NCBI GenBank assembly: GCA_001789645.1
Contig: MGAG01000003.1
Span: 79,034 to 125,724, forward strand
Direction: 5' to 3'
Source of the DNA: Candidatus Roizmanbacteria bacterium RIFCSPLOWO2_01_FULL_37_12
Lineage (GTDB): Bacteria; Patescibacteriota; Microgenomatia; UBA1406; GWC2-37-13
Length of the DNA: 46,691 nt
The first letter of the stretch is position 1, and each line of letters begins with the position of its first letter. The notes under the pieces were generated by a model, which had not been told where the DNA came from, made no database searches, and worked only from the letters and a program-made list of their open reading frames with translations. Positions 1 through 46,691 of the stretch are shown here, piece after piece. Both the position numbers and the translations under genes were made by a program.

Positions 1-176
1 GAGCGGGCGACGCTTATCGGGCGGGATTTCTATTCGGATATTTACAAAGTTTACCTGTTAAAACCTGCGGCTTGATGGGCGCAGTGACTGCCTCTTTTGC
101 CGTAGAAATAAAAGGAACGATGAATTTGAAATTTAACAAAAATAATTTTAAAGTTAGACTTAGTAAAATCAAATAA
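1..176 (+). CDS. PfkB-family carbohydrate/adenosine kinase, C-terminal end (partial)
   Basis: Open frame from the window edge to TAA at 174-176; the 5' part lies outside. It starts with AGDAYRAGFLFGYL, the second PfkB signature, in which the Asp of GAGD is the catalytic base that activates the sugar hydroxyl. The following stretch, with MGAVTASFAVEIKGT, matches the last helices of ribokinase/adenosine-kinase-like enzymes, which often end in A-S-x-x-V-E-x-x-G-T. The family phosphorylates sugars or nucleosides with ATP in the cytoplasm. The substrate cannot be told from this fragment. The PAP2 gene starts one base after the stop, so the two are probably co-transcribed. Confidence 0.8.
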   Translation, partial: AGDAYRAGFLFGYLQSLPVKTCGLMGAVTASFAVEIKGTMNLKFNKNNFKVRLSKIK

Positions 177-177
177 T

Positions 178-801
178 ATGCTTTTCTACTACTGGCTGCT
201 TGCCTTTATAAGGTTTGATGAAGAAATTACTTTATTATTAAGAAGAAAAATCTATGATCTGCTAATCCCTATTGTAAGACAAAAAATTCAATTAGACATG
301 TTTGGTTTTTTTTCATTCCTTGGAAATTCAGCGTTTATTTGGATATTGATTGTTGTTTTATTATTAATATTCGAAGAAAGAAAAAATCCCGGTATTTCCA
401 AAAGAGATATCGCATTCGTAACGACATTTATCCTTTGTGTTTCAACTGCAATAATTACAGCGCAGATAGTTGTAAAAAATTTGGTTAAACGACCGCGTCC
501 ATGCTCCTTAAACTTCCGCTTGGCTTTTTACCTCCCTGGACGAAGAGAAACCAATTGTCCTAAAGACTTCTCCTTTCCCTCAAGTCATGCAACTATTGCA
601 TTTGCGGCAACAACTGTCATATCTGCTTTTGATAAAAAAAGACGCTGGTTTTATTATTTAATTGCAGTATTAATTTCACTTTCCCGGATTTATCTCGGTT
701 ATCACTATTTTTTAGATGTAGTGGTTGGAGCTTTTCTAGGTTGGACTATAAGTAAAACTATGTTTTATCAACTCCGTAAAACTTCACTCGGTCGCCCCTG
801 A
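178..801 (+). CDS. PAP2-family membrane phosphatase
   Basis: 207 residues. All three PAP2 motifs are present: K-x6-RP at residues 100-108 (KNLVKRPRP), PSSH at 134-137 (catalytic His137), and SR-x5-H-x3-D at 169-180 (SRIYLGYHYFLD). Hydrophobic segments near 51-66, 78-98, 135-150, 157-172 and 177-195 fit a multi-pass membrane protein with the active site at the outer face. The family removes phosphate from lipid phosphates such as phosphatidate or undecaprenyl diphosphate; the substrate here is not known. It starts one base after the upstream kinase stop. Its 3' end overlaps the 3' end of the convergent dnaB gene by 44 bases. Confidence 0.88.
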   Translation: MLFYYWLLAFIRFDEEITLLLRRKIYDLLIPIVRQKIQLDMFGFFSFLGNSAFIWILIVVLLLIFEERKNPGISKRDIAFVTTFILCVSTAIITAQIVVKNLVKRPRPCSLNFRLAFYLPGRRETNCPKDFSFPSSHATIAFAATTVISAFDKKRRWFYYLIAVLISLSRIYLGYHYFLDVVVGAFLGWTISKTMFYQLRKTSLGRP

Positions 802-2095
802 ACATCAGGTCGATTTCTCCGATTGGACCGTTGCGGTGTTTGGCGATGTATAACTTTATTAAGCGTTTATTCTGATCCAGAAGGTCCTCGCTTTCTTCCT
901 CGTGGTAGATGAACATTACCACATCCGCATCCTGCTCGATCGCGCCTGATTCCCGCAAATCCGCAAGTTGGGGCTTTCGCGTGCCCCTCTGCTCAACTGC
1001 TCTTGAAAGTTGGGAAATCGCCATCACCGGTATCTTTAGCTCACGCGCCAAATTCTTCAATCCCTGCGATATGAACGAAACCTCCTGTACCCGGTTGTCA
1101 AATCTTCTGCCCGAATCGGCGAGTTGCAAATAATCAACTATCACAAACTTAATCTTGCGTTCAACCATTAACTTTCGTGCCTTAGTCCTCATCTCCAAAA
1201 TTGAAGCGCCCGGAGTATCGTCAATAAATATTGGGGCCTCCGATAGCTCACCCATCGCCTCAGTCAGTTTTTTATAATCGTCATCCGATAGCCTTCCGGT
1301 TTTAAGCCTCCAGGCGTCTATATCCGCCTGCCCCACCAAAAGCCGGTCGACCAACTCCTCCTTGCTCATCTCAAGCGAAAAAAACCCCACCGGAATTTTG
1401 TCTTTTGTTGCAACGTGAAGTGCAATATTAAGCGCCAAAGTCGTTTTTCCGATACCCGGGCGGGCTGCCAATATTAAAAGGTTTGAGTCCTGCATGCCGG
1501 CTAATTTATTGTCCAAATCCTTAAATCCTGTTGAAACTCCCCGAAGATGTGTTCCTTTTTTCATAAACTGCTCAAGTCTTTCAAAACTTTCGGCTAAAAT
1601 ATTCTTAAGCTCGATGAAATCCTGGTGCAGGTGGGATTGGGAAAGGGCAAATATCTCTCGCTCCGCCTCGTCCAAGAGTTTTTTGGTGTCCCCCTTCTCG
1701 TTGAATGCCTTCTCGATAATCCGTGACGAGAGTTCGATCAATTTTCTTTTCACGTAGTGACCGACAATTATTCTTCCATAATGCTCGATATAAGCCGAGG
1801 TTGGAACTGCATTGATCAACTCTGAAAGATAAGTCTTACTTCCCACTTTCTTTAAAATTCCATCCGATTTTAACTGATCTGATAAGGTTACGACGTCGAT
1901 CGGTTGCTGCTTTTCAAAAAGCAAAAGCATCGATGAGAAAATATCCTGATGTTCGGCACGATAGAAATGTTCAGGTTTAAGAAACTCCGCAACAATATTC
2001 ATTGCGGAAGAATCGATTAATATAGCGCCTAAAACAGACTTTTCCGCTTCTAGGTCTTGGGGAGGAACTTTGAGGGAATCTGAAGTATTGACCAT
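758..2095 (-). CDS. dnaB: replicative DNA helicase DnaB
   Basis: 445 residues, close to the family's usual 450-470. The N-terminal domain begins PPQDLEAEKSVLGAIL, the typical DnaB start. The RecA-like domain has Walker A ARPGIGKTT at about 211-219, FFSLEMSKEEL shortly after, Walker B-type FVIVDYLQL, then ISQGLKNLARELKIPV and SQLSRAVEQR, and the C-terminal ADLRESGAIEQDADVV arginine-finger region. It unwinds DNA at the replication fork as a hexamer. No intein or insertion was seen. The gene is convergent with the PAP2 gene, and an AT-rich palindromic stretch lies just upstream of its start. Confidence 0.97.
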   Translation of the reverse strand: MVNTSDSLKVPPQDLEAEKSVLGAILIDSSAMNIVAEFLKPEHFYRAEHQDIFSSMLLLFEKQQPIDVVTLSDQLKSDGILKKVGSKTYLSELINAVPTSAYIEHYGRIIVGHYVKRKLIELSSRIIEKAFNEKGDTKKLLDEAEREIFALSQSHLHQDFIELKNILAESFERLEQFMKKGTHLRGVSTGFKDLDNKLAGMQDSNLLILAARPGIGKTTLALNIALHVATKDKIPVGFFSLEMSKEELVDRLLVGQADIDAWRLKTGRLSDDDYKKLTEAMGELSEAPIFIDDTPGASILEMRTKARKLMVERKIKFVIVDYLQLADSGRRFDNRVQEVSFISQGLKNLARELKIPVMAISQLSRAVEQRGTRKPQLADLRESGAIEQDADVVMFIYHEEESEDLLDQNKRLIKLYIAKHRNGPIGEIDLMFRGDRVKFYGVDKT

Positions 2096-2097
2096 AC

Positions 2098-2222
2098 TTT
2101 AATTTAAAAAGTAAAATCTAAAAATTAAAAAAGAAATATAAAAATTAAAAAGTTTTTAGGATTTCGTTATTTTAAATTTTTCACGTGAAGTTTTTCCTTT
2201 TTCATTTTAACTTTTTAATTTG
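2098..2222. repeat. AT-rich imperfect palindrome upstream of dnaB
   Basis: Nearly pure A/T stretch between two minus-strand genes. A left arm around 2103-2120 (AATTTAAAAAGTAAAATC) pairs imperfectly with a right arm around 2202-2220 (CATTTTAACTTTTTAATTT). It resembles the other AT-rich repeats in this window, which also occur inside coding sequence (TrmH, a glycosyltransferase). No clear promoter was picked out inside it, though the dnaB promoter must lie here or further upstream. Confidence 0.45.
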
Positions 2223-2868
2223 AAACCTCCATAACCACCACTTTCATCTCTTCTAGTAGTTCTTCTTTTTTAATGATAAGTTTGGGGACGGGGACGACAT
2301 TTTCTGCGCCAATTTTTTTCAAAAAGTCATTAACCGTAGAGAGCTTTCCGAATACTTGTTGGTTGAGCTTGGCGTGATTATAATGCATTGGGATCACTAT
2401 CGATGGTTCAATTTTTTTAACCAATTCTACCGCTTCGGTTGGGTCGATTGTATAAAATCCTCCAACAGGAACCATCAGCACATCAATTTCCCCCAATTGG
2501 TCGATAAATGCGTCATCCCAGACCAGTCCTAAATCGCCGCAGTGTAATACCGAAACTCCATCCCCTTCATATTTATAAACTATATTTTCTCCTCTTTCGG
2601 CTCCGTTTTTTTTATCATGATAAGTCTGAAAGCCAAAAACCCTCAAACCCTTTTTTTCAAATTCACCCGGCATATTAATTAGCAATGGTGATTCTTCTAC
2701 TGCACTACTGTTATTGTGATCTTCGTGTTGATGTGAAATTGTAACGATATCCGCCTCGGTTTTTGGAAATTTTAATCCGACCATTTTTGAATTAAAAGGA
2801 TCGGTTATCAGTTTTGCATTTTTTGTCCTGATTAAGAATGATGAGTGGCCGAAATATTTTATGTCCAT
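2215..2868 (-). CDS. metallo-beta-lactamase-fold metal-dependent hydrolase
   Basis: 217 residues from the ATG at 2868. This start is preferred over one 10 codons upstream because AAGGA lies a few bases before it and the conserved sequence begins there (MDIKYFGHSSF). The metal site HxHxDH is SHQHEDH at residues 45-51. Further metal ligands are likely in LHCGDLG and IPMHYNH. The length and the start resemble the UPF0173/UlaG-like group of small hydrolases. Substrate unknown. It sits alone between dnaB and tRNA-His; the 11 codons that could extend it upstream come from an AT-rich repeat. Confidence 0.82.
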   Translation of the reverse strand: MDIKYFGHSSFLIRTKNAKLITDPFNSKMVGLKFPKTEADIVTISHQHEDHNNSSAVEESPLLINMPGEFEKKGLRVFGFQTYHDKKNGAERGENIVYKYEGDGVSVLHCGDLGLVWDDAFIDQLGEIDVLMVPVGGFYTIDPTEAVELVKKIEPSIVIPMHYNHAKLNQQVFGKLSTVNDFLKKIGAENVVPVPKLIIKKEELLEEMKVVVMEVSN

Positions 2869-2969
2869 ATATTTCCTTATTCGAAATTCTAAATTCAAAA
2901 TTTAATACGATTACAGCATAGCAAAATACGTGTGAAATTTCAATCAACAATTGATAAAATATCGGTATT

Positions 2970-3046
2970 GGTGGCTGTAGCTTAACTGGTAGAGCGTCGC
3001 CCTGTGAAGGCGAATGTTGCGGGTTCAAATCCCGTCAGTCACCCCA
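2970..3046 (+). tRNA. tRNA-His(GTG), CCA encoded
   Basis: The acceptor GTGGCTG at 2971-2977 pairs with CAGTCAC at 3036-3042. There is an extra G at -1 (2970) opposite C73, the identity mark of bacterial tRNA-His. The anticodon loop CTGTGAA gives anticodon GTG. T arm is GCGGG-TTCAAAT-CCCGT, and CCA is encoded at 3044-3046. The 3' end overlaps the antisense end of the neighbouring recombinase gene, whose last codons (W-G-D-stop) are the reverse complement of the acceptor stem. This fits integration of an element at the tRNA 3' end. Confidence 0.96.
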
Positions 3047-3535
3047 AACTGGATTTTGAGAATCAAAGAAGAAGGTTTGTCCTTTTCTATCAATCCTATT
3101 GACGGGTTCAATCTTATTTGAAGATTCTTGAAGTCTTTTTGATGTCTCTTGAATCTTACCGAAGGGCTTTTTCAAGTCCATACGCAGTTTTTTGTTGTCT
3201 AAAATCAGGTTCAATCCGAAGGATGCAACGATTTCCCGCTTCTCTTCTATTGATCCATTCAAGAATTTTTCTCTTGCAGTAAGAACGAAATTAAATGATT
3301 TTTCGGCAGTATTTAACCAGTTATCCTGTTGATTGCTAAATCCTTTCAAGGTTTCTTCCGCTTTCTTTTTTTCGTCAAGTAATAACGATTTTTGTCGTTT
3401 ATATTCCTCATCGCTTATCAGTTCGCCACTCTTATTTGCATCACTTAAATATTTAGACAATAGATTATCCAGTTTTCTTGTTGCAGCGTTAAAATTGGCT
3501 TGTATGCTTATATTTATGGTGCTTCTGTTCTTGAT
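3035..3535 (-). pseudogene. large serine recombinase, C-terminal part beyond an in-frame TAA
   Basis: Reading directly on from the TAA that ends the upstream fragment, the same frame stays open for 166 codons. It encodes the coiled-coil and C-terminal region of a large serine recombinase, with NAATRKLDNLL, ISDEEYKRQKSLL and LTAREKFLNGSIEEKREIV. No good start codon or ribosome site precedes it; the nearest candidate is a TTG at 3460. It is therefore best read as the detached tail of the gene at 3536-4687, separated by one nonsense codon, not as an independent gene. Its stop lies inside the antisense of the tRNA-His acceptor stem. Confidence 0.82.
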
Positions 3536-4687
3536 TTATTCTTCATGCGATTTACGCAATTTGGCTAAAGCCCAATGTATAAATTCTTCTGGCAAGGTTA
3601 AAAAAGAGATAACTTTGTCTATCTGGTCGTATAAATCTTTTGGTTTTACAGAGGGTTGTTTGCATTTTGGATTAACCTTACGACCGCAATGATAGTAACA
3701 AAAATAAGTTGTTTTCTCCGGTGCAAGCGTTCCGCACTTGGGGCATATTTCATTGACAACAGAATTATATTTCAGGTGACAGTGTGGACAGATTTTTCTA
3801 TATCTTTCATGGGCGGTAATACTTGATCCGCAGGTGCAACTTATCATTGCATTATTAAATGCAAATGAATGTTCTGACAGCCTAAATTTGAAAGAACCCC
3901 TTTTCCCAAGTATTTTTTGAGCCTTCTCATATTCTTCAATCGTAATCATGGGTTTATGAATACCTTGATACAACTTTCCACCATATTCAAACTTACCTGA
4001 ATAAAACATATTTCTGAATAACTCATAGATTTTGGATCGTGATAATTTCCTGCCGTTTCTTTGCCTTAAACCCCACTTATTTGTAGCAATATCAAGTATT
4101 CTTGGCGGAGTGTAGTTACCGGTGAGCAATAAATCCCACATTTTTCGGACAAGTGAAAATCTCTGTTCATCAATAAGAATATCCCTCAACCCTTGTTTCT
4201 TTGTTACATCATTATAATAACCAATCGGGGCTAAAATAGGAGCTATACCTGATTTTAATTTATCTCCAAGACCTCGCAAAGTATTTTTTCTCAAATCATT
4301 GATAAATTGATTTGACATAGCAAATTCAACATACATAAGAAGAATATCGTTGAAATCGTAAGTTTTACTTGGAGTTATTATCTTAACTCCGTAATGTTGA
4401 ACTAACCAAATTATTCTACCGCCATCTACCGGATTCCTCGCTAAACGATTCAACTGCCAGCAAATTATAAATTTTGCCCTACCTTGCTCTAGTAACTCAC
4501 ACATTTTATTGAACTTTGGTCTGCCTGGAGCTTTTGCTGACATTGATTCCTCAAAATTTGCTACAAAATGTAGTGATGTAAAACCGGATATTGATTCTTT
4601 TATTACTCTGTCCTGCGAAACCAGACTTAAAATCTGTTTATCCTCGGAATCCGACGACTTTCTTTTGTAGAAAATATAGTTATCCAT
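3536..4687 (-). CDS. large serine recombinase (site-specific integrase), N-terminal 383 aa, cut by TAA
   Basis: Starts MDNYIFYKRKSSDSEDKQ. Catalytic Ser11 lies in the R-K-S motif. The resolvase domain continues with CWQLNRLARNPVDGG and the E helix, followed by a recombinase domain (GYYNDVTKKQG, RSKIYELFRNMFYSGKFEY) and a Cys-rich zinc ribbon region (CTCG, CPHC, CPKC, CYYHC). Such enzymes integrate and excise mobile elements. The frame ends at TAA (3536-3538) right after LRKSHEE, where the family normally runs on into a long coiled coil; that coiled coil is encoded in frame downstream. The enzyme is thus probably inactive or shortened. ATG 4687 is chosen over a TTG 24 bases upstream because G-rich sequence precedes it. 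Confidence 0.9.
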   Translation of the reverse strand: MDNYIFYKRKSSDSEDKQILSLVSQDRVIKESISGFTSLHFVANFEESMSAKAPGRPKFNKMCELLEQGRAKFIICWQLNRLARNPVDGGRIIWLVQHYGVKIITPSKTYDFNDILLMYVEFAMSNQFINDLRKNTLRGLGDKLKSGIAPILAPIGYYNDVTKKQGLRDILIDEQRFSLVRKMWDLLLTGNYTPPRILDIATNKWGLRQRNGRKLSRSKIYELFRNMFYSGKFEYGGKLYQGIHKPMITIEEYEKAQKILGKRGSFKFRLSEHSFAFNNAMISCTCGSSITAHERYRKICPHCHLKYNSVVNEICPKCGTLAPEKTTYFCYYHCGRKVNPKCKQPSVKPKDLYDQIDKVISFLTLPEEFIHWALAKLRKSHEE

Positions 4688-4692
4688 ATTAA

Positions 4693-4773
4693 AATGCCCC
4701 CGCTGGTGCAATCAGAACGATGAAGTCCTGTCCAACGAGGGCATTAAAAAACTCCATCGTGTTTCTGATTGCA
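4693..4773. other. two interleaved inverted repeats before the recombinase gene
   Basis: Arm A at 4693-4702 (AATGCCCCCG) matches the reverse complement of 4736-4745 with one mismatch. Arm B at 4707-4726 (TGCAATCAGAACGATGAAGT) matches the reverse complement of 4751-4773 with one mismatch and a 3-base bulge. The order is A-B-A'-B', so the pairs cross, as in a pseudoknot. The site sits directly upstream of the recombinase start, where a recombinase attachment or regulatory site could be. The function is inference. Confidence 0.55.
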
Positions 4774-4803
4774 ATATATAATATAACAAATTTAACTCTG
4801 AAA

Positions 4804-5229
4804 TTACATTCTATTTACCTTAAACTTTGTTCTAAATTTCCACTTTCGCAAAATTCCTAAAAAATAGATAGCTTTTTTTGTTCTAATTTTACCTCTTAAA
4901 GCAACATCTTTAGTTAAATGAGCCGCTTCTATAAGCCTAGAAATTGAATTATTAAGAACTAAAAGTAAGTAATAATCTTTACTTTTTTCGTCGTCAAGAA
5001 TTTGAGCTATATGCAAAGCTATACCCTCCGGTTTTGTATTAAATTCAGCTAATACAGCCTCTATTTTTTCAGTTAAAGTCAATTCTTTCTTATTTTCTTT
5101 ACTATTTACTGTATTAATACTGTTAACTGTATTTATAATATTAGTTAATAATTTACTGTTATCAGTATTACTGTTTACAGTTAAACCGTTACTATGTTTT
5201 TTGTTTAATACTTCACCTATACTTTCCAT
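4804..5229 (-). CDS. hypothetical protein with Asn/Thr-Val-Asn-Ser repeats
   Basis: 141 residues, not recognised. The N-terminal third is low-complexity: NTDNSKLLTNIINTVNSINTVNSK, here noted only as repeats of N-T-V-N-S, from short direct repeats of TTAACTGTATT type in the DNA. The C-terminal part is predicted helical and basic (RGKIRTKKAIYFLGILRKWKF), so DNA binding is possible. It is the third gene of a tight minus-strand group (5645 down to 3536), and its start overlaps the 55-aa gene by 17 bases. By position it is likely an accessory gene of the recombinase element. Confidence 0.6.
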   Translation of the reverse strand: MESIGEVLNKKHSNGLTVNSNTDNSKLLTNIINTVNSINTVNSKENKKELTLTEKIEAVLAEFNTKPEGIALHIAQILDDEKSKDYYLLLVLNNSISRLIEAAHLTKDVALRGKIRTKKAIYFLGILRKWKFRTKFKVNRM

Positions 5230-5380
5230 TGTAAGATTGGCTTTTTTCAGATTTACAGATAATCTTGAAAAAATTTAATAACCTTGTTCCTTGTTCTAGA
5301 GCTTCCGAATAAGAGATTTCTTTTTTAAATACCTTTTTGTAAATTTCACGGTATTCTTCAATATCTTTTTCAGTTAACAT
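5213..5380 (-). CDS. small 55-aa helical protein of the recombinase element
   Basis: ATG at 5380, stop at 5213-5215. It begins MLTEKDIEEYREIYKKVFKK and continues EISYSEALEQGTRLLNFFKII. I recognise the pattern 'E-[IL]-[ST]-x-x-E-A-x-E-x-G-x-x-L' from short proteins encoded next to serine recombinases in Candidate Phyla Radiation genomes; no function is known to me. It starts four bases after the DUF5659 stop and overlaps the next gene by 17 bases, so the set is surely one operon. Confidence 0.7.
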   Translation of the reverse strand: MLTEKDIEEYREIYKKVFKKEISYSEALEQGTRLLNFFKIICKSEKSQSYNGKYR

Positions 5381-5384
5381 AAAA

Positions 5385-5645
5385 TTAAAGTCTTTCGTGA
5401 AGCCTTGTCTTTAGTTGATTTATGGCTTCAACTAAATCCAAACTGGTAATTTTCAGCTCCCTATTCCAATGTTTTTTAATTAAATATTCAGCAGTCTGTT
5501 TTGGGTTTTCAAACACGAATGTTGCTTTTCCGAAGTTATTTATTTGAATATCTTTCAGAGGTAGTCCGGCAGACTTGATCACACGAGAAATGTAGAAGTC
5601 GGAGGTATGAAAAAATTGATTTTTATCTCCATCGCCATTATTCAT
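5385..5645 (-). CDS. DUF5659-like protein
   Basis: 86 residues. FHTSDFYISRVIKSAGLPL followed by FGKATFVFENPKQTAEYLI fits the DUF5659 pattern: 'F-x-T-x-D-x-[YF]', then a short beta segment with 'F-x-F-[ED]'. Such proteins are often the first gene of recombinase operons in Candidate Phyla Radiation elements. Molecular role unknown. It is the promoter-proximal gene of the operon DUF5659 - 55 aa - 141 aa - recombinase. About 118 bases separate it from the next gene upstream. Confidence 0.65.
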   Translation of the reverse strand: MNNGDGDKNQFFHTSDFYISRVIKSAGLPLKDIQINNFGKATFVFENPKQTAEYLIKKHWNRELKITSLDLVEAINQLKTRLHERL

Positions 5646-5763
5646 AATTTTGTCTCAAATAACTAACAAGACAATTAAGATTGTCCGATGAAATTCTGTC
5701 AAGAGGAAATTTTGTTTTTGTGATGCTCTAATTACTTATGAAGTGTGTCGGATCGTCGGATGA

Positions 5764-6495
5764 TCAATCCGATGGAGAAAGAGGAAGTATTTCAAATCTA
5801 TAAGATTTTCTTTTGTATTCCAGTATGACTCTTTTAGTTAAGTTTTTAGCTCTAATTTTTTTCCTTATATCCCCAACTGCATTAACAAATTCATGCCATT
5901 CAATTTCTACCTTTTTCCTATTCATATATCTTTCTAAAATCTCGTTCCGCGAAAAATATTTTTTATTTGAATCTCTATATAAATAATAAATCGTTTCAAA
6001 ACATGCTCTTGTAACCGGTGAGTTTGAAAAATCTATGGAAGCCGGTGTATCATTTTGAAGACTTATAAATAATTCTCTATTAACATACATGTGATCTAAT
6101 CCTTCCGGTATAATTATTTTTGGTCTGTGTGTGTTTTTCTTATTGTTTAAAAGCTCTAATTGCCCCTTTACAAATTCTACTGCCTTTGTCTTATTGAACT
6201 TTACTTCTATTATTCCTAATGGTTTGTTTTCTTTAACAAACAATTCAATACTTTTTAAACCTGATAAGTGTGAAAACTCTATTATTTTTCTATTTTGCAA
6301 AAACAGTAATGTTTTTATACTTTTATAAAGTAAGGTATCAATATTTACTTGTTTAGGATCATCCGTTAGATATTTAATTCCGTGTTTGGTATAAATATTA
6401 AGTGGCTTAAACTCAAAGTCGCTTACCGGAGAATTAAGATACTTATAACAAATTGAGAAAGCCTCATCCAAAATTGAATGTTCTACATTTTCCAT
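5764..6495 (-). CDS. hypothetical protein, possible C-terminal winged helix
   Basis: 243 residues, not recognised. No signal peptide or membrane segment. The C-terminal 80 residues (TRACFETIYYLYRDSNKKYF, SRNEILERYMNRKKVEIEWHEFV, then a beta-like end LTKRVILEYKRKSYRFEILP) look like a winged-helix arrangement with a final hairpin, so DNA binding is possible. Its stop lies about 118 bases upstream of the DUF5659 gene on the same strand. AT-rich codon use like the rest of the element. Confidence 0.6.
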   Translation of the reverse strand: MENVEHSILDEAFSICYKYLNSPVSDFEFKPLNIYTKHGIKYLTDDPKQVNIDTLLYKSIKTLLFLQNRKIIEFSHLSGLKSIELFVKENKPLGIIEVKFNKTKAVEFVKGQLELLNNKKNTHRPKIIIPEGLDHMYVNRELFISLQNDTPASIDFSNSPVTRACFETIYYLYRDSNKKYFSRNEILERYMNRKKVEIEWHEFVNAVGDIRKKIRAKNLTKRVILEYKRKSYRFEILPLSPSD

Positions 6496-6552
6496 ATTAC
6501 ATCTAATAGATTATTATAACAATCTTTTCTACCTATTTGAGATGCTTTAATT

Positions 6553-6807
6553 ATGAGAAATATAAGGAGTTACTTTAAAGCATGGGAATTAAGACAAAAA
6601 GGCACGAAATTACGGGAAATTGCTGAAATAATGGGCTACAAGACCGCAGAAACGCCAAGAAGGATGATCGCCTACATGGAAGTAGGTATTACTCATCTAA
6701 CATCACCCATACTTAAAAAGAGATTTAAAATACTACGAAAACAAGGTCAGGTGTATAATAGCTATAGAAAAGCTTATAACAAATTAAATTTTATTAGAGC
6801 TACTTAA
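6553..6807 (+). CDS. small basic protein with helix-turn-helix-like start
   Basis: 84 residues, pI clearly basic. Residues 9-40 (KAWELRQKGTKLREIAEIMG, then YKTAETPRRMI) resemble a helix-turn-helix of the 'A-x-x-L-R-x-x-G-x-x-x-x-E-I-A-x-x-x-G' type. It is divergent from the 243-aa gene with 57 bases between starts, so it could be its regulator. No function assigned. Confidence 0.6.
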   Translation: MRNIRSYFKAWELRQKGTKLREIAEIMGYKTAETPRRMIAYMEVGITHLTSPILKKRFKILRKQGQVYNSYRKAYNKLNFIRAT

Positions 6808-7185
6808 TGAACGAAAGATTGTTTTCTGTGGACATGTCAGCAGTAAAAATACGCATAAATGATAAACGATAAAATGTCCATTATCTAGTCCTATATCATA
6901 CAATTTAGACTGTCACAAGCGTTATTTTTTGATAATCCAAAATCATCCTATTTTTAGCAGAAAAAAAGTAAAAAATGTTAGATTTTATATAAAATTAAGC
7001 TACTTTGACCGATCAGGCTCAAATCAGCATTGTTTATTTTTTATAGTTTAGATTATCATACTTTACCTCTTTTTGAACAAATCCTTATTTAGTCATTTAT
7101 ATATCTATACTTATTATGTGAGATGACCGTCATATATATAGATATTAGATTGTTGTAACAGTATATCTATTGGTATAATTATCTT
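6808..7185. promoter_or_regulatory. AT-rich spacer with promoter and operator-like inverted repeat
   Basis: 378 bases with no gene. Near its end, an extended -10 (TGGTATAAT, 7171-7179) lies 6 bases before the methyltransferase ATG, with a weak -35 TTGTAA at 7153-7158. Upstream, ATATATCTATA (about 7099-7109) and TATATAGATAT (about 7135-7145) form an inverted repeat around GATGACCGTCAT. This resembles the repeats at the PaaX-like gene (32425-32454). The rest is plain A/T-rich DNA in which I see nothing. Confidence 0.55.
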
Positions 7186-7821
7186 ATGGTTAGTATTTCA
7201 GAAAAAACAAAAAGACTATATAATGAAATAGCACCTAAATATAATGAGGCATTTCCTTTTCATTATCATCCTGAACATAGGCAACTTTTTATAGATCAAT
7301 TGCCAGCAAATGCAAGAATTTTAGATGCGGGTTGTGCTGGAGGTAGGGATACAAAATTCTTTAGTGATTTGGGTCTTCGTGTAACCGGTGTTGATTTTTC
7401 TTCAGGTCAGATTTCAGAAGCTCAATCAAAATATCCGGGTATTGATTTTAGAGAGGCAGATTTATTAAATTTAGTTCAAACTTTTCCAAGAGGTGAATTT
7501 GATGGTGTGTACACATATGCAACTCTTGATCATATATTAAGGAGAGATATCCCAAGGGCAATTAGAAATTTTAATTTCATACTAAAAAATAGCGGAGTTT
7601 TACTTGTATGCACTCGTAAAGGTAAAGGTGTTCTATGGACTAATGATTCCTATTCGGTAGGTAAAAAAAGAAGATTTACTCTAATTGAAAGCGAAGAATT
7701 AGAAAATTTATTATCTAGGAATGGATTTGAAATTGAATATTTTGAATCATTCCCTTCTGTAACGAGAGCAAATATGGAATTTAATTTAGCTTTATGTAGA
7801 AAACACTTTGACCTATCTTAA
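7186..7821 (+). CDS. class I SAM-dependent methyltransferase
   Basis: 211 residues. Motif I is ILDAGCAGGRDTKFF at about 45-59, the acidic residue after strand 2 is Asp70 (VTGVDFS), motif II is FREADLLNL, and motif IV/post-IV is GEFDGVYTYATLDHI. The sequence resembles small-molecule methyltransferases of the UbiE/Methyltransf_11 type. The substrate cannot be told. It sits in the AT-rich probable integrative element, so it is cargo. The -10 box ends 6 bases before ATG, which points to a leaderless mRNA. Confidence 0.85.
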   Translation: MVSISEKTKRLYNEIAPKYNEAFPFHYHPEHRQLFIDQLPANARILDAGCAGGRDTKFFSDLGLRVTGVDFSSGQISEAQSKYPGIDFREADLLNLVQTFPRGEFDGVYTYATLDHILRRDIPRAIRNFNFILKNSGVLLVCTRKGKGVLWTNDSYSVGKKRRFTLIESEELENLLSRNGFEIEYFESFPSVTRANMEFNLALCRKHFDLS

Positions 7822-7894
7822 TTCATTTTTATACTTCTGATATACTTTTATTCAAACTAATATATAGCTAGGAGAGATTTTAGAATTAGGAGCT

Positions 7895-9010
7895 ATGATT
7901 GATAATCTATCAAACGCAGAACAATCACAATCTAAAAAAATCAGCCGAAGAGATTTTGCTTTTAAAATAGTGCCCGCTGGAATAGCTGCTACAGCAATAG
8001 CATTAAAATCAAAAAATGAAATTTCAGTAGTAAATTCAGGTATTTTCAAATCTGACGGGATAAGATTTCAACCGATTTACGAAACTCATGCTGAAGGAGC
8101 AGAAATATCTCTTCATCCTGAATTAAATGGTCTATTTTTAGAATATAATTTAGAAAACCGCACAACCTTTCTACACGCTGATGGTACGAGTAATGAATCT
8201 TTACAATCTCATTATGATGTTGGCGTAGATGAATTAGTAACAAAAATTGGAAATTTTCCAGGAAAAAATAATCTTTTAAGGAAAGCTGCTCAAATGACTT
8301 TGCCTGTAGCTGTTGGTGATATTGCATTAGGCACTTTTGAAGAAGAGTTAGGATTTTATAGGTCAATGACTAAAGAAGATAAATATAAGTTTTATGGTGG
8401 AATATTAGCTTCAGTTTTGGGTTTATTTCCAGAGGGAATACGAAGAACAATCCAGGAAAAGGTAAAAATACCGAACATGAGAAGATTTATAATAACTAAA
8501 CCGTTAGCTGCTTTATCAATTCTACTTGGTTCTTCCTTCGGAACTTGGTTAAGCACGGATACTGGTTTCTTTGAGAATCTGACAGTTAAAAACGCAGACT
8601 TTTCTCGTCAAACTGAACCTTATCAACGATTGCTTATCCGATTACATGGCTTATCCTCAACAGCTCATCCAGAACCTCCTGTCATTTTTTGTAGGAATTT
8701 GGTAATGGCATTAAAAATAAAACAGTTTGGCAAATATTTAGAATCTAATCATGTTGACAATCCTTTAGTAGCATTTAATACAGGTGCATTACACAGTGGT
8801 ATTGAAGACTTTATTAGCTTACCGGAAGAATTATTAAGACAAATGATAATTCACATTAATACTAATTATATTCATGAATCATTTTCAAAGTACGGTGATT
8901 ACTTTTCAACAACTAGACTAATAAGAGCTGATAATAATGGGATATTCCATGATTTAAAATATTTAAAAGATAATAAACTTAATGAAATGCTTCAACCTAA
9001 AAAAACTTGA
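7895..9010 (+). CDS. Tat-type signal protein, possibly TraB/TIKI-like
   Basis: 371 residues. Twin arginines at 18-19 in SRRDFAFK, followed by a hydrophobic stretch PAGIAATAIAL, resemble a Tat signal. A second hydrophobic stretch lies near 206-222 (FIITKPLAALSILLGSSFGTW). In the C-terminal third, RNLVMALKIKQF followed about 30 residues later by AFNTGALHSGI recalls the 'R-N-x-x-M-A' and 'G-x-x-H-x-x-G' elements of TraB/TIKI-type proteins; this match is weak. A ribosome site (AGGAG) lies just before the ATG. Unknown function; AT-rich cargo gene after the methyltransferase. Confidence 0.5.
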   Translation: MIDNLSNAEQSQSKKISRRDFAFKIVPAGIAATAIALKSKNEISVVNSGIFKSDGIRFQPIYETHAEGAEISLHPELNGLFLEYNLENRTTFLHADGTSNESLQSHYDVGVDELVTKIGNFPGKNNLLRKAAQMTLPVAVGDIALGTFEEELGFYRSMTKEDKYKFYGGILASVLGLFPEGIRRTIQEKVKIPNMRRFIITKPLAALSILLGSSFGTWLSTDTGFFENLTVKNADFSRQTEPYQRLLIRLHGLSSTAHPEPPVIFCRNLVMALKIKQFGKYLESNHVDNPLVAFNTGALHSGIEDFISLPEELLRQMIIHINTNYIHESFSKYGDYFSTTRLIRADNNGIFHDLKYLKDNKLNEMLQPKKT

Positions 9011-9056
9011 TATCAATCAAACAAGAATTATTTAGTTATAATATATAGTTGTTAAT

Positions 9057-9086
9057 TGGGTTCTATATGAGTCCACCCACTCACCC
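9057..9086 (+). repeat. hairpin repeat, copy 1, upstream of MNT gene
   Basis: TGGGTTC-N5-GAGTCCA can form a 7-bp hairpin, followed by CCCACTCACCC. It ends exactly where the MNT gene starts. About 24 of 30 positions agree with copy 2 at 9464-9495, with one T-G to T-A change that keeps pairing. Its end CACTCACCC resembles the 3' end of tRNA-His (CAGTCACCCC). Confidence 0.5.
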
Positions 9087-9380
9087 ATGAAACTTTCAAT
9101 AAACAAAAAACAAATTGCATCTCTTTGCCAATCTAATGATATTTCTTACCTTGGATTATTCGGTTCATACGCACGTGGCGATCAAAAAAAAAGGAGTGAT
9201 ATTGATATTCTTGTGGAATTTAAGGAAATAAAATCTTTATTTGAATTAGCAGATGTACAGATTCAATTAGAGAATATTTTTGACAAAAAAATTGATTTAA
9301 TCCTAAAAAATAGTGTTAAAAAATCTTATAAACCATACATCTTTAAGGATTTAGTTCCTCTTTATGAAGAAAAACAATAA
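9087..9380 (+). CDS. mntA: MNT-type nucleotidyltransferase (antitoxin of HepT)
   Basis: 97 residues, the usual length of minimal nucleotidyltransferases. LFGSYARGDQKKRSDIDIL (residues 24-42) contains the GSxxRG motif and the Asp38/Asp40 pair; a third Asp at about 70 is in FDKKIDLIL. Known MntA proteins add AMP to the HEPN-type RNase toxin HepT and so silence it. The next frame, overlapping by 17 bases, encodes the start of a HepT. No Shine-Dalgarno sequence was seen before the ATG. Confidence 0.85.
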   Translation: MKLSINKKQIASLCQSNDISYLGLFGSYARGDQKKRSDIDILVEFKEIKSLFELADVQIQLENIFDKKIDLILKNSVKKSYKPYIFKDLVPLYEEKQ

Positions 9381-9477
9381 TCTACCTCTCGCAGATATGC
9401 TGAATTCAATTAGTAAAATTGATAAATATTTGAAATCAGTAAGATTTAAAAAATTCTTAAAAGTGGGTTCGAAATGA
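9364..9477 (+). pseudogene. hepT: HepT-like HEPN toxin, truncated to 37 aa
   Basis: ATG at 9364 overlaps the mntA end by 17 bases. The 37 residues (MKKNNNLPLADMLNSISKID, then KYLKSVRFKKFLKVGSK) match the first helix and a half of HepT ('L-x-D-M-L-x-x-I-x-K-I-x-x-Y'). HepT is normally about 110 residues and carries its R-x4-6-H active site near the C-terminus, which is missing here. The stop is supplied by hairpin repeat copy 2 (TGA within AAATGAATCC). The toxin is surely inactive. Confidence 0.72.
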
Positions 9478-9495
9478 ATCCAGCCAGTTACCTCC
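9464..9495 (+). repeat. hairpin repeat, copy 2, at the hepT break
   Basis: TGGGTTC-GAAAT-GAATCCA hairpin followed by GCCAGTTACCTCC. It lies at the point where hepT ends. Without a 5-base segment it aligns to the T arm and 3' end of tRNA-His at about 22 of 28 positions, so it could be the right-hand attachment remnant of an element that begins at tRNA-His. T arms are alike in all tRNAs, so this is tentative. Confidence 0.4.
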
Positions 9496-9525
9496 GAGTC
9501 AGAAGTTTCATTATTAAACTTACAT

Positions 9526-9987
9526 TCAACTCCCCGATTGGGTGAAAAACAGTTTTGCCAAGTTCAAACTCTTCAACGGTGCAATTTCTTTAGAAATTTT
9601 TTTTGCTTCTTCGAGTATAACTGCCGGTGTGATTCGTTCGTGAGTGAATCTTATCAGAGCCTCTGCTTCCTCACCCCAAGGAGTAAGAATAAAATCGGCA
9701 AAACTAACTACTCCTAAAGCCGCAGCGTCCGAATGACTTAACGCTACATCCTGTGGGACAGCTGAATTTGCTTTTACCCTCTGTCCGACTTGATGAAAAA
9801 AACCAACTCTGTCTCCTTTCAAGTGATAGGCCACAGCAGTATCCAGACTTACGGCACCGTCCCACCACTTTACCCAATTTTCATCATCAAGCAAGTCGAT
9901 GGATTGTTGCATAAAAGTAAACGGCGCATATCTTTTTTCAATTAGATTTTTTTTTGCGCTTTCAGGAATATCCAGTCCGTTTCTCAT
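9526..9987 (-). CDS. hypothetical protein, coupled to upstream membrane protein gene
   Basis: 153 residues, not recognised. No signal peptide or membrane segment. It has a conserved-looking middle (DNWVKWWDGAVSLDTAVAYH is not quite contiguous; note W-V-K-W-W-D and the acidic-helical C-terminus). Its ATG overlaps the stop of the upstream gene by one base (TAATG), so translation is coupled and the two products probably act together. Confidence 0.6.
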   Translation of the reverse strand: MRNGLDIPESAKKNLIEKRYAPFTFMQQSIDLLDDENWVKWWDGAVSLDTAVAYHLKGDRVGFFHQVGQRVKANSAVPQDVALSHSDAAALGVVSFADFILTPWGEEAEALIRFTHERITPAVILEEAKKISKEIAPLKSLNLAKLFFTQSGS

Positions 9988-10778
9988 TACCTTTTATAAT
10001 AGTCTCTGACCTGTGCTTCGCCATAAAAATATAACGGTAAATTAACTTTTCCCCATTCCCTGCCTTCTGCGTAAACTTCGGGTGAAATAAGGTCAATTTC
10101 AACCGATGATTCGTTAGTAGCCCAAAATCCTCTTGCTTCTCCATAGATATTACGAGTCCCTAAAACGCCATAATTTTCTTGCACTCCATCGTCTTCTATC
10201 CCGGCCACTGATAAAACAAAGCTTTCATGTGCACGAAGTCCCACAAATCTTATCCAGTCTTCCGGGTTTCCCGGTTTAAATTCGTGTTCATTTATTTCTG
10301 CCACCAAACCTACTAAACTGTCATATTGGCAACTTTGATTGATATCAGAGCAGGCGTAATTACTATTATTTGCGATTCTGGTTGAGCGTGCTCTTCTTTC
10401 TGCCAAATCAGGGTTAACACCGTTTCTTACCATGTTATTGTAATAAATTGATTCTATAATGGTTGGTTCCGGGTAAACATCAACTCCTGACCTCATATAC
10501 TCTGATACTATTCTTGCTACTTCCCGATCACTAACAAGATCTCCAGGTTGAAGCATTTCACCGCCTGGAACAATTCCTCCTTTGCCCTCATCATCAAATT
10601 CTCCTGGGAATTCAGGACCTTTAGGTCCGACTTCCTGACCAGCTATAGCAATTATAAGTGTGGTTACTCCCAATGCTCCCAGAACTACGACGCCTAGCTG
10701 TAAGAAGGCTTTTTTGGATAATGCGTAAGACTCATGTTCTTTTGGTCGCTTATGTTCCTTTGAACGCTTTGGACTCAT
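9987..10778 (-). CDS. membrane-anchored hypothetical extracytoplasmic protein
   Basis: 263 residues. A basic N-terminus (KRSKEHKRPKEH) is followed by one membrane segment at about 26-47 (LQLGVVVLGALGVTTLIIAI), then a Gly/Pro-rich linker and an outside domain of about 200 residues with two Cys (ACSDINQSC). No family recognised. TATAAT lies 9 bases before the ATG on the minus strand with a TG extension (10788-10796), so the mRNA has almost no leader. First gene of a two-gene operon with the 153-aa gene. Confidence 0.62.
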   Translation of the reverse strand: MSPKRSKEHKRPKEHESYALSKKAFLQLGVVVLGALGVTTLIIAIAGQEVGPKGPEFPGEFDDEGKGGIVPGGEMLQPGDLVSDREVARIVSEYMRSGVDVYPEPTIIESIYYNNMVRNGVNPDLAERRARSTRIANNSNYACSDINQSCQYDSLVGLVAEINEHEFKPGNPEDWIRFVGLRAHESFVLSVAGIEDDGVQENYGVLGTRNIYGEARGFWATNESSVEIDLISPEVYAEGREWGKVNLPLYFYGEAQVRDYYKR

Positions 10779-10909
10779 ACGCAGGCTATTATAACATGCG
10801 GGTGGAATTCCTTCTCGCGCGATGGAATATTAAGGAATAAAAACTTCATAAGCCTAAATTGAATTTATTTTTAGGATTTTTTAAATACTCCAGATAAAGT
10901 TGAATATTC

Positions 10910-11185
10910 TCATAATGGACAACCGTTGTTAATCCTGAATAATTGATCAGCGGCTATTTCCCAACCGCTCTCCTCCATGACTTCTCTATTAACCGCTTGA
11001 ACTAAATTTTCGTCTCGTCCCAAAAATCCTCCCAATAAGCCCCATTTTCCCGATTCTAATATCGGTTTTCCCTTCAACGTTCCTCTTTTTCCAAGAAGAA
11101 TTTGATTAACTTTAATTACAATTCCATTCACGGTCACATGTCTTAAGGAGGCTTTTTTGTCATTTTCAAAAAAATATCTGATCAT
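10910..11185 (-). CDS. Nudix hydrolase, short
   Basis: 91 residues. The Nudix box G-x5-E-x7-RE-x2-EE-x-G is complete at residues 53-74 (GFLGRDENLVQAVNREVMEE, then SG). The enzyme should cleave nucleoside diphosphates linked to X with Mg2+. Most Nudix enzymes have 130-160 residues; here the frame stops soon after the box, so the C-terminal strands are missing. Bases just downstream are open in another frame (HYENIQLYLEYLKNP), so a frameshift or a following gene fragment is possible. Confidence 0.75.
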   Translation of the reverse strand: MIRYFFENDKKASLRHVTVNGIVIKVNQILLGKRGTLKGKPILESGKWGLLGGFLGRDENLVQAVNREVMEESGWEIAADQLFRINNGCPL

Positions 11186-11198
11186 ATATGTTGAGTTT

Positions 11199-11756
11199 TT
11201 AATTATTTAATATCGACCCCGAATTTATTTCAAACTTTTTTTCCTCATTATTTTCTAAATAAATAAATTTTTTGCTGCCATTCCAATTTTTGAATATGCC
11301 ATTATCGCTTATTTTTATAACATCGCCTGTCCTGTCAGTATATAAAAATACTCCTTCCTGGGGATATGGACCTTGATAACTAATTTCGTTTGAATTTGTG
11401 TCAGGTATAGAAGTACCGGATTGAAATACAGACCAGGCAATATATCTGCAATCAGGCGACCAGACGGGATCACTTACAATAGTATAATGATTCTTTTTAG
11501 GATTGCCTAATTTTTCACTGGGAATTTTTCCACAACGGTCGATCAGATCTCTTGGACCTTCTGTTGGAAATACTTCTATAATTTTATATTCAATCGGGTT
11601 CGAATCCCCAATCTGATTACCTGATTTAATCAAATTCAAATTCTTTTCATAATTTATCCCCAGAAAAAACGCCCCAATCGGTAAAATAATAAATAGAATC
11701 ATCGCAAGCGCTTTTGAAAAAGGAGTAACCGATGTAAACTTTTTACGAAGTGACAT
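11199..11756 (-). CDS. membrane-anchored protein with TolB-like blade
   Basis: 185 residues. One N-terminal membrane segment at about 17-33 (LAMILFIILPIGAFFLGI), then an outside domain. DPVWSPDCRYIAWSVF is typical of a beta-propeller blade (TolB/WD40-like), followed by FLYTDRTGDVIKI. Too short for a whole propeller. Similar small proteins are common in Candidate Phyla Radiation genomes; the role is unknown. The Nudix gene follows 13 bases downstream on the same strand. Confidence 0.6.
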   Translation of the reverse strand: MSLRKKFTSVTPFSKALAMILFIILPIGAFFLGINYEKNLNLIKSGNQIGDSNPIEYKIIEVFPTEGPRDLIDRCGKIPSEKLGNPKKNHYTIVSDPVWSPDCRYIAWSVFQSGTSIPDTNSNEISYQGPYPQEGVFLYTDRTGDVIKISDNGIFKNWNGSKKFIYLENNEEKKFEINSGSILNN

Positions 11757-11833
11757 TATCTAAATAATCTCACATGCTGTAATTCCTGTCAAACTACAAG
11801 AAAAGAATCTGGAAGTGATTTATTTTTGCATCT

Positions 11834-12937
11834 TTATCTACCATACTTTTGAATCCCGTTTTTGACAATTTGATATGAAGTTTCGTTTTCCAGCATATCG
11901 TTATCCATAAAACTGAAGGCAAAAAGACCATTAGAAATTAACTGATGAATAATTTCGTCGGTAAATATTTTGTTCATATCACTATTAAATACATCCTGAG
12001 AATGATTGGAGGGTTTGTAATGGGCAAGCATAACCGGTTTGCCATACGATCCAAGTATCCTTGTCATGTCTAGAATGTCTTGAACATTGCTATCCGACTG
12101 CATCGACTGAAATGCGTTAAAGTCCGACTCATGTAAAATGTCTTCAAAATGAGAAAACAAAGAACGTCCTCCCTGATTTGACTGGTCATCATATCTGCCA
12201 GACCAACTTCCCCAGGATATAGCAACTTTTGAATTAGGCGCATTGGCATGAAATATATCCTTAATTTTCCGAAAATTATCCTTCAGAGTTTTCCAGTAGT
12301 TTTCATTCCCGTTCCAGTTATTATCCGTACAGGTATAAGTCTGAAATTCCGTAAAAAGAGTAATATACATGGGTCCGGGACCGCTATAAATCTGTGCAAG
12401 CTGCCTCATATCCTCCACTACTTGAGTTGAGACAGGATAAGCTCTACCACAGGCCGATCCGTATGGAGTCTGAATAGTTTCTTCGGGAAGATCGCTCCAG
12501 GTAATAAGATGAACTAAATATCCTTTTGCATATAATCTCGGAATTAAATCATTTTTCTGCACCTGCATCCACTCGAGATCCTTTGTTCCGTTATACCAGC
12601 TGGTCAGCATCTGAACCGGAGCCTCTTTAACAATTCTGTAGTCCATTGCCGACCCTGCCTGCGATCCTATTCCGAAAAGTATTTTTGCCGGAGCTTCAGC
12701 CGGTTTTAAGGTCAAGACAGGAGCCGGAGTAAAGGTAGGAGTTACGGATAGTGTTGGAACAGCAGTATTTGTCAGGGTGGGCTTAATTTGTGCGGTAATC
12801 GATTTTTTATCAAACTCATTTCTATTTTGAATGCTTCTAAAAAGCACAATGCCTATTAAAAAAATTGATAGTGAGGATAAAAATCCAACAAGAAGATATT
12901 TTTTGTTTAGTCTTTTAAATTCTTCAACCCATTTCAT
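11834..12937 (-). CDS. membrane-anchored glycoside-hydrolase-like (TIM-barrel) protein
   Basis: 367 residues from ATG 12937. A start 30 codons upstream would add sequence from a palindromic repeat, so it is not preferred. One membrane segment at about 15-35, a Pro/Thr linker (TLTNTAVPTLSVTPTFTPAP), then a domain starting ILFGIGSQAGS. Features such as YITLFTEFQTY (Glu at the end of a strand), KVAISWGSW and GKPVMLAHYKP recall cellulase-type TIM barrels that act on glycans. This is fold-level inference; no family could be named. Confidence 0.5.
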   Translation of the reverse strand: MKWVEEFKRLNKKYLLVGFLSSLSIFLIGIVLFRSIQNRNEFDKKSITAQIKPTLTNTAVPTLSVTPTFTPAPVLTLKPAEAPAKILFGIGSQAGSAMDYRIVKEAPVQMLTSWYNGTKDLEWMQVQKNDLIPRLYAKGYLVHLITWSDLPEETIQTPYGSACGRAYPVSTQVVEDMRQLAQIYSGPGPMYITLFTEFQTYTCTDNNWNGNENYWKTLKDNFRKIKDIFHANAPNSKVAISWGSWSGRYDDQSNQGGRSLFSHFEDILHESDFNAFQSMQSDSNVQDILDMTRILGSYGKPVMLAHYKPSNHSQDVFNSDMNKIFTDEIIHQLISNGLFAFSFMDNDMLENETSYQIVKNGIQKYGR

Positions 12938-12969
12938 ATTTCGATTACACTCAATATGACCCCGAGTCT

Positions 12970-12995
12970 GGACTTCGGCTGAGCTCAGTCGAAGC
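12970..12995. repeat. short palindrome (CTTCGGCTGAGCTCAGTCGA type)
   Basis: An almost perfect 22-base palindrome with centre GAGCTC, just upstream of the glycoside-hydrolase-like gene. It belongs to the dispersed palindromes in this window (also 14984, 22084, 31113, 35617, 38703). Confidence 0.6.
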
Positions 12996-13226
12996 CTCGA
13001 ACGTGTCATTCGTTGAAATAATAGCAAAATTTATTCACCTGTCAAACAAAAAAATATGGAGGTAGCAAAAACCGTAAATCTGTTGATCAGCAAATTGATT
13101 TATAAATTCATAATCAATATCTATATCTATTATTTTAATAATATGTAAGAATCGGGGAAGAAAAAAGTAAGCATTTTAAAACTTATTATTGAATTAAATT
13201 TCCTTTATGCTATCATATATAGTTAT

Positions 13227-13697
13227 ATGAAGCTTCATGAGGGCTTATCGCCAAAAGCAAAAATAATTTTAGGTTTGAACTTATTTACATACAATATTGG
13301 AGTTATTGCAGCTTGTACTCCATCTCAAGGTCAGAAAGATATTGCGGCAACTGCAAGAGCTGGACAGGGATTAGTCGATACACCTTCATCAGTACCACCA
13401 AGTATAAGAAACGTTCCATCTGACTCCGCTGAAATCCCTAAATTAGAACCAGATGTATCTGTAAGCCCAGATAAAAATCTGAACTGCGAAACGGTTGAAC
13501 CTAACGAAGGAGCTCTTGCTGTTATTATGAGACAAAGAAAGGAAAAAACCGGAGATCCATATGACAGTATTGGAATAGACTATAGCATCAAAGGTGTTGA
13601 TGGAAAAATAAAAATCAGCGCCTATAACTATTACAGAGATCCTGCTCCTATTCTACAGCCAGGTGAAGAATTATGTCAGCTTGACCCTTCCCAATAA
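13227..13697 (+). CDS. predicted lipoprotein, hypothetical
   Basis: 156 residues. The N-terminus has a hydrophobic segment and a lipobox ending at Cys30 (GVIAACT). The start of the mature part is Ser/Pro/Ala-rich, then a small domain (GIDYSIKGVDGKIKISAYNYY) with two further Cys. No family recognised. Right after its stop, the same frame continues open with a hydrophobic stretch (RLILILLHILL) and SAQSACPPAGW to 13803, but without a start codon; a decayed small secreted gene is possible. Confidence 0.55.
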   Translation: MKLHEGLSPKAKIILGLNLFTYNIGVIAACTPSQGQKDIAATARAGQGLVDTPSSVPPSIRNVPSDSAEIPKLEPDVSVSPDKNLNCETVEPNEGALAVIMRQRKEKTGDPYDSIGIDYSIKGVDGKIKISAYNYYRDPAPILQPGEELCQLDPSQ

Positions 13698-13801
13698 CGC
13701 TTAATTTTAATCTTATTACATATTTTATTAACAACTTTCTCCGAGGGAATTAGTGCTCAAAGTGCTTGTCCACCTGCAGGGTGGATTTATATTTATCCAA
13801 A

Positions 13802-14623
13802 TTAAGGGGCGTGTCTTAAACTGTACGCAAGTCCGGCAACGCCCAGTAATCCTATTGCTAAACTATTAAATACTTTGAACTTAGTCAAGGCTTCAACCTT
13901 CATCTGTCCGAGTTCTTTTGTATTACAATCGCCTTTAGAGAAATCGGAGCCACTTTCTAACAGGTTGTGATAAATTATATTCCTTTCTCTCGCAAGTTTG
14001 AAATTGGCTACACCGGATATTAAATCTAAAACCGATTGCGAATATGTATTTAGAATAGGAATTCGAAATAATTCAGGCCAGCTTGTATTTATTATTCCAT
14101 TTGCAGCTCTAGGCGCCCTTGATCCCAAAAGAGCTGCTGGCGATATTCCCATCTCCGAAGGATACTCCCCAGTCAACGCCTCGATTTTAGCCCTGATTAA
14201 ACTTGGATCAACACCAGTTAATCCGCAAATAACCGCGCTTACAACTCCGATTGAATCTTTTCTTAACGAAGCCATTGCAACTCTTGAAGCAGCCAAAAAT
14301 AATTCTTCCCATCTATCCACCATCAAATCATTCATCGCTCCCTTATTGCTGGAGGATTCTCTTATTTTTGCAACCATACCGTCTACCCAGTCACAATTAA
14401 CTCCCAAAAACATCGAAGCAAAAGCTATTAAAGAAGCATCTTTACCAAAATATTCAGAAATAGTTTTCAAAGCTGCACCACCTATAACAAAACCTAAACC
14501 AGCAAAAGAAACCTGATCAGCGGTAATCGAAGTTTTTTTAAGCAAAATTTCAACGAAAGGTTTAAATTTTTCGCTAATTGTTCTTAACTGTCCATTGTTT
14601 GGTTTAGTTCGCAATTCATTCAT
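13802..14623 (-). CDS. CDP-alcohol phosphatidyltransferase family protein
   Basis: 273 residues. The motif D-x2-DG-x2-A-R-x8-G-x3-D-x3-D is present at 78-103 (D78, D81, G82, A85, G95, D99, D103), but the usual Arg after Ala85 is Lys86. The family moves a phosphatidyl or similar group from a CDP-alcohol to a second alcohol in phospholipid or phospho-inositol-type lipid synthesis at the membrane. Hydrophobic segments at about 40-55, 63-77, 122-137 and 250-268. The long middle region (FSKGDCNTKELGQ) looks soluble. Which lipid it makes is unknown. Confidence 0.78.
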   Translation of the reverse strand: MNELRTKPNNGQLRTISEKFKPFVEILLKKTSITADQVSFAGLGFVIGGAALKTISEYFGKDASLIAFASMFLGVNCDWVDGMVAKIRESSSNKGAMNDLMVDRWEELFLAASRVAMASLRKDSIGVVSAVICGLTGVDPSLIRAKIEALTGEYPSEMGISPAALLGSRAPRAANGIINTSWPELFRIPILNTYSQSVLDLISGVANFKLARERNIIYHNLLESGSDFSKGDCNTKELGQMKVEALTKFKVFNSLAIGLLGVAGLAYSLRHAP

Positions 14624-14708
14624 AAAAAATGGATTATAGCAGACTTTAAATTCTGAAGATCTGAATATATTCTGAACGAGGCTACAAATTTATAGAGGAA
14701 AAAATTGG

Positions 14709-14800
14709 TATAATGTTGTTTTGATTTGCCCGGATGGCTCAGTGTTACCTGCCTGCCGGCAAGGCAAGGAGCAAGTACTTGGTCCCAGAAGTACGTAGCT
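14709..14800 (+). pseudogene. tRNA-Thr-like 5' remnant interrupted in the D loop
   Basis: TATAAT at 14709-14714 precedes GCCCGGATGGCTCAGTG (14728-14744), the acceptor and D-arm start of a tRNA. About 24 bases with a CTGCCTGCCGGCAAGGCA-type palindrome follow, then GAGCAAGTACTTGGT, the rest of the D stem and the anticodon. After the anticodon the sequence diverges. Its acceptor GCCCGGA would pair with TTCGGGC at 15011-15017, not with anything nearby. Confidence 0.65.
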
Positions 14801-14846
14801 AATTTGATAAAATTTGCTTTACGACTTCGGGATCCCGTAGTTCTAA

Positions 14847-14918
14847 GCCGTGATGGCTCAGTGGTAGAGCAAGTACTTGGTAAGTACTAGGTCGGGAGTT
14901 CGATTCTCCCTCACGGCT
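14847..14918 (+). tRNA. tRNA-Thr(GGT)
   Basis: Acceptor GCCGTGA / TCACGGC, D stem GCTC / GAGC, anticodon stem AGTAC / GTACT with loop TTGGTAA (anticodon GGT, U33 and A37 in place), T arm GGGAG-TTCGATT-CTCCC, discriminator T. CCA is not fully encoded. It lies between two broken copies of the same tRNA and is the only intact one. Confidence 0.93.
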
Positions 14919-14945
14919 CATAAAATTTGAAATAATCACGGCTAG

Positions 14946-15018
14946 ATACTACTTGGTAAGTACTAGGTCGGGAGTTCGACCTGTCCTGAACGAAGTTGAA
15001 GGATTCTCCCTTCGGGCT
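14946..15018 (+). pseudogene. tRNA-Thr-like 3' remnant with an insertion in the T loop
   Basis: ACTTGGTAAGTACTAGGTCG and GGGAGTTCGA are identical to the intact tRNA. Then comes a 24-base insertion (CCTGTCCTGAACGAAGTTGA, then AGGA), and TTCTCCC completes the T stem, followed by acceptor TTCGGGC. The 5' acceptor and D arm are lacking. The acceptor matches the remnant at 14728, so these may be two ends of one old gene split by a tandem copy. Confidence 0.65.
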
Positions 15019-15087
15019 CAAAACTATAAGTTGTTGAATTTAGTTTCAAAATCCGATATAATTCCATAGCTATAAAGTTCTGTTTAC

Positions 15088-15124
15088 GATAGATTTTTTA
15101 ATATTTTAATAAATAAAATCTATC
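15088..15124. promoter_or_regulatory. hairpin 8 bases before a start codon
   Basis: GATAGATTTT (15088-15097) and AAAATCTATC (15115-15124) form a perfect 10-bp inverted repeat just before ATG 15132. No Shine-Dalgarno sequence is visible. It could be an operator or an mRNA hairpin that controls the start. Confidence 0.45.
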
Positions 15125-15131
15125 AATCGTA

Positions 15132-17198
15132 ATGGGAGCGGAAATAAAAATTCAAAATAACCCAGAATATTCTCCAGTAACACTATCCGGTTATCCTCTG
15201 GCAGGTTATTTGGCCGAAACTTTAACTTATTCTCTGGCTGTGCAGGAAGCAAAACCGCCGGCTTTGACTCGGGTAGAGCTTAAAAAACTGGCTAAATTCC
15301 ATTTTAATCGCCTGCTTTGGAAAACAGGAAATAATCCGAATACCGGCCAACCTGGTTCTTTAGAAAATTATGAAAAACTGAAAAACGCACTCACTGCATT
15401 TAGTAAAGATTCAACTACTCCTCTGCTCGGCTCAACCAGCGGCGAAACCGAAACCATACCTGCAGAAATTAAACAATTTTACCCCGATCTAGTCCTCACC
15501 GAACAAGAAGACCAATTCCTAAAAAGAAGCTTTGCTTCACGTTTAGGCTGGTATACCAGAAAACACCGCCGGTTACAGCAAGAACCTAATATAGAATCCG
15601 CGCCTGAACTGCAAATCGTAAAAGCTCATACGGTAGATGTAACACCGCAGAAAAATTCTGTTCTTCAAGTATTTAAGAATAAGTTAGGACAGATGAAAAA
15701 TGCTACCGCGGGAAGTATTGAGCAATTTATCAATACCTTCCCTCCGGAACAAAGGAAAAAGGCATTAGCACTAGTTGGTATTTTGGGAATAGCATTTATG
15801 ATGGCTTTCGGCTCCGCTTTAGCAGACTCAGGAAACGCTGTTGCTAAAGGAAAACCTACAAAAGATACTCCTATATCTCAAGTAGAATTAAAACAACCTA
15901 AAAAAACTCCAGAAGCAGATAAAAACAATCAACCTCAACATCAGGCAACCGAAGCTGACTTTGGAACAGGTGGCGGTGACGACTCTAATGCAGACAACAA
16001 TCCCAGCAATACTGATTTACACAATAAAGATGACGGATCTAATGGTCGAAATGGACCTCCTCCAAATGATAAAGTTTGTCTTAAAACAAATTGGGACAAT
16101 AATGGTATTGACTGTAAACAAATATCTTCTCCGGTTCCAAAAGAAAAAGAAACCAAAATGCCAGAACCGTCAAATACACCACTTCCTCAACCAACTAATC
16201 CACCTAAAAATACCTCTACACCCTCAGCGCCTAGCCAAACACCTCGACCCGCAGCCACAAGTACTCCTCGTCCTTCCTTTACTCCAACGTCGGAGATTAC
16301 TCATACGTCTACTCCAACCTCAACACCTACCGTAACTGTTAACGGAACTCCGATTGCTACAGCTGATGTTTGTGTCACTAAACCACTTTTAACCGAAGAA
16401 TGGCTGAGAGATGAAAACGGATTTGTAGTACAAAGTGATATCTTCCGGTATGACGTGACGCAAGAACTGCCACAACCGGTAGAAAATTTAACGGATGGAC
16501 CTCAATTTGAAGACGATTATAAAAATCCGTCCCCTGCTCCTGATAACTGTTCTTATGCCGCTGAAGTAAGACGAAGCGACGGATCTTCGGATGTTGAGGT
16601 TAGAGGATTTGACGGACGCCTAATCAATCGTTTTTCGAGTAAAAACGGGTATATCCAGCCCGAATTCACTCCCAACGGCGATCTGGTCGTAGTTGATAAA
16701 ATAACCAGACAGATGTATTTAATCAGTAATCCAGATAATCTGGATAGCACAAGTCCGGTAAAACTTGAAAACGTTGTGGGCAGTAAGCCTGCCAGCCGTG
16801 CAATTCACGAAAAGGGCAAAATAGCAGGATTTGAATTGGTTTTCACAGATACTAAAGGATATGTCAACTTTTACAACTCAGTAACCGGAGACGTAGAACA
16901 GACAGATATTTTGGGACATGGAGTCGAATGGGATTTAAACGGAGACGGATTTTACTATCGATCTCGTGAGGGAGATTTTTATTATTTCAGCCGCTGGACA
17001 AAAAACAAAAATTTAGTTGCTGAAGCATCTGAAGGTGCTGCGGCAGTTGCCGTCGATCCGGATGGGCAAGGAGACGTTTCGATCGCAGGTATTGATGGTC
17101 TTGGATACACAACAGATATTGAAAACACTGGTTATGAAGAAGCTCAAAAAATAAGTGATAATTATACTGTAGAAGTCACCTACGAAACGAGTGAATAA
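15132..17198 (+). CDS. single-pass membrane protein with Thr/Pro linker and propeller-like outer domain
   Basis: 688 residues. The first 210 are soluble and probably cytoplasmic; a membrane segment at 211-231 (ALALVGILGIAFMMAFGSAL) follows, then an Asp/Asn-rich stretch, a Thr/Pro/Ser linker (STPTSTPTVT) and a C-terminal domain of about 300 residues with repeated blade-like segments (DVEVRGFDGRLINRF, EFTPNGDLVVVDK, GFELVFTDTKGYVNFYN). This fits a TolB-like beta-propeller outside the cell tied to a cytoplasmic part. No known family. The 3' end overlaps the convergent TrmH gene by 23 bases. Confidence 0.65.
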   Translation: MGAEIKIQNNPEYSPVTLSGYPLAGYLAETLTYSLAVQEAKPPALTRVELKKLAKFHFNRLLWKTGNNPNTGQPGSLENYEKLKNALTAFSKDSTTPLLGSTSGETETIPAEIKQFYPDLVLTEQEDQFLKRSFASRLGWYTRKHRRLQQEPNIESAPELQIVKAHTVDVTPQKNSVLQVFKNKLGQMKNATAGSIEQFINTFPPEQRKKALALVGILGIAFMMAFGSALADSGNAVAKGKPTKDTPISQVELKQPKKTPEADKNNQPQHQATEADFGTGGGDDSNADNNPSNTDLHNKDDGSNGRNGPPPNDKVCLKTNWDNNGIDCKQISSPVPKEKETKMPEPSNTPLPQPTNPPKNTSTPSAPSQTPRPAATSTPRPSFTPTSEITHTSTPTSTPTVTVNGTPIATADVCVTKPLLTEEWLRDENGFVVQSDIFRYDVTQELPQPVENLTDGPQFEDDYKNPSPAPDNCSYAAEVRRSDGSSDVEVRGFDGRLINRFSSKNGYIQPEFTPNGDLVVVDKITRQMYLISNPDNLDSTSPVKLENVVGSKPASRAIHEKGKIAGFELVFTDTKGYVNFYNSVTGDVEQTDILGHGVEWDLNGDGFYYRSREGDFYYFSRWTKNKNLVAEASEGAAAVAVDPDGQGDVSIAGIDGLGYTTDIENTGYEEAQKISDNYTVEVTYETSE

Positions 17199-17787
17199 TC
17201 CAATAGCTTACTATCGCCGCAGAAACAATAACATTCAGAGATTTATTAATCCCAAACATCGGAATCTCAACGATCTGATCGGCTAAGGCTAAAGTCTCAG
17301 GCGATACGCCATAAGTTTCATTGCCGAAGATTAAAACTACCGGCAAAGCATCATTTGCATTCGAGTAGGGAATGGCAGTTTTGTGCTGTTCTACAGCTAT
17401 AATGTTCAATTTGGACTTGCTATATTGTTTTATTGTTATATTGCTTAAATTTTGATTTTTTATTTGTAATTTTTCATTTTTAATTTTAAATTTTAAATTT
17501 AGGTCTGCAATTGCTGCTTCTGCAGAACGCTTATATTCCCAATCGACGACTTTATATGTCCCGATCGATGCTTTTTTAATTTTGTGATTGGGCGGTATTT
17601 CCATCTCTCCGCAAAGATAGATCTTTTCTACCGAAATTGCGTCGGCCAGGCGAAATAGTCCGCCGATATTATAAGTGTCATAAATATTTTCAAGAATAAA
17701 AAAAATCGGGTTTCGTTTAACCACTTTACTTGTGCCAAGGGCTTTCTTTTCTTCGAGGTTGCGTAATTGTTGGGCATTGAGCTTCAT
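17176..17787 (-). CDS. TrmH/SpoU-family RNA 2'-O-methyltransferase with an in-frame insertion
   Basis: 203 residues. SpoU motifs: ILENIYDTYNIGGLFRLADA (motif 1, 31-50), VLIFGNETYGVSP (motif 2, 151-163) and EIPMFGINKSLNVIVSAAI (motif 3, 174-192), which make the knotted SAM site. It should methylate a ribose in tRNA or rRNA. Between ADL and LNIIAVEQ, residues about 97-126 are an extra Lys/Asn/Ile-rich stretch (LKFKIKNEKLQIKNQNL and more). Relatives have only a few residues there. The DNA of this part (17410-17499) is an AT-rich repeat of the kind seen between genes. Confidence 0.88.
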   Translation of the reverse strand: MKLNAQQLRNLEEKKALGTSKVVKRNPIFFILENIYDTYNIGGLFRLADAISVEKIYLCGEMEIPPNHKIKKASIGTYKVVDWEYKRSAEAAIADLNLKFKIKNEKLQIKNQNLSNITIKQYSKSKLNIIAVEQHKTAIPYSNANDALPVVLIFGNETYGVSPETLALADQIVEIPMFGINKSLNVIVSAAIVSYWIIHSFRR

Positions 17788-17797
17788 GAATATATTA

Positions 17798-17924
17798 TAT
17801 GATACGAATGCTACAAATCCGAATGCAAATGATACTAATATGCTAATATTTTTTTACAATAACGCATACTTAAATCCTAAGCTTATGAGTGAGAATTAAC
17901 ATTATTTGCTCCATTCGTATCATA
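17798..17924. repeat. family 1 long inverted repeat (GATACGAATG arms)
   Basis: TATGATACGAATG at 17798-17810 is the exact inverse of CATTCGTATCATA at 17912-17924, with AT-rich DNA between. Related elements are at 21187-21286 and 38319-38431. It fills the gap between the divergent TrmH and DUF11 genes. Confidence 0.7.
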
Positions 17925-17939
17925 CTTTATACCCTATAG

Positions 17940-17968
17940 TTGACAAACAATAAATCCTGTAGTATAAT
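17940..17968 (+). promoter_or_regulatory. consensus promoter of the DUF11 protein gene
   Basis: TTGACA (17940-17945), 17-base spacer, TATAAT (17963-17968): a perfect sigma-70 type promoter. The ATG follows 10 bases after the -10 box, so the leader is at most a few bases. Confidence 0.85.
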
Positions 17969-17978
17969 GTGGAGCTAT

Positions 17979-18608
17979 ATGAAAAGATTAGTCACAAATC
18001 TTCTACTTGCTATAAGCTTTTTATTGACAACAACTTTTGTTTTTGCAGGAAACGGTCCATACGGACAAGAAGAACCATCCTTCTCAATTATGGTTGACAA
18101 ACTGGTAACCAAACCCCACTCAACTTCAGACTTTGTTGATAACCTGTCTCCTTCGGATGAAAGATATTCACCGGGAAACGACGTATATTTCAAAATTAAA
18201 GTCAAGAATACTTCTGATGAAAAATTAAAAGATGTTACAGTTAGAGATTTTCTACCCGACTTTGTAAAACTTGTTGACAGCAAAGGATCATTCAACAGCG
18301 ATACTGACGAAATAACTGTCGATGCCGGCGACCTTGAAGTCGACGAAGAAAAAGAATTTGTTATTAAAGTCAAAATAGTAGATCAGGATGAACTGCCTTC
18401 GGATAATGGCCTGTTCTGCCTGGTTAACAAAGCTCAGGCTTCAAATGACAAATCGTCTGATGAAGATACCGCCCAATTCTGTGTTGAAAAAAAGGTATTG
18501 GGAGTAAGCTCGGTTCCATCTGCAGGTCCGGAACAAGGTGTAGCATTGATATTGGGACAACTGTCTGCTTTAGGAATAGGTGTATTTCTTAAGAAAAAGA
18601 CATCATAA
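17979..18608 (+). CDS. secreted DUF11-domain surface protein with C-terminal membrane anchor
   Basis: 209 residues from ATG 17979, placed by the promoter. Signal peptide: MKRLVTNLLLAISFLLTTTF, then VFA-GNG. A DUF11-type Ig-like domain spans about 55-145 (VYFKIKVKNTSDEKLKDVTV, VRDFLPDFVKLV). Near the end is SSVPSAGPEQG, then a hydrophobic stretch and KKKTS, the layout of a sortase or anchor signal, but with VPSAG where LPxTG is usual. Likely held at the cell surface. Confidence 0.75.
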   Translation: MKRLVTNLLLAISFLLTTTFVFAGNGPYGQEEPSFSIMVDKLVTKPHSTSDFVDNLSPSDERYSPGNDVYFKIKVKNTSDEKLKDVTVRDFLPDFVKLVDSKGSFNSDTDEITVDAGDLEVDEEKEFVIKVKIVDQDELPSDNGLFCLVNKAQASNDKSSDEDTAQFCVEKKVLGVSSVPSAGPEQGVALILGQLSALGIGVFLKKKTS

Positions 18609-18752
18609 TCATACTGTTTCATAGCTTCATTGTCTCACTGATTTAGATATTTAATGCTTCTTTTGCTCATTATTGTATATAGTAGTATATTTTAGGCCTA
18701 TGTTTATAGGTTGTGGATAAATTAAGTAAGACTTATAAGATGAGCACTATAG

Positions 18753-18781
18753 TTGACATTTGACCCTGAATTTGTTATACT
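18753..18781 (+). promoter_or_regulatory. consensus promoter of a small transcript
   Basis: TTGACA (18753-18758), 17-base spacer, TATACT (18776-18781). Expected start of transcription near 18788. No long gene follows; a short terminated transcript does. Confidence 0.8.
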
Positions 18782-18787
18782 ATCGGT

Positions 18788-18881
18788 CATATGTTTAGGG
18801 GACGGACATACACCATCACTATCGCTCGAAATAAAACCAAGGAACAATCCTTCTGAAGCAGGATTAGTACTTGGTTTTTTT
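18788..18881 (+). ncRNA. short terminated transcript with a possible 21-aa leader peptide
   Basis: Runs from the predicted start to a strong terminator, about 94 bases. An ATG at 18791, 9 bases after the -10 box, opens a 21-codon frame (MFRGRTYTITIARNKTKEQS, then F and stop) that ends inside the terminator stem. It may be a small RNA, a tiny protein gene, or an attenuation leader for the structured region that follows. I do not recognise the family. Confidence 0.55.
18835..18881 (+). terminator. rho-independent terminator
   Basis: AACCAAG (18835-18841) pairs with CTTGGTT (18870-18876), with an inner stem AATCCT / AGGATT, followed by a run of seven T. The best intrinsic terminator in the window. 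Confidence 0.85.
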
Positions 18882-18885
18882 CATT

Positions 18886-19370
18886 GGAGCGGATAACGAA
18901 GAGTAAAGTTTTGAGGAAAGTTTAGGCGGGTGAAATAGAAAGTACTCTAAAAATAATTTTGACGCTAAGGAATAAGCCGACACTTAAAACCGGTTTGCTC
19001 CTTGGGGTTAAAAACCCAAGCAATGTTTCGTCCCAGGCGGGGACTAGCTCTCCGCCCTCGGGCGGAGCGTTTTACCCTGAGTATCGACTTGTTCGATACC
19101 TAAGGGTTTGTTCCCGCCTTAAACTCCTTCGATTTTCGAGGGAAAGTTTCTGGAAGGGAAGCCGGACGATGTTTACTTGCATAAGCATGCAGGTAGAAAC
19201 TAAGTCTATTTCTGAAGACAATCTTCAGAGGCACTTTAACAAAAAGGGTAAGGATACGTTTCCAAACTGAAAGTTTGGAATTACGTAGACCTATCCGCCA
19301 CAATCGCTCTTTGAGTCGCAGTTTAATGAACTAAGACGAAAAGTAAGATTGGGTGGATAAGGAATTTATA
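18886..19370 (+). ncRNA. candidate large structured RNA, family unknown
   Basis: About 485 bases without a convincing gene and rich in perfect hairpins: CTTGGG/CCCAAG (19011-19020), CTCCGCC/GGCGGAG (about 19049-19067), ACCCT-GTATCGA/TCGATAC-AGGGT (about 19075-19106) inside an outer GGCGGGGAC/GTTCCCGCC, TCTGAAGA/TCTTCAGA (19211-19229), ACGT-CCAAACT/AGTTTGG-ACGT (about 19257-19286), and CCTATCCGCC/GGGTGGATAAGG (19290-19362). GAGGAAAG at 18913-18920 recalls the P4 start of RNase P RNA, but the partner ACAGAA...GGCTTA is missing. The strand is set by the upstream promoter and is uncertain. Confidence 0.5.
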
Positions 19371-19424
19371 TACACCGCAAATTATTTATTAATGGACGGG
19401 TGTTAAAGGAAAGACTGTGATCCG

Positions 19425-19453
19425 TTGACAACAAAATTAAGAAGGATTAAAAT
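19425..19453 (+). promoter_or_regulatory. promoter of the coiled-coil protein gene
   Basis: TTGACA (19425-19430), 17-base spacer, TAAAAT (19448-19453), then 6 bases to ATG 19460: a leaderless arrangement. AAGAAG...CTTCTT around the -10 box is an inverted repeat that could bind a regulator. Confidence 0.8.
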
Positions 19454-19459
19454 CTTCTT

Positions 19460-19891
19460 ATGATCACAAATAAAGATATTGAAAAAATGAAGAAAGTCTT
19501 CGCAACAAAAGACGATTTGAAGAACTTTGCAACAAAAAACGATATAAAAGGAATTAATCAAGAAATGAATCGTTTTGCAACTAAAGAAGATATTAAAAAA
19601 GAACTTCAAAAGTATGCAACTAAAGAAGATATTAAAAAAGAACTTCAAAAGTATGCAACTAAAGAAAATTTTAAGGATCTAAATAAGGATCTTATTAGAA
19701 AAATAGATCAAGTAAGAAAAGACCTTAATGAAAAATCAGATAAAATAATATTAACTTTAGCCGAAGATATTGGAGACGTAATTGGTGAAGTTCGAGAAAT
19801 AAAAGATGAACTTAAAGGAACCAGGGTTGCTCTCGGTGATCAGGAAAATCGATTGCAAAAAGTAGAACGCAAAGTCTTTCCTCAAACTTAA
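19460..19891 (+). CDS. coiled-coil protein with A-T-K-[ED]-D repeats
   Basis: 143 residues, almost wholly helical with heptads. The unit F/Y-A-T-K-E-D-I-K-K-E-L-Q-K recurs, and two units are exact 39-base copies at 19577-19615 and 19616-19654. No membrane segment. Proteins of this 'ATKDDL' style are frequent in Candidate Phyla Radiation genomes; role unknown, probably a trimeric or dimeric rod. A 10-bp hairpin (AAACTTAAAT/ATTTAAGTTT, 19884-19908) spans its stop and may end the transcript. Confidence 0.7.
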   Translation: MITNKDIEKMKKVFATKDDLKNFATKNDIKGINQEMNRFATKEDIKKELQKYATKEDIKKELQKYATKENFKDLNKDLIRKIDQVRKDLNEKSDKIILTLAEDIGDVIGEVREIKDELKGTRVALGDQENRLQKVERKVFPQT

Positions 19892-20439
19892 ATATAAAAT
19901 TTAAGTTTAACCACCTCACACGACTTGCCACAATAACCCATTTCCCGACCGAAGCGGTCAGAAATTGGAGCTTGGCATGGGGCTATTAATTAGCAAGCAT
20001 GGCGGAATTTATTCACGATTTTGGTTGTGTTAATATTAGTACAAATTACCATTATGATATCGATCGATATCTATATGGTATATAAAAAACTAACTTAGAT
20101 ACAGCTGCATCGTAAATAATGGGGTTACAATCCCACTTCGCTATTAACAAAATTAATAGCTACGTTGGGATGCAGAAACTTACTCTGACTAGCCATGAAC
20201 TAGATCATAGATCAGTTCACGGTTCTTTCTGTTGAAACGGAAAAATCAAAACAATAAAACATCATTGTTTCATTGTTAAATTGTTTCATTGCTCTAAGCA
20301 AAAAAACAATAACTGATTAATCCAAAGTAAAACAGAAAGATGTTTCCATTTTGAAGATGAAGAAATTCGTCTTTAGAATGGAAGCATTAGTCAGATGACT
20401 AACTAACCCTCCAAAATAAGATCAAAGGAGATCTTAGCC
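19892..20439. other. non-coding, structured region before the GC-rich lipoprotein
   Basis: 548 bases. It holds a 34-base near-palindrome centred on ATCGATCGAT (20047-20080, with outer TACCAT/ATGGTA). A nested structure follows at 20105-20175 (CTGCATC/GATGCAG outside, TCCCA/TGGGA, GCTATTA/TAATAGC inside), then GAACT-GATC/GATC-AGTTC (about 20196-20220), and TTCCATTTTGAAGA pairing through G-T pairs with TCTTTAGAATGGAA (about 20344-20386). The wobble pairs suggest folding as RNA, so this may be a long structured 5' leader. Around 20255-20300 there is a TTTCATTG-type low-complexity repeat, also seen near 29190. Confidence 0.45.
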
Positions 20440-21018
20440 ATGAACAAACGTTTGTTCACCCTGATCAGCGCCCTGCTGATCGCGAGCTTCGCGCTCGCCG
20501 CTTGTGGCTCCGTAGCCCAAGCACCGGTCGCAACCGCGACTCCAGTCCCGACCCAGACAGCCCGAGTGATTGAAGTCACCCGAGTAGTCGAAGTTGAAGC
20601 AGAGGACTCACCCGAGACCCCTGAAGCACCCGAAGTGCTGCCCTCCCCGATTCCAGAGCCAGTTGGACCCGACATGTGTGGTGTTGAAGCTACGCAACTC
20701 GGCCCATGGGCTGTCAATGATCAAACTGAAGAGTTTGATGTTGATGCCTTGAATGGTGTCGTGCATGCCAGCTTATGGTTCCCAGGCAAATCGCCTGTTG
20801 ACACTGAATATAGTGTCGTTCTATCACACGTGAAAATTCACGTTGCTGGTGGAGGAACCGCCTGGTCATGGCCTGGGTGCTTTGATATTGCGGCTGCTAA
20901 TGCAGACGTAATTGCCCATGGCTTGCGCCGGACTGCTGCTGGTAAGACCACTATCGTGCTTAACTTGGAACAGCTGATGAAGCTATACCCAGGCGCGATC
21001 AAAGTGATCGAACAGTAG
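20440..21018 (+). CDS. lipoprotein, GC-rich, probably acquired
   Basis: 192 residues. Signal peptide with lipobox LAAC (Cys21). The linker PVATATPVPTQTARVIEVTR, then VVEVE, is the style of Chloroflexota lipoproteins (repeats of 'V-T-R-V-V-E-V'). The mature domain of about 115 residues (from DMCGVEATQLGP) has two Cys and is not recognised. A strong ribosome site (AAAGGAGAT) stands 7 bases before ATG, unlike most genes here. Codon use is clearly richer in G/C than the neighbours, with many GCG, CTG, CCC and GTC codons. Horizontal transfer is likely; the donor is a guess. Confidence 0.72.
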   Translation: MNKRLFTLISALLIASFALAACGSVAQAPVATATPVPTQTARVIEVTRVVEVEAEDSPETPEAPEVLPSPIPEPVGPDMCGVEATQLGPWAVNDQTEEFDVDALNGVVHASLWFPGKSPVDTEYSVVLSHVKIHVAGGGTAWSWPGCFDIAAANADVIAHGLRRTAAGKTTIVLNLEQLMKLYPGAIKVIEQ

Positions 21019-21032
21019 CCTTGTGCTGCAAA

Positions 21033-21071
21033 CCGAGAGTGGTAAGACTCAAAAAGTCTTGCCACTCTTGG
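21033..21071 (+). terminator. strong hairpin after the lipoprotein gene
   Basis: GAGTGGTAAGACT (21037-21049) pairs with AGTCTTGCCACTC (21055-21067) through a loop of five bases, extended by CC/GG. There is no T run right after it, so it may act as an RNA end-protecting or weak terminator hairpin. Confidence 0.6.
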
Positions 21072-21186
21072 CAATTGCGGTGTAGGACAACGTCTTAAAC
21101 ATTTTTGTTGCAATTTTTGCCACATCATTGTCTTGATTTTTTTTGACGCTCTACCCCTTACCCTTTTTTTCCTAAACCCATAAAGT

Positions 21187-21286
21187 AATACGAATGATAC
21201 GAATCTTTATGCGAATTCCACGAATATGCTAATTCTGTTTTTATTCGCATATTTGTAGATTCGCGTATTATTCGTAGATTCGTATT
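21187..21286. repeat. family 1 long imperfect palindrome
   Basis: AATACGAATGATACGAATCT at the left is mirrored by ATTCGTAGATTCGTATT at the right, and inner arms with CGAATATGCTAAT / ATTCGCATATTTG also match. Same family as 17798 and 38319. Confidence 0.75.
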
Positions 21287-21299
21287 TCATATTTTTGTG

Positions 21300-21495
21300 G
21301 GTTGAGGAAAGTTTGCTCTTTTACAATTAGAAGTAATTTCCGCCTGTTCTTACCGCTCACCTTAGTTCATTTGAACTGCGGCTCAAGGAGCGAACTTTGG
21401 CGGGACATCAAACGTCCCAGCCAAGTTTGACTTGGCGGATGTAAGAAAGTCTAAAACTCACCGCAATCTTGCGGTTCGTTAAGACTTTCTAACAG
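21300..21495. other. hairpin-rich non-coding region
   Basis: Between the long palindrome and a promoter. Hairpins: AGTTCA/TGAACT (about 21364), GGGAC/GTCCC (about 21402), GCCAAG/CTTGGC (21420-21436), and AGAAAGTCT...AGACTTTCT (about 21445-21490) enclosing ACCGCAA/TTGCGGT. It shares TTGAGGAAAGTTT (about 21302-21314) with the RNA candidate at 18910. A structured RNA is possible; no family recognised. Confidence 0.4.
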
Positions 21496-21498
21496 ATA

Positions 21499-21527
21499 TT
21501 GACTAGATGGGAATCTGGGGATATAAT
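21499..21527 (+). promoter_or_regulatory. promoter of the toxin-antitoxin pair
   Basis: TTGACT (21499-21504), 17-base spacer, TATAAT (21522-21527), and ATG 7 bases later. A leaderless start is expected. Confidence 0.82.
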
Positions 21528-21534
21528 TTGTCAT

Positions 21535-21768
21535 ATGAGTCAAACTGTAAGTATTCCCAAAACCGTATTTGAAAATCTTGTCGAGAGAATCAATAAACTT
21601 GAAGCGGTTGTCTTTGGTAAAAAAAAGGAAAAATTTCCTGATGAATATGTAGTTTTGTCGAAAAGAGCTGAAAAGAGATATAAGAAAATGGATGAGGACT
21701 TTAAAAAAGGAAGAAATTTTTATGTTGCAGATGATGTAAATACTCTTCTTAAAGAGCTTAAATCATGA
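21535..21768 (+). CDS. antitoxin of a RelE/YafQ-type pair
   Basis: 77 residues from ATG 21535, chosen because the -10 box ends 7 bases before it; a start 12 codons upstream would lie inside the promoter. SIPKTVFENLVERINKLEAV is a beta strand plus helix of a small DNA-binding/antitoxin type. The C-terminal part (KKMDEDFKKGRNFYVADDVN) would wrap the toxin. It overlaps the toxin gene by 4 bases (ATGA), typical of such pairs. Confidence 0.7.
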   Translation: MSQTVSIPKTVFENLVERINKLEAVVFGKKKEKFPDEYVVLSKRAEKRYKKMDEDFKKGRNFYVADDVNTLLKELKS

Positions 21769-22031
21769 AATTTTATCGGAGCAATAAATTTAAAAAGTCT
21801 TACAAAAAACGAATCCTTTTTAATAAAAACCTTGAAGAACAAGTTGATGAAAGAATAATTAGGTTTTCAGAAAATCCAGCCGATCCGCTACTTAAAGATC
21901 ATGCACTAAAAGGAAAACTTGCAGGATTGCGTTCTTTCTCTATTACCGGAGACATAAGAATTGTTTATAAAAAAGAAAGTGATTTAATCATACTTTACGA
22001 TATAGGCTCGCATAATCAAGTATACAAATAA
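21765..22031 (+). CDS. RelE/YafQ-family toxin (mRNA interferase)
   Basis: 88 residues. F-K-K-S-Y-K-K-R near the start, then DPLLKDHALKGKLAGLRSFS, the 'L-x-x-H-x-L-x-G' motif, and ITGDIRIVYKKESDLIILYD with the end GSHNQVYK are classic of YafQ-like toxins that cut mRNA at the ribosome. The catalytic-type residues His and the late His are in place, so it may be active. Translation is coupled to the antitoxin by the ATGA overlap. Confidence 0.88.
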   Translation: MKFYRSNKFKKSYKKRILFNKNLEEQVDERIIRFSENPADPLLKDHALKGKLAGLRSFSITGDIRIVYKKESDLIILYDIGSHNQVYK

Positions 22032-22083
22032 TAACTTCTTCTTATTTTTCCCGCCTGGTCAATTTCAATTTTAAATTAGATAG

Positions 22084-22110
22084 CAGATCCTGAAACTAGT
22101 TCAGGATGAC
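22084..22110. repeat. palindromic element, copy 1 (CAGATCCTGAAA type)
   Basis: GATCCTGAA and TTCAGGATGAC mirror each other around ACTAGT. Two further copies follow within 430 bases (22374-22400 and 22484-22510), with different centres. Confidence 0.75.
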
Positions 22111-22158
22111 ACTAACGTGTCAGTTATAAGTTTCGCCCAATGGGCGATAAACAAGTCT

Positions 22159-22371
22159 ATGAAAAACACAACTTTAGCGATTGTTGCTTTAGCTGTCGTT
22201 CTTGCTATGGGTGCATATTTTATGCATTCCAACATGGGCCAGGCTAACAAAAACAATGCTGTAGACGGATGTGCAAAAATCGCAACATCCATGGTAAAGG
22301 AAGACTTTGTCAGACCGGTGTACAAACTGTGCATGGATGACAAGGGATATAAAACTGTTGTGACGGAGTAA
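22159..22371 (+). CDS. small single-pass membrane or secreted protein
   Basis: 70 residues from ATG 22159 (MKNTTLAIVALAVVLAMGAY). One hydrophobic N-terminal segment, then a short outside part with two Cys (DGCAKIATS and YKLCMDDKGY) that could form a disulfide. No family recognised. Flanked on both sides by copies of the same palindrome. The sequence before the ATG has the palindrome GCCCAATGGGC but no clear ribosome site. Confidence 0.6.
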   Translation: MKNTTLAIVALAVVLAMGAYFMHSNMGQANKNNAVDGCAKIATSMVKEDFVRPVYKLCMDDKGYKTVVTE

Positions 22372-22373
22372 AA

Positions 22374-22452
22374 CAGATCCTGAAATGAATTCAGGATGAC
22401 AACGATTCTGGATGCGCCAGGTACCATAGGGTAACCTGGCTTACCAGAATGA
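22374..22452. repeat. palindromic elements, copy 2 plus a second type
   Basis: Copy 2 of the GATCCTGAA/TTCAGGATGAC palindrome lies at 22374-22400 with centre ATGAAT. Next to it, at 22404-22452, a different palindrome has nested arms ATTCTGG/CCAGAAT and GCCAGGT/ACCTGGC. Confidence 0.72.
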
Positions 22453-22465
22453 CATAAATAAAAAT

Positions 22466-23419
22466 ATGAAAAAGATAAAAAATCAGATCCTGAAACGAGT
22501 TCAGGATGACAAAAGAAGCCCGTTGGTTTCGGTAATAATGCCGGTTTTTAATGCCGGACATTATCTTGTGCCGGCGATTGAAAGCATATTAAACCAATCA
22601 TATTCAAATTTTGAATTAATAATCGTTAATGATGCTTCTACTGACGATTCTTTAATGGTAATTAATTCGTATCATAAGCAATTTCCCAAAAAAATAAAAG
22701 TCATCAGTTTAAATAACAATCTAAATAAGGGTGGAGATTCATGCGCCAACTTAGCTATCGAACAGGCTAAAGGTAAATATATCGCCAAGATGGATGCGGA
22801 TGATATAGCCCATCCGGATAGGATTAAACTACAGGTTGAATATTTAGAAAAACATCCGAAAACTTTTTTGGTCGGTTCACAGGCTTATGTAATAGACAAA
22901 AACGGAGATATTATCGGAGACAAAACCGAACCTCTATCCCATAAAGAAATTTATAATTCATATTTAACCTTCCATCCGATTATTCATCCGACAGCCATGG
23001 TGAGAAGAAATTTGTCGAAAAACAAATTATTTAAATACAAAGTTAAATACAGTGCCAATAACGACTATTTCACTTTCTTCAGCCTAATCTGCAAAGGTTA
23101 TAAATTTGCCAATTTAAATGAAAGACTTCTCTACTATCGTATTCATGGAAAAAACGATACTTTTGTTCACATCAAGGAAAAATATCTGAATACTCTGAAA
23201 ATAAGGCTTTTAATGATAACTAAATATGGCTATAGACCAACTTTAAAACAGATTATTATCGGTATTACCCAAACGATCATTCTGACAATATTACCCGAGA
23301 GATTTACAGCTTACCTCTATCTTTTGACAAAGGGTATAATAAAAAAAGAAGAGGTAGTAAAAAACCTATTAAACTTTCCCAAACTGCTTCTCCTGAAAGC
23401 TCAAAATGCACAGGTATAA
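22466..23419 (+). CDS. family 2 glycosyltransferase
   Basis: 317 residues. GT-A fold: PLVSVIMPVFNAGHYLVPAI at the start, ELIIVNDASTDDSL, and the D-x-D region AKMDADDIAHPDR. It transfers a sugar from a nucleotide-sugar, probably to a surface polymer or lipid carrier on the inner face. Residues 7-16 (QILKRVQDDK) are encoded by copy 3 of the palindromic element (22484-22510), so the repeat forms the N-terminus. It overlaps the next gene by 14 bases and so heads an operon of three. Confidence 0.9.
   Translation: MKKIKNQILKRVQDDKRSPLVSVIMPVFNAGHYLVPAIESILNQSYSNFELIIVNDASTDDSLMVINSYHKQFPKKIKVISLNNNLNKGGDSCANLAIEQAKGKYIAKMDADDIAHPDRIKLQVEYLEKHPKTFLVGSQAYVIDKNGDIIGDKTEPLSHKEIYNSYLTFHPIIHPTAMVRRNLSKNKLFKYKVKYSANNDYFTFFSLICKGYKFANLNERLLYYRIHGKNDTFVHIKEKYLNTLKIRLLMITKYGYRPTLKQIIIGITQTIILTILPERFTAYLYLLTKGIIKKEEVVKNLLNFPKLLLLKAQNAQV
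22484..22510 (+). repeat. palindromic element, copy 3, inside the glycosyltransferase N-terminus
   Basis: CAGATCCTGAAACGAGTTCA, then GGATGAC. Same element as 22084 and 22374, here in frame and read as Q-I-L-K-R-V-Q-D-D. Confidence 0.78.
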
Positions 23420-25103
23420 ATTTGTCGAAATTCTGCTCGCCTTCCTGTTTTTTAGCCTTTTAACTTTTATAATTACCTACCCCGCGTTACTCTCGCTTAA
23501 CACAAAAATAATCGGCGACGCCGGAGATAACTTTCAGTTTATTGGTTTCCAATACCTGGGAAATAAACTATTTACTGAAGGCAATTTTCCATTCGGTTGG
23601 ACGAATAACTGGCGCTACCCCGACGGAATTAATTTTCAGAATGCCACTGATTCCGGCATTTTTATCCTACTCGGAATCTTTCTTTATCCCTTATTAATAA
23701 ATCCGCTTACGGTCTACAATGTCAGCATACTGATATTGGTCTGCCTGAATCTTTTCCTGACCTATATTGCTTTTAGAACTGTTTTTTCCGGACTAATTGC
23801 TTATACCGGGGCAGTAATTTACGGACTGTCTTTCTATACTCTCGCAAGAATCGGTGGTCATCCTAATCTGATCCTCCACGCAGGCTTTCCGCTTTTTTTT
23901 ATCTCACTTTATCTGATCACTAAAGAAAAAGGGTCCGTAAAAAGTTTTACGATTTTTACCTTAGGAATTGTCATTCTGACTGTCAGTTCGCTTCAGTATC
24001 CTTTATTGCTTTTGGGAAGTATTATTTTTTTGACACCTCTTACTTATTTATTTTTTCCGGCTAAAATTAAAGAATTTATTTCAGTATTAATTGCTAAAAA
24101 ATCCCAGTTCATTTTATCGATAATTGTTTTTTCGGTTGTAACCCTACTACTCTACGGCCATAAAATCAGCCTGTTTTTTTCCGGCGGTGTAACCCTGCCT
24201 GATTACAAATTTATCTCCATTCCCCTGGTTGATTACTTTATTCCCAACAGCTACATCGTATCCCTGCCTTTTATAGCGGGCAACCACAGTAAATCCTGGA
24301 TAGAATATGCCGTATTCCTGGGTTACGTTGAATTATTACTCTTAGGAGCTGCCCTGGTTTATATTAAAAAAAATACGGGTAAATTATTCTTGATTCTTGG
24401 GTTCCTGATTATTTTTATATTAAGCCTGGGAAAACAGCCGTTCCTAGCTTTTATCTGGCCATATCAGTATCTCATTGACATATTCCCCTTCAGGGGGATT
24501 ATAGAACCTGGCAGATTCTTTGTAATCTTTTATTTTTTCCTGACACTAATTGTGATGATTTATCTTTCTAAATTTAAAAACCATGTCTTACTATTCGTAA
24601 TACTTGCGGCACTCCTCATAGAAAAAGTACCGACCAATACCCATATTGCCAATGTCCCAAGTGATGAACCATTCTTAAATTCAGTAAAATTCTCAGAGTC
24701 AAACGCGGTGCTGGATCTGCCTATCTTTACCGAGTGGTGGAACGGCCATCTTTATGACCTGTATTATATTTATCACCAGAAACCGATTGTAAACGGTTAT
24801 ATCCACTGGTCCGGGGATAAATATGATCCCAAGTCATTAATCGAGGAACTCAAGGAATATCGCTGCCACCCTTTCCCGGCCCATAACTATGATGAAGAAC
24901 TTTCCCATTTCAGAAAAGACAGAAGCATCAGACTTTTAAATTACTACAATATCAGAACACTTGTCTATCACAAGAAATTAGCCAAAGAAGGTGACTGTCA
25001 TTTTGTTGATCAATACCTGCAAACCCTGATCAACTCTCATGAAGATTTTATTACCTTGTATGAAGATTCCTATACCAGGGTATTGTGGTTAAAAAAACGC
25101 TGA
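23406..25103 (+). CDS. multi-pass membrane protein, GT-C-like glycosyltransferase
   Basis: 565 residues with about 11-12 membrane segments and a C-terminal outside domain of about 130 residues. TKIIGDAGDNFQFIGFQYL after the first segment has acidic residues in the place of the GT-C catalytic Asp motif. Such enzymes move sugars from lipid-phosphate donors outside the membrane. The acceptor is unknown. It overlaps the upstream glycosyltransferase by 14 bases and the next gene by 19. Confidence 0.72.
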   Translation: MHRYKFVEILLAFLFFSLLTFIITYPALLSLNTKIIGDAGDNFQFIGFQYLGNKLFTEGNFPFGWTNNWRYPDGINFQNATDSGIFILLGIFLYPLLINPLTVYNVSILILVCLNLFLTYIAFRTVFSGLIAYTGAVIYGLSFYTLARIGGHPNLILHAGFPLFFISLYLITKEKGSVKSFTIFTLGIVILTVSSLQYPLLLLGSIIFLTPLTYLFFPAKIKEFISVLIAKKSQFILSIIVFSVVTLLLYGHKISLFFSGGVTLPDYKFISIPLVDYFIPNSYIVSLPFIAGNHSKSWIEYAVFLGYVELLLLGAALVYIKKNTGKLFLILGFLIIFILSLGKQPFLAFIWPYQYLIDIFPFRGIIEPGRFFVIFYFFLTLIVMIYLSKFKNHVLLFVILAALLIEKVPTNTHIANVPSDEPFLNSVKFSESNAVLDLPIFTEWWNGHLYDLYYIYHQKPIVNGYIHWSGDKYDPKSLIEELKEYRCHPFPAHNYDEELSHFRKDRSIRLLNYYNIRTLVYHKKLAKEGDCHFVDQYLQTLINSHEDFITLYEDSYTRVLWLKKR

Positions 25104-28100
25104 AAAATATGCTGAAAAAAATAACCCAAAATAATTTTTTCTTTCCAGTACTCCTGGCTTTAATATCGTTTATTTTGTTTTTTATCAATTATACCCCCGG
25201 TACTTTTTTGGTAGGTTGGGACAACCTTTTTCCTGAATTAAATTTTGCCAAAGCATTTAAGGTGGGTTTGTTAGGCGTCTGGCAGTGGTACCGCGGATTA
25301 GGAAGCGAAGACGGACTTGCTCACGCTGCAACTTTGCCCCATACTCTAATTTTATTTTTATTTTCTAAAGTTTTTCCTCTAAATACCCTCCGTTATATTT
25401 TTCAGATTTTAATGCATCTACTGGGTGGTTTGGGAATGTATTATTTGTTACTTAAATATAAAAAAAATGCGTTCTTAGCCTTCATCGGGGCTATATTTTA
25501 TGAGTTTAACTTGGCAACCATTCAGATTTTCTATGCGCCGTTGGAGGTCTTTTCCATTCACTTTGCTGCATTACCCTTTTTACTCTATTTAATTCTTTCG
25601 CTTCTTGAGAAAAAAACTAAAAAGCTAATAATCGCTTTTTTCCTGTTAAGCTTGCTAACGGTTAGTCAAGGCTTTGTTCCAACGGTATTTATTGCTTATT
25701 TATTCGCAGTATTGTCAATACTGATTACCGCTTATTTAAAAAACGGAAAGACAACTTTAAAAACCGGATTTTTAATCATTTCCTTAATATTTGTTTCCAA
25801 TGCCTTTTGGTTAATGCCGTTCATACATTCGGCAATAACCCAGGGCGGAATCATTAAAAATACCAAGATCAATCAACTTTCGTCCAATTCGATTTATGAA
25901 AGAAATACAAGAAGGGGCGGGGTTCTTGATCTTTTATATCTCAAGGGATTCATGCTGGATACGACCGAGGACGATCGGCAAAAAAATCTGGAATACATCA
26001 TGAAAGACTGGAATTCTCACATTAATAATCCTTTAATTTATTCAATCATGAGTACAGCAGCACTAATTTTTTTGATTGGAATAACCAAAACGATTTATAA
26101 AATTTATAAACATAAAAAATATTCATTTGAGTCATATTTTCTGTTTCTTTTATTTGTCACCTGGCTAATGCTTGGTACTCGGGTACCGGTATTTTCCACT
26201 ATTAACAGTAAAATCAGGGACATTTTGCCGTTGTTCGGTGAAGCATTCAGATTTCCGATTACCAAGTTTTTTACAGTCTACTCATTTATATATACGATTT
26301 TTTTTGTTTCCGGATTAGAACTTATAATTTCTCTAAATTATAAATTTAAAAAAACAATTTCCATTATCGCATTTATCCTGTTGTTCTTTTACGCCTTACC
26401 GGTATTTAGGGGTAACTTTTTTTATCCAATCCTAAAATTAAAAATACCCGGCGAATACTTCCAAGCCATTGATTATTTCAAAAAAGAAAAAAAATCAGGC
26501 AGGATTATGACTCTCCCACAAGCCTCATTCTGGAACTGGCAGTTTTATACATGGGGTAGCCGAGGATCAGGATTTTTATGGTATGGAATTGAACAACCGA
26601 TGCTGGAGCGACCGTTTGATCCCTGGAATAAATATAACGAACAATACTTTAACGAAATTTTTTTTGCCCTGCAAACAGAAAATGAAAAACTTTTTCAAAA
26701 TACAATCAAAAAGTATGATATCGAATTTATTTTACTGGATGGATACAGGAGTCTAGAAAGTAAAATACAGCAAAAAGATAAACTCGAAAACTTTATTGCC
26801 AAGGTTTACCCGGATATACAAACAGTAAGATACGGCAATTTAACAATTTATAAATTCATCGAAAAACAACCGAGCGTTTTACTGACTAACAGCTTAAGAC
26901 AGGCGTCACCCTTCTATTATGAATTTGAAGATTCAATTTATAATGCCCAGGGGAATTATCTGACTTCGGAAGATTGGGACACAAACTATCTTTTCCCTTC
27001 TTTATTTACCAATAAAACTCAGGCCGATCTTGACTTCGATTTTGATGAACAAAACGGGGAAATAGTAATAAGCCCAAAACAAGAATTAAAACTGACTAAC
27101 TACGAAGACCGCCTGTTTTTAAAAGCAGATCCCTACCCGGATGACACTGAATTAGTTCCAATCCAAGTTATAGTGGAAGATCAAAATATTTTAATTAAAA
27201 CTGTCGGAGTAATAATTATCACAAAAAATTATGTAACTGAAATACAGCCTTATGACGGAATTACGCTTAATTTTCCAAATTTAAAAAATCAAATTATTAC
27301 GGAAATAAAACTCAACGGTAAAACTATTAACAGTTTTGATACTTCAAATTACGCTTTTGCCTATGCTCATCTGGACAATACTATTTACTTAAAAACTGCC
27401 TCAGATAGGAGCTTCACCCGTGAATTCAGCTTTACTAATTCGGTAAAAAACCTCGTATATGAAATTCCAAAAGACTCCTCCTCTCTTAGATACAAGATTA
27501 GTTATCCGATAATACGTCCTGAAGATTGGCAGACGAATAATGTTCTGGAAAATAAAGATTACCTTATTGAAGCGCCTTGCCCCGATGATATCCAACCGGG
27601 ATCGTCACTCTTTGAAGAGTCCGATGTTGGAATTACTTTGAAAGCTCAAAATTCAACTACCTGTCTGCACCAGTATCTTTATGGATTAGTGCATAACATG
27701 GGAATTTACTTAAACATCCAGGCAAAAAATGTTTCAGGCGCACCATTAGGCTTTGTTTTGGATAATCCTCAACAGAATACGAATTTTATTGAAACCATAC
27801 TTAATCCAAATTCATCTAAAAATATAATTATCGTACCATCCAGTTCCAAATTTTTTTACAGCGACTATGGCACACACTTTAAAAATACTTCCTCGGGTTC
27901 GGATTTAACGGTTAATCAAATAAACTGGATGAATGTCGGGTATATCCCGTACAGCTGGATTAAAACATTTAAATTGGAAAAAAATAATGAAAATACATAC
28001 CGATCCCCATCTTTAACTGAAATTAAACCCGATTTTCAAAATAAGTACCAATACTCTGTAAATTTACAAAATTTTCCTTTATCTGAAAATCAAGACCAAT

Positions 28101-28402
28101 ATTTATATTTGTCCCAGTCGTTTAATTCGGACTGGTTGGCATACAGGATAAAAAATGACCCTAACAAATTAAAAATGTTTATCAGAAACAACCTTCCTTT
28201 TCTGTACGGATCACGGCTTAAAGAACATGTTCTGGTTAATAACTGGGCGAATGGATGGAAATTAGATCCAAATTCAAATAATAATAGTAATATTGTTGTA
28301 ATCTTCTGGCCTCAATATCTGCAATATTTTGGTTTTATACTTTTAATTGGAAGTTTTATTTGGGTATTAAGATATTACAGTAAAAATGAAATTAATTCTT
28401 AG
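25085..28402 (+). CDS. very large membrane protein, GT-C/YfhO-like, with outer beta domains
   Basis: 1105 residues. About 11 membrane segments in the first 440 residues, starting after VGWDNLFPELNFAKAFKVG (acidic loop as in GT-C enzymes), then about 630 residues outside, and a last membrane segment at about 1076-1096 (PQYLQYFGFILLIGSFIWVL). The layout resembles arabinofuranosyltransferase/YfhO-like proteins. It probably builds or modifies a cell-surface glycan with the two upstream genes. A second, diverged copy of its last 36 codons lies at 29043-29153. Confidence 0.7.
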   Translation: MVKKTLKNMLKKITQNNFFFPVLLALISFILFFINYTPGTFLVGWDNLFPELNFAKAFKVGLLGVWQWYRGLGSEDGLAHAATLPHTLILFLFSKVFPLNTLRYIFQILMHLLGGLGMYYLLLKYKKNAFLAFIGAIFYEFNLATIQIFYAPLEVFSIHFAALPFLLYLILSLLEKKTKKLIIAFFLLSLLTVSQGFVPTVFIAYLFAVLSILITAYLKNGKTTLKTGFLIISLIFVSNAFWLMPFIHSAITQGGIIKNTKINQLSSNSIYERNTRRGGVLDLLYLKGFMLDTTEDDRQKNLEYIMKDWNSHINNPLIYSIMSTAALIFLIGITKTIYKIYKHKKYSFESYFLFLLFVTWLMLGTRVPVFSTINSKIRDILPLFGEAFRFPITKFFTVYSFIYTIFFVSGLELIISLNYKFKKTISIIAFILLFFYALPVFRGNFFYPILKLKIPGEYFQAIDYFKKEKKSGRIMTLPQASFWNWQFYTWGSRGSGFLWYGIEQPMLERPFDPWNKYNEQYFNEIFFALQTENEKLFQNTIKKYDIEFILLDGYRSLESKIQQKDKLENFIAKVYPDIQTVRYGNLTIYKFIEKQPSVLLTNSLRQASPFYYEFEDSIYNAQGNYLTSEDWDTNYLFPSLFTNKTQADLDFDFDEQNGEIVISPKQELKLTNYEDRLFLKADPYPDDTELVPIQVIVEDQNILIKTVGVIIITKNYVTEIQPYDGITLNFPNLKNQIITEIKLNGKTINSFDTSNYAFAYAHLDNTIYLKTASDRSFTREFSFTNSVKNLVYEIPKDSSSLRYKISYPIIRPEDWQTNNVLENKDYLIEAPCPDDIQPGSSLFEESDVGITLKAQNSTTCLHQYLYGLVHNMGIYLNIQAKNVSGAPLGFVLDNPQQNTNFIETILNPNSSKNIIIVPSSSKFFYSDYGTHFKNTSSGSDLTVNQINWMNVGYIPYSWIKTFKLEKNNENTYRSPSLTEIKPDFQNKYQYSVNLQNFPLSENQDQYLYLSQSFNSDWLAYRIKNDPNKLKMFIRNNLPFLYGSRLKEHVLVNNWANGWKLDPNSNNNSNIVVIFWPQYLQYFGFILLIGSFIWVLRYYSKNEINS

Positions 28403-28754
28403 GATAAGTTCTTACACGCGCGGGTCCTATAACTGAAAGTCTACCCTTTAACGTTTTTCCCGTTACTTTATTAAGAAAGTTTATTGTTTTATTGACAATT
28501 GTTTGCTTAGATAACTTATCGATTTCGACAACTACAATTCCTGAACTTTTTAAAATATCAAATTTAATTGCATTACCATAACCTTTATCAAAAGTCAGTA
28601 TAACTAAGTTGTGTTTTTGAGCGTAAGAAAAAATTTCTTCATCAGGAATGCTTGTTAAGCCTATATCTTTTGGATGAATTAGATGGAAACCTTCTAATTC
28701 TAAGGCTTTGATAAGATCAAAATGCACACACTCATCTACCAATATTTGAAACAT
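28392..28754 (-). CDS. DUF5615 PIN-like toxin
   Basis: 120 residues. ILVDECVHFDLIKALELEGF with an early Asp-Glu, then IPDEEIFSYAQKHNLVILTF followed by DKGYGNA, is the DUF5615/PIN-like pattern; the acidic residues Asp8, Glu9 and Asp56 would bind the metal for RNA cleavage. It overlaps its antitoxin gene by 23 bases. Its 3' end overlaps the GT-C gene by 11 bases. Confidence 0.85.
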   Translation of the reverse strand: MFQILVDECVHFDLIKALELEGFHLIHPKDIGLTSIPDEEIFSYAQKHNLVILTFDKGYGNAIKFDILKSSGIVVVEIDKLSKQTIVNKTINFLNKVTGKTLKGRLSVIGPARVRTYPKN

Positions 28755-28998
28755 AACCGGAATGTTTATCTTCGATTAAGCGATGAAGTATACTTGCGGG
28801 ATGCTCCATAATTTTTGCAGCATAATCAATAGCCGCTACAATATCTTCTTTTTTTAAACGAGGATATTGATTAGGAATTTCGTCAATAGTATAACCAGCA
28901 CTGATCAAATTTAAAATATCAACTACGGCAATACGAGTTCCAGCAATTACTGGTTTGCCAAAACGAATACCCGGATTTATGATTATTTTGCTTTTCAT
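28732..28998 (-). CDS. DUF433 antitoxin
   Basis: 88 residues. INPGIRFGKPVIAGTRIAVV, then DILNLISAGYTIDEIPNQYP and LKKEDIVAAIDYA, is the DUF433 signature with its helix-turn-helix. DUF433 is regularly paired with DUF5615 as a toxin-antitoxin module. TATAAT stands 7 bases before the ATG on the minus strand (29006-29011), so the transcript is leaderless and its own product may repress it. Confidence 0.9.
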   Translation of the reverse strand: MKSKIIINPGIRFGKPVIAGTRIAVVDILNLISAGYTIDEIPNQYPRLKKEDIVAAIDYAAKIMEHPASILHRLIEDKHSGYVSNIGR

Positions 28999-29042
28999 AA
29001 ATTCAATTATAGAGGCTTGAAATTATAATTCAAGGGGTTTTT

Positions 29043-29153
29043 AATAATATTGTAATTATTTTCTGGCCGCAGTATTTGGAATTCTTCGGCTTTGCTCTAT
29101 TAATAGGAAGCTTTGTTTGGATACTCAGAATAAGAAACAGTAATAAACCTTAG
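29043..29153 (+). pseudogene. remnant: second C-terminus of the 1105-aa membrane protein
   Basis: In frame to TAG 29151-29153 the sequence reads NNIVIIFWPQYLEFFGFALL, then IGSFVWILRIRNSNKP. The real gene ends NIVVIFWPQYLQYFGFILLI, then GSFIWVLRYYSKNEINS. About 23 of 33 residues match, but the DNA differs at many third positions, so this is an old copy, not a recent duplication. The toxin-antitoxin pair lies between the two C-termini. Confidence 0.85.
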
Positions 29154-29253
29154 TATCTATAAACAGTAGCAGTAGCAAAAAATAATGTTTCATTGTTAAA
29201 TCGCTTCATCGTTTGATTGTCAAAACTATATTTGTGATATGATAAAAAAGAAT

Positions 29254-29511
29254 ATGAAGGCGATCTATACGAATCATGCTGAAAAGAAATTGAATCTACT
29301 AAAGTTATCAAAGATTAAAGTTAATAAAAAAATTATAGAAAAGATTATCAGTAACCCCTTACACAAAGATACTGTTAGCGATTATCCTAAGATTATTGCG
29401 TCAGGCATTCTTGACAAAAATCACATTATTAGAATTGTCTATAAAATTGAAAATGATATAATAACAGTAATTACTTGTTATCCAGCACAAAAAGGTAGAT
29501 ATTTTATATGA
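29254..29511 (+). CDS. DUF4258-like toxin-type protein
   Basis: 85 residues from ATG 29254, an alternative being 5 codons upstream. IYTNHAEKKLNLLKLSKIKV, later RIVYKIENDIITVITCYPAQ followed by KGRY, matches the DUF4258 pattern, related to RelE-type folds. Stop and the next start overlap by 4 bases (ATGA). Probably the toxin partner of the DUF2283 gene that follows. Confidence 0.72.
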   Translation: MKAIYTNHAEKKLNLLKLSKIKVNKKIIEKIISNPLHKDTVSDYPKIIASGILDKNHIIRIVYKIENDIITVITCYPAQKGRYFI

Positions 29512-29726
29512 AAACTAAAATTGAGTATGAAAAAAAAGATGATGTGCTTATGATTTGGTTTTCGCAAAAAAAAATAGATTTCGCCGAACAAGAAGGCGAT
29601 GCAATTATGCATTTCTCCAAAAAAAACGAGCCTGTATTATTGGAGATATTGGATGCATCAAAATTTCTTAAGGAAACCTCTAAGACTCTTCCGCTTCAAG
29701 TAAAACAACAGATTTTTTCGAGTTAA
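29508..29726 (+). CDS. DUF2283 protein (antitoxin-type)
   Basis: 72 residues. IEYEKKDDVLMIWFSQKKID, then HFSKKNEPVLLEILDASKFL, is the DUF2283 pattern ('Y-D-x-x-x-D-x-L-x-I', 'G-x-x-x-x-x-E-I-L-D-A-S'). DUF2283 and DUF4258 genes are often found as pairs and regarded as toxin-antitoxin-like. Overlaps the upstream gene by 4 bases. Confidence 0.8.
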   Translation: MKTKIEYEKKDDVLMIWFSQKKIDFAEQEGDAIMHFSKKNEPVLLEILDASKFLKETSKTLPLQVKQQIFSS

Positions 29727-29806
29727 TCAGTTTTACTACCATTCAATTTTATAAAGACGGTCGGTATCTTTTAAATAAATTAGTTTATGAAAGGAGACAG
29801 ACAAAA

Positions 29807-29902
29807 ATGAATGATCCTATTATACGTGTTTACATTATGATTATTGGTGCGCTAATATTTTTCGGATTGCTTACATATTATCTCAATCGAGGCTCTAAAT
29901 GA
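29807..29902 (+). CDS. 31-aa single-pass membrane peptide
   Basis: ATG 29807 to TGA 29902. AAAGGAGACAG stands 7-8 bases upstream, one of the clearest ribosome sites in the window. MNDPIIRVYIMIIGALIFFG, then LLTYYLNRGSK, is one membrane helix with a short basic tail. Too short for a family. The strong ribosome site is the reason to believe it. Confidence 0.6.
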   Translation: MNDPIIRVYIMIIGALIFFGLLTYYLNRGSK

Positions 29903-30190
29903 ACAGAGAACGAATCTTCAAATATTTTTATAATCTGCTAATTAACTCCATTCTGTTAATTTTTACCGTCGATCAGTCTTAAATTTTTAAAGTATAATTA
30001 TAGTATGTCATACATAAAAGTATAAAATGCGAGAACAACTAGTCATAAACTCAGAAGGGTGCAAACATTTAAGGGATGGCCAAAAAATGTTAGCGGGAAA
30101 GAAAAATGGCAAGCGTTGATATCAAGAAAAAGAGTTGTTGATGAAGAAAACTAATTCTTAACTAACTCTACCTCTGTTATACTAAAAAAT
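29903..30190. other. spacer with a short open frame and promoter
   Basis: Holds an open frame at about 30027-30157 whose end reads GWPKNVSGKEKWQALISRKR, then VVDEEN, possibly the tail of a decayed gene. At its right end is an extended -10 (TGTTATACT, 30175-30183) 7 bases before the ATG of the conjugation ATPase gene. Confidence 0.4.
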
Positions 30191-32383
30191 ATGCCACAAC
30201 TTTCATACTTGCAAATTCGCAATCCAAAGGATGATGAGACGCCGATTGAGGCGGCAACCCAGATCTTTGCCTCGGTACTGCCCCACCCCTATATTCCCTT
30301 GTGGAAAAGATTATTTATCAAACCAAAAACATACGCTTTTGAAATATATCTTCTCGGCCAAACTATTTTTTTTTATGCAACCACGCCCAAGGAAAATGAA
30401 ACTTTTATCCAAAGCCTTATCACTTCTTCATTTCCTAAGTCGGTAGTAAAGAAGACTACCGACCCTATGGATATTGTTTTCAAGTCGAAAAATCTATCTG
30501 TTGGAGAAATGGTACTTAACTCTTATCCCTATCTACCGATCAAAACCTATTTCGATTTCAAGGATATTGATCCCCTGTCTTCGCTTATCGGTTTTTTGGC
30601 CAGACAAGATTCACACGTAAAAATGGCAGTTCAGATATTGATAACACCCGCATCCTTTCCCTGGCAGGATATGGCTGTCACGGCAGCCCGCCACCAGATT
30701 TACGACGAACCTTCCATGAAATATACGCGAAGCCCCCAACAGCTTTTAATGATGAAAAAATCTTCCTTTCAGGGCGGGAAAGCTCTGGTAAGGCTCATTG
30801 CCGGATCAAATAGAACAGAATCATTATTGCCTTTTCTGCAAAATCTGGCGGGTACTTTCGGCAGTTTTTCTTTGGGCGACGGCAACCAATTTGTCTTCAG
30901 AAGAACTCTGTTATTTAAAAAATTCATGTTAAAACAAATAAAACTGCGTAAAACCCATTTTTTTGAAAGAAAATATCAGATCCTGAATGCACAGGAGTTG
31001 GCTACTCTCTGGCATCCAACCGGATATCTAATAGCCGGGATCAAGAATATCGCCTGGGGAAAAACCTTATCCGGTGAACCGCCGGAGAATTTGCCAATTA
31101 CTCCAGCCTCAAGGAACCCTCAGGGTTCCGAGAACCCTGAGGGTTCAGAAATTAAGAAGGATGTTAATTTTTTTGCCAAAACAGAATATAAAAATAAAGA
31201 AACTATTTTTGGAATTAAAACGCCTGACCGGAGAAAACACGTCTATATCATCGGAAAAACCGGAGCAGGAAAATCGACACTGATTGCCAATATGGCTATC
31301 GACGACATCAGAAAAGACCGCGGAATTGGCATAATTGACCCACATGGAGATCTCTCCGAAATTATTCTTGACTATATTCCCAAACGCAGAATGAATGACG
31401 TAGTTTATCTGGAACCGTTTGATACGGAAAGACCTTTTTCTTTAAATGTTCTGGAGGTTAGGAACAAACAGCAAAAAGATCTGGTAGCTTCAGGAATAGT
31501 TTCGATCTTCAATAAAATCTACAAAGAAAGCTGGGGGCCAAGACTCGAATATATTTTAAGAAATGTAATATTAACCCTGCTTGAGAGTCCGGGAACATCA
31601 CTTGTTGATATTCTTCCCCTGCTTTCCCACAAAGAATATCGTAAAAAAATAGTCGGCAAACTGGAAGACCCGGTACTGAAAAATTTCTGGGAAAAAGAAT
31701 TTGAAAGAATGCCGGACAGACTGCGGGCAGAAGCAATTTCCCCTATCCAGAACAAAGTCGGCCAGTTCGTAACTTCCCGTATGATCAGAAATATCTTGGG
31801 TAAAGCAAAATCCTCAATTGATCTGGAGGCAATTATGAATGACGGCAAAATACTGATTCTTAATCTCTCCCAGGGAAAACTTGGGGAAGACAGCGCTGCT
31901 TTGCTTGGCGCGATGATAATTACCCAGATCCAGCTGGCCGCCATGAACCGGTCATTTGTCAAAGAAGAAGAACGCAGGGATTTTTTCCTCTACGTCGACG
32001 AGTTTCAAAACTTTGCCACCACCTCGTTTGTCAAAATCCTTTCTGAAGCCCGAAAATACCGACTCGCCCTTACTTTGGCCAACCAATACATCGAACAGCT
32101 CGAGCTTGAGGTGCAAAAGGCTATATTCGGCAATGTGGGTAGCTTAATTTCGTTCGTAGTCGGCGCCAGGGATGCCCACCTCCTGACCTTTGAATTCGCC
32201 GAAATTTACAGCGAAAACGAGCTCGTATCCTTAGGTAAATACGAAACCGTACTTAAACTTTCAATCGACGGGATGACCTCTGCCCCATTCCCGGCAACAA
32301 CCCTACCGCTTCCTGCCTTAAAAAATGAAAACAAGGAAAAAATAATCCGCCTCTCCAAGGAACGCTACGGTCGAAAAACCTAA
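30191..32383 (+). CDS. conjugation/type IV secretion-type ATPase (VirD4/HerA-like)
   Basis: 730 residues. A 270-residue N-terminal domain without membrane segments, then the motor: Walker A YIIGKTGAGKSTLI at about 350-363, IIDPHGDLSE, Walker B FFLYVDEFQNFAT at about 597-609, and EARKYRLALTLANQYIEQL. The family pumps DNA or protein through membranes; in these genomes it is often linked to type IV pili or DNA transfer. Residues about 304-320 (PASRNPQGSENPEGSE) come from two palindromes in the DNA (31113-31129 and 31132-31146), placed in a linker before the motor. Leaderless start (TATACT, 7 bases, ATG). Confidence 0.82.
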   Translation: MPQLSYLQIRNPKDDETPIEAATQIFASVLPHPYIPLWKRLFIKPKTYAFEIYLLGQTIFFYATTPKENETFIQSLITSSFPKSVVKKTTDPMDIVFKSKNLSVGEMVLNSYPYLPIKTYFDFKDIDPLSSLIGFLARQDSHVKMAVQILITPASFPWQDMAVTAARHQIYDEPSMKYTRSPQQLLMMKKSSFQGGKALVRLIAGSNRTESLLPFLQNLAGTFGSFSLGDGNQFVFRRTLLFKKFMLKQIKLRKTHFFERKYQILNAQELATLWHPTGYLIAGIKNIAWGKTLSGEPPENLPITPASRNPQGSENPEGSEIKKDVNFFAKTEYKNKETIFGIKTPDRRKHVYIIGKTGAGKSTLIANMAIDDIRKDRGIGIIDPHGDLSEIILDYIPKRRMNDVVYLEPFDTERPFSLNVLEVRNKQQKDLVASGIVSIFNKIYKESWGPRLEYILRNVILTLLESPGTSLVDILPLLSHKEYRKKIVGKLEDPVLKNFWEKEFERMPDRLRAEAISPIQNKVGQFVTSRMIRNILGKAKSSIDLEAIMNDGKILILNLSQGKLGEDSAALLGAMIITQIQLAAMNRSFVKEEERRDFFLYVDEFQNFATTSFVKILSEARKYRLALTLANQYIEQLELEVQKAIFGNVGSLISFVVGARDAHLLTFEFAEIYSENELVSLGKYETVLKLSIDGMTSAPFPATTLPLPALKNENKEKIIRLSKERYGRKT
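31113..31146 (+). repeat. two palindromes inside the ATPase gene
   Basis: GGAACCCTCAGGGTTCC at 31113-31129 and GAACCCTGAGGGTTC at 31132-31146, in frame. The first core, GAACCCTCAGGGTTC, is also in the deformylase gene at about 38740. Confidence 0.8.
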
Positions 32384-32424
32384 CTTCTAATTCTAAAGAA
32401 TACTTTTATTAAATTAATGTTGCA

Positions 32425-32454
32425 AAATCTATATGACGACCGTTATATAGATTT
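32425..32454. promoter_or_regulatory. operator-like inverted repeat at the paaX-like 3' end
   Basis: AAATCTATAT (32425-32434) and ATATAGATTT (32445-32454) are perfect inverses around GACGACCGTT, with outer GTTGC/GCAAC. The stop codon of the regulator lies in it. The left half with GACCG recurs at the regulator's promoter (33281-33297). It may be an operator, or a hairpin that ends both flanking transcripts. Confidence 0.6.
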
Positions 32455-33219
32455 GGCAACATTTTGAGTAAGATCAGTTAAATATTTTTTTGTTTTTTCC
32501 CTTATTGGGTATTCAACCCAAAGTTCTTCAGGCAAAAATGGATCTCTCATTAAAACCAATTCATATTTTTCCAAATAGATATGAAGTTTCTCTATAGCTT
32601 CTGCTTTACTAAATTTATTCTCTTTAATCAATTGTGTTGTTAGATCAATATCTTTGATTATGTTTTTATAGTTAGATGTAAGTTCATTTAGTTTAAAAAT
32701 CTGCTCGGCAAGAAGTTTGTTATCTTTCTTACCGGTCTCTCTGGCTTCAAGACAGACACAACTAGGATAAAGATCTTTTTCCTCGAAATATTCATTCATT
32801 TCCTCTGCCATTGGATGAGGCGAGATATAAACCGATTCTTGCCATTTGCCAAAACCCAATCCGAGTAATTTTTCTCTAACCCTGTCCCGTAGATACTTTT
32901 TTTTCTCTTCGATATCAAAAATTACTATCCTCCACCAACCATCCCATTTTTTTTCTTCTAATTTTCTCAAAGGTATTACTTGATCTAAAAGTTTTTCCCC
33001 TTTAGTCGTAATAGCAAAAACTACTTTACCATTAATTATCTTCTTTTCAATTTCTCCGACTTTTGCCATTCTACTAAGGTATTGAGTTAAAGTTTCTGGT
33101 TTATATCCTCCTGGAGAATAAAAGCTTCGATAAAAACTTCTTACTGACAAACTAGTATATAAATCCATACAGTTTGAAAGAAAAAATAAAAAGCTTCTTT
33201 TCAATCCTCTTTTTAACAT
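32443..33219 (-). CDS. PaaX-like transcriptional regulator
   Basis: 258 residues from ATG 33219; the promoter at 33254-33282 rules out most of the 12 codons upstream. N-terminal winged helix (TLTQYLSRMAKVGEIEKKII, VVFAITTKGEKLL), then the Cas2-like domain typical of PaaX: WDGWWRIVIFDIEEKKKYLR, KLLGLGFGKWQESVYISPHP. PaaX binds DNA and in other bacteria responds to CoA thioesters. Here it is divergent from a phytoene/squalene synthase-like gene, which it may control together with itself. Confidence 0.82.
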   Translation of the reverse strand: MLKRGLKRSFLFFLSNCMDLYTSLSVRSFYRSFYSPGGYKPETLTQYLSRMAKVGEIEKKIINGKVVFAITTKGEKLLDQVIPLRKLEEKKWDGWWRIVIFDIEEKKKYLRDRVREKLLGLGFGKWQESVYISPHPMAEEMNEYFEEKDLYPSCVCLEARETGKKDNKLLAEQIFKLNELTSNYKNIIKDIDLTTQLIKENKFSKAEAIEKLHIYLEKYELVLMRDPFLPEELWVEYPIREKTKKYLTDLTQNVAKSI

Positions 33220-33253
33220 TTTAGAATAGTTAACTTTAGCTAAACTATTATTC

Positions 33254-33297
33254 AAGATAGATAAAATTTATAATATTGTCAAATCTATATGGCGACC
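33254..33297 (-). promoter_or_regulatory. promoter of the PaaX-like gene with overlapping operator half-site
   Basis: On the minus strand TTGACA (33277-33282), 17-base spacer, TATCTT (33254-33259). AAATCTATATGGCGACCG at 33281-33298 overlaps the -35 box and matches 32425-32441, so a regulator bound here would block transcription. Autoregulation is inferred. Confidence 0.65.
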
Positions 33298-33365
33298 GCG
33301 TACTATAAAATCAATATTTAGGATCAAAAACTATCAATATTTTTATAAATATATTTTTATAATAA

Positions 33366-34226
33366 ATGTCAAAAGAAGGGTTTGCCAGACAAAAAATTCT
33401 ACTTCGGGAAACGGCATCCTACCTAATACGAGATTTCAAATACATATACAATGCAATTGGACAGTGGGTAATTGTTTTTAATACTAATTTTGAACTCGGT
33501 GATAAATTCAGATCAACATATTACTTTTTCCGCCATGTAGATGATGTTCTAGATTGCGATCGAAAAGTAAACCAAGATCCAATCCATTATGCCAATACGA
33601 TGATTAACGCGATAGAGAAAGAAAAATTTGATTTTGAAATTTATCCGATACTCAAACTTGCAAAAATATCTTTAGAGTATCTAGAGCTGGTTAAAAAACC
33701 GGGGGATCAACCGAAAAAATTAATGATCGATGTAATAAAAGGCATGATGACGGATAACTTGAGGTTGAGATCAGGAATCGCCTTAAAGCAAGAAACTCTC
33801 TTTGAGGAATACCGAAAACAGTTCTATCCGATGCATAATCTACAGCTTATTTGTATAGGATCAGAGATTAGATTTCGCGAAAAAATTGATATCTTTCCAC
33901 TACTTCAGGCAAGAATCCAAGGTCTCAGTGATCTAGAAAAGGATTGGGGTAAACATTTAATAAATATTCCCCTGGAGGTATTAGAAACAGCTCAAATTAA
34001 GCCCAGATCCGCTGCTTATGAAGATATTATTAAATCCCCTGAAATTCGAGTTTGGATATATCAGGAAGCTCTAGATTGTCAAAAGCAATTAAAACGGGTA
34101 AAAGAAGACTTGGCAACACAACTAGCTGGTCAAAATGAACACTACAGTCGTATAATCTATTGGGGATTAATTAAGGGTTTGGAAAGAAGTCTTAGAAAAA
34201 TAATAAGGGATTTTAAAGGAGAATAG
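33366..34226 (+). CDS. squalene/phytoene synthase-like isoprenoid enzyme
   Basis: 286 residues, the family's usual length. The first Asp motif is FRHVDDVLD (Asp59, 60, 63), and DVIKGMMTDNLR fits the 'D-x-x-x-G-M-x-x-D' helix. The second Asp motif, usually N-x-x-R-D-x-x-E-D, is here DLEKDWGKH (Asp189, Asp193, His197), then INIPLE in place of 'Y-x-P-x-E'. The family joins two prenyl diphosphates head to head using Mg2+ held by both motifs. The changed second motif may alter the reaction. Divergent from the PaaX-like gene. Confidence 0.75.
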   Translation: MSKEGFARQKILLRETASYLIRDFKYIYNAIGQWVIVFNTNFELGDKFRSTYYFFRHVDDVLDCDRKVNQDPIHYANTMINAIEKEKFDFEIYPILKLAKISLEYLELVKKPGDQPKKLMIDVIKGMMTDNLRLRSGIALKQETLFEEYRKQFYPMHNLQLICIGSEIRFREKIDIFPLLQARIQGLSDLEKDWGKHLINIPLEVLETAQIKPRSAAYEDIIKSPEIRVWIYQEALDCQKQLKRVKEDLATQLAGQNEHYSRIIYWGLIKGLERSLRKIIRDFKGE

Positions 34227-34246
34227 AGGAATCAAAGGGAAAAAAA

Positions 34247-34675
34247 TCAGGCTTTATCGCTGAAGACCTTGTGAAAGTCGCGGACAAAGAGTTCTTTAAG
34301 TTTCATTAGTTTTTCTGCGGTATCTTTGGTTCCTTCTTTAGCCTCTTCAACAGAATTCTCAACCATTTTCATATATTTTGCACTGTCAAAGTCTTCCCAC
34401 TTATCCGCAATCTCGTCCAATTTTTTAAGCAGATTCTTTTTAGCTCTTGTGAAGGTTTTTTTCGCGTCTTCCGTAACCTCTCCCCAGACCTCTTTGACTT
34501 TTTCATCCAGTTCCATCTTTTCAATTTGTTTTTTGAGCTCCGTTATCTTTTTCAAGACCGCTTCCCTGTTATCCTTGCCTGAATTCGGAGAAAGAAAAAA
34601 TGCAGCCAAACCGCCGAGCACCGTCCCGATTAATACTCCTAATCCAAAACGAGAGGGTTTCTTATGATTGTTCAT
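34247..34675 (-). CDS. YtxH-domain membrane protein
   Basis: 142 residues. FGLGVLIGTVLGGLAAFFLS, then PNSGKDNRE, is the YtxH pattern: a Gly-rich membrane helix followed by 'P-x-x-G-x-x-x-R'. The rest is a long charged coiled coil. Single-pass protein with cytoplasmic helices; the role in these bacteria is unknown, and stress proteins in Bacillus share the fold. The gene stands alone. Confidence 0.85.
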   Translation of the reverse strand: MNNHKKPSRFGLGVLIGTVLGGLAAFFLSPNSGKDNREAVLKKITELKKQIEKMELDEKVKEVWGEVTEDAKKTFTRAKKNLLKKLDEIADKWEDFDSAKYMKMVENSVEEAKEGTKDTAEKLMKLKELFVRDFHKVFSDKA

Positions 34676-34735
34676 AATTTTAATATAACATGAATTTTAA
34701 AGGATGCAAGAGCAATTTAAACATTAAATACTACC

Positions 34736-34859
34736 AATAAACAAATCCGACTTATAAGCAAATAAATGTCAAAATAATTAAATTTAAGAAATGATTAAAT
34801 CATTTAGAAATTTGATTATTTATTTGTTTATTTGAGCAATTTGTATTATTTGTTTATTT
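34736..34859. repeat. family 2 AT-rich inverted repeat (AAACAAATCCGAC type)
   Basis: Starts AATAAACAAATCCGAC and ends TTTGTATTATTTGTTTATTT. A homologous copy in the opposite direction is at 42562-42675. The last codons and stop of the YdjC-like gene lie inside it. Confidence 0.7.
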
Positions 34860-35588
34860 TATAAAACTCCTGTAACTTCTATTGGTATCATAAGGAAGAT
34901 AGGGATGGATGACAAAAGCCGAGCGGTTTTTATTAACCGAGTCGATATCAAAAGTATTGCTCTCCCAACTCATAACCGTCCAGTCAAATTCCTGTTTTGA
35001 TCTCCAGGTGGCAGGCAAACCAAATTTCCTGTAAACTGCCAAATAAGACAAAAATGCCAAAACTCTGATGACCGCATAGGTTAATTTTGCCTTAAACGAG
35101 TAGTTTTTGATTGAGCCAAAACTTCTGATGTAAGAAATATTGTATTTTCTTGCTATATCGACTGTGATTTCCGCAACAGGTGAAAATGCGTGGGTATGCT
35201 GGTGCGAATCCAGCATCTTGACGATTAAACCTTTTTTTAAAAGCTTTGAAAGCTGGCCTTCTATTTCGGATTTAATTTGGTTTTTGTTAATTCTGCCTAA
35301 AAATAGATTCGCCAGAAAAAAAATAAGCGAGAAAAACCGGCCGTCCCGATCTACGAGTGTACTTATTTTTAAAAAATGTTGAGTGGGATAACCTTCAATA
35401 AGGTTGATATGAAGACCTAGAATAAAATTGTTCTTTTGTTCAAGCGTATATAACAACCGCCTTAGACTGGAGGCGCTGACCATGGTTGCCAGGACAGACG
35501 CACCAAAAATCCTGCCTCTTCTGATCAATTTAATTATTCCGGCATCTGCCTGTTTATTATAACCAAAGTCATCGCTGTATAATTTCAT
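34854..35588 (-). CDS. YdjC/ChbG-family carbohydrate deacetylase
   Basis: 244 residues from ATG 35588, where the conserved MKLYSDDFGYN begins; a start 16 codons upstream would use repeat sequence. Metal ligands: Asp6-Asp7 at the start and HQHTH in LDSHQHTHAFSP; LGLHINLIEG follows the family too. These enzymes remove acetyl groups from N-acetylated sugars with a divalent metal. The neighbour is a glycosyltransferase in the same direction, so a surface glycan or glycolipid is the likely substrate. The C-terminus was formed by a repeat. Confidence 0.85.
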   Translation of the reverse strand: MKLYSDDFGYNKQADAGIIKLIRRGRIFGASVLATMVSASSLRRLLYTLEQKNNFILGLHINLIEGYPTQHFLKISTLVDRDGRFFSLIFFLANLFLGRINKNQIKSEIEGQLSKLLKKGLIVKMLDSHQHTHAFSPVAEITVDIARKYNISYIRSFGSIKNYSFKAKLTYAVIRVLAFLSYLAVYRKFGLPATWRSKQEFDWTVMSWESNTFDIDSVNKNRSAFVIHPYLPYDTNRSYRSFIK

Positions 35589-35681
35589 TTTTGATAATTG
35601 GGGGTAAATCTTACTGTTCGAGCCTGTCGAGAACAAACTTTAAATTTCTTCTCGACTAATCGCTCGAAGAATAACTAACTT

Positions 35682-36407
35682 TTAAAAGTATGCGTAACGA
35701 ACTAATAATTTTTTGACCGAGATAAGTTTAATAAACTCGTAAAGGGTTTCGACCGTACGAATCAAAAATGAAAACCTTGTTCCTCTAATCTCCTGCAGAC
35801 TGACCGGCAATTCTTTAAACGAATACCGGAGATAATGACACATGATCAGTAATTCGCTGTCAAAAAAATGATTTTGGCTCTGTACTTCATCGATAAGAGG
35901 TAAAATAAGCTGTCTTTTCATGGCTTTAATACCGTGTGTATCTGAAAATGGAACATTGAAATAAAACTTGAGAAAAAATTCCAACATTTTGCTAAATATT
36001 TTTCTGGTCAGCGGCCGTCTGTCAATCGAGGTTCCCAGATTTTTAGACCCGATGATAAAATCATATCTGCCAAGAAGTAGCAGGGACAAATCCAAAAAGT
36101 CCGTATCCCAGAAGTCGATATCAAATTGGAAAACGAAATCATAACGGGCATTTCTTACTCCTTCCTTAAAGGCTTGACCGTATGAAGAGTTTTTAAGTCT
36201 TACCAGTTTGATTAGACTGTTTTTTTTCGTAAGTTTTTCGGCGATATTGAAGGAGTTGTCAGTGCTGCCATTTTCTACAAGAATGACTTCGTATTCGGCA
36301 TTTGGTAAAACACGGCCCACCTCATGCATTAGTTTTTCTACCTGATTTTCCAGTATTTCCGCCTCGTTATATATAGGTATAATAAGAGAAAACGCACTGG
36401 TTTTCAT
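35682..36407 (-). CDS. family 2 glycosyltransferase, DPM1/ArnC-like
   Basis: 241 residues. FSLIIPIYNEAEILENQVEK, VILVENGSTDNSF, and the D-x-D-type FQFDIDFWDTDF. The order and spacing are like dolichyl/polyprenyl-phosphate mannosyl transferases, which put a sugar on a lipid carrier. There is no C-terminal membrane pair, only a short hydrophobic region. The product could feed the GT-C enzymes. Followed 93 bases downstream by the YdjC-like gene. Confidence 0.88.
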   Translation of the reverse strand: MKTSAFSLIIPIYNEAEILENQVEKLMHEVGRVLPNAEYEVILVENGSTDNSFNIAEKLTKKNSLIKLVRLKNSSYGQAFKEGVRNARYDFVFQFDIDFWDTDFLDLSLLLLGRYDFIIGSKNLGTSIDRRPLTRKIFSKMLEFFLKFYFNVPFSDTHGIKAMKRQLILPLIDEVQSQNHFFDSELLIMCHYLRYSFKELPVSLQEIRGTRFSFLIRTVETLYEFIKLISVKKLLVRYAYF

Positions 36408-36450
36408 ATGGCTCTATTATACCATATTTTTCTTATTATAAGATAGTATT

Positions 36451-36777
36451 TTACAGCTGGTCTACGGTTGATTGAAGTTCCAGAAGTTCATTTTCAGAAT
36501 CTACCACTTCCAAGCTCTCGAGTTCCTTTTCTTCTTCCGATACGACAGAGGTAGGTGAAATTTGCGGTAATGAGGTATCTGTCGTGTCCGCCGGAATATT
36601 CTTGGATCTACCGCTTAAGATTAAGAAGGTTCCGACCGAAACAAAAACCAGTGCAAGCAGTAGTAAAAAAATTACCAAAAACTTTTTATTCGAACTCGGT
36701 TGAGGTTCAGGTTGAGGCGGCTGAAAAATAACCGGTTGTGGGGTTGGTGTTTGTGTTTGTCCTTGATTTGGTTCCAT
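36451..36777 (-). CDS. small membrane protein with Pro/Gln-rich N-terminus
   Basis: 108 residues. The first 30 are Pro/Gln/Thr-rich (QTQTPTPQPVIFQPPQPEPQ), then one membrane helix at about 32-52 (KFLVIFLLLLALVFVSVGTF), and an acidic outer tail (SEEEKELESLEVVDSENELL). Unknown function; such proteins are common in these genomes. 23 bases after the coiled-coil secreted protein gene, same strand. Confidence 0.6.
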   Translation of the reverse strand: MEPNQGQTQTPTPQPVIFQPPQPEPQPSSNKKFLVIFLLLLALVFVSVGTFLILSGRSKNIPADTTDTSLPQISPTSVVSEEEKELESLEVVDSENELLELQSTVDQL

Positions 36778-36800
36778 CTGGATATTAAAAAATTTAATAA

Positions 36801-37460
36801 TTATCTCGGGATAAACGGTTCAATCAGAGCCGGTGCTGAACTGGCTGATCTATCCCTCTGTCCAATCTTACCTACTCCGGTTTTTGCCAGTTCACGAATG
36901 ACAGCTGCAATTTTCTGTTTTGCTTCAATAATCAGGGTGCGGACTGTTCGTAAATCTGATTGGAGTTGCGATACCGCGTTGCCGACTACTGCTCTTAATG
37001 ACGCCGAATCCGACGCATCGATGGTGTAAACCTTTGCAGATTGGCTGTCTACGGCGTCTTGGGCTGTTTTTAGACTTGTTTTTGCTTCTGACAATGCTTG
37101 CTCGACCAAACTTATATCGCGACTCTCCGATTGTGCTACGCTCATTTTTCCTTCCAAACGACTCAGGATATCACTCATTTGATTTAGCACATCGGTCATC
37201 TGTTGAGTGCTTCGGGTATTTATATCGGCTATCTTATCATTAATATTTAAAACCAGAGCCGCCTTTCTGGTATCAGTAATAGATTGTAATCGCTGTTGAA
37301 GTAATTCTCTCTTTTGTTGGGGATTGATTCCTGTGGGGAATTTTTGCTTTCCGACGCTAATTGGTGAAACCGGCGGAGAAAATTCTTGAGCAAATATAGG
37401 CAAAGCGGCCAAAAAAATGAGGCTGAACAAAATTAAAACCAGATTATTTTTACCGGGCAT
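36801..37460 (-). CDS. secreted coiled-coil protein
   Basis: 219 residues. Signal peptide MPGKNNLVLILFSLIFLAAL, then PIFA-QEF. The rest is mainly helical (REDLLQQRLQ-like segments, LSRLEGKMSVAQSESRDISL, VSQLQSDLRTVRTLIIEAKQ). No known domain. It and the 108-aa gene downstream form a pair that probably acts at the envelope. Confidence 0.62.
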   Translation of the reverse strand: MPGKNNLVLILFSLIFLAALPIFAQEFSPPVSPISVGKQKFPTGINPQQKRELLQQRLQSITDTRKAALVLNINDKIADINTRSTQQMTDVLNQMSDILSRLEGKMSVAQSESRDISLVEQALSEAKTSLKTAQDAVDSQSAKVYTIDASDSASLRAVVGNAVSQLQSDLRTVRTLIIEAKQKIAAVIRELAKTGVGKIGQRDRSASSAPALIEPFIPR

Positions 37461-37482
37461 AATTTAATAATACATACCTTGC

Positions 37483-38316
37483 TTACTTTGTCAAGGTATC
37501 TTTTTGCGTATACAGTTTTATATAGATCACCCAAAATCGCAGGGAGGAAAATAAAGCAAATACAAAGCCGGGGAAACCGTCAAGAAAGCCAAGATGACGG
37601 AAATACATTGAAAAGAATGTGTAAACAGGCTTTAAAAAAAAGAAGTCAAATACTGTGAAATTGCTAATTGTTAATTTTTTTTTGTTAAATAACTGATCTG
37701 CCTCGAGACTCGTATAGCGGTCCCAACGTACTAAATAGCGGGAAAAGTCAGGGTCGGCATAATGAAGAATAGGATTATTTAAAAAACCAATGTTAGATAT
37801 TGGATATTTGTTATTAGGAATTATTTCCACATTTTCATGAACGGATTTTAGAGGAAATTTCACATGACCATTTCGATATAAGCGAATCGTGTAGTCCGGA
37901 TATTGACCTCCTTTCGCAAGAAATCGGGTTAGAAAAAAATTTTTGCGGGGAAGATAATAGGCGACGATATTGGATATTAAATTTTGGCTCTCGGGATTTT
38001 TTTTACTAATATCTAATATCGAATATCTAAATTCTTGTTTTAGTTCCGGTGAAAGTGCTTCATCCGCGTCCAATTGAAGTATCCACTCCCCTGTTGCCGC
38101 CTCGATCGCTTTCTGTTTGTTGATATGAAACATGGCAGGATTGTCGGAGTTTATGATTTTAACCTTCTTACCATATGCTCTAGCAATTTCAACAGTCTTG
38201 TCTGCAGATCCTCCGTCAACAATAATTACTTCGTCCACAAAATCATAAGCCGAATCCATAGGATAATGAATATTGGATTCTTCATTAAAGGTGGCGATAC
38301 AAAGTGAAAGCTTCAT
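37483..38316 (-). CDS. family 2 glycosyltransferase (WaaE/KdtX-like) with two in-frame insertions
   Basis: 277 residues. LSLCIATFNEESNI at the start, VDEVIIVDGGSADKT, and LQLDADEALSP (D-x-D), as in the WaaE-type beta-glycosyltransferases. Residues about 97-116 (RYSILDISKKNPESQNLISN) and 167-176 (PNNKYPISNI) are extra compared with relatives I know. Their DNA (37969-38028, 37789-37818) is rich in GATATT/AATATC words typical of a dispersed AT-rich repeat. The enzyme probably stays active, since the insertions lie in loops. Confidence 0.85.
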   Translation of the reverse strand: MKLSLCIATFNEESNIHYPMDSAYDFVDEVIIVDGGSADKTVEIARAYGKKVKIINSDNPAMFHINKQKAIEAATGEWILQLDADEALSPELKQEFRYSILDISKKNPESQNLISNIVAYYLPRKNFFLTRFLAKGGQYPDYTIRLYRNGHVKFPLKSVHENVEIIPNNKYPISNIGFLNNPILHYADPDFSRYLVRWDRYTSLEADQLFNKKKLTISNFTVFDFFFLKPVYTFFSMYFRHLGFLDGFPGFVFALFSSLRFWVIYIKLYTQKDTLTK

Positions 38317-38318
38317 AT

Positions 38319-38431
38319 GTGATACGAATGATACAAATTTCTATGCGAATCTACAAATATGCTAATTCCGACTTTATAATCTGAATTAGTATATTCGCAT
38401 CATTTGCATAAGATTCGTAGATTCGTATTAT
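38319..38431. repeat. family 1 long inverted repeat between divergent genes
   Basis: GTGATACGAATGATACAAAT at the left and TTCGTAGATTCGTATTA at the right, with inner arms around CTAATTC / GAATTAG. Third member of the family at 17798 and 21187. It lies between the glycosyltransferase start and the deformylase promoter. Confidence 0.75.
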
Positions 38432-38454
38432 ATTTTGTATTATATAATACTAAG

Positions 38455-39021
38455 ATGTTAAAAATCGTTACTATTCCGAATTCAGTTTTAACTTCACGTA
38501 CAAAAAAAGTTGAACAATTTGACGGCTCGCTTCAAAGATTGGTCAAAGATATGGATCAGACTCTTAAAGCACAAGTAAACCCGCAGGGAGTTGGTCTGGC
38601 AGCGTCCCAAGTAGGATTTGACCTTGCAGTTTTTATTATCAGACCATCCCCTAACGCAAAAACTGAAGTTTTTGTAAATCCGAAAATTATAAAGGTCGAG
38701 GCTGGAATCCTTGAGGATTCCGGCAAGCGTGTGAAGAACCCTCAGGGTTCAAAAAACAAAAAGAAAAAGCACAGACTGGAAGGGTGCCTTTCGATTCCAA
38801 AAATCTGGGGACATATTATTAGATCAGCTAAAGTGTATTTAGAATATCAGGATTTGGCCGGCAAAACTCACAAAAAATGGATGACGGGATTCAAAGCCTT
38901 AATAGTTCAACACGAAGTCGATCACCTCAAGGGAGTGCTTTTCACTCAAAGAGCCCTCGAACAAAACAGCCAACTTTTTGAGGAAAAGGACGGCGAATTA
39001 AAAAAACTGTTGACAAAATAA
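38455..39021 (+). CDS. def: peptide deformylase with an in-frame palindromic insertion
   Basis: 188 residues from ATG 38455; TATAAT at 38443-38448 stands 6 bases before it, so the mRNA is leaderless. Motifs: GVGLAASQVG (45-54), EGCLSIP (109-115, metal Cys) and QHEVDHLKG (152-160, metal His and catalytic Glu). It removes the formyl group from new proteins. Between VNPKIIKV and LEGCLS there are about 23 extra residues (EAGILEDSGKRVKNPQGSKN), encoded by two palindromes GGAATCCTTGAGGATTCC and GAACCCTCAGGGTTC. Relatives have fewer than ten residues there. Confidence 0.95.
   Translation: MLKIVTIPNSVLTSRTKKVEQFDGSLQRLVKDMDQTLKAQVNPQGVGLAASQVGFDLAVFIIRPSPNAKTEVFVNPKIIKVEAGILEDSGKRVKNPQGSKNKKKKHRLEGCLSIPKIWGHIIRSAKVYLEYQDLAGKTHKKWMTGFKALIVQHEVDHLKGVLFTQRALEQNSQLFEEKDGELKKLLTK
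38703..38755 (+). repeat. two palindromes inside the deformylase gene
   Basis: GGAATCCTTGAGGATTCC at about 38704-38721 and GAACCCTCAGGGTTC at about 38736-38750. The second is the same core as in the ATPase gene at 31113. Confidence 0.8.
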
Positions 39022-39044
39022 TCATACTTTGTCTTAATTAAAAT

Positions 39045-39800
39045 ATGGAATTTTTGCTTGTACCTCTGATCGTTTTCGTTGCTATTCTTGTCTTAAAAAC
39101 TCTGATAATTATTGACCAATTTGAACGCGGCATAGTGCTTACTTTAGGTCAGTATTCCGGGACACTCGACCCGGGGTTAAATATTCTTGTGCCCGTATTT
39201 CAGCGCGTGATCAAGGTCGATATGAGAATTACAACTTCAGACATTCCCCAGCAGGAGGTAATCACTAAAGACAATGTGCCGGTCGGAATAAATGCCGTCG
39301 TCTACTTCCAGGTGACAAAACCGGAAGACGCGGTCTTAAAGATCCAAGATTACACCTACGCCATCACCCAGTATGCTCAAACTGCACTCCGCGACGTCAT
39401 TGGAGGCGTCGAACTCGACACGCTTTTGGGTGAAAGACAAAAAATCGCCGATGAAATCAAAGCAATTGTCGACCATGAAACAACCGACTGGGGTATCGAC
39501 GTAACAGCCATAAAAATCCAAGACATTGAAGTACCAGCCGACATGAAACGCGTGATGGCAAAACAAGCCGAAGCCGAACGCGAACGAAGAGCAACCATTA
39601 TCCGCTCCGAAGGAGAGTTGAGCGCATCGCAAAACCTTAACAAAGCCATGACTATGTTATCCCAAAGCGGAGCAATCTCACTCAGAACTCTCCAGACTAT
39701 CGAATCGACGACAGCTAATCCGGCTAATACTGTCATCTTTGCTGTCCCTATCGAAGTAGTTGAAGGATTTAAGAAGCTCGCAGGAAGTATCAATAAATAA
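39045..39800 (+). CDS. slipin (SPFH/stomatin-prohibitin family)
   Basis: 251 residues. One N-terminal membrane segment (LLVPLIVFVAILVLKTLIII), then DQFERGIVLTLGQYSGTLDP, RVIKVDMRITTSDIPQQEVI, TKDNVPVGINAVVYFQV and the coiled-coil motif MAKQAEAERERRATIIRSEGE, the family's hallmarks. It forms rings on membrane domains and affects proteolysis or membrane order in other bacteria. Normal length and start. Follows the deformylase by 23 bases; the two may share a transcript. Confidence 0.93.
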   Translation: MEFLLVPLIVFVAILVLKTLIIIDQFERGIVLTLGQYSGTLDPGLNILVPVFQRVIKVDMRITTSDIPQQEVITKDNVPVGINAVVYFQVTKPEDAVLKIQDYTYAITQYAQTALRDVIGGVELDTLLGERQKIADEIKAIVDHETTDWGIDVTAIKIQDIEVPADMKRVMAKQAEAERERRATIIRSEGELSASQNLNKAMTMLSQSGAISLRTLQTIESTTANPANTVIFAVPIEVVEGFKKLAGSINK

Positions 39801-39807
39801 CTCTGTA

Positions 39808-40152
39808 ATGGATTCTGACTTAAAAAATAAGAGCAACTTTGGTTTCTTCCAAATTTTAACCTATTTGCTGTATTTAGCCAATTTTATATTGATTTTAAAC
39901 CTGACTAAGAATATTTTTAACACAAAGACGATTGAATCAGCCCTAGATCAATATACAAATCTAGGACCTCTTGTTTTTAAAGCATACAGCGGAATAATAG
40001 TGATACTGATAATTTATGTTTTAATCAAAAAACCTTCAATGAAACAGATTGACAAATTTAAGATTGTATTCATAATAAATATATTTTTAACAGCTTTGTC
40101 TTACCCGTTAGCAACGTGGATTGTTGTATTAATAAATAGTATTATCAGATAA
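39808..40152 (+). CDS. small three-helix membrane protein
   Basis: 114 residues from ATG 39808. Membrane helices at about 14-32 (FFQILTYLLYLANFILIL), 55-75 (VFKAYSGIIVILIIYVLI) and 86-108 (IVFIINIFLTALSYPLATWI). No family recognised. It starts 7 bases after the slipin stop, so a link to slipin function is plausible but not shown. Confidence 0.65.
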   Translation: MDSDLKNKSNFGFFQILTYLLYLANFILILNLTKNIFNTKTIESALDQYTNLGPLVFKAYSGIIVILIIYVLIKKPSMKQIDKFKIVFIINIFLTALSYPLATWIVVLINSIIR

Positions 40153-40163
40153 AAAGCAGGGGA

Positions 40164-40841
40164 TTATTTGATCTCTCTTAAAAACTCTTCGGCCAGTTTG
40201 CCTGTTTTATCGGTTAGATTATAAAATTCGCGCCAAACCACTACTATAGATGCCCCGTTAAAAACCGCCCTTTGAACTTCGCGGATAGTATCGCCCCCCG
40301 CTATTGAAATCAAAACATTGTAGGAGCTTAAAACTTTATTTATTTGAATATAGGGAATGGGTTTATCTTTATTAAATTTCTCTTCATCCACTCCCCGATG
40401 AAGCAGAACTACATTAGGCTGTTTTTTCAATTTTCTTAAAACTTTTATTGGAAACTCAATATTCATCATATCTATCATGCTGTCAATCTCATTTATTTCG
40501 CAATTTTCCACAAAACTGTTGATAGTTTCAATCGGGGCTTGTCCAAGACAGATAGCTGCCGACGCTCCGGCAACTCTCGCCATACGGACCTCTGTCTCTC
40601 CCCTATCCATTGTCTTAAGGTCCGCGACGATATAGGGAAATACATCTTGGGAATGTGTCCTGGCGCCCCACCAATCATATAAATTGCGGATTGCGCTTGC
40701 TCCAAATTCTTTGATCAAAGGCGTTCCCGCCTCAAGAAGTATTCTGTCACTCACAGGAAGGCTTTGGATAATCTGATAAGCCTCATCCATGGTAGAATTT
40801 AAAGCAACCTGCAAATACCTTTTCTTTTTGGAAAGCAACAT
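40164..40841 (-). CDS. hexulose-6-phosphate synthase/OMP-decarboxylase superfamily enzyme
   Basis: 225 residues from ATG 40841. LQVALNSTMDEAYQIIQSLP, ILLEAGTPLIKEFG and IVADLKTMDRGETEVRMA (Asp74, Lys76, Asp79) are the conserved parts of hexulose-6-phosphate synthase and 3-keto-L-gulonate-phosphate decarboxylase; LLHRGVDEE and ISIAGGDTIREVQRA close the barrel. It acts on ribulose-5-phosphate-type sugars. In a reduced genome its role could be to move carbon between hexose and pentose phosphates. 45 bases after L28 on the same strand. Confidence 0.78.
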   Translation of the reverse strand: MLLSKKKRYLQVALNSTMDEAYQIIQSLPVSDRILLEAGTPLIKEFGASAIRNLYDWWGARTHSQDVFPYIVADLKTMDRGETEVRMARVAGASAAICLGQAPIETINSFVENCEINEIDSMIDMMNIEFPIKVLRKLKKQPNVVLLHRGVDEEKFNKDKPIPYIQINKVLSSYNVLISIAGGDTIREVQRAVFNGASIVVVWREFYNLTDKTGKLAEEFLREIK

Positions 40842-40886
40842 ATTTTTTATTCTACTTTGACAGTATGCGAAATACAACGAGGAGTA

Positions 40887-41204
40887 TTAAACCGAAGCTG
40901 CGGACTGTTCTATCAAACCTTTGTCAACTGAAGCGGTTAACATTCTGGCTTTGTGGTTGACTATATTTAAAAACGGTTGCTTGCCTTCATTTATGTCTTT
41001 CTTAATCCTTTTTAGACATTTTGTGCAGAGTCTGACTCTTTTAACTTCTTCGTCCTCAATAATATTGAAATGTTGGAGATTGGGGCGGAAGATGCGCCGG
41101 GTTTTGGGCGCTCTTTTTTTCCAGCGTCCGCCGGCAACTCCCCGGTGATGTGTGTGACGACGGCCAAAAATGATACCTTTTCCGCAGTTGTAGCAACGAT
41201 TCAT
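40887..41204 (-). CDS. rpmB: ribosomal protein bL28
   Basis: 105 residues. RCYNCGKGIIFGRRHTHHRG and WKKRAPKTRRIFRPNLQHFN, then RVRLCTKCLKRIKK, are diagnostic of bL28; both Cys pairs of the zinc-binding form are kept. Longer than the usual 60-80 residues because of a 30-residue C-terminal tail (KQPFLNIVNHKARMLTASVD and onward). Part of the large ribosomal subunit. Confidence 0.95.
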   Translation of the reverse strand: MNRCYNCGKGIIFGRRHTHHRGVAGGRWKKRAPKTRRIFRPNLQHFNIIEDEEVKRVRLCTKCLKRIKKDINEGKQPFLNIVNHKARMLTASVDKGLIEQSAASV

Positions 41205-41331
41205 AATAATGATTTCAATTTTTTCTTTAATTTAAAGTCCATTTATGATAACATAGTAATAGCTGACTTTCAACCACGATTACCACTGATATTAAATCCG
41301 TGGACATCAGCTAGTTATCCGTGGCAATCAT

Positions 41332-41955
41332 ATGTTGAGTTATCTTTTCTCCAACCCCGTTCTATTTTTCGTCTATCTTATTGCGTTATTAGTCGCGATT
41401 GCAGTACATGAATTTTCACACGCTTTGGCTGCGGATTATTTAGGGGACCCGACCCCCAGACTTGCGGGCAGGCTAAAACTGAATCCATTCGTCCATATCG
41501 ACGGCATGGGGCTACTATTCCTGCTTTTTTTTGGCTTTGGCTGGGGAAAGCCGGTTAGTTTTGATCCTTTCAATTTAAAAAATCCCAGACGCGATGCGGC
41601 AGTTATCTCGCTAGCCGGCCCCATTTCTAACTTCATTTTGGCAATTGTACTCTCGCTTGCACTCAGTCTGACTTCGGCACATTTTCTTCTTGCGCCGATG
41701 ATCTCTTTAAATATCATACTGGGAGTCTTTAATCTTCTTCCTATTCATCCGCTGGACGGTTTTAAGATAGTGGGTGGATTGCTGTCTGATGAAAAAGCTC
41801 GAGAGTGGTATCAACTGGAGCGTTACGGAATAATCTTTCTTCTCATGCTTATTTTTCCTTTTGGCTCCTCATCCATGCTCGACCTGATCATTCGTCCGGT
41901 AGTTTCGTTAATTCTTAAATTTCTAATTCCTTCTCCGGCGGCCGGTATTATCTAA
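41332..41955 (+). CDS. site-2 protease family (M50) membrane metalloprotease
   Basis: 207 residues. HEFSH at 26-30 in the first membrane helix is the HExxH zinc site. LNPFVHIDGMGLLFLLFFGF follows, and NLLPIHPLDGFKI gives the third ligand (the N-P-x-D-G type motif). No PDZ domain, so it is of the short group often found in Candidate Phyla Radiation genomes. It cleaves membrane-embedded substrates; which ones is unknown. Convergent with the FN3 protein gene. Confidence 0.9.
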   Translation: MLSYLFSNPVLFFVYLIALLVAIAVHEFSHALAADYLGDPTPRLAGRLKLNPFVHIDGMGLLFLLFFGFGWGKPVSFDPFNLKNPRRDAAVISLAGPISNFILAIVLSLALSLTSAHFLLAPMISLNIILGVFNLLPIHPLDGFKIVGGLLSDEKAREWYQLERYGIIFLLMLIFPFGSSSMLDLIIRPVVSLILKFLIPSPAAGII

Positions 41956-41969
41956 TTTGAGAAAATTAT

Positions 41970-42557
41970 CTAGGGAGTAGTCAGAGGCTTTTGCGTAGGC
42001 GGGTTTTTTTTCAGGCATTTCATATAGTCTTGAGTAGTACAACCCTTACCCAGCTTCAGTTTGATTTTTTCACATACCGTTTCTTCGCAGGGACTTGGTC
42101 CGTCGCTAATCAGCACTCTGACTGCAGAAGTGGGCGTTTTAATGGGTGAGGGTGAAACTTTGCCCGAATCTAGAGATTCAGATGTTTTAGTACTGAAAGT
42201 CCAAGGAACTCCTGCATTGTCAAATTTTTTCCCGCCGATTGTGATTTGAAAGTAATAGGTTGTACCTTCAGATAAAAGGGTCAATTCAAGTTCATGGCTG
42301 GTATCAGACTCACTTTCAGGCGCCAATAAATTTAAGCTGGTCGGGGTTAAGCCATACTCTACAACTCCTTGGGTTTTTGATCCGGTAGCAAAATTGATTT
42401 TGGCCGAATTAGTCGTTATATCCGACACTACAACATCGCGGGGTTGTTGATCCGCAGCTCTTCCTGGCAAAAGCTGAACCAACATAAAACCGCCAATTAA
42501 CATAACAAAAGCTAAAACAATTCCGGTTATTAAAGCCGGCGTTTTTGGAAAATGCAT
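41970..42557 (-). CDS. membrane-anchored fibronectin type III protein
   Basis: 195 residues from ATG 42557. One membrane helix at about 8-30 (LITGIVLAFVMLIGGFMLVQ), then an FN3 / purple-acid-phosphatase-N-like domain at about 40-125 (VVVSDITTNSAKINFATGSK, GVVEYGLTPTSL, LSEGTTYYFQITIGGKKF). The C-terminal part has four Cys (SPCEETVCEKIKLKLGKGCT, then MKCLKK). Probably displayed on the cell surface. First of a series of surface protein genes up to the window end. Confidence 0.75.
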   Translation of the reverse strand: MHFPKTPALITGIVLAFVMLIGGFMLVQLLPGRAADQQPRDVVVSDITTNSAKINFATGSKTQGVVEYGLTPTSLNLLAPESESDTSHELELTLLSEGTTYYFQITIGGKKFDNAGVPWTFSTKTSESLDSGKVSPSPIKTPTSAVRVLISDGPSPCEETVCEKIKLKLGKGCTTQDYMKCLKKNPPTQKPLTTP

Positions 42558-42561
42558 AGTA

Positions 42562-42675
42562 TTAATAAACAAATACTACAAATTGTTCAAATAAGCAAAT
42601 AAATAATCAAATTATTTAATTCTTCAATAATTGAATCATTTATTAGTAGTATTTGTCGGATTTGTTTATTTGTAA
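42562..42675. repeat. family 2 AT-rich inverted repeat
   Basis: Opposite-direction relative of 34736-34859. Its reverse complement begins ATAAACAAATCCGACAAAT and ends with GTAGTATTTGTTTATTA. It fills the gap between two surface protein genes. Confidence 0.7.
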
Positions 42676-42678
42676 TAT

Positions 42679-43338
42679 TCATAAAATCAATCTTAATACT
42701 CCTCCTAGGAAAAGTAAAATCATTCCCGGTACTGCTACTTTGGAAACATTATCAAATATGCCTGTCTTGGGGAGAGCTGATGATGTGGATGTTTTAGTTA
42801 CCCCGGGATATGGCGTTCCCGTACCAGGACCCGCCGCTGCAATTGTAATGGCGCTGGTCCCATTCTGTCCACAGTCAATAATATTGGTGGCATTCAGATC
42901 GTTTAAAATTATCTTGGAACTATTATATACCCCCGCCTCGCAATCGTAAGTAAGCGTTCCTGAACCCTGGGTGAGAGCTTTAAATGTAATTAAGGCGACA
43001 GCTCCCGAACCTGTTTTAGAACTTGCGGCATCATCAACCAAACCTGCAACATACAGTCTTCCCGATGTTATGTTATTGACCACCGTCGGAAAAAAAATCC
43101 CCGGTGTTATTGTTTGCGCCTCAATAAGACTTGGGTCGTAGATAACATAGGCGTCGGTTGAAGAGATTTGGTCTGATCCGGCGTCAATCATAACTTGAAT
43201 GTCTACCGTATCTCCGACACCGATCGAAACGGTGTTTTTGTCAAAATTTAAAAATGCCGCGTGTGTTTGGCCAAAAACCGCTGGGGATAATAAAAAACCC
43301 AGAAAAATAAAAATTGTTTCGAGAATAACTTTTTTCAT
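42679..43338 (-). CDS. cohesin-domain surface protein with LPKTG sorting signal
   Basis: 219 residues. Signal peptide (MKKVILETIFIFLGFLLSPA), a cohesin domain at about 30-165 (VSIGVGDTVDIQVMIDAGSD, DAYVIYDPSLIEA, VALITFKALTQGSGTLTYD), a short linker, then LPKTG at about 190, a hydrophobic helix and a short end. Cohesins bind dockerins; the sorting signal means sortase would fix it to the cell envelope. The dockerin proteins encoded upstream could be its partners. Confidence 0.85.
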   Translation of the reverse strand: MKKVILETIFIFLGFLLSPAVFGQTHAAFLNFDKNTVSIGVGDTVDIQVMIDAGSDQISSTDAYVIYDPSLIEAQTITPGIFFPTVVNNITSGRLYVAGLVDDAASSKTGSGAVALITFKALTQGSGTLTYDCEAGVYNSSKIILNDLNATNIIDCGQNGTSAITIAAAGPGTGTPYPGVTKTSTSSALPKTGIFDNVSKVAVPGMILLFLGGVLRLIL

Positions 43339-43382
43339 CTCAATTTAAATTTCTGTTCATAATTTCTATGATTTAATTTTTA

Positions 43383-43487
43383 TCTCCAGATTCTGTCACG
43401 AGTTTCATTCCCGCAAGTGCTCGAACCAGCGGCAGGCTGGAAAAATTCTGCGCGCTTGCGGGATCCCTTTCACTCGTGCCACCTGAT
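43383..43487. repeat. composite palindromic element with three nested stems
   Basis: Outer CACGAGT/ACTCGTG, middle CCCGCAAG/CTTGCGGG and inner CCAGC/GGCTGG hairpin (about 43422-43436). Between two surface protein genes; a larger relative of the short palindromes. Confidence 0.6.
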
Positions 43488-43500
43488 CCTTTTTATCTTG

Positions 43501-44088
43501 TTAGTTTTTAAGTTTAAATTCTCCAACTTGCGGGACTAAAATATTTGTCTCCTCATCCACCATCTGACTTTTTTCCAAACCTAAGACATCAACCAAATTT
43601 AAAGTCAATTCTCCTGTTTTTTTTGGAATAATATTTAGACGCAAAATCGGTGTATTTTCAAATATAAAAGTTCGCTTGCTCTCTATTTTTTTTGCCCCGG
43701 TTATGATAAAGTGGTCGCTCTTTTCAAGCGGATAGACCTCAAAATCCGCCTGAAGCGACTCGACGGAAAGTACTTCTACCGCTCCTCTTTCATATTTAAT
43801 CACTATATCATAACCGACGATAGATTTTTTATTGGAATCCGCCACCACTTCTAATTTTATCGTTTTATTTTGATTTACTTTTTGATCGGTTTGACCCAGC
43901 CGGAGCGATAAAGAACCTTCGGTCAAAACTACCGGTGTTGGTATTGCTCTTGCGGGCGCCTCCTTAATCTCTGTCTTTTTCTTGCTTTGATTTAGGATTA
44001 CCAACAAAATAGCAAAAGCAACAACGACAATTAATAATATGAATCGGGTTACTGGATTTTTTTTATCTTTATTCGCTAGTTCAACCAT
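43501..44088 (-). CDS. membrane-anchored cohesin-like protein
   Basis: 195 residues from ATG 44088; TATAAT (44095-44100 on the plus strand) stands 6 bases before it, partly in the stop region of the upstream gene. One membrane helix at about 16-36, then a linker and a cohesin-like domain (LSLRLGQTDQKVNQNKTIKL, GYDIVIKYERGAVEVLSVES, ILRLNIIPKKTGELTLNLVD). It is anchored by its N-terminus, unlike the LPKTG protein. It could bind dockerins or act as a spacer. Confidence 0.72.
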   Translation of the reverse strand: MVELANKDKKNPVTRFILLIVVVAFAILLVILNQSKKKTEIKEAPARAIPTPVVLTEGSLSLRLGQTDQKVNQNKTIKLEVVADSNKKSIVGYDIVIKYERGAVEVLSVESLQADFEVYPLEKSDHFIITGAKKIESKRTFIFENTPILRLNIIPKKTGELTLNLVDVLGLEKSQMVDEETNILVPQVGEFKLKN

Positions 44089-44095
44089 ATTTTTA

Positions 44096-45811
44096 TTATA
44101 GTTCATCGTCAGTTCTGATTGCTAAAGCTGCAATTGCTAATGAGTGATCCTGCGTATCTATGATGCCGTCAAAATTAAGATCTCCTTGAGCCAGTAAAAT
44201 TGGGTCGGTCTTTCCCAGATTGTTTCTGATGAAAGATACGTCATAGGAATTTACGAGTCCGTCCTGCTGGGGAATATCACCGGCCAGAAGATGAATTCCG
44301 GAAAAATCCAAATAATTTGTACCTGCCTGCAACTGAATATTTCCGTCTTGACAGAAATAGCTGCCCGGGGCTCCTTCGCTTGGTCCGGAATCGCAGACTC
44401 TTTTTTGCAGATGCATGGGTCCTTTTACCAGAATTTTGTAATCGGGCGCTTCAAGCAGGCTGGCAAAATATACCGACCCGGACCAGATTCCATTATTATC
44501 AACACTGAAGTTGGCTGATATGGATTGAGGTGTTGACATACCTGCGCTGCTCACGGTTACCTTTACCGGTACTGTGTTTGATCGGTTTGGCCTGCCTAGG
44601 ATGCCTTGAAATTTGAGTTTTAAATCCAGAGTCATTGCTACTCCGCTGGGAATGTAGGTTATTGTAGGGGGTGTTGTTGGATAGATATAAGGCGTATCTG
44701 TCGGAAACGGCTGATAAGGAGTATCGGTTGGGAAAGGCGTGTCGGTAGGCAACGGAGCCTGACCGACTGTGAATCGAAAACCGCCGGTACAGGCTAATAT
44801 ATTTTGGGTTTGCAGATTATAGATTGTACTTGTCGTGTCTGGTAATAAGATAATCTCTCCGTCCGGAGCATCAAGCTTGACTACGAATCTAATCGTCGCC
44901 AACAAGATATCATTCGGACTCTTGATCGGAACGGGTGCTTGATTGACAACCGGCGCAACCAAGGCAAAGATAATTTTCTTTGCCGCTGTGTCAACTTTTT
45001 TGATTACAAACTGGGTGTTAAAACCCGAATTAGGATCAATCTCAATATTTTGAGCCAGATCGGTCAGATTTCGGAAAGTAAGTCTGGCATCGTCGTATGA
45101 AAGTATAAAATCAACCGATTTAACCGGGATATTGTCGGTTTTTAATAAAACCTGAACATCCACATTCTGCCCTCTTTGCACAATTGCCGATACGCCGGGC
45201 GGAGTTGCAAGCGAAGGAATATCAACATGGAGATCGGGACCGCTGGGGGCAGGAGTGGATGTAACACTGGGTGCTGCTCCGATAGTGAATAATCCATTCA
45301 GTGTTTCTTTATTAATATTGCTGCCTAATTTAGAATTACCATCCCAGAAAAAATTTATATCTCCCAAGACTCCACTCTTCACTTTCATTTTGACACGGGC
45401 GATTTCAAGGTTGGCACTTCCAGTAAACGCACTTCCTGTCCTTAATCCGGTGATATTAATGATATTATTGGTCGTGTCAACAGATGATTTGACCAGAATA
45501 TAGGAAGAAGTAATATTTTGAGAAAGATTGGCGTTGTTTTGAAACTCGACCAGCGTCGGGTCGTAGATCGTGTAGAGTTCAAAGGCAAAAAAGCTAGCAC
45601 CGTTGGGATTAACTTTTAAAACCAGGTCAAAGTTTTGCCCCGATTGCACCGTAGCGGGTTCAACTGAATAAAAAAGGGTTGGAATACCCGGAGCGGCTCT
45701 TGATCTTTTTCTCATTTCTCGCAAAAAAAATATAGTTCCTGCTAAAAGCGATAATAATGCAACAACTATTAACAGAGATTTTTTGGAAGTAAATAAAAAT
45801 CTGTATACCAT
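44096..45811 (-). CDS. membrane-anchored protein with two cohesin domains and a dockerin
   Basis: 571 residues from ATG 45811, preceded by AAAGGG. One membrane helix at about 8-27. Cohesin 1 at about 45-165 (VQSGQNFDLVLKVNPNGASF), cohesin 2 at about 185-330 (VQRGQNVDVQVLLKTDNIPV), a PTDTP-repeat linker (LPTDTPFPTDTPYQPFPTDT), a beta domain, and a type I dockerin near the end with one clear calcium loop (GDLNFDGIIDTQD) and a degenerate one. Having both binding partners in one protein, it could link surface proteins into chains. Confidence 0.85.
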   Translation of the reverse strand: MVYRFLFTSKKSLLIVVALLSLLAGTIFFLREMRKRSRAAPGIPTLFYSVEPATVQSGQNFDLVLKVNPNGASFFAFELYTIYDPTLVEFQNNANLSQNITSSYILVKSSVDTTNNIINITGLRTGSAFTGSANLEIARVKMKVKSGVLGDINFFWDGNSKLGSNINKETLNGLFTIGAAPSVTSTPAPSGPDLHVDIPSLATPPGVSAIVQRGQNVDVQVLLKTDNIPVKSVDFILSYDDARLTFRNLTDLAQNIEIDPNSGFNTQFVIKKVDTAAKKIIFALVAPVVNQAPVPIKSPNDILLATIRFVVKLDAPDGEIILLPDTTSTIYNLQTQNILACTGGFRFTVGQAPLPTDTPFPTDTPYQPFPTDTPYIYPTTPPTITYIPSGVAMTLDLKLKFQGILGRPNRSNTVPVKVTVSSAGMSTPQSISANFSVDNNGIWSGSVYFASLLEAPDYKILVKGPMHLQKRVCDSGPSEGAPGSYFCQDGNIQLQAGTNYLDFSGIHLLAGDIPQQDGLVNSYDVSFIRNNLGKTDPILLAQGDLNFDGIIDTQDHSLAIAALAIRTDDEL

Positions 45812-45859
45812 TTTTCCCTTTATTTGATTATTTTGCATTTGTATATTTGTAGTATTTTT

Positions 45860-46691
45860 TCAGTCGCCCTGAAGTCCATGATTTTTCCCGACTATATCAA
45901 GATCGCTGATGTCTACAATTCCGTCATAATTATAATCCGCAACCGCGGCTGCCGGTTGATCTGCCACAAAAATGTTGAAATAAGTAGAAACTACCTGCAG
46001 GTCTGCCGAGTCAATCCTGTTATAACTTCCTGAATTTGTATTGAATCCATCGCTGTCGCCTGATTCTAACACTTTGGAATCTATTTGACTCGTCAGACCT
46101 CCGCAAGCCGGATCGCTTCCTACCGTGCAGTCAAGAATTTGAGACTGGCTAAGCGAAACTCCGGCAAAAGCCCTGCCCAGACTTATACTGGTTTTTACAA
46201 AGACTGTGTACGACTGATTCAGAGCTGAATTGAAAAAAATTGCATTGGCTGTCTGGTAATAAGTGCCATTATTAAATAGTTCTACATTTGCAGTCTCGAC
46301 CAGATTGCCTCCATTCCTTAGTTCAATCTGGACATCGCTTGCCTGAATTGAACCGGCTGATACATCCGGAAGTCGTACCATAAAGATTAATCCTGCCGCA
46401 CCTTGACCGGGCGTCGGACTTGAACCAATGAATGGCGTTGGCGTTCTGGTTGGTACTGTAGAACACTGTGTCGAACTTGTACAGCGGGTGGTAATACATC
46501 CTGATATTGAACAAGATCTTGTCTGATACATCTGCAGATTTCCGCAGTTTCCACCGGCACAGCCGCTATCCTGCCATCCGGTACAGGCCGTCGTACAGGT
46601 CGTTCCTCCGGGTGGAGTTGGCGTTCTGGTTGGTACTGTAGAACACTGTGTCGAACTTGTACAGCGGGTGGTAATACATCCTGATATTGAA
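45860..46691 (-). CDS. Cys-rich repeat protein with C-terminal dockerin (5' end outside window)
   Basis: The frame is open to the window edge, so the N-terminus is missing. It holds 60-residue Cys-rich units (CTGWQDSGCAGGNCGNLQMY, then QTRSCSISGC) that recall thrombospondin type 1 repeats, each followed by a PTRTPTP linker. The DNA repeat is 180 bases and the last 71 bases of each unit seen are identical. A beta domain follows (LIFMVRLPDVSAGSIQASDV) and a dockerin (ADYNYDGIVDISDLDIVGKN). Secreted or surface protein, likely partner of the cohesins. Confidence 0.82.
   Translation of the reverse strand, partial: SISGCITTRCTSSTQCSTVPTRTPTPPGGTTCTTACTGWQDSGCAGGNCGNLQMYQTRSCSISGCITTRCTSSTQCSTVPTRTPTPFIGSSPTPGQGAAGLIFMVRLPDVSAGSIQASDVQIELRNGGNLVETANVELFNNGTYYQTANAIFFNSALNQSYTVFVKTSISLGRAFAGVSLSQSQILDCTVGSDPACGGLTSQIDSKVLESGDSDGFNTNSGSYNRIDSADLQVVSTYFNIFVADQPAAAVADYNYDGIVDISDLDIVGKNHGLQGD
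46441..46691. repeat. tandem 180-base coding repeat
   Basis: 46441-46511 and 46621-46691 are identical over 71 bases with a period of 180, inside the Cys-rich protein gene. The repeat runs on past the window. Confidence 0.9.

Follow-up and report, generated by a model that had tools for sequence, protein, structure and literature searches.

An intact tRNA-Thr(GGT) gene nested within a broken one: a two-armed palindromic element that recurs in tRNA loops of Microgenomates bacteria

Organization of the nested tRNA-Thr(GGT) locus

The locus described here sits within a 155-kb contig of Candidatus Roizmanbacteria bacterium RIFCSPLOWO2_01_FULL_37_12 and was read in a window of 46,691 nucleotides, which is the whole stretch of DNA that was analysed (Table 1). 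ARAGORN reports an intact tRNA-Thr(GGT) at 14847-14918 (Rfam RF00005, 70.9 bits), and this inner gene is nested within an older, outer tRNA-Thr(GGT) spanning 14728-15018 that the program does not recognize. When the inserts are removed, the two outer halves join as AGTAC-TTGG|TAA-GTACT, which is again a tRNA-Thr(GGT) with its junction exactly at the anticodon loop. The outer acceptor strand GCCCGGA pairs with TTCGGGC (15011-15017) through one G-U and does not match the intact gene, and the GCCCGGA/TCCGGGC type is that of the native tRNA-Thr(GGT) in two element-free relatives (G054 and G001). A TATAAT box upstream of the outer gene, which probably belongs to the resident tRNA promoter, is also present upstream of the native gene in G054; the box is absent from the list returned by the consensus promoter scan. 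Around the 3' junction, 30 bases of the outer half are identical to the inner gene, and gene conversion is a possible origin of this identity.

The outer exons are broken at two further loops by palindromes that each occur once in the window, where shuffled sequences are expected to contain none. The original prediction had described an intact tRNA-Thr(GGT) between a 5' remnant with a D-loop insert and a 3' remnant with a T-loop insert, and had noted that the two inserts differ and that the acceptor halves match each other and not the intact gene; our reading agrees on each point, with insert lengths of 21 bases in the D loop and 24 bases in the T loop. These palindromes, however, did not place the new copy, a role that falls to an element in the anticodon loop that the prediction had missed. 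The idea that the D-loop and T-loop inserts belong to abundant dispersed repeats of this genome was rejected, as the D insert is found only here in 388 kb and the T-insert family gives about nine loose matches. A different palindrome occupies the same D-loop site (GTGGYA|GAGC) in an outer tRNA of another genome (G002).

Table 1. Features of the nested tRNA-Thr(GGT) locus, in coordinates of the window.
Feature	Position	Strand	Remarks
TATAAT box	14709..14714	+	13 bases upstream of outer tRNA; probably the -10 box of the resident promoter
Outer tRNA-Thr(GGT), 5' half	14728..14782	+	starts with acceptor GCCCGGA, ends at anticodon-loop TTGG (position 35); matches G054/G001 native type
Outer D-loop palindromic insert CCTGCCTGCCGGCAAGGCAAG	14748..14768	+	21 bases
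Arm 1	14783..14832	+	imperfect palindrome: TCCC, bulged A, GAAGT...ACTTC, GGGA
TGATAAAAT box in arm 1 loop	14805..14813	+	resembles an extended -10 promoter; putative function
Central palindrome CGGGATCCCG	14828..14837	.	joins the two mirror-image arms
Arm 2, 5' strand TCCCGTAGTTCTAA	14833..14846	+	
Inner intact tRNA-Thr(GGT)	14847..14918	+	sole intact copy found in the genome
Second copy of inner 3' acceptor strand, TCACGGC	14936..14942	+	pairs with inner GCCGTGA (14847-14853) to give the arm 2 stem (alternative fold)
Arm 2, 3' strand TAGATACTACT	14943..14953	+	consensus terminal GGGA replaced here; consensus of relatives GATACTACTGGGA
Outer tRNA-Thr(GGT), 3' half	14954..15018	+	ends in TTCGGGC and T73
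Outer T-loop palindromic insert CCTGTCCTGAACGAAGTTGAAGGA	14980..15003	+	24 bases

Structure of the palindromic element

The anticodon-loop element is two-armed and palindromic, occupies 14783-14953, and splits the outer tRNA exactly within the loop (TTGG|TAA). When the tRNA is left out of account the element is about 95 bp long, non-coding, and bounded by TCCCAG...CTGGGA; the insert at the present locus is 171 bp in length and has the tRNA as its sole gene. The arms share a plan in which a bulged base separates TCCC/GGGA from about five variable pairs; beyond these come another bulged base, usually followed by TCT/AGA, and then an asymmetric loop that leads to a variable stem at the apex. The fold of arm 1 as single-stranded DNA has a free energy of -12.9 kcal/mol (z = -5.8). 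A covariance model of the element, built from 17 relatives with the present sequence excluded, scores the locus at 52.8 bits on the + strand and 39.4 bits on the - strand, as is expected of an element with mirror symmetry. Moreover, a TGnTAAAAT-like box in the loop of arm 1 occurs in 18 of the 27 elements whose inner tRNA lies in arm 2, but is missing from all 10 others. At this locus and two more (L046 and L048), the 5' acceptor strand of the inner tRNA doubles as a strand of the arm 2 stem and has either its own 3' strand or a downstream copy as partner, so that the tRNA fold and the arm 2 fold are mutually exclusive.

Covariation within the arms shows that this structure has been kept. Among 58 arms outside T loops, 89.3% of the cells of the variable helix are paired, compared to 66.8% when the 3' strands are dealt to other arms, and the largest paired fraction in 1000 arm shuffles is 73.1%. 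Alternative pairs are well represented at two helix positions, with TA 19, AT 17 and CG 16 at one and GC 26 and CG 18 at the other. In addition, arm 2 aligns with arm 1 when reverse-complemented, the same bulged A being present in 53 of 58, and G-U mismatches in the transcript sense (14) are no commoner than A-C mismatches (16). A conserved RNA should favour G-U; the strong covariation, the mirror-copy arms and the lack of a G-U excess argue for a function of the arms as DNA hairpins rather than as an RNA intron.

Recurrence of the element in tRNA loops

Exactly two further copies were found in the same genome by a region search and then a core search, as confirmed by the covariance model; one lies in a tRNA-Thr(CGT) on contig C36 and the other in a tRNA-Trp on contig C3, and each has an intact tRNA of the same type nested within it. 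The core pattern matches 10 of 83 genomes in searches of the family and order and 16 of 373 genomes across the class, a few of the latter by chance. A scan of named genomes returned Candidatus Roizmanbacteria, Levybacteria, Gottesmanbacteria and other Microgenomates together with one record labelled Parcubacteria group, and a sample of 287 genomes from the phylum, searched under stricter filters with the covariance model, yielded one further genome only (G563). Altogether we read about 40 elements in about 22 genomes, nearly all of them Microgenomates within the CPR, and every element lies in the anticodon, D or T loop of a tRNA or in a recognizable tRNA remnant. The earlier suggestion that inserts fall in tRNA loops is thereby borne out, and further palindromes in the D and T loops of outer tRNAs are present in many genomes.

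Most elements occupy the anticodon loop, between positions 35 and 36 in tRNA-Thr (GGT, CGT and TGT) and tRNA-Glu and between positions 34 and 35 in tRNA-Trp and tRNA-Cys. Two lie in D loops (Pro-CGG in G221 and Val-GAC in G280), and five lie in T loops, adjoining Gly, His, Leu (twice) and Val tRNAs. The base 3' of the insertion is nearly always a pyrimidine in the junctions that we read. None of the roughly 40 copies carries a gene other than a tRNA, and all are of the same compact size. Of 20 outer genes joined across the element, 12 are read as a tRNA by ARAGORN, which indicates that the ends of the element are exact and that no target duplication accompanies it.

Three further loci deserve mention. 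In G300 (contig 22, locus L216) a tRNA-Thr is nested in the anticodon loop of another tRNA-Thr, but the palindromic insert is GC-rich and without the TCCC/GGGATCCC consensus; a third Thr remnant lies upstream. Nesting of tRNAs may extend beyond the TCCC-bounded family. In a Gottesmanbacteria locus (L068, about 100-500), some 60 bases that take in the T arm of a tRNA-Leu and DNA downstream of it are present in two copies, of which the second is split in the T loop by the element; the arrangement resembles a tandem duplication linked to the insertion. Finally, in the element-free locus of G001 (L104) a stray 3' piece of a tRNA, GATTCCCACCGTCGGCTC, lies after an intact tRNA-Thr(GGT) and is possibly the scar of a lost element.

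Identity of the nested tRNA and a model of displacement

A complete tRNA is present inside 34 elements, always in the orientation of the outer gene, and usually in the loop of arm 2; in some cases it is in arm 1 (Cys in G068, G272 and G002, and Val in G280). The amino-acid identity of the inner tRNA equals that of the outer one in all of the approximately 27 cases in which both outer halves are readable (Thr, Cys, Trp, Pro and Val), and the anticodons are also equal except in the Cys element of G002, where the outer anticodon is mutated. Six elements have no nested tRNA, and there an intact tRNA lies directly upstream or nearby. The 5' part of the tRNA is missing from most copies in the T loop, and copies there adjoin an intact tRNA. 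Among all elements that could be judged, we saw no case of a broken sole-copy tRNA, as an intact tRNA of the same type is always nested or nearby. In the genome of the present locus, which is 90.75% complete, 41 intact tRNAs carry 41 different anticodons, and the only intact copies of Thr(GGT), Thr(CGT) and Trp(CCA) that were found are the nested ones. A search for any other tRNA-Thr(GGT), which had been proposed with the original prediction, thus returned the nested gene alone. The remnants, moreover, appear as the ends of one older tRNA-Thr gene hosting a new copy, as had been suggested, since relatives in about 22 genomes exhibit the same nested architecture and not separate, unrelated tRNAs.

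We consider it probable that these loci reflect a palindromic element that is mobile, disrupts an essential tRNA, and has a nested tRNA of the same identity that replaces the outer gene, which then decays. The element would insert without target duplication into a tRNA loop, here between bases 35 and 36 of tRNA-Thr(GGT), and so break the resident gene, whose function would be taken over by the tRNA of like identity and orientation in the arm loop. The inner tRNA might be transcribed from the resident promoter or from the -10-like box in arm 1. The outer gene would subsequently decay, as the palindromes in the D and T loops and the damaged 3' end of the element suggest for the present locus. 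Palindromes that are various and unrelated are seen in the outer D or T loops of eight other loci, and the outer gene is truncated in five. Outer genes that can be lost through such damage are dispensable, an argument in favour of displacement. Neither a transposase nor an integrase nor a mobile intermediate was found for the element, and neither was any pair of empty and filled sites with otherwise identical flanks; both results count against the model.

More tentatively still, the element could represent a new and minimal class of mobile element in CPR bacteria that uses tRNA loops as landing sites, has a replacement tRNA as its only cargo, and drives the horizontal turnover of tRNA genes; we would put this somewhat short of probable. 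If the model is correct, a selfish element of about 170 bp would make itself harmless, or even indispensable, by bringing a spare copy of the essential gene that it breaks. It would also offer a mechanism for the replacement of single-copy tRNAs in reduced genomes and a reason for tRNA loops being insertion hotspots. The nested architecture escapes annotation, as ARAGORN gives the inner gene only. We found no description of nested tRNAs of this kind, or of this element, in the literature searched, a search outside which preprints and most subscription journals lay.

Origin of the inner tRNA and fate of the outer gene

The inner tRNA might have been carried in by the element or copied locally from its target, by template switching or gene conversion at the time of insertion or later. 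At the syntenic Thr(GGT) site, the native gene is of the GCCCGGA type in element-free G054 and G001, as in the outer gene of the present locus, while element-free G005 has only a GCCGTGA type that is 100% identical to the present inner tRNA. The inner tRNA departs from the native GCCCGGA type in three acceptor pairs and in nothing else, which is compatible with a local duplicate, as is the adjacency of T-loop copies to an intact tRNA. Inner and outer genes are also 92-97% identical in G003, G055 (GGT, 95%) and G221 (Pro, 97%); for G055 and G221 a local duplication fits as well as imported cargo, and the Pro pair in G221 implies either that local copying also occurs or that the donor was close. 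In many other loci, however, inner and outer genes are merely 60-77% identical. Moreover, G002 has an outer gene of the GCCGTGA type and an inner gene of a third type, GCCGAGG, and the same GCCGAGG inner type (90% identical) is present in G272, which belongs to a different family and has a different outer gene. These two elements also share the unusual linker GCCGCGC(T)GTATTATGCCGAGG, and the outer gene of G272 is 64% identical to the inner gene of G002. Element-free genomes of family f9 have native genes of the outer-like or the inner-like type. Together with the inner type and linker common to G002 and G272, this fits transfer of the element plus its cargo between lineages, with successive replacement. 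Local duplication as the general source of the nested tRNA is therefore rather improbable in our view.

Another possibility is a genuine but new type of intron: the outer pre-tRNA would be spliced, so that both tRNAs are made and the inner one is an intron-hosted gene. The outer stems are retained despite 5-40% divergence from the inner gene, and the inner tRNA invariably shares the orientation of the outer one. The outer genes that are undamaged keep this idea alive; the 12 of 20 that are intact when joined, together with compensatory differences from native genes in the outer tRNA of G003, imply that some outer genes may be functional. Nevertheless, the present outer gene and many others are broken by palindromes in the D or T loop or are truncated, T-loop copies mostly have no 5' tRNA part, and the arms are mirror images at the level of DNA, as described above. 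In addition, we saw no element-bearing sole-copy tRNA that lacked an intact partner, and a search of three loci with the Rfam group I model gave no catalytic core even at E ≤ 5. The archaeal bulge-helix-bulge motif appears to be absent by eye, as the element ends pair with each other and the exon letters vary. We therefore regard an intron as unlikely. For the present outer gene, for which RNA sequencing had been proposed to look for a spliced product, splicing is unlikely on the basis of its sequence, because the gene is interrupted in two other loops as well and the element has an altered 3' boundary.

The locus might, alternatively, derive from a prophage or plasmid that entered the anticodon loop together with a complementing tRNA and was then deleted to its ends, for which actinophages provide a precedent in that a same-isotype phage tRNA complements the broken host tRNA (PMC10865867). 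This origin is very improbable given that about 40 copies are equally compact and have no gene but the tRNA. Neither a tyrosine integrase nor phage genes are present in the 171-bp insert, and two pattern scans of IMG/VR gave core matches that are chance protein-coding sequences in contigs where the covariance model finds no element. That the remnants are tRNA pseudogenes of separate origin, or that the assembly is at fault, is hardly credible; the failure of ARAGORN to recognize the outer gene is the only point in favour of this, whereas the two halves fit together exactly, both at the anticodon loop and in the acceptor stem, and about 22 genomes that were assembled independently have the same architecture, with the present copy inside a 155-kb contig. 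Displacement of the outer gene by the nested tRNA thus remains the reading that we prefer.

Comparison with known systems

REP and BIME sequences are short, non-coding, imperfect palindromes with conserved bulges that can form two inverted hairpins and are mobilized by RAYT (Y1) transposases. The element resembles them in its imperfect palindromes, conserved bulge and inverted pairs, but differs in having three copies in its own genome, all of them in tRNA genes, in not being systematically near RAYT genes, and in carrying a tRNA. Linkage to RAYT genes was considered and rejected: Y1 transposases are common whether or not a genome has the element, and most genomes that have it encode them; at 10 RAYT loci, screened for long perfect palindromes only, no flanking copy was seen. 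Transposases of the RAYT-like Y1 type, about 210-250 amino acids long, are common among 36 Microgenomates genomes, with up to 13 matches per genome. The palindromic elements of Rickettsia are likewise palindromes inserted into genes, known mostly from protein genes; no replacement gene is known to us in these or in other small inserted palindromes.

Group I introns in the anticodon loops of bacterial tRNAs, and the insertion sequences described in CPR rRNA genes (PMC11270868), are similar to the element in lying inside RNA genes, often at the anticodon loop. The element differs from group I introns in lacking the Rfam group I core, in also occupying D and T loops, and in having outer exons that are often destroyed. 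The closest functional analogue is the tRNA-dependent lysogeny of actinophages (PMC10865867, Guerrero-Bustamante and Hatfull 2024): the phage integrates into a host tRNA, which is thereby broken, and makes up for the loss with its own tRNA of that isotype. Sites in the anticodon loop are common in that system, where entire temperate phages carry a tyrosine integrase, and attP and attB have a core in common (PMC10865867). The element, in contrast, consists of about 95 bp and one tRNA with no protein gene, is found in D, anticodon and T loops, and has its tRNA in the arm of a hairpin. What the two systems share is that an essential tRNA is broken and a tRNA of the same isotype is supplied.
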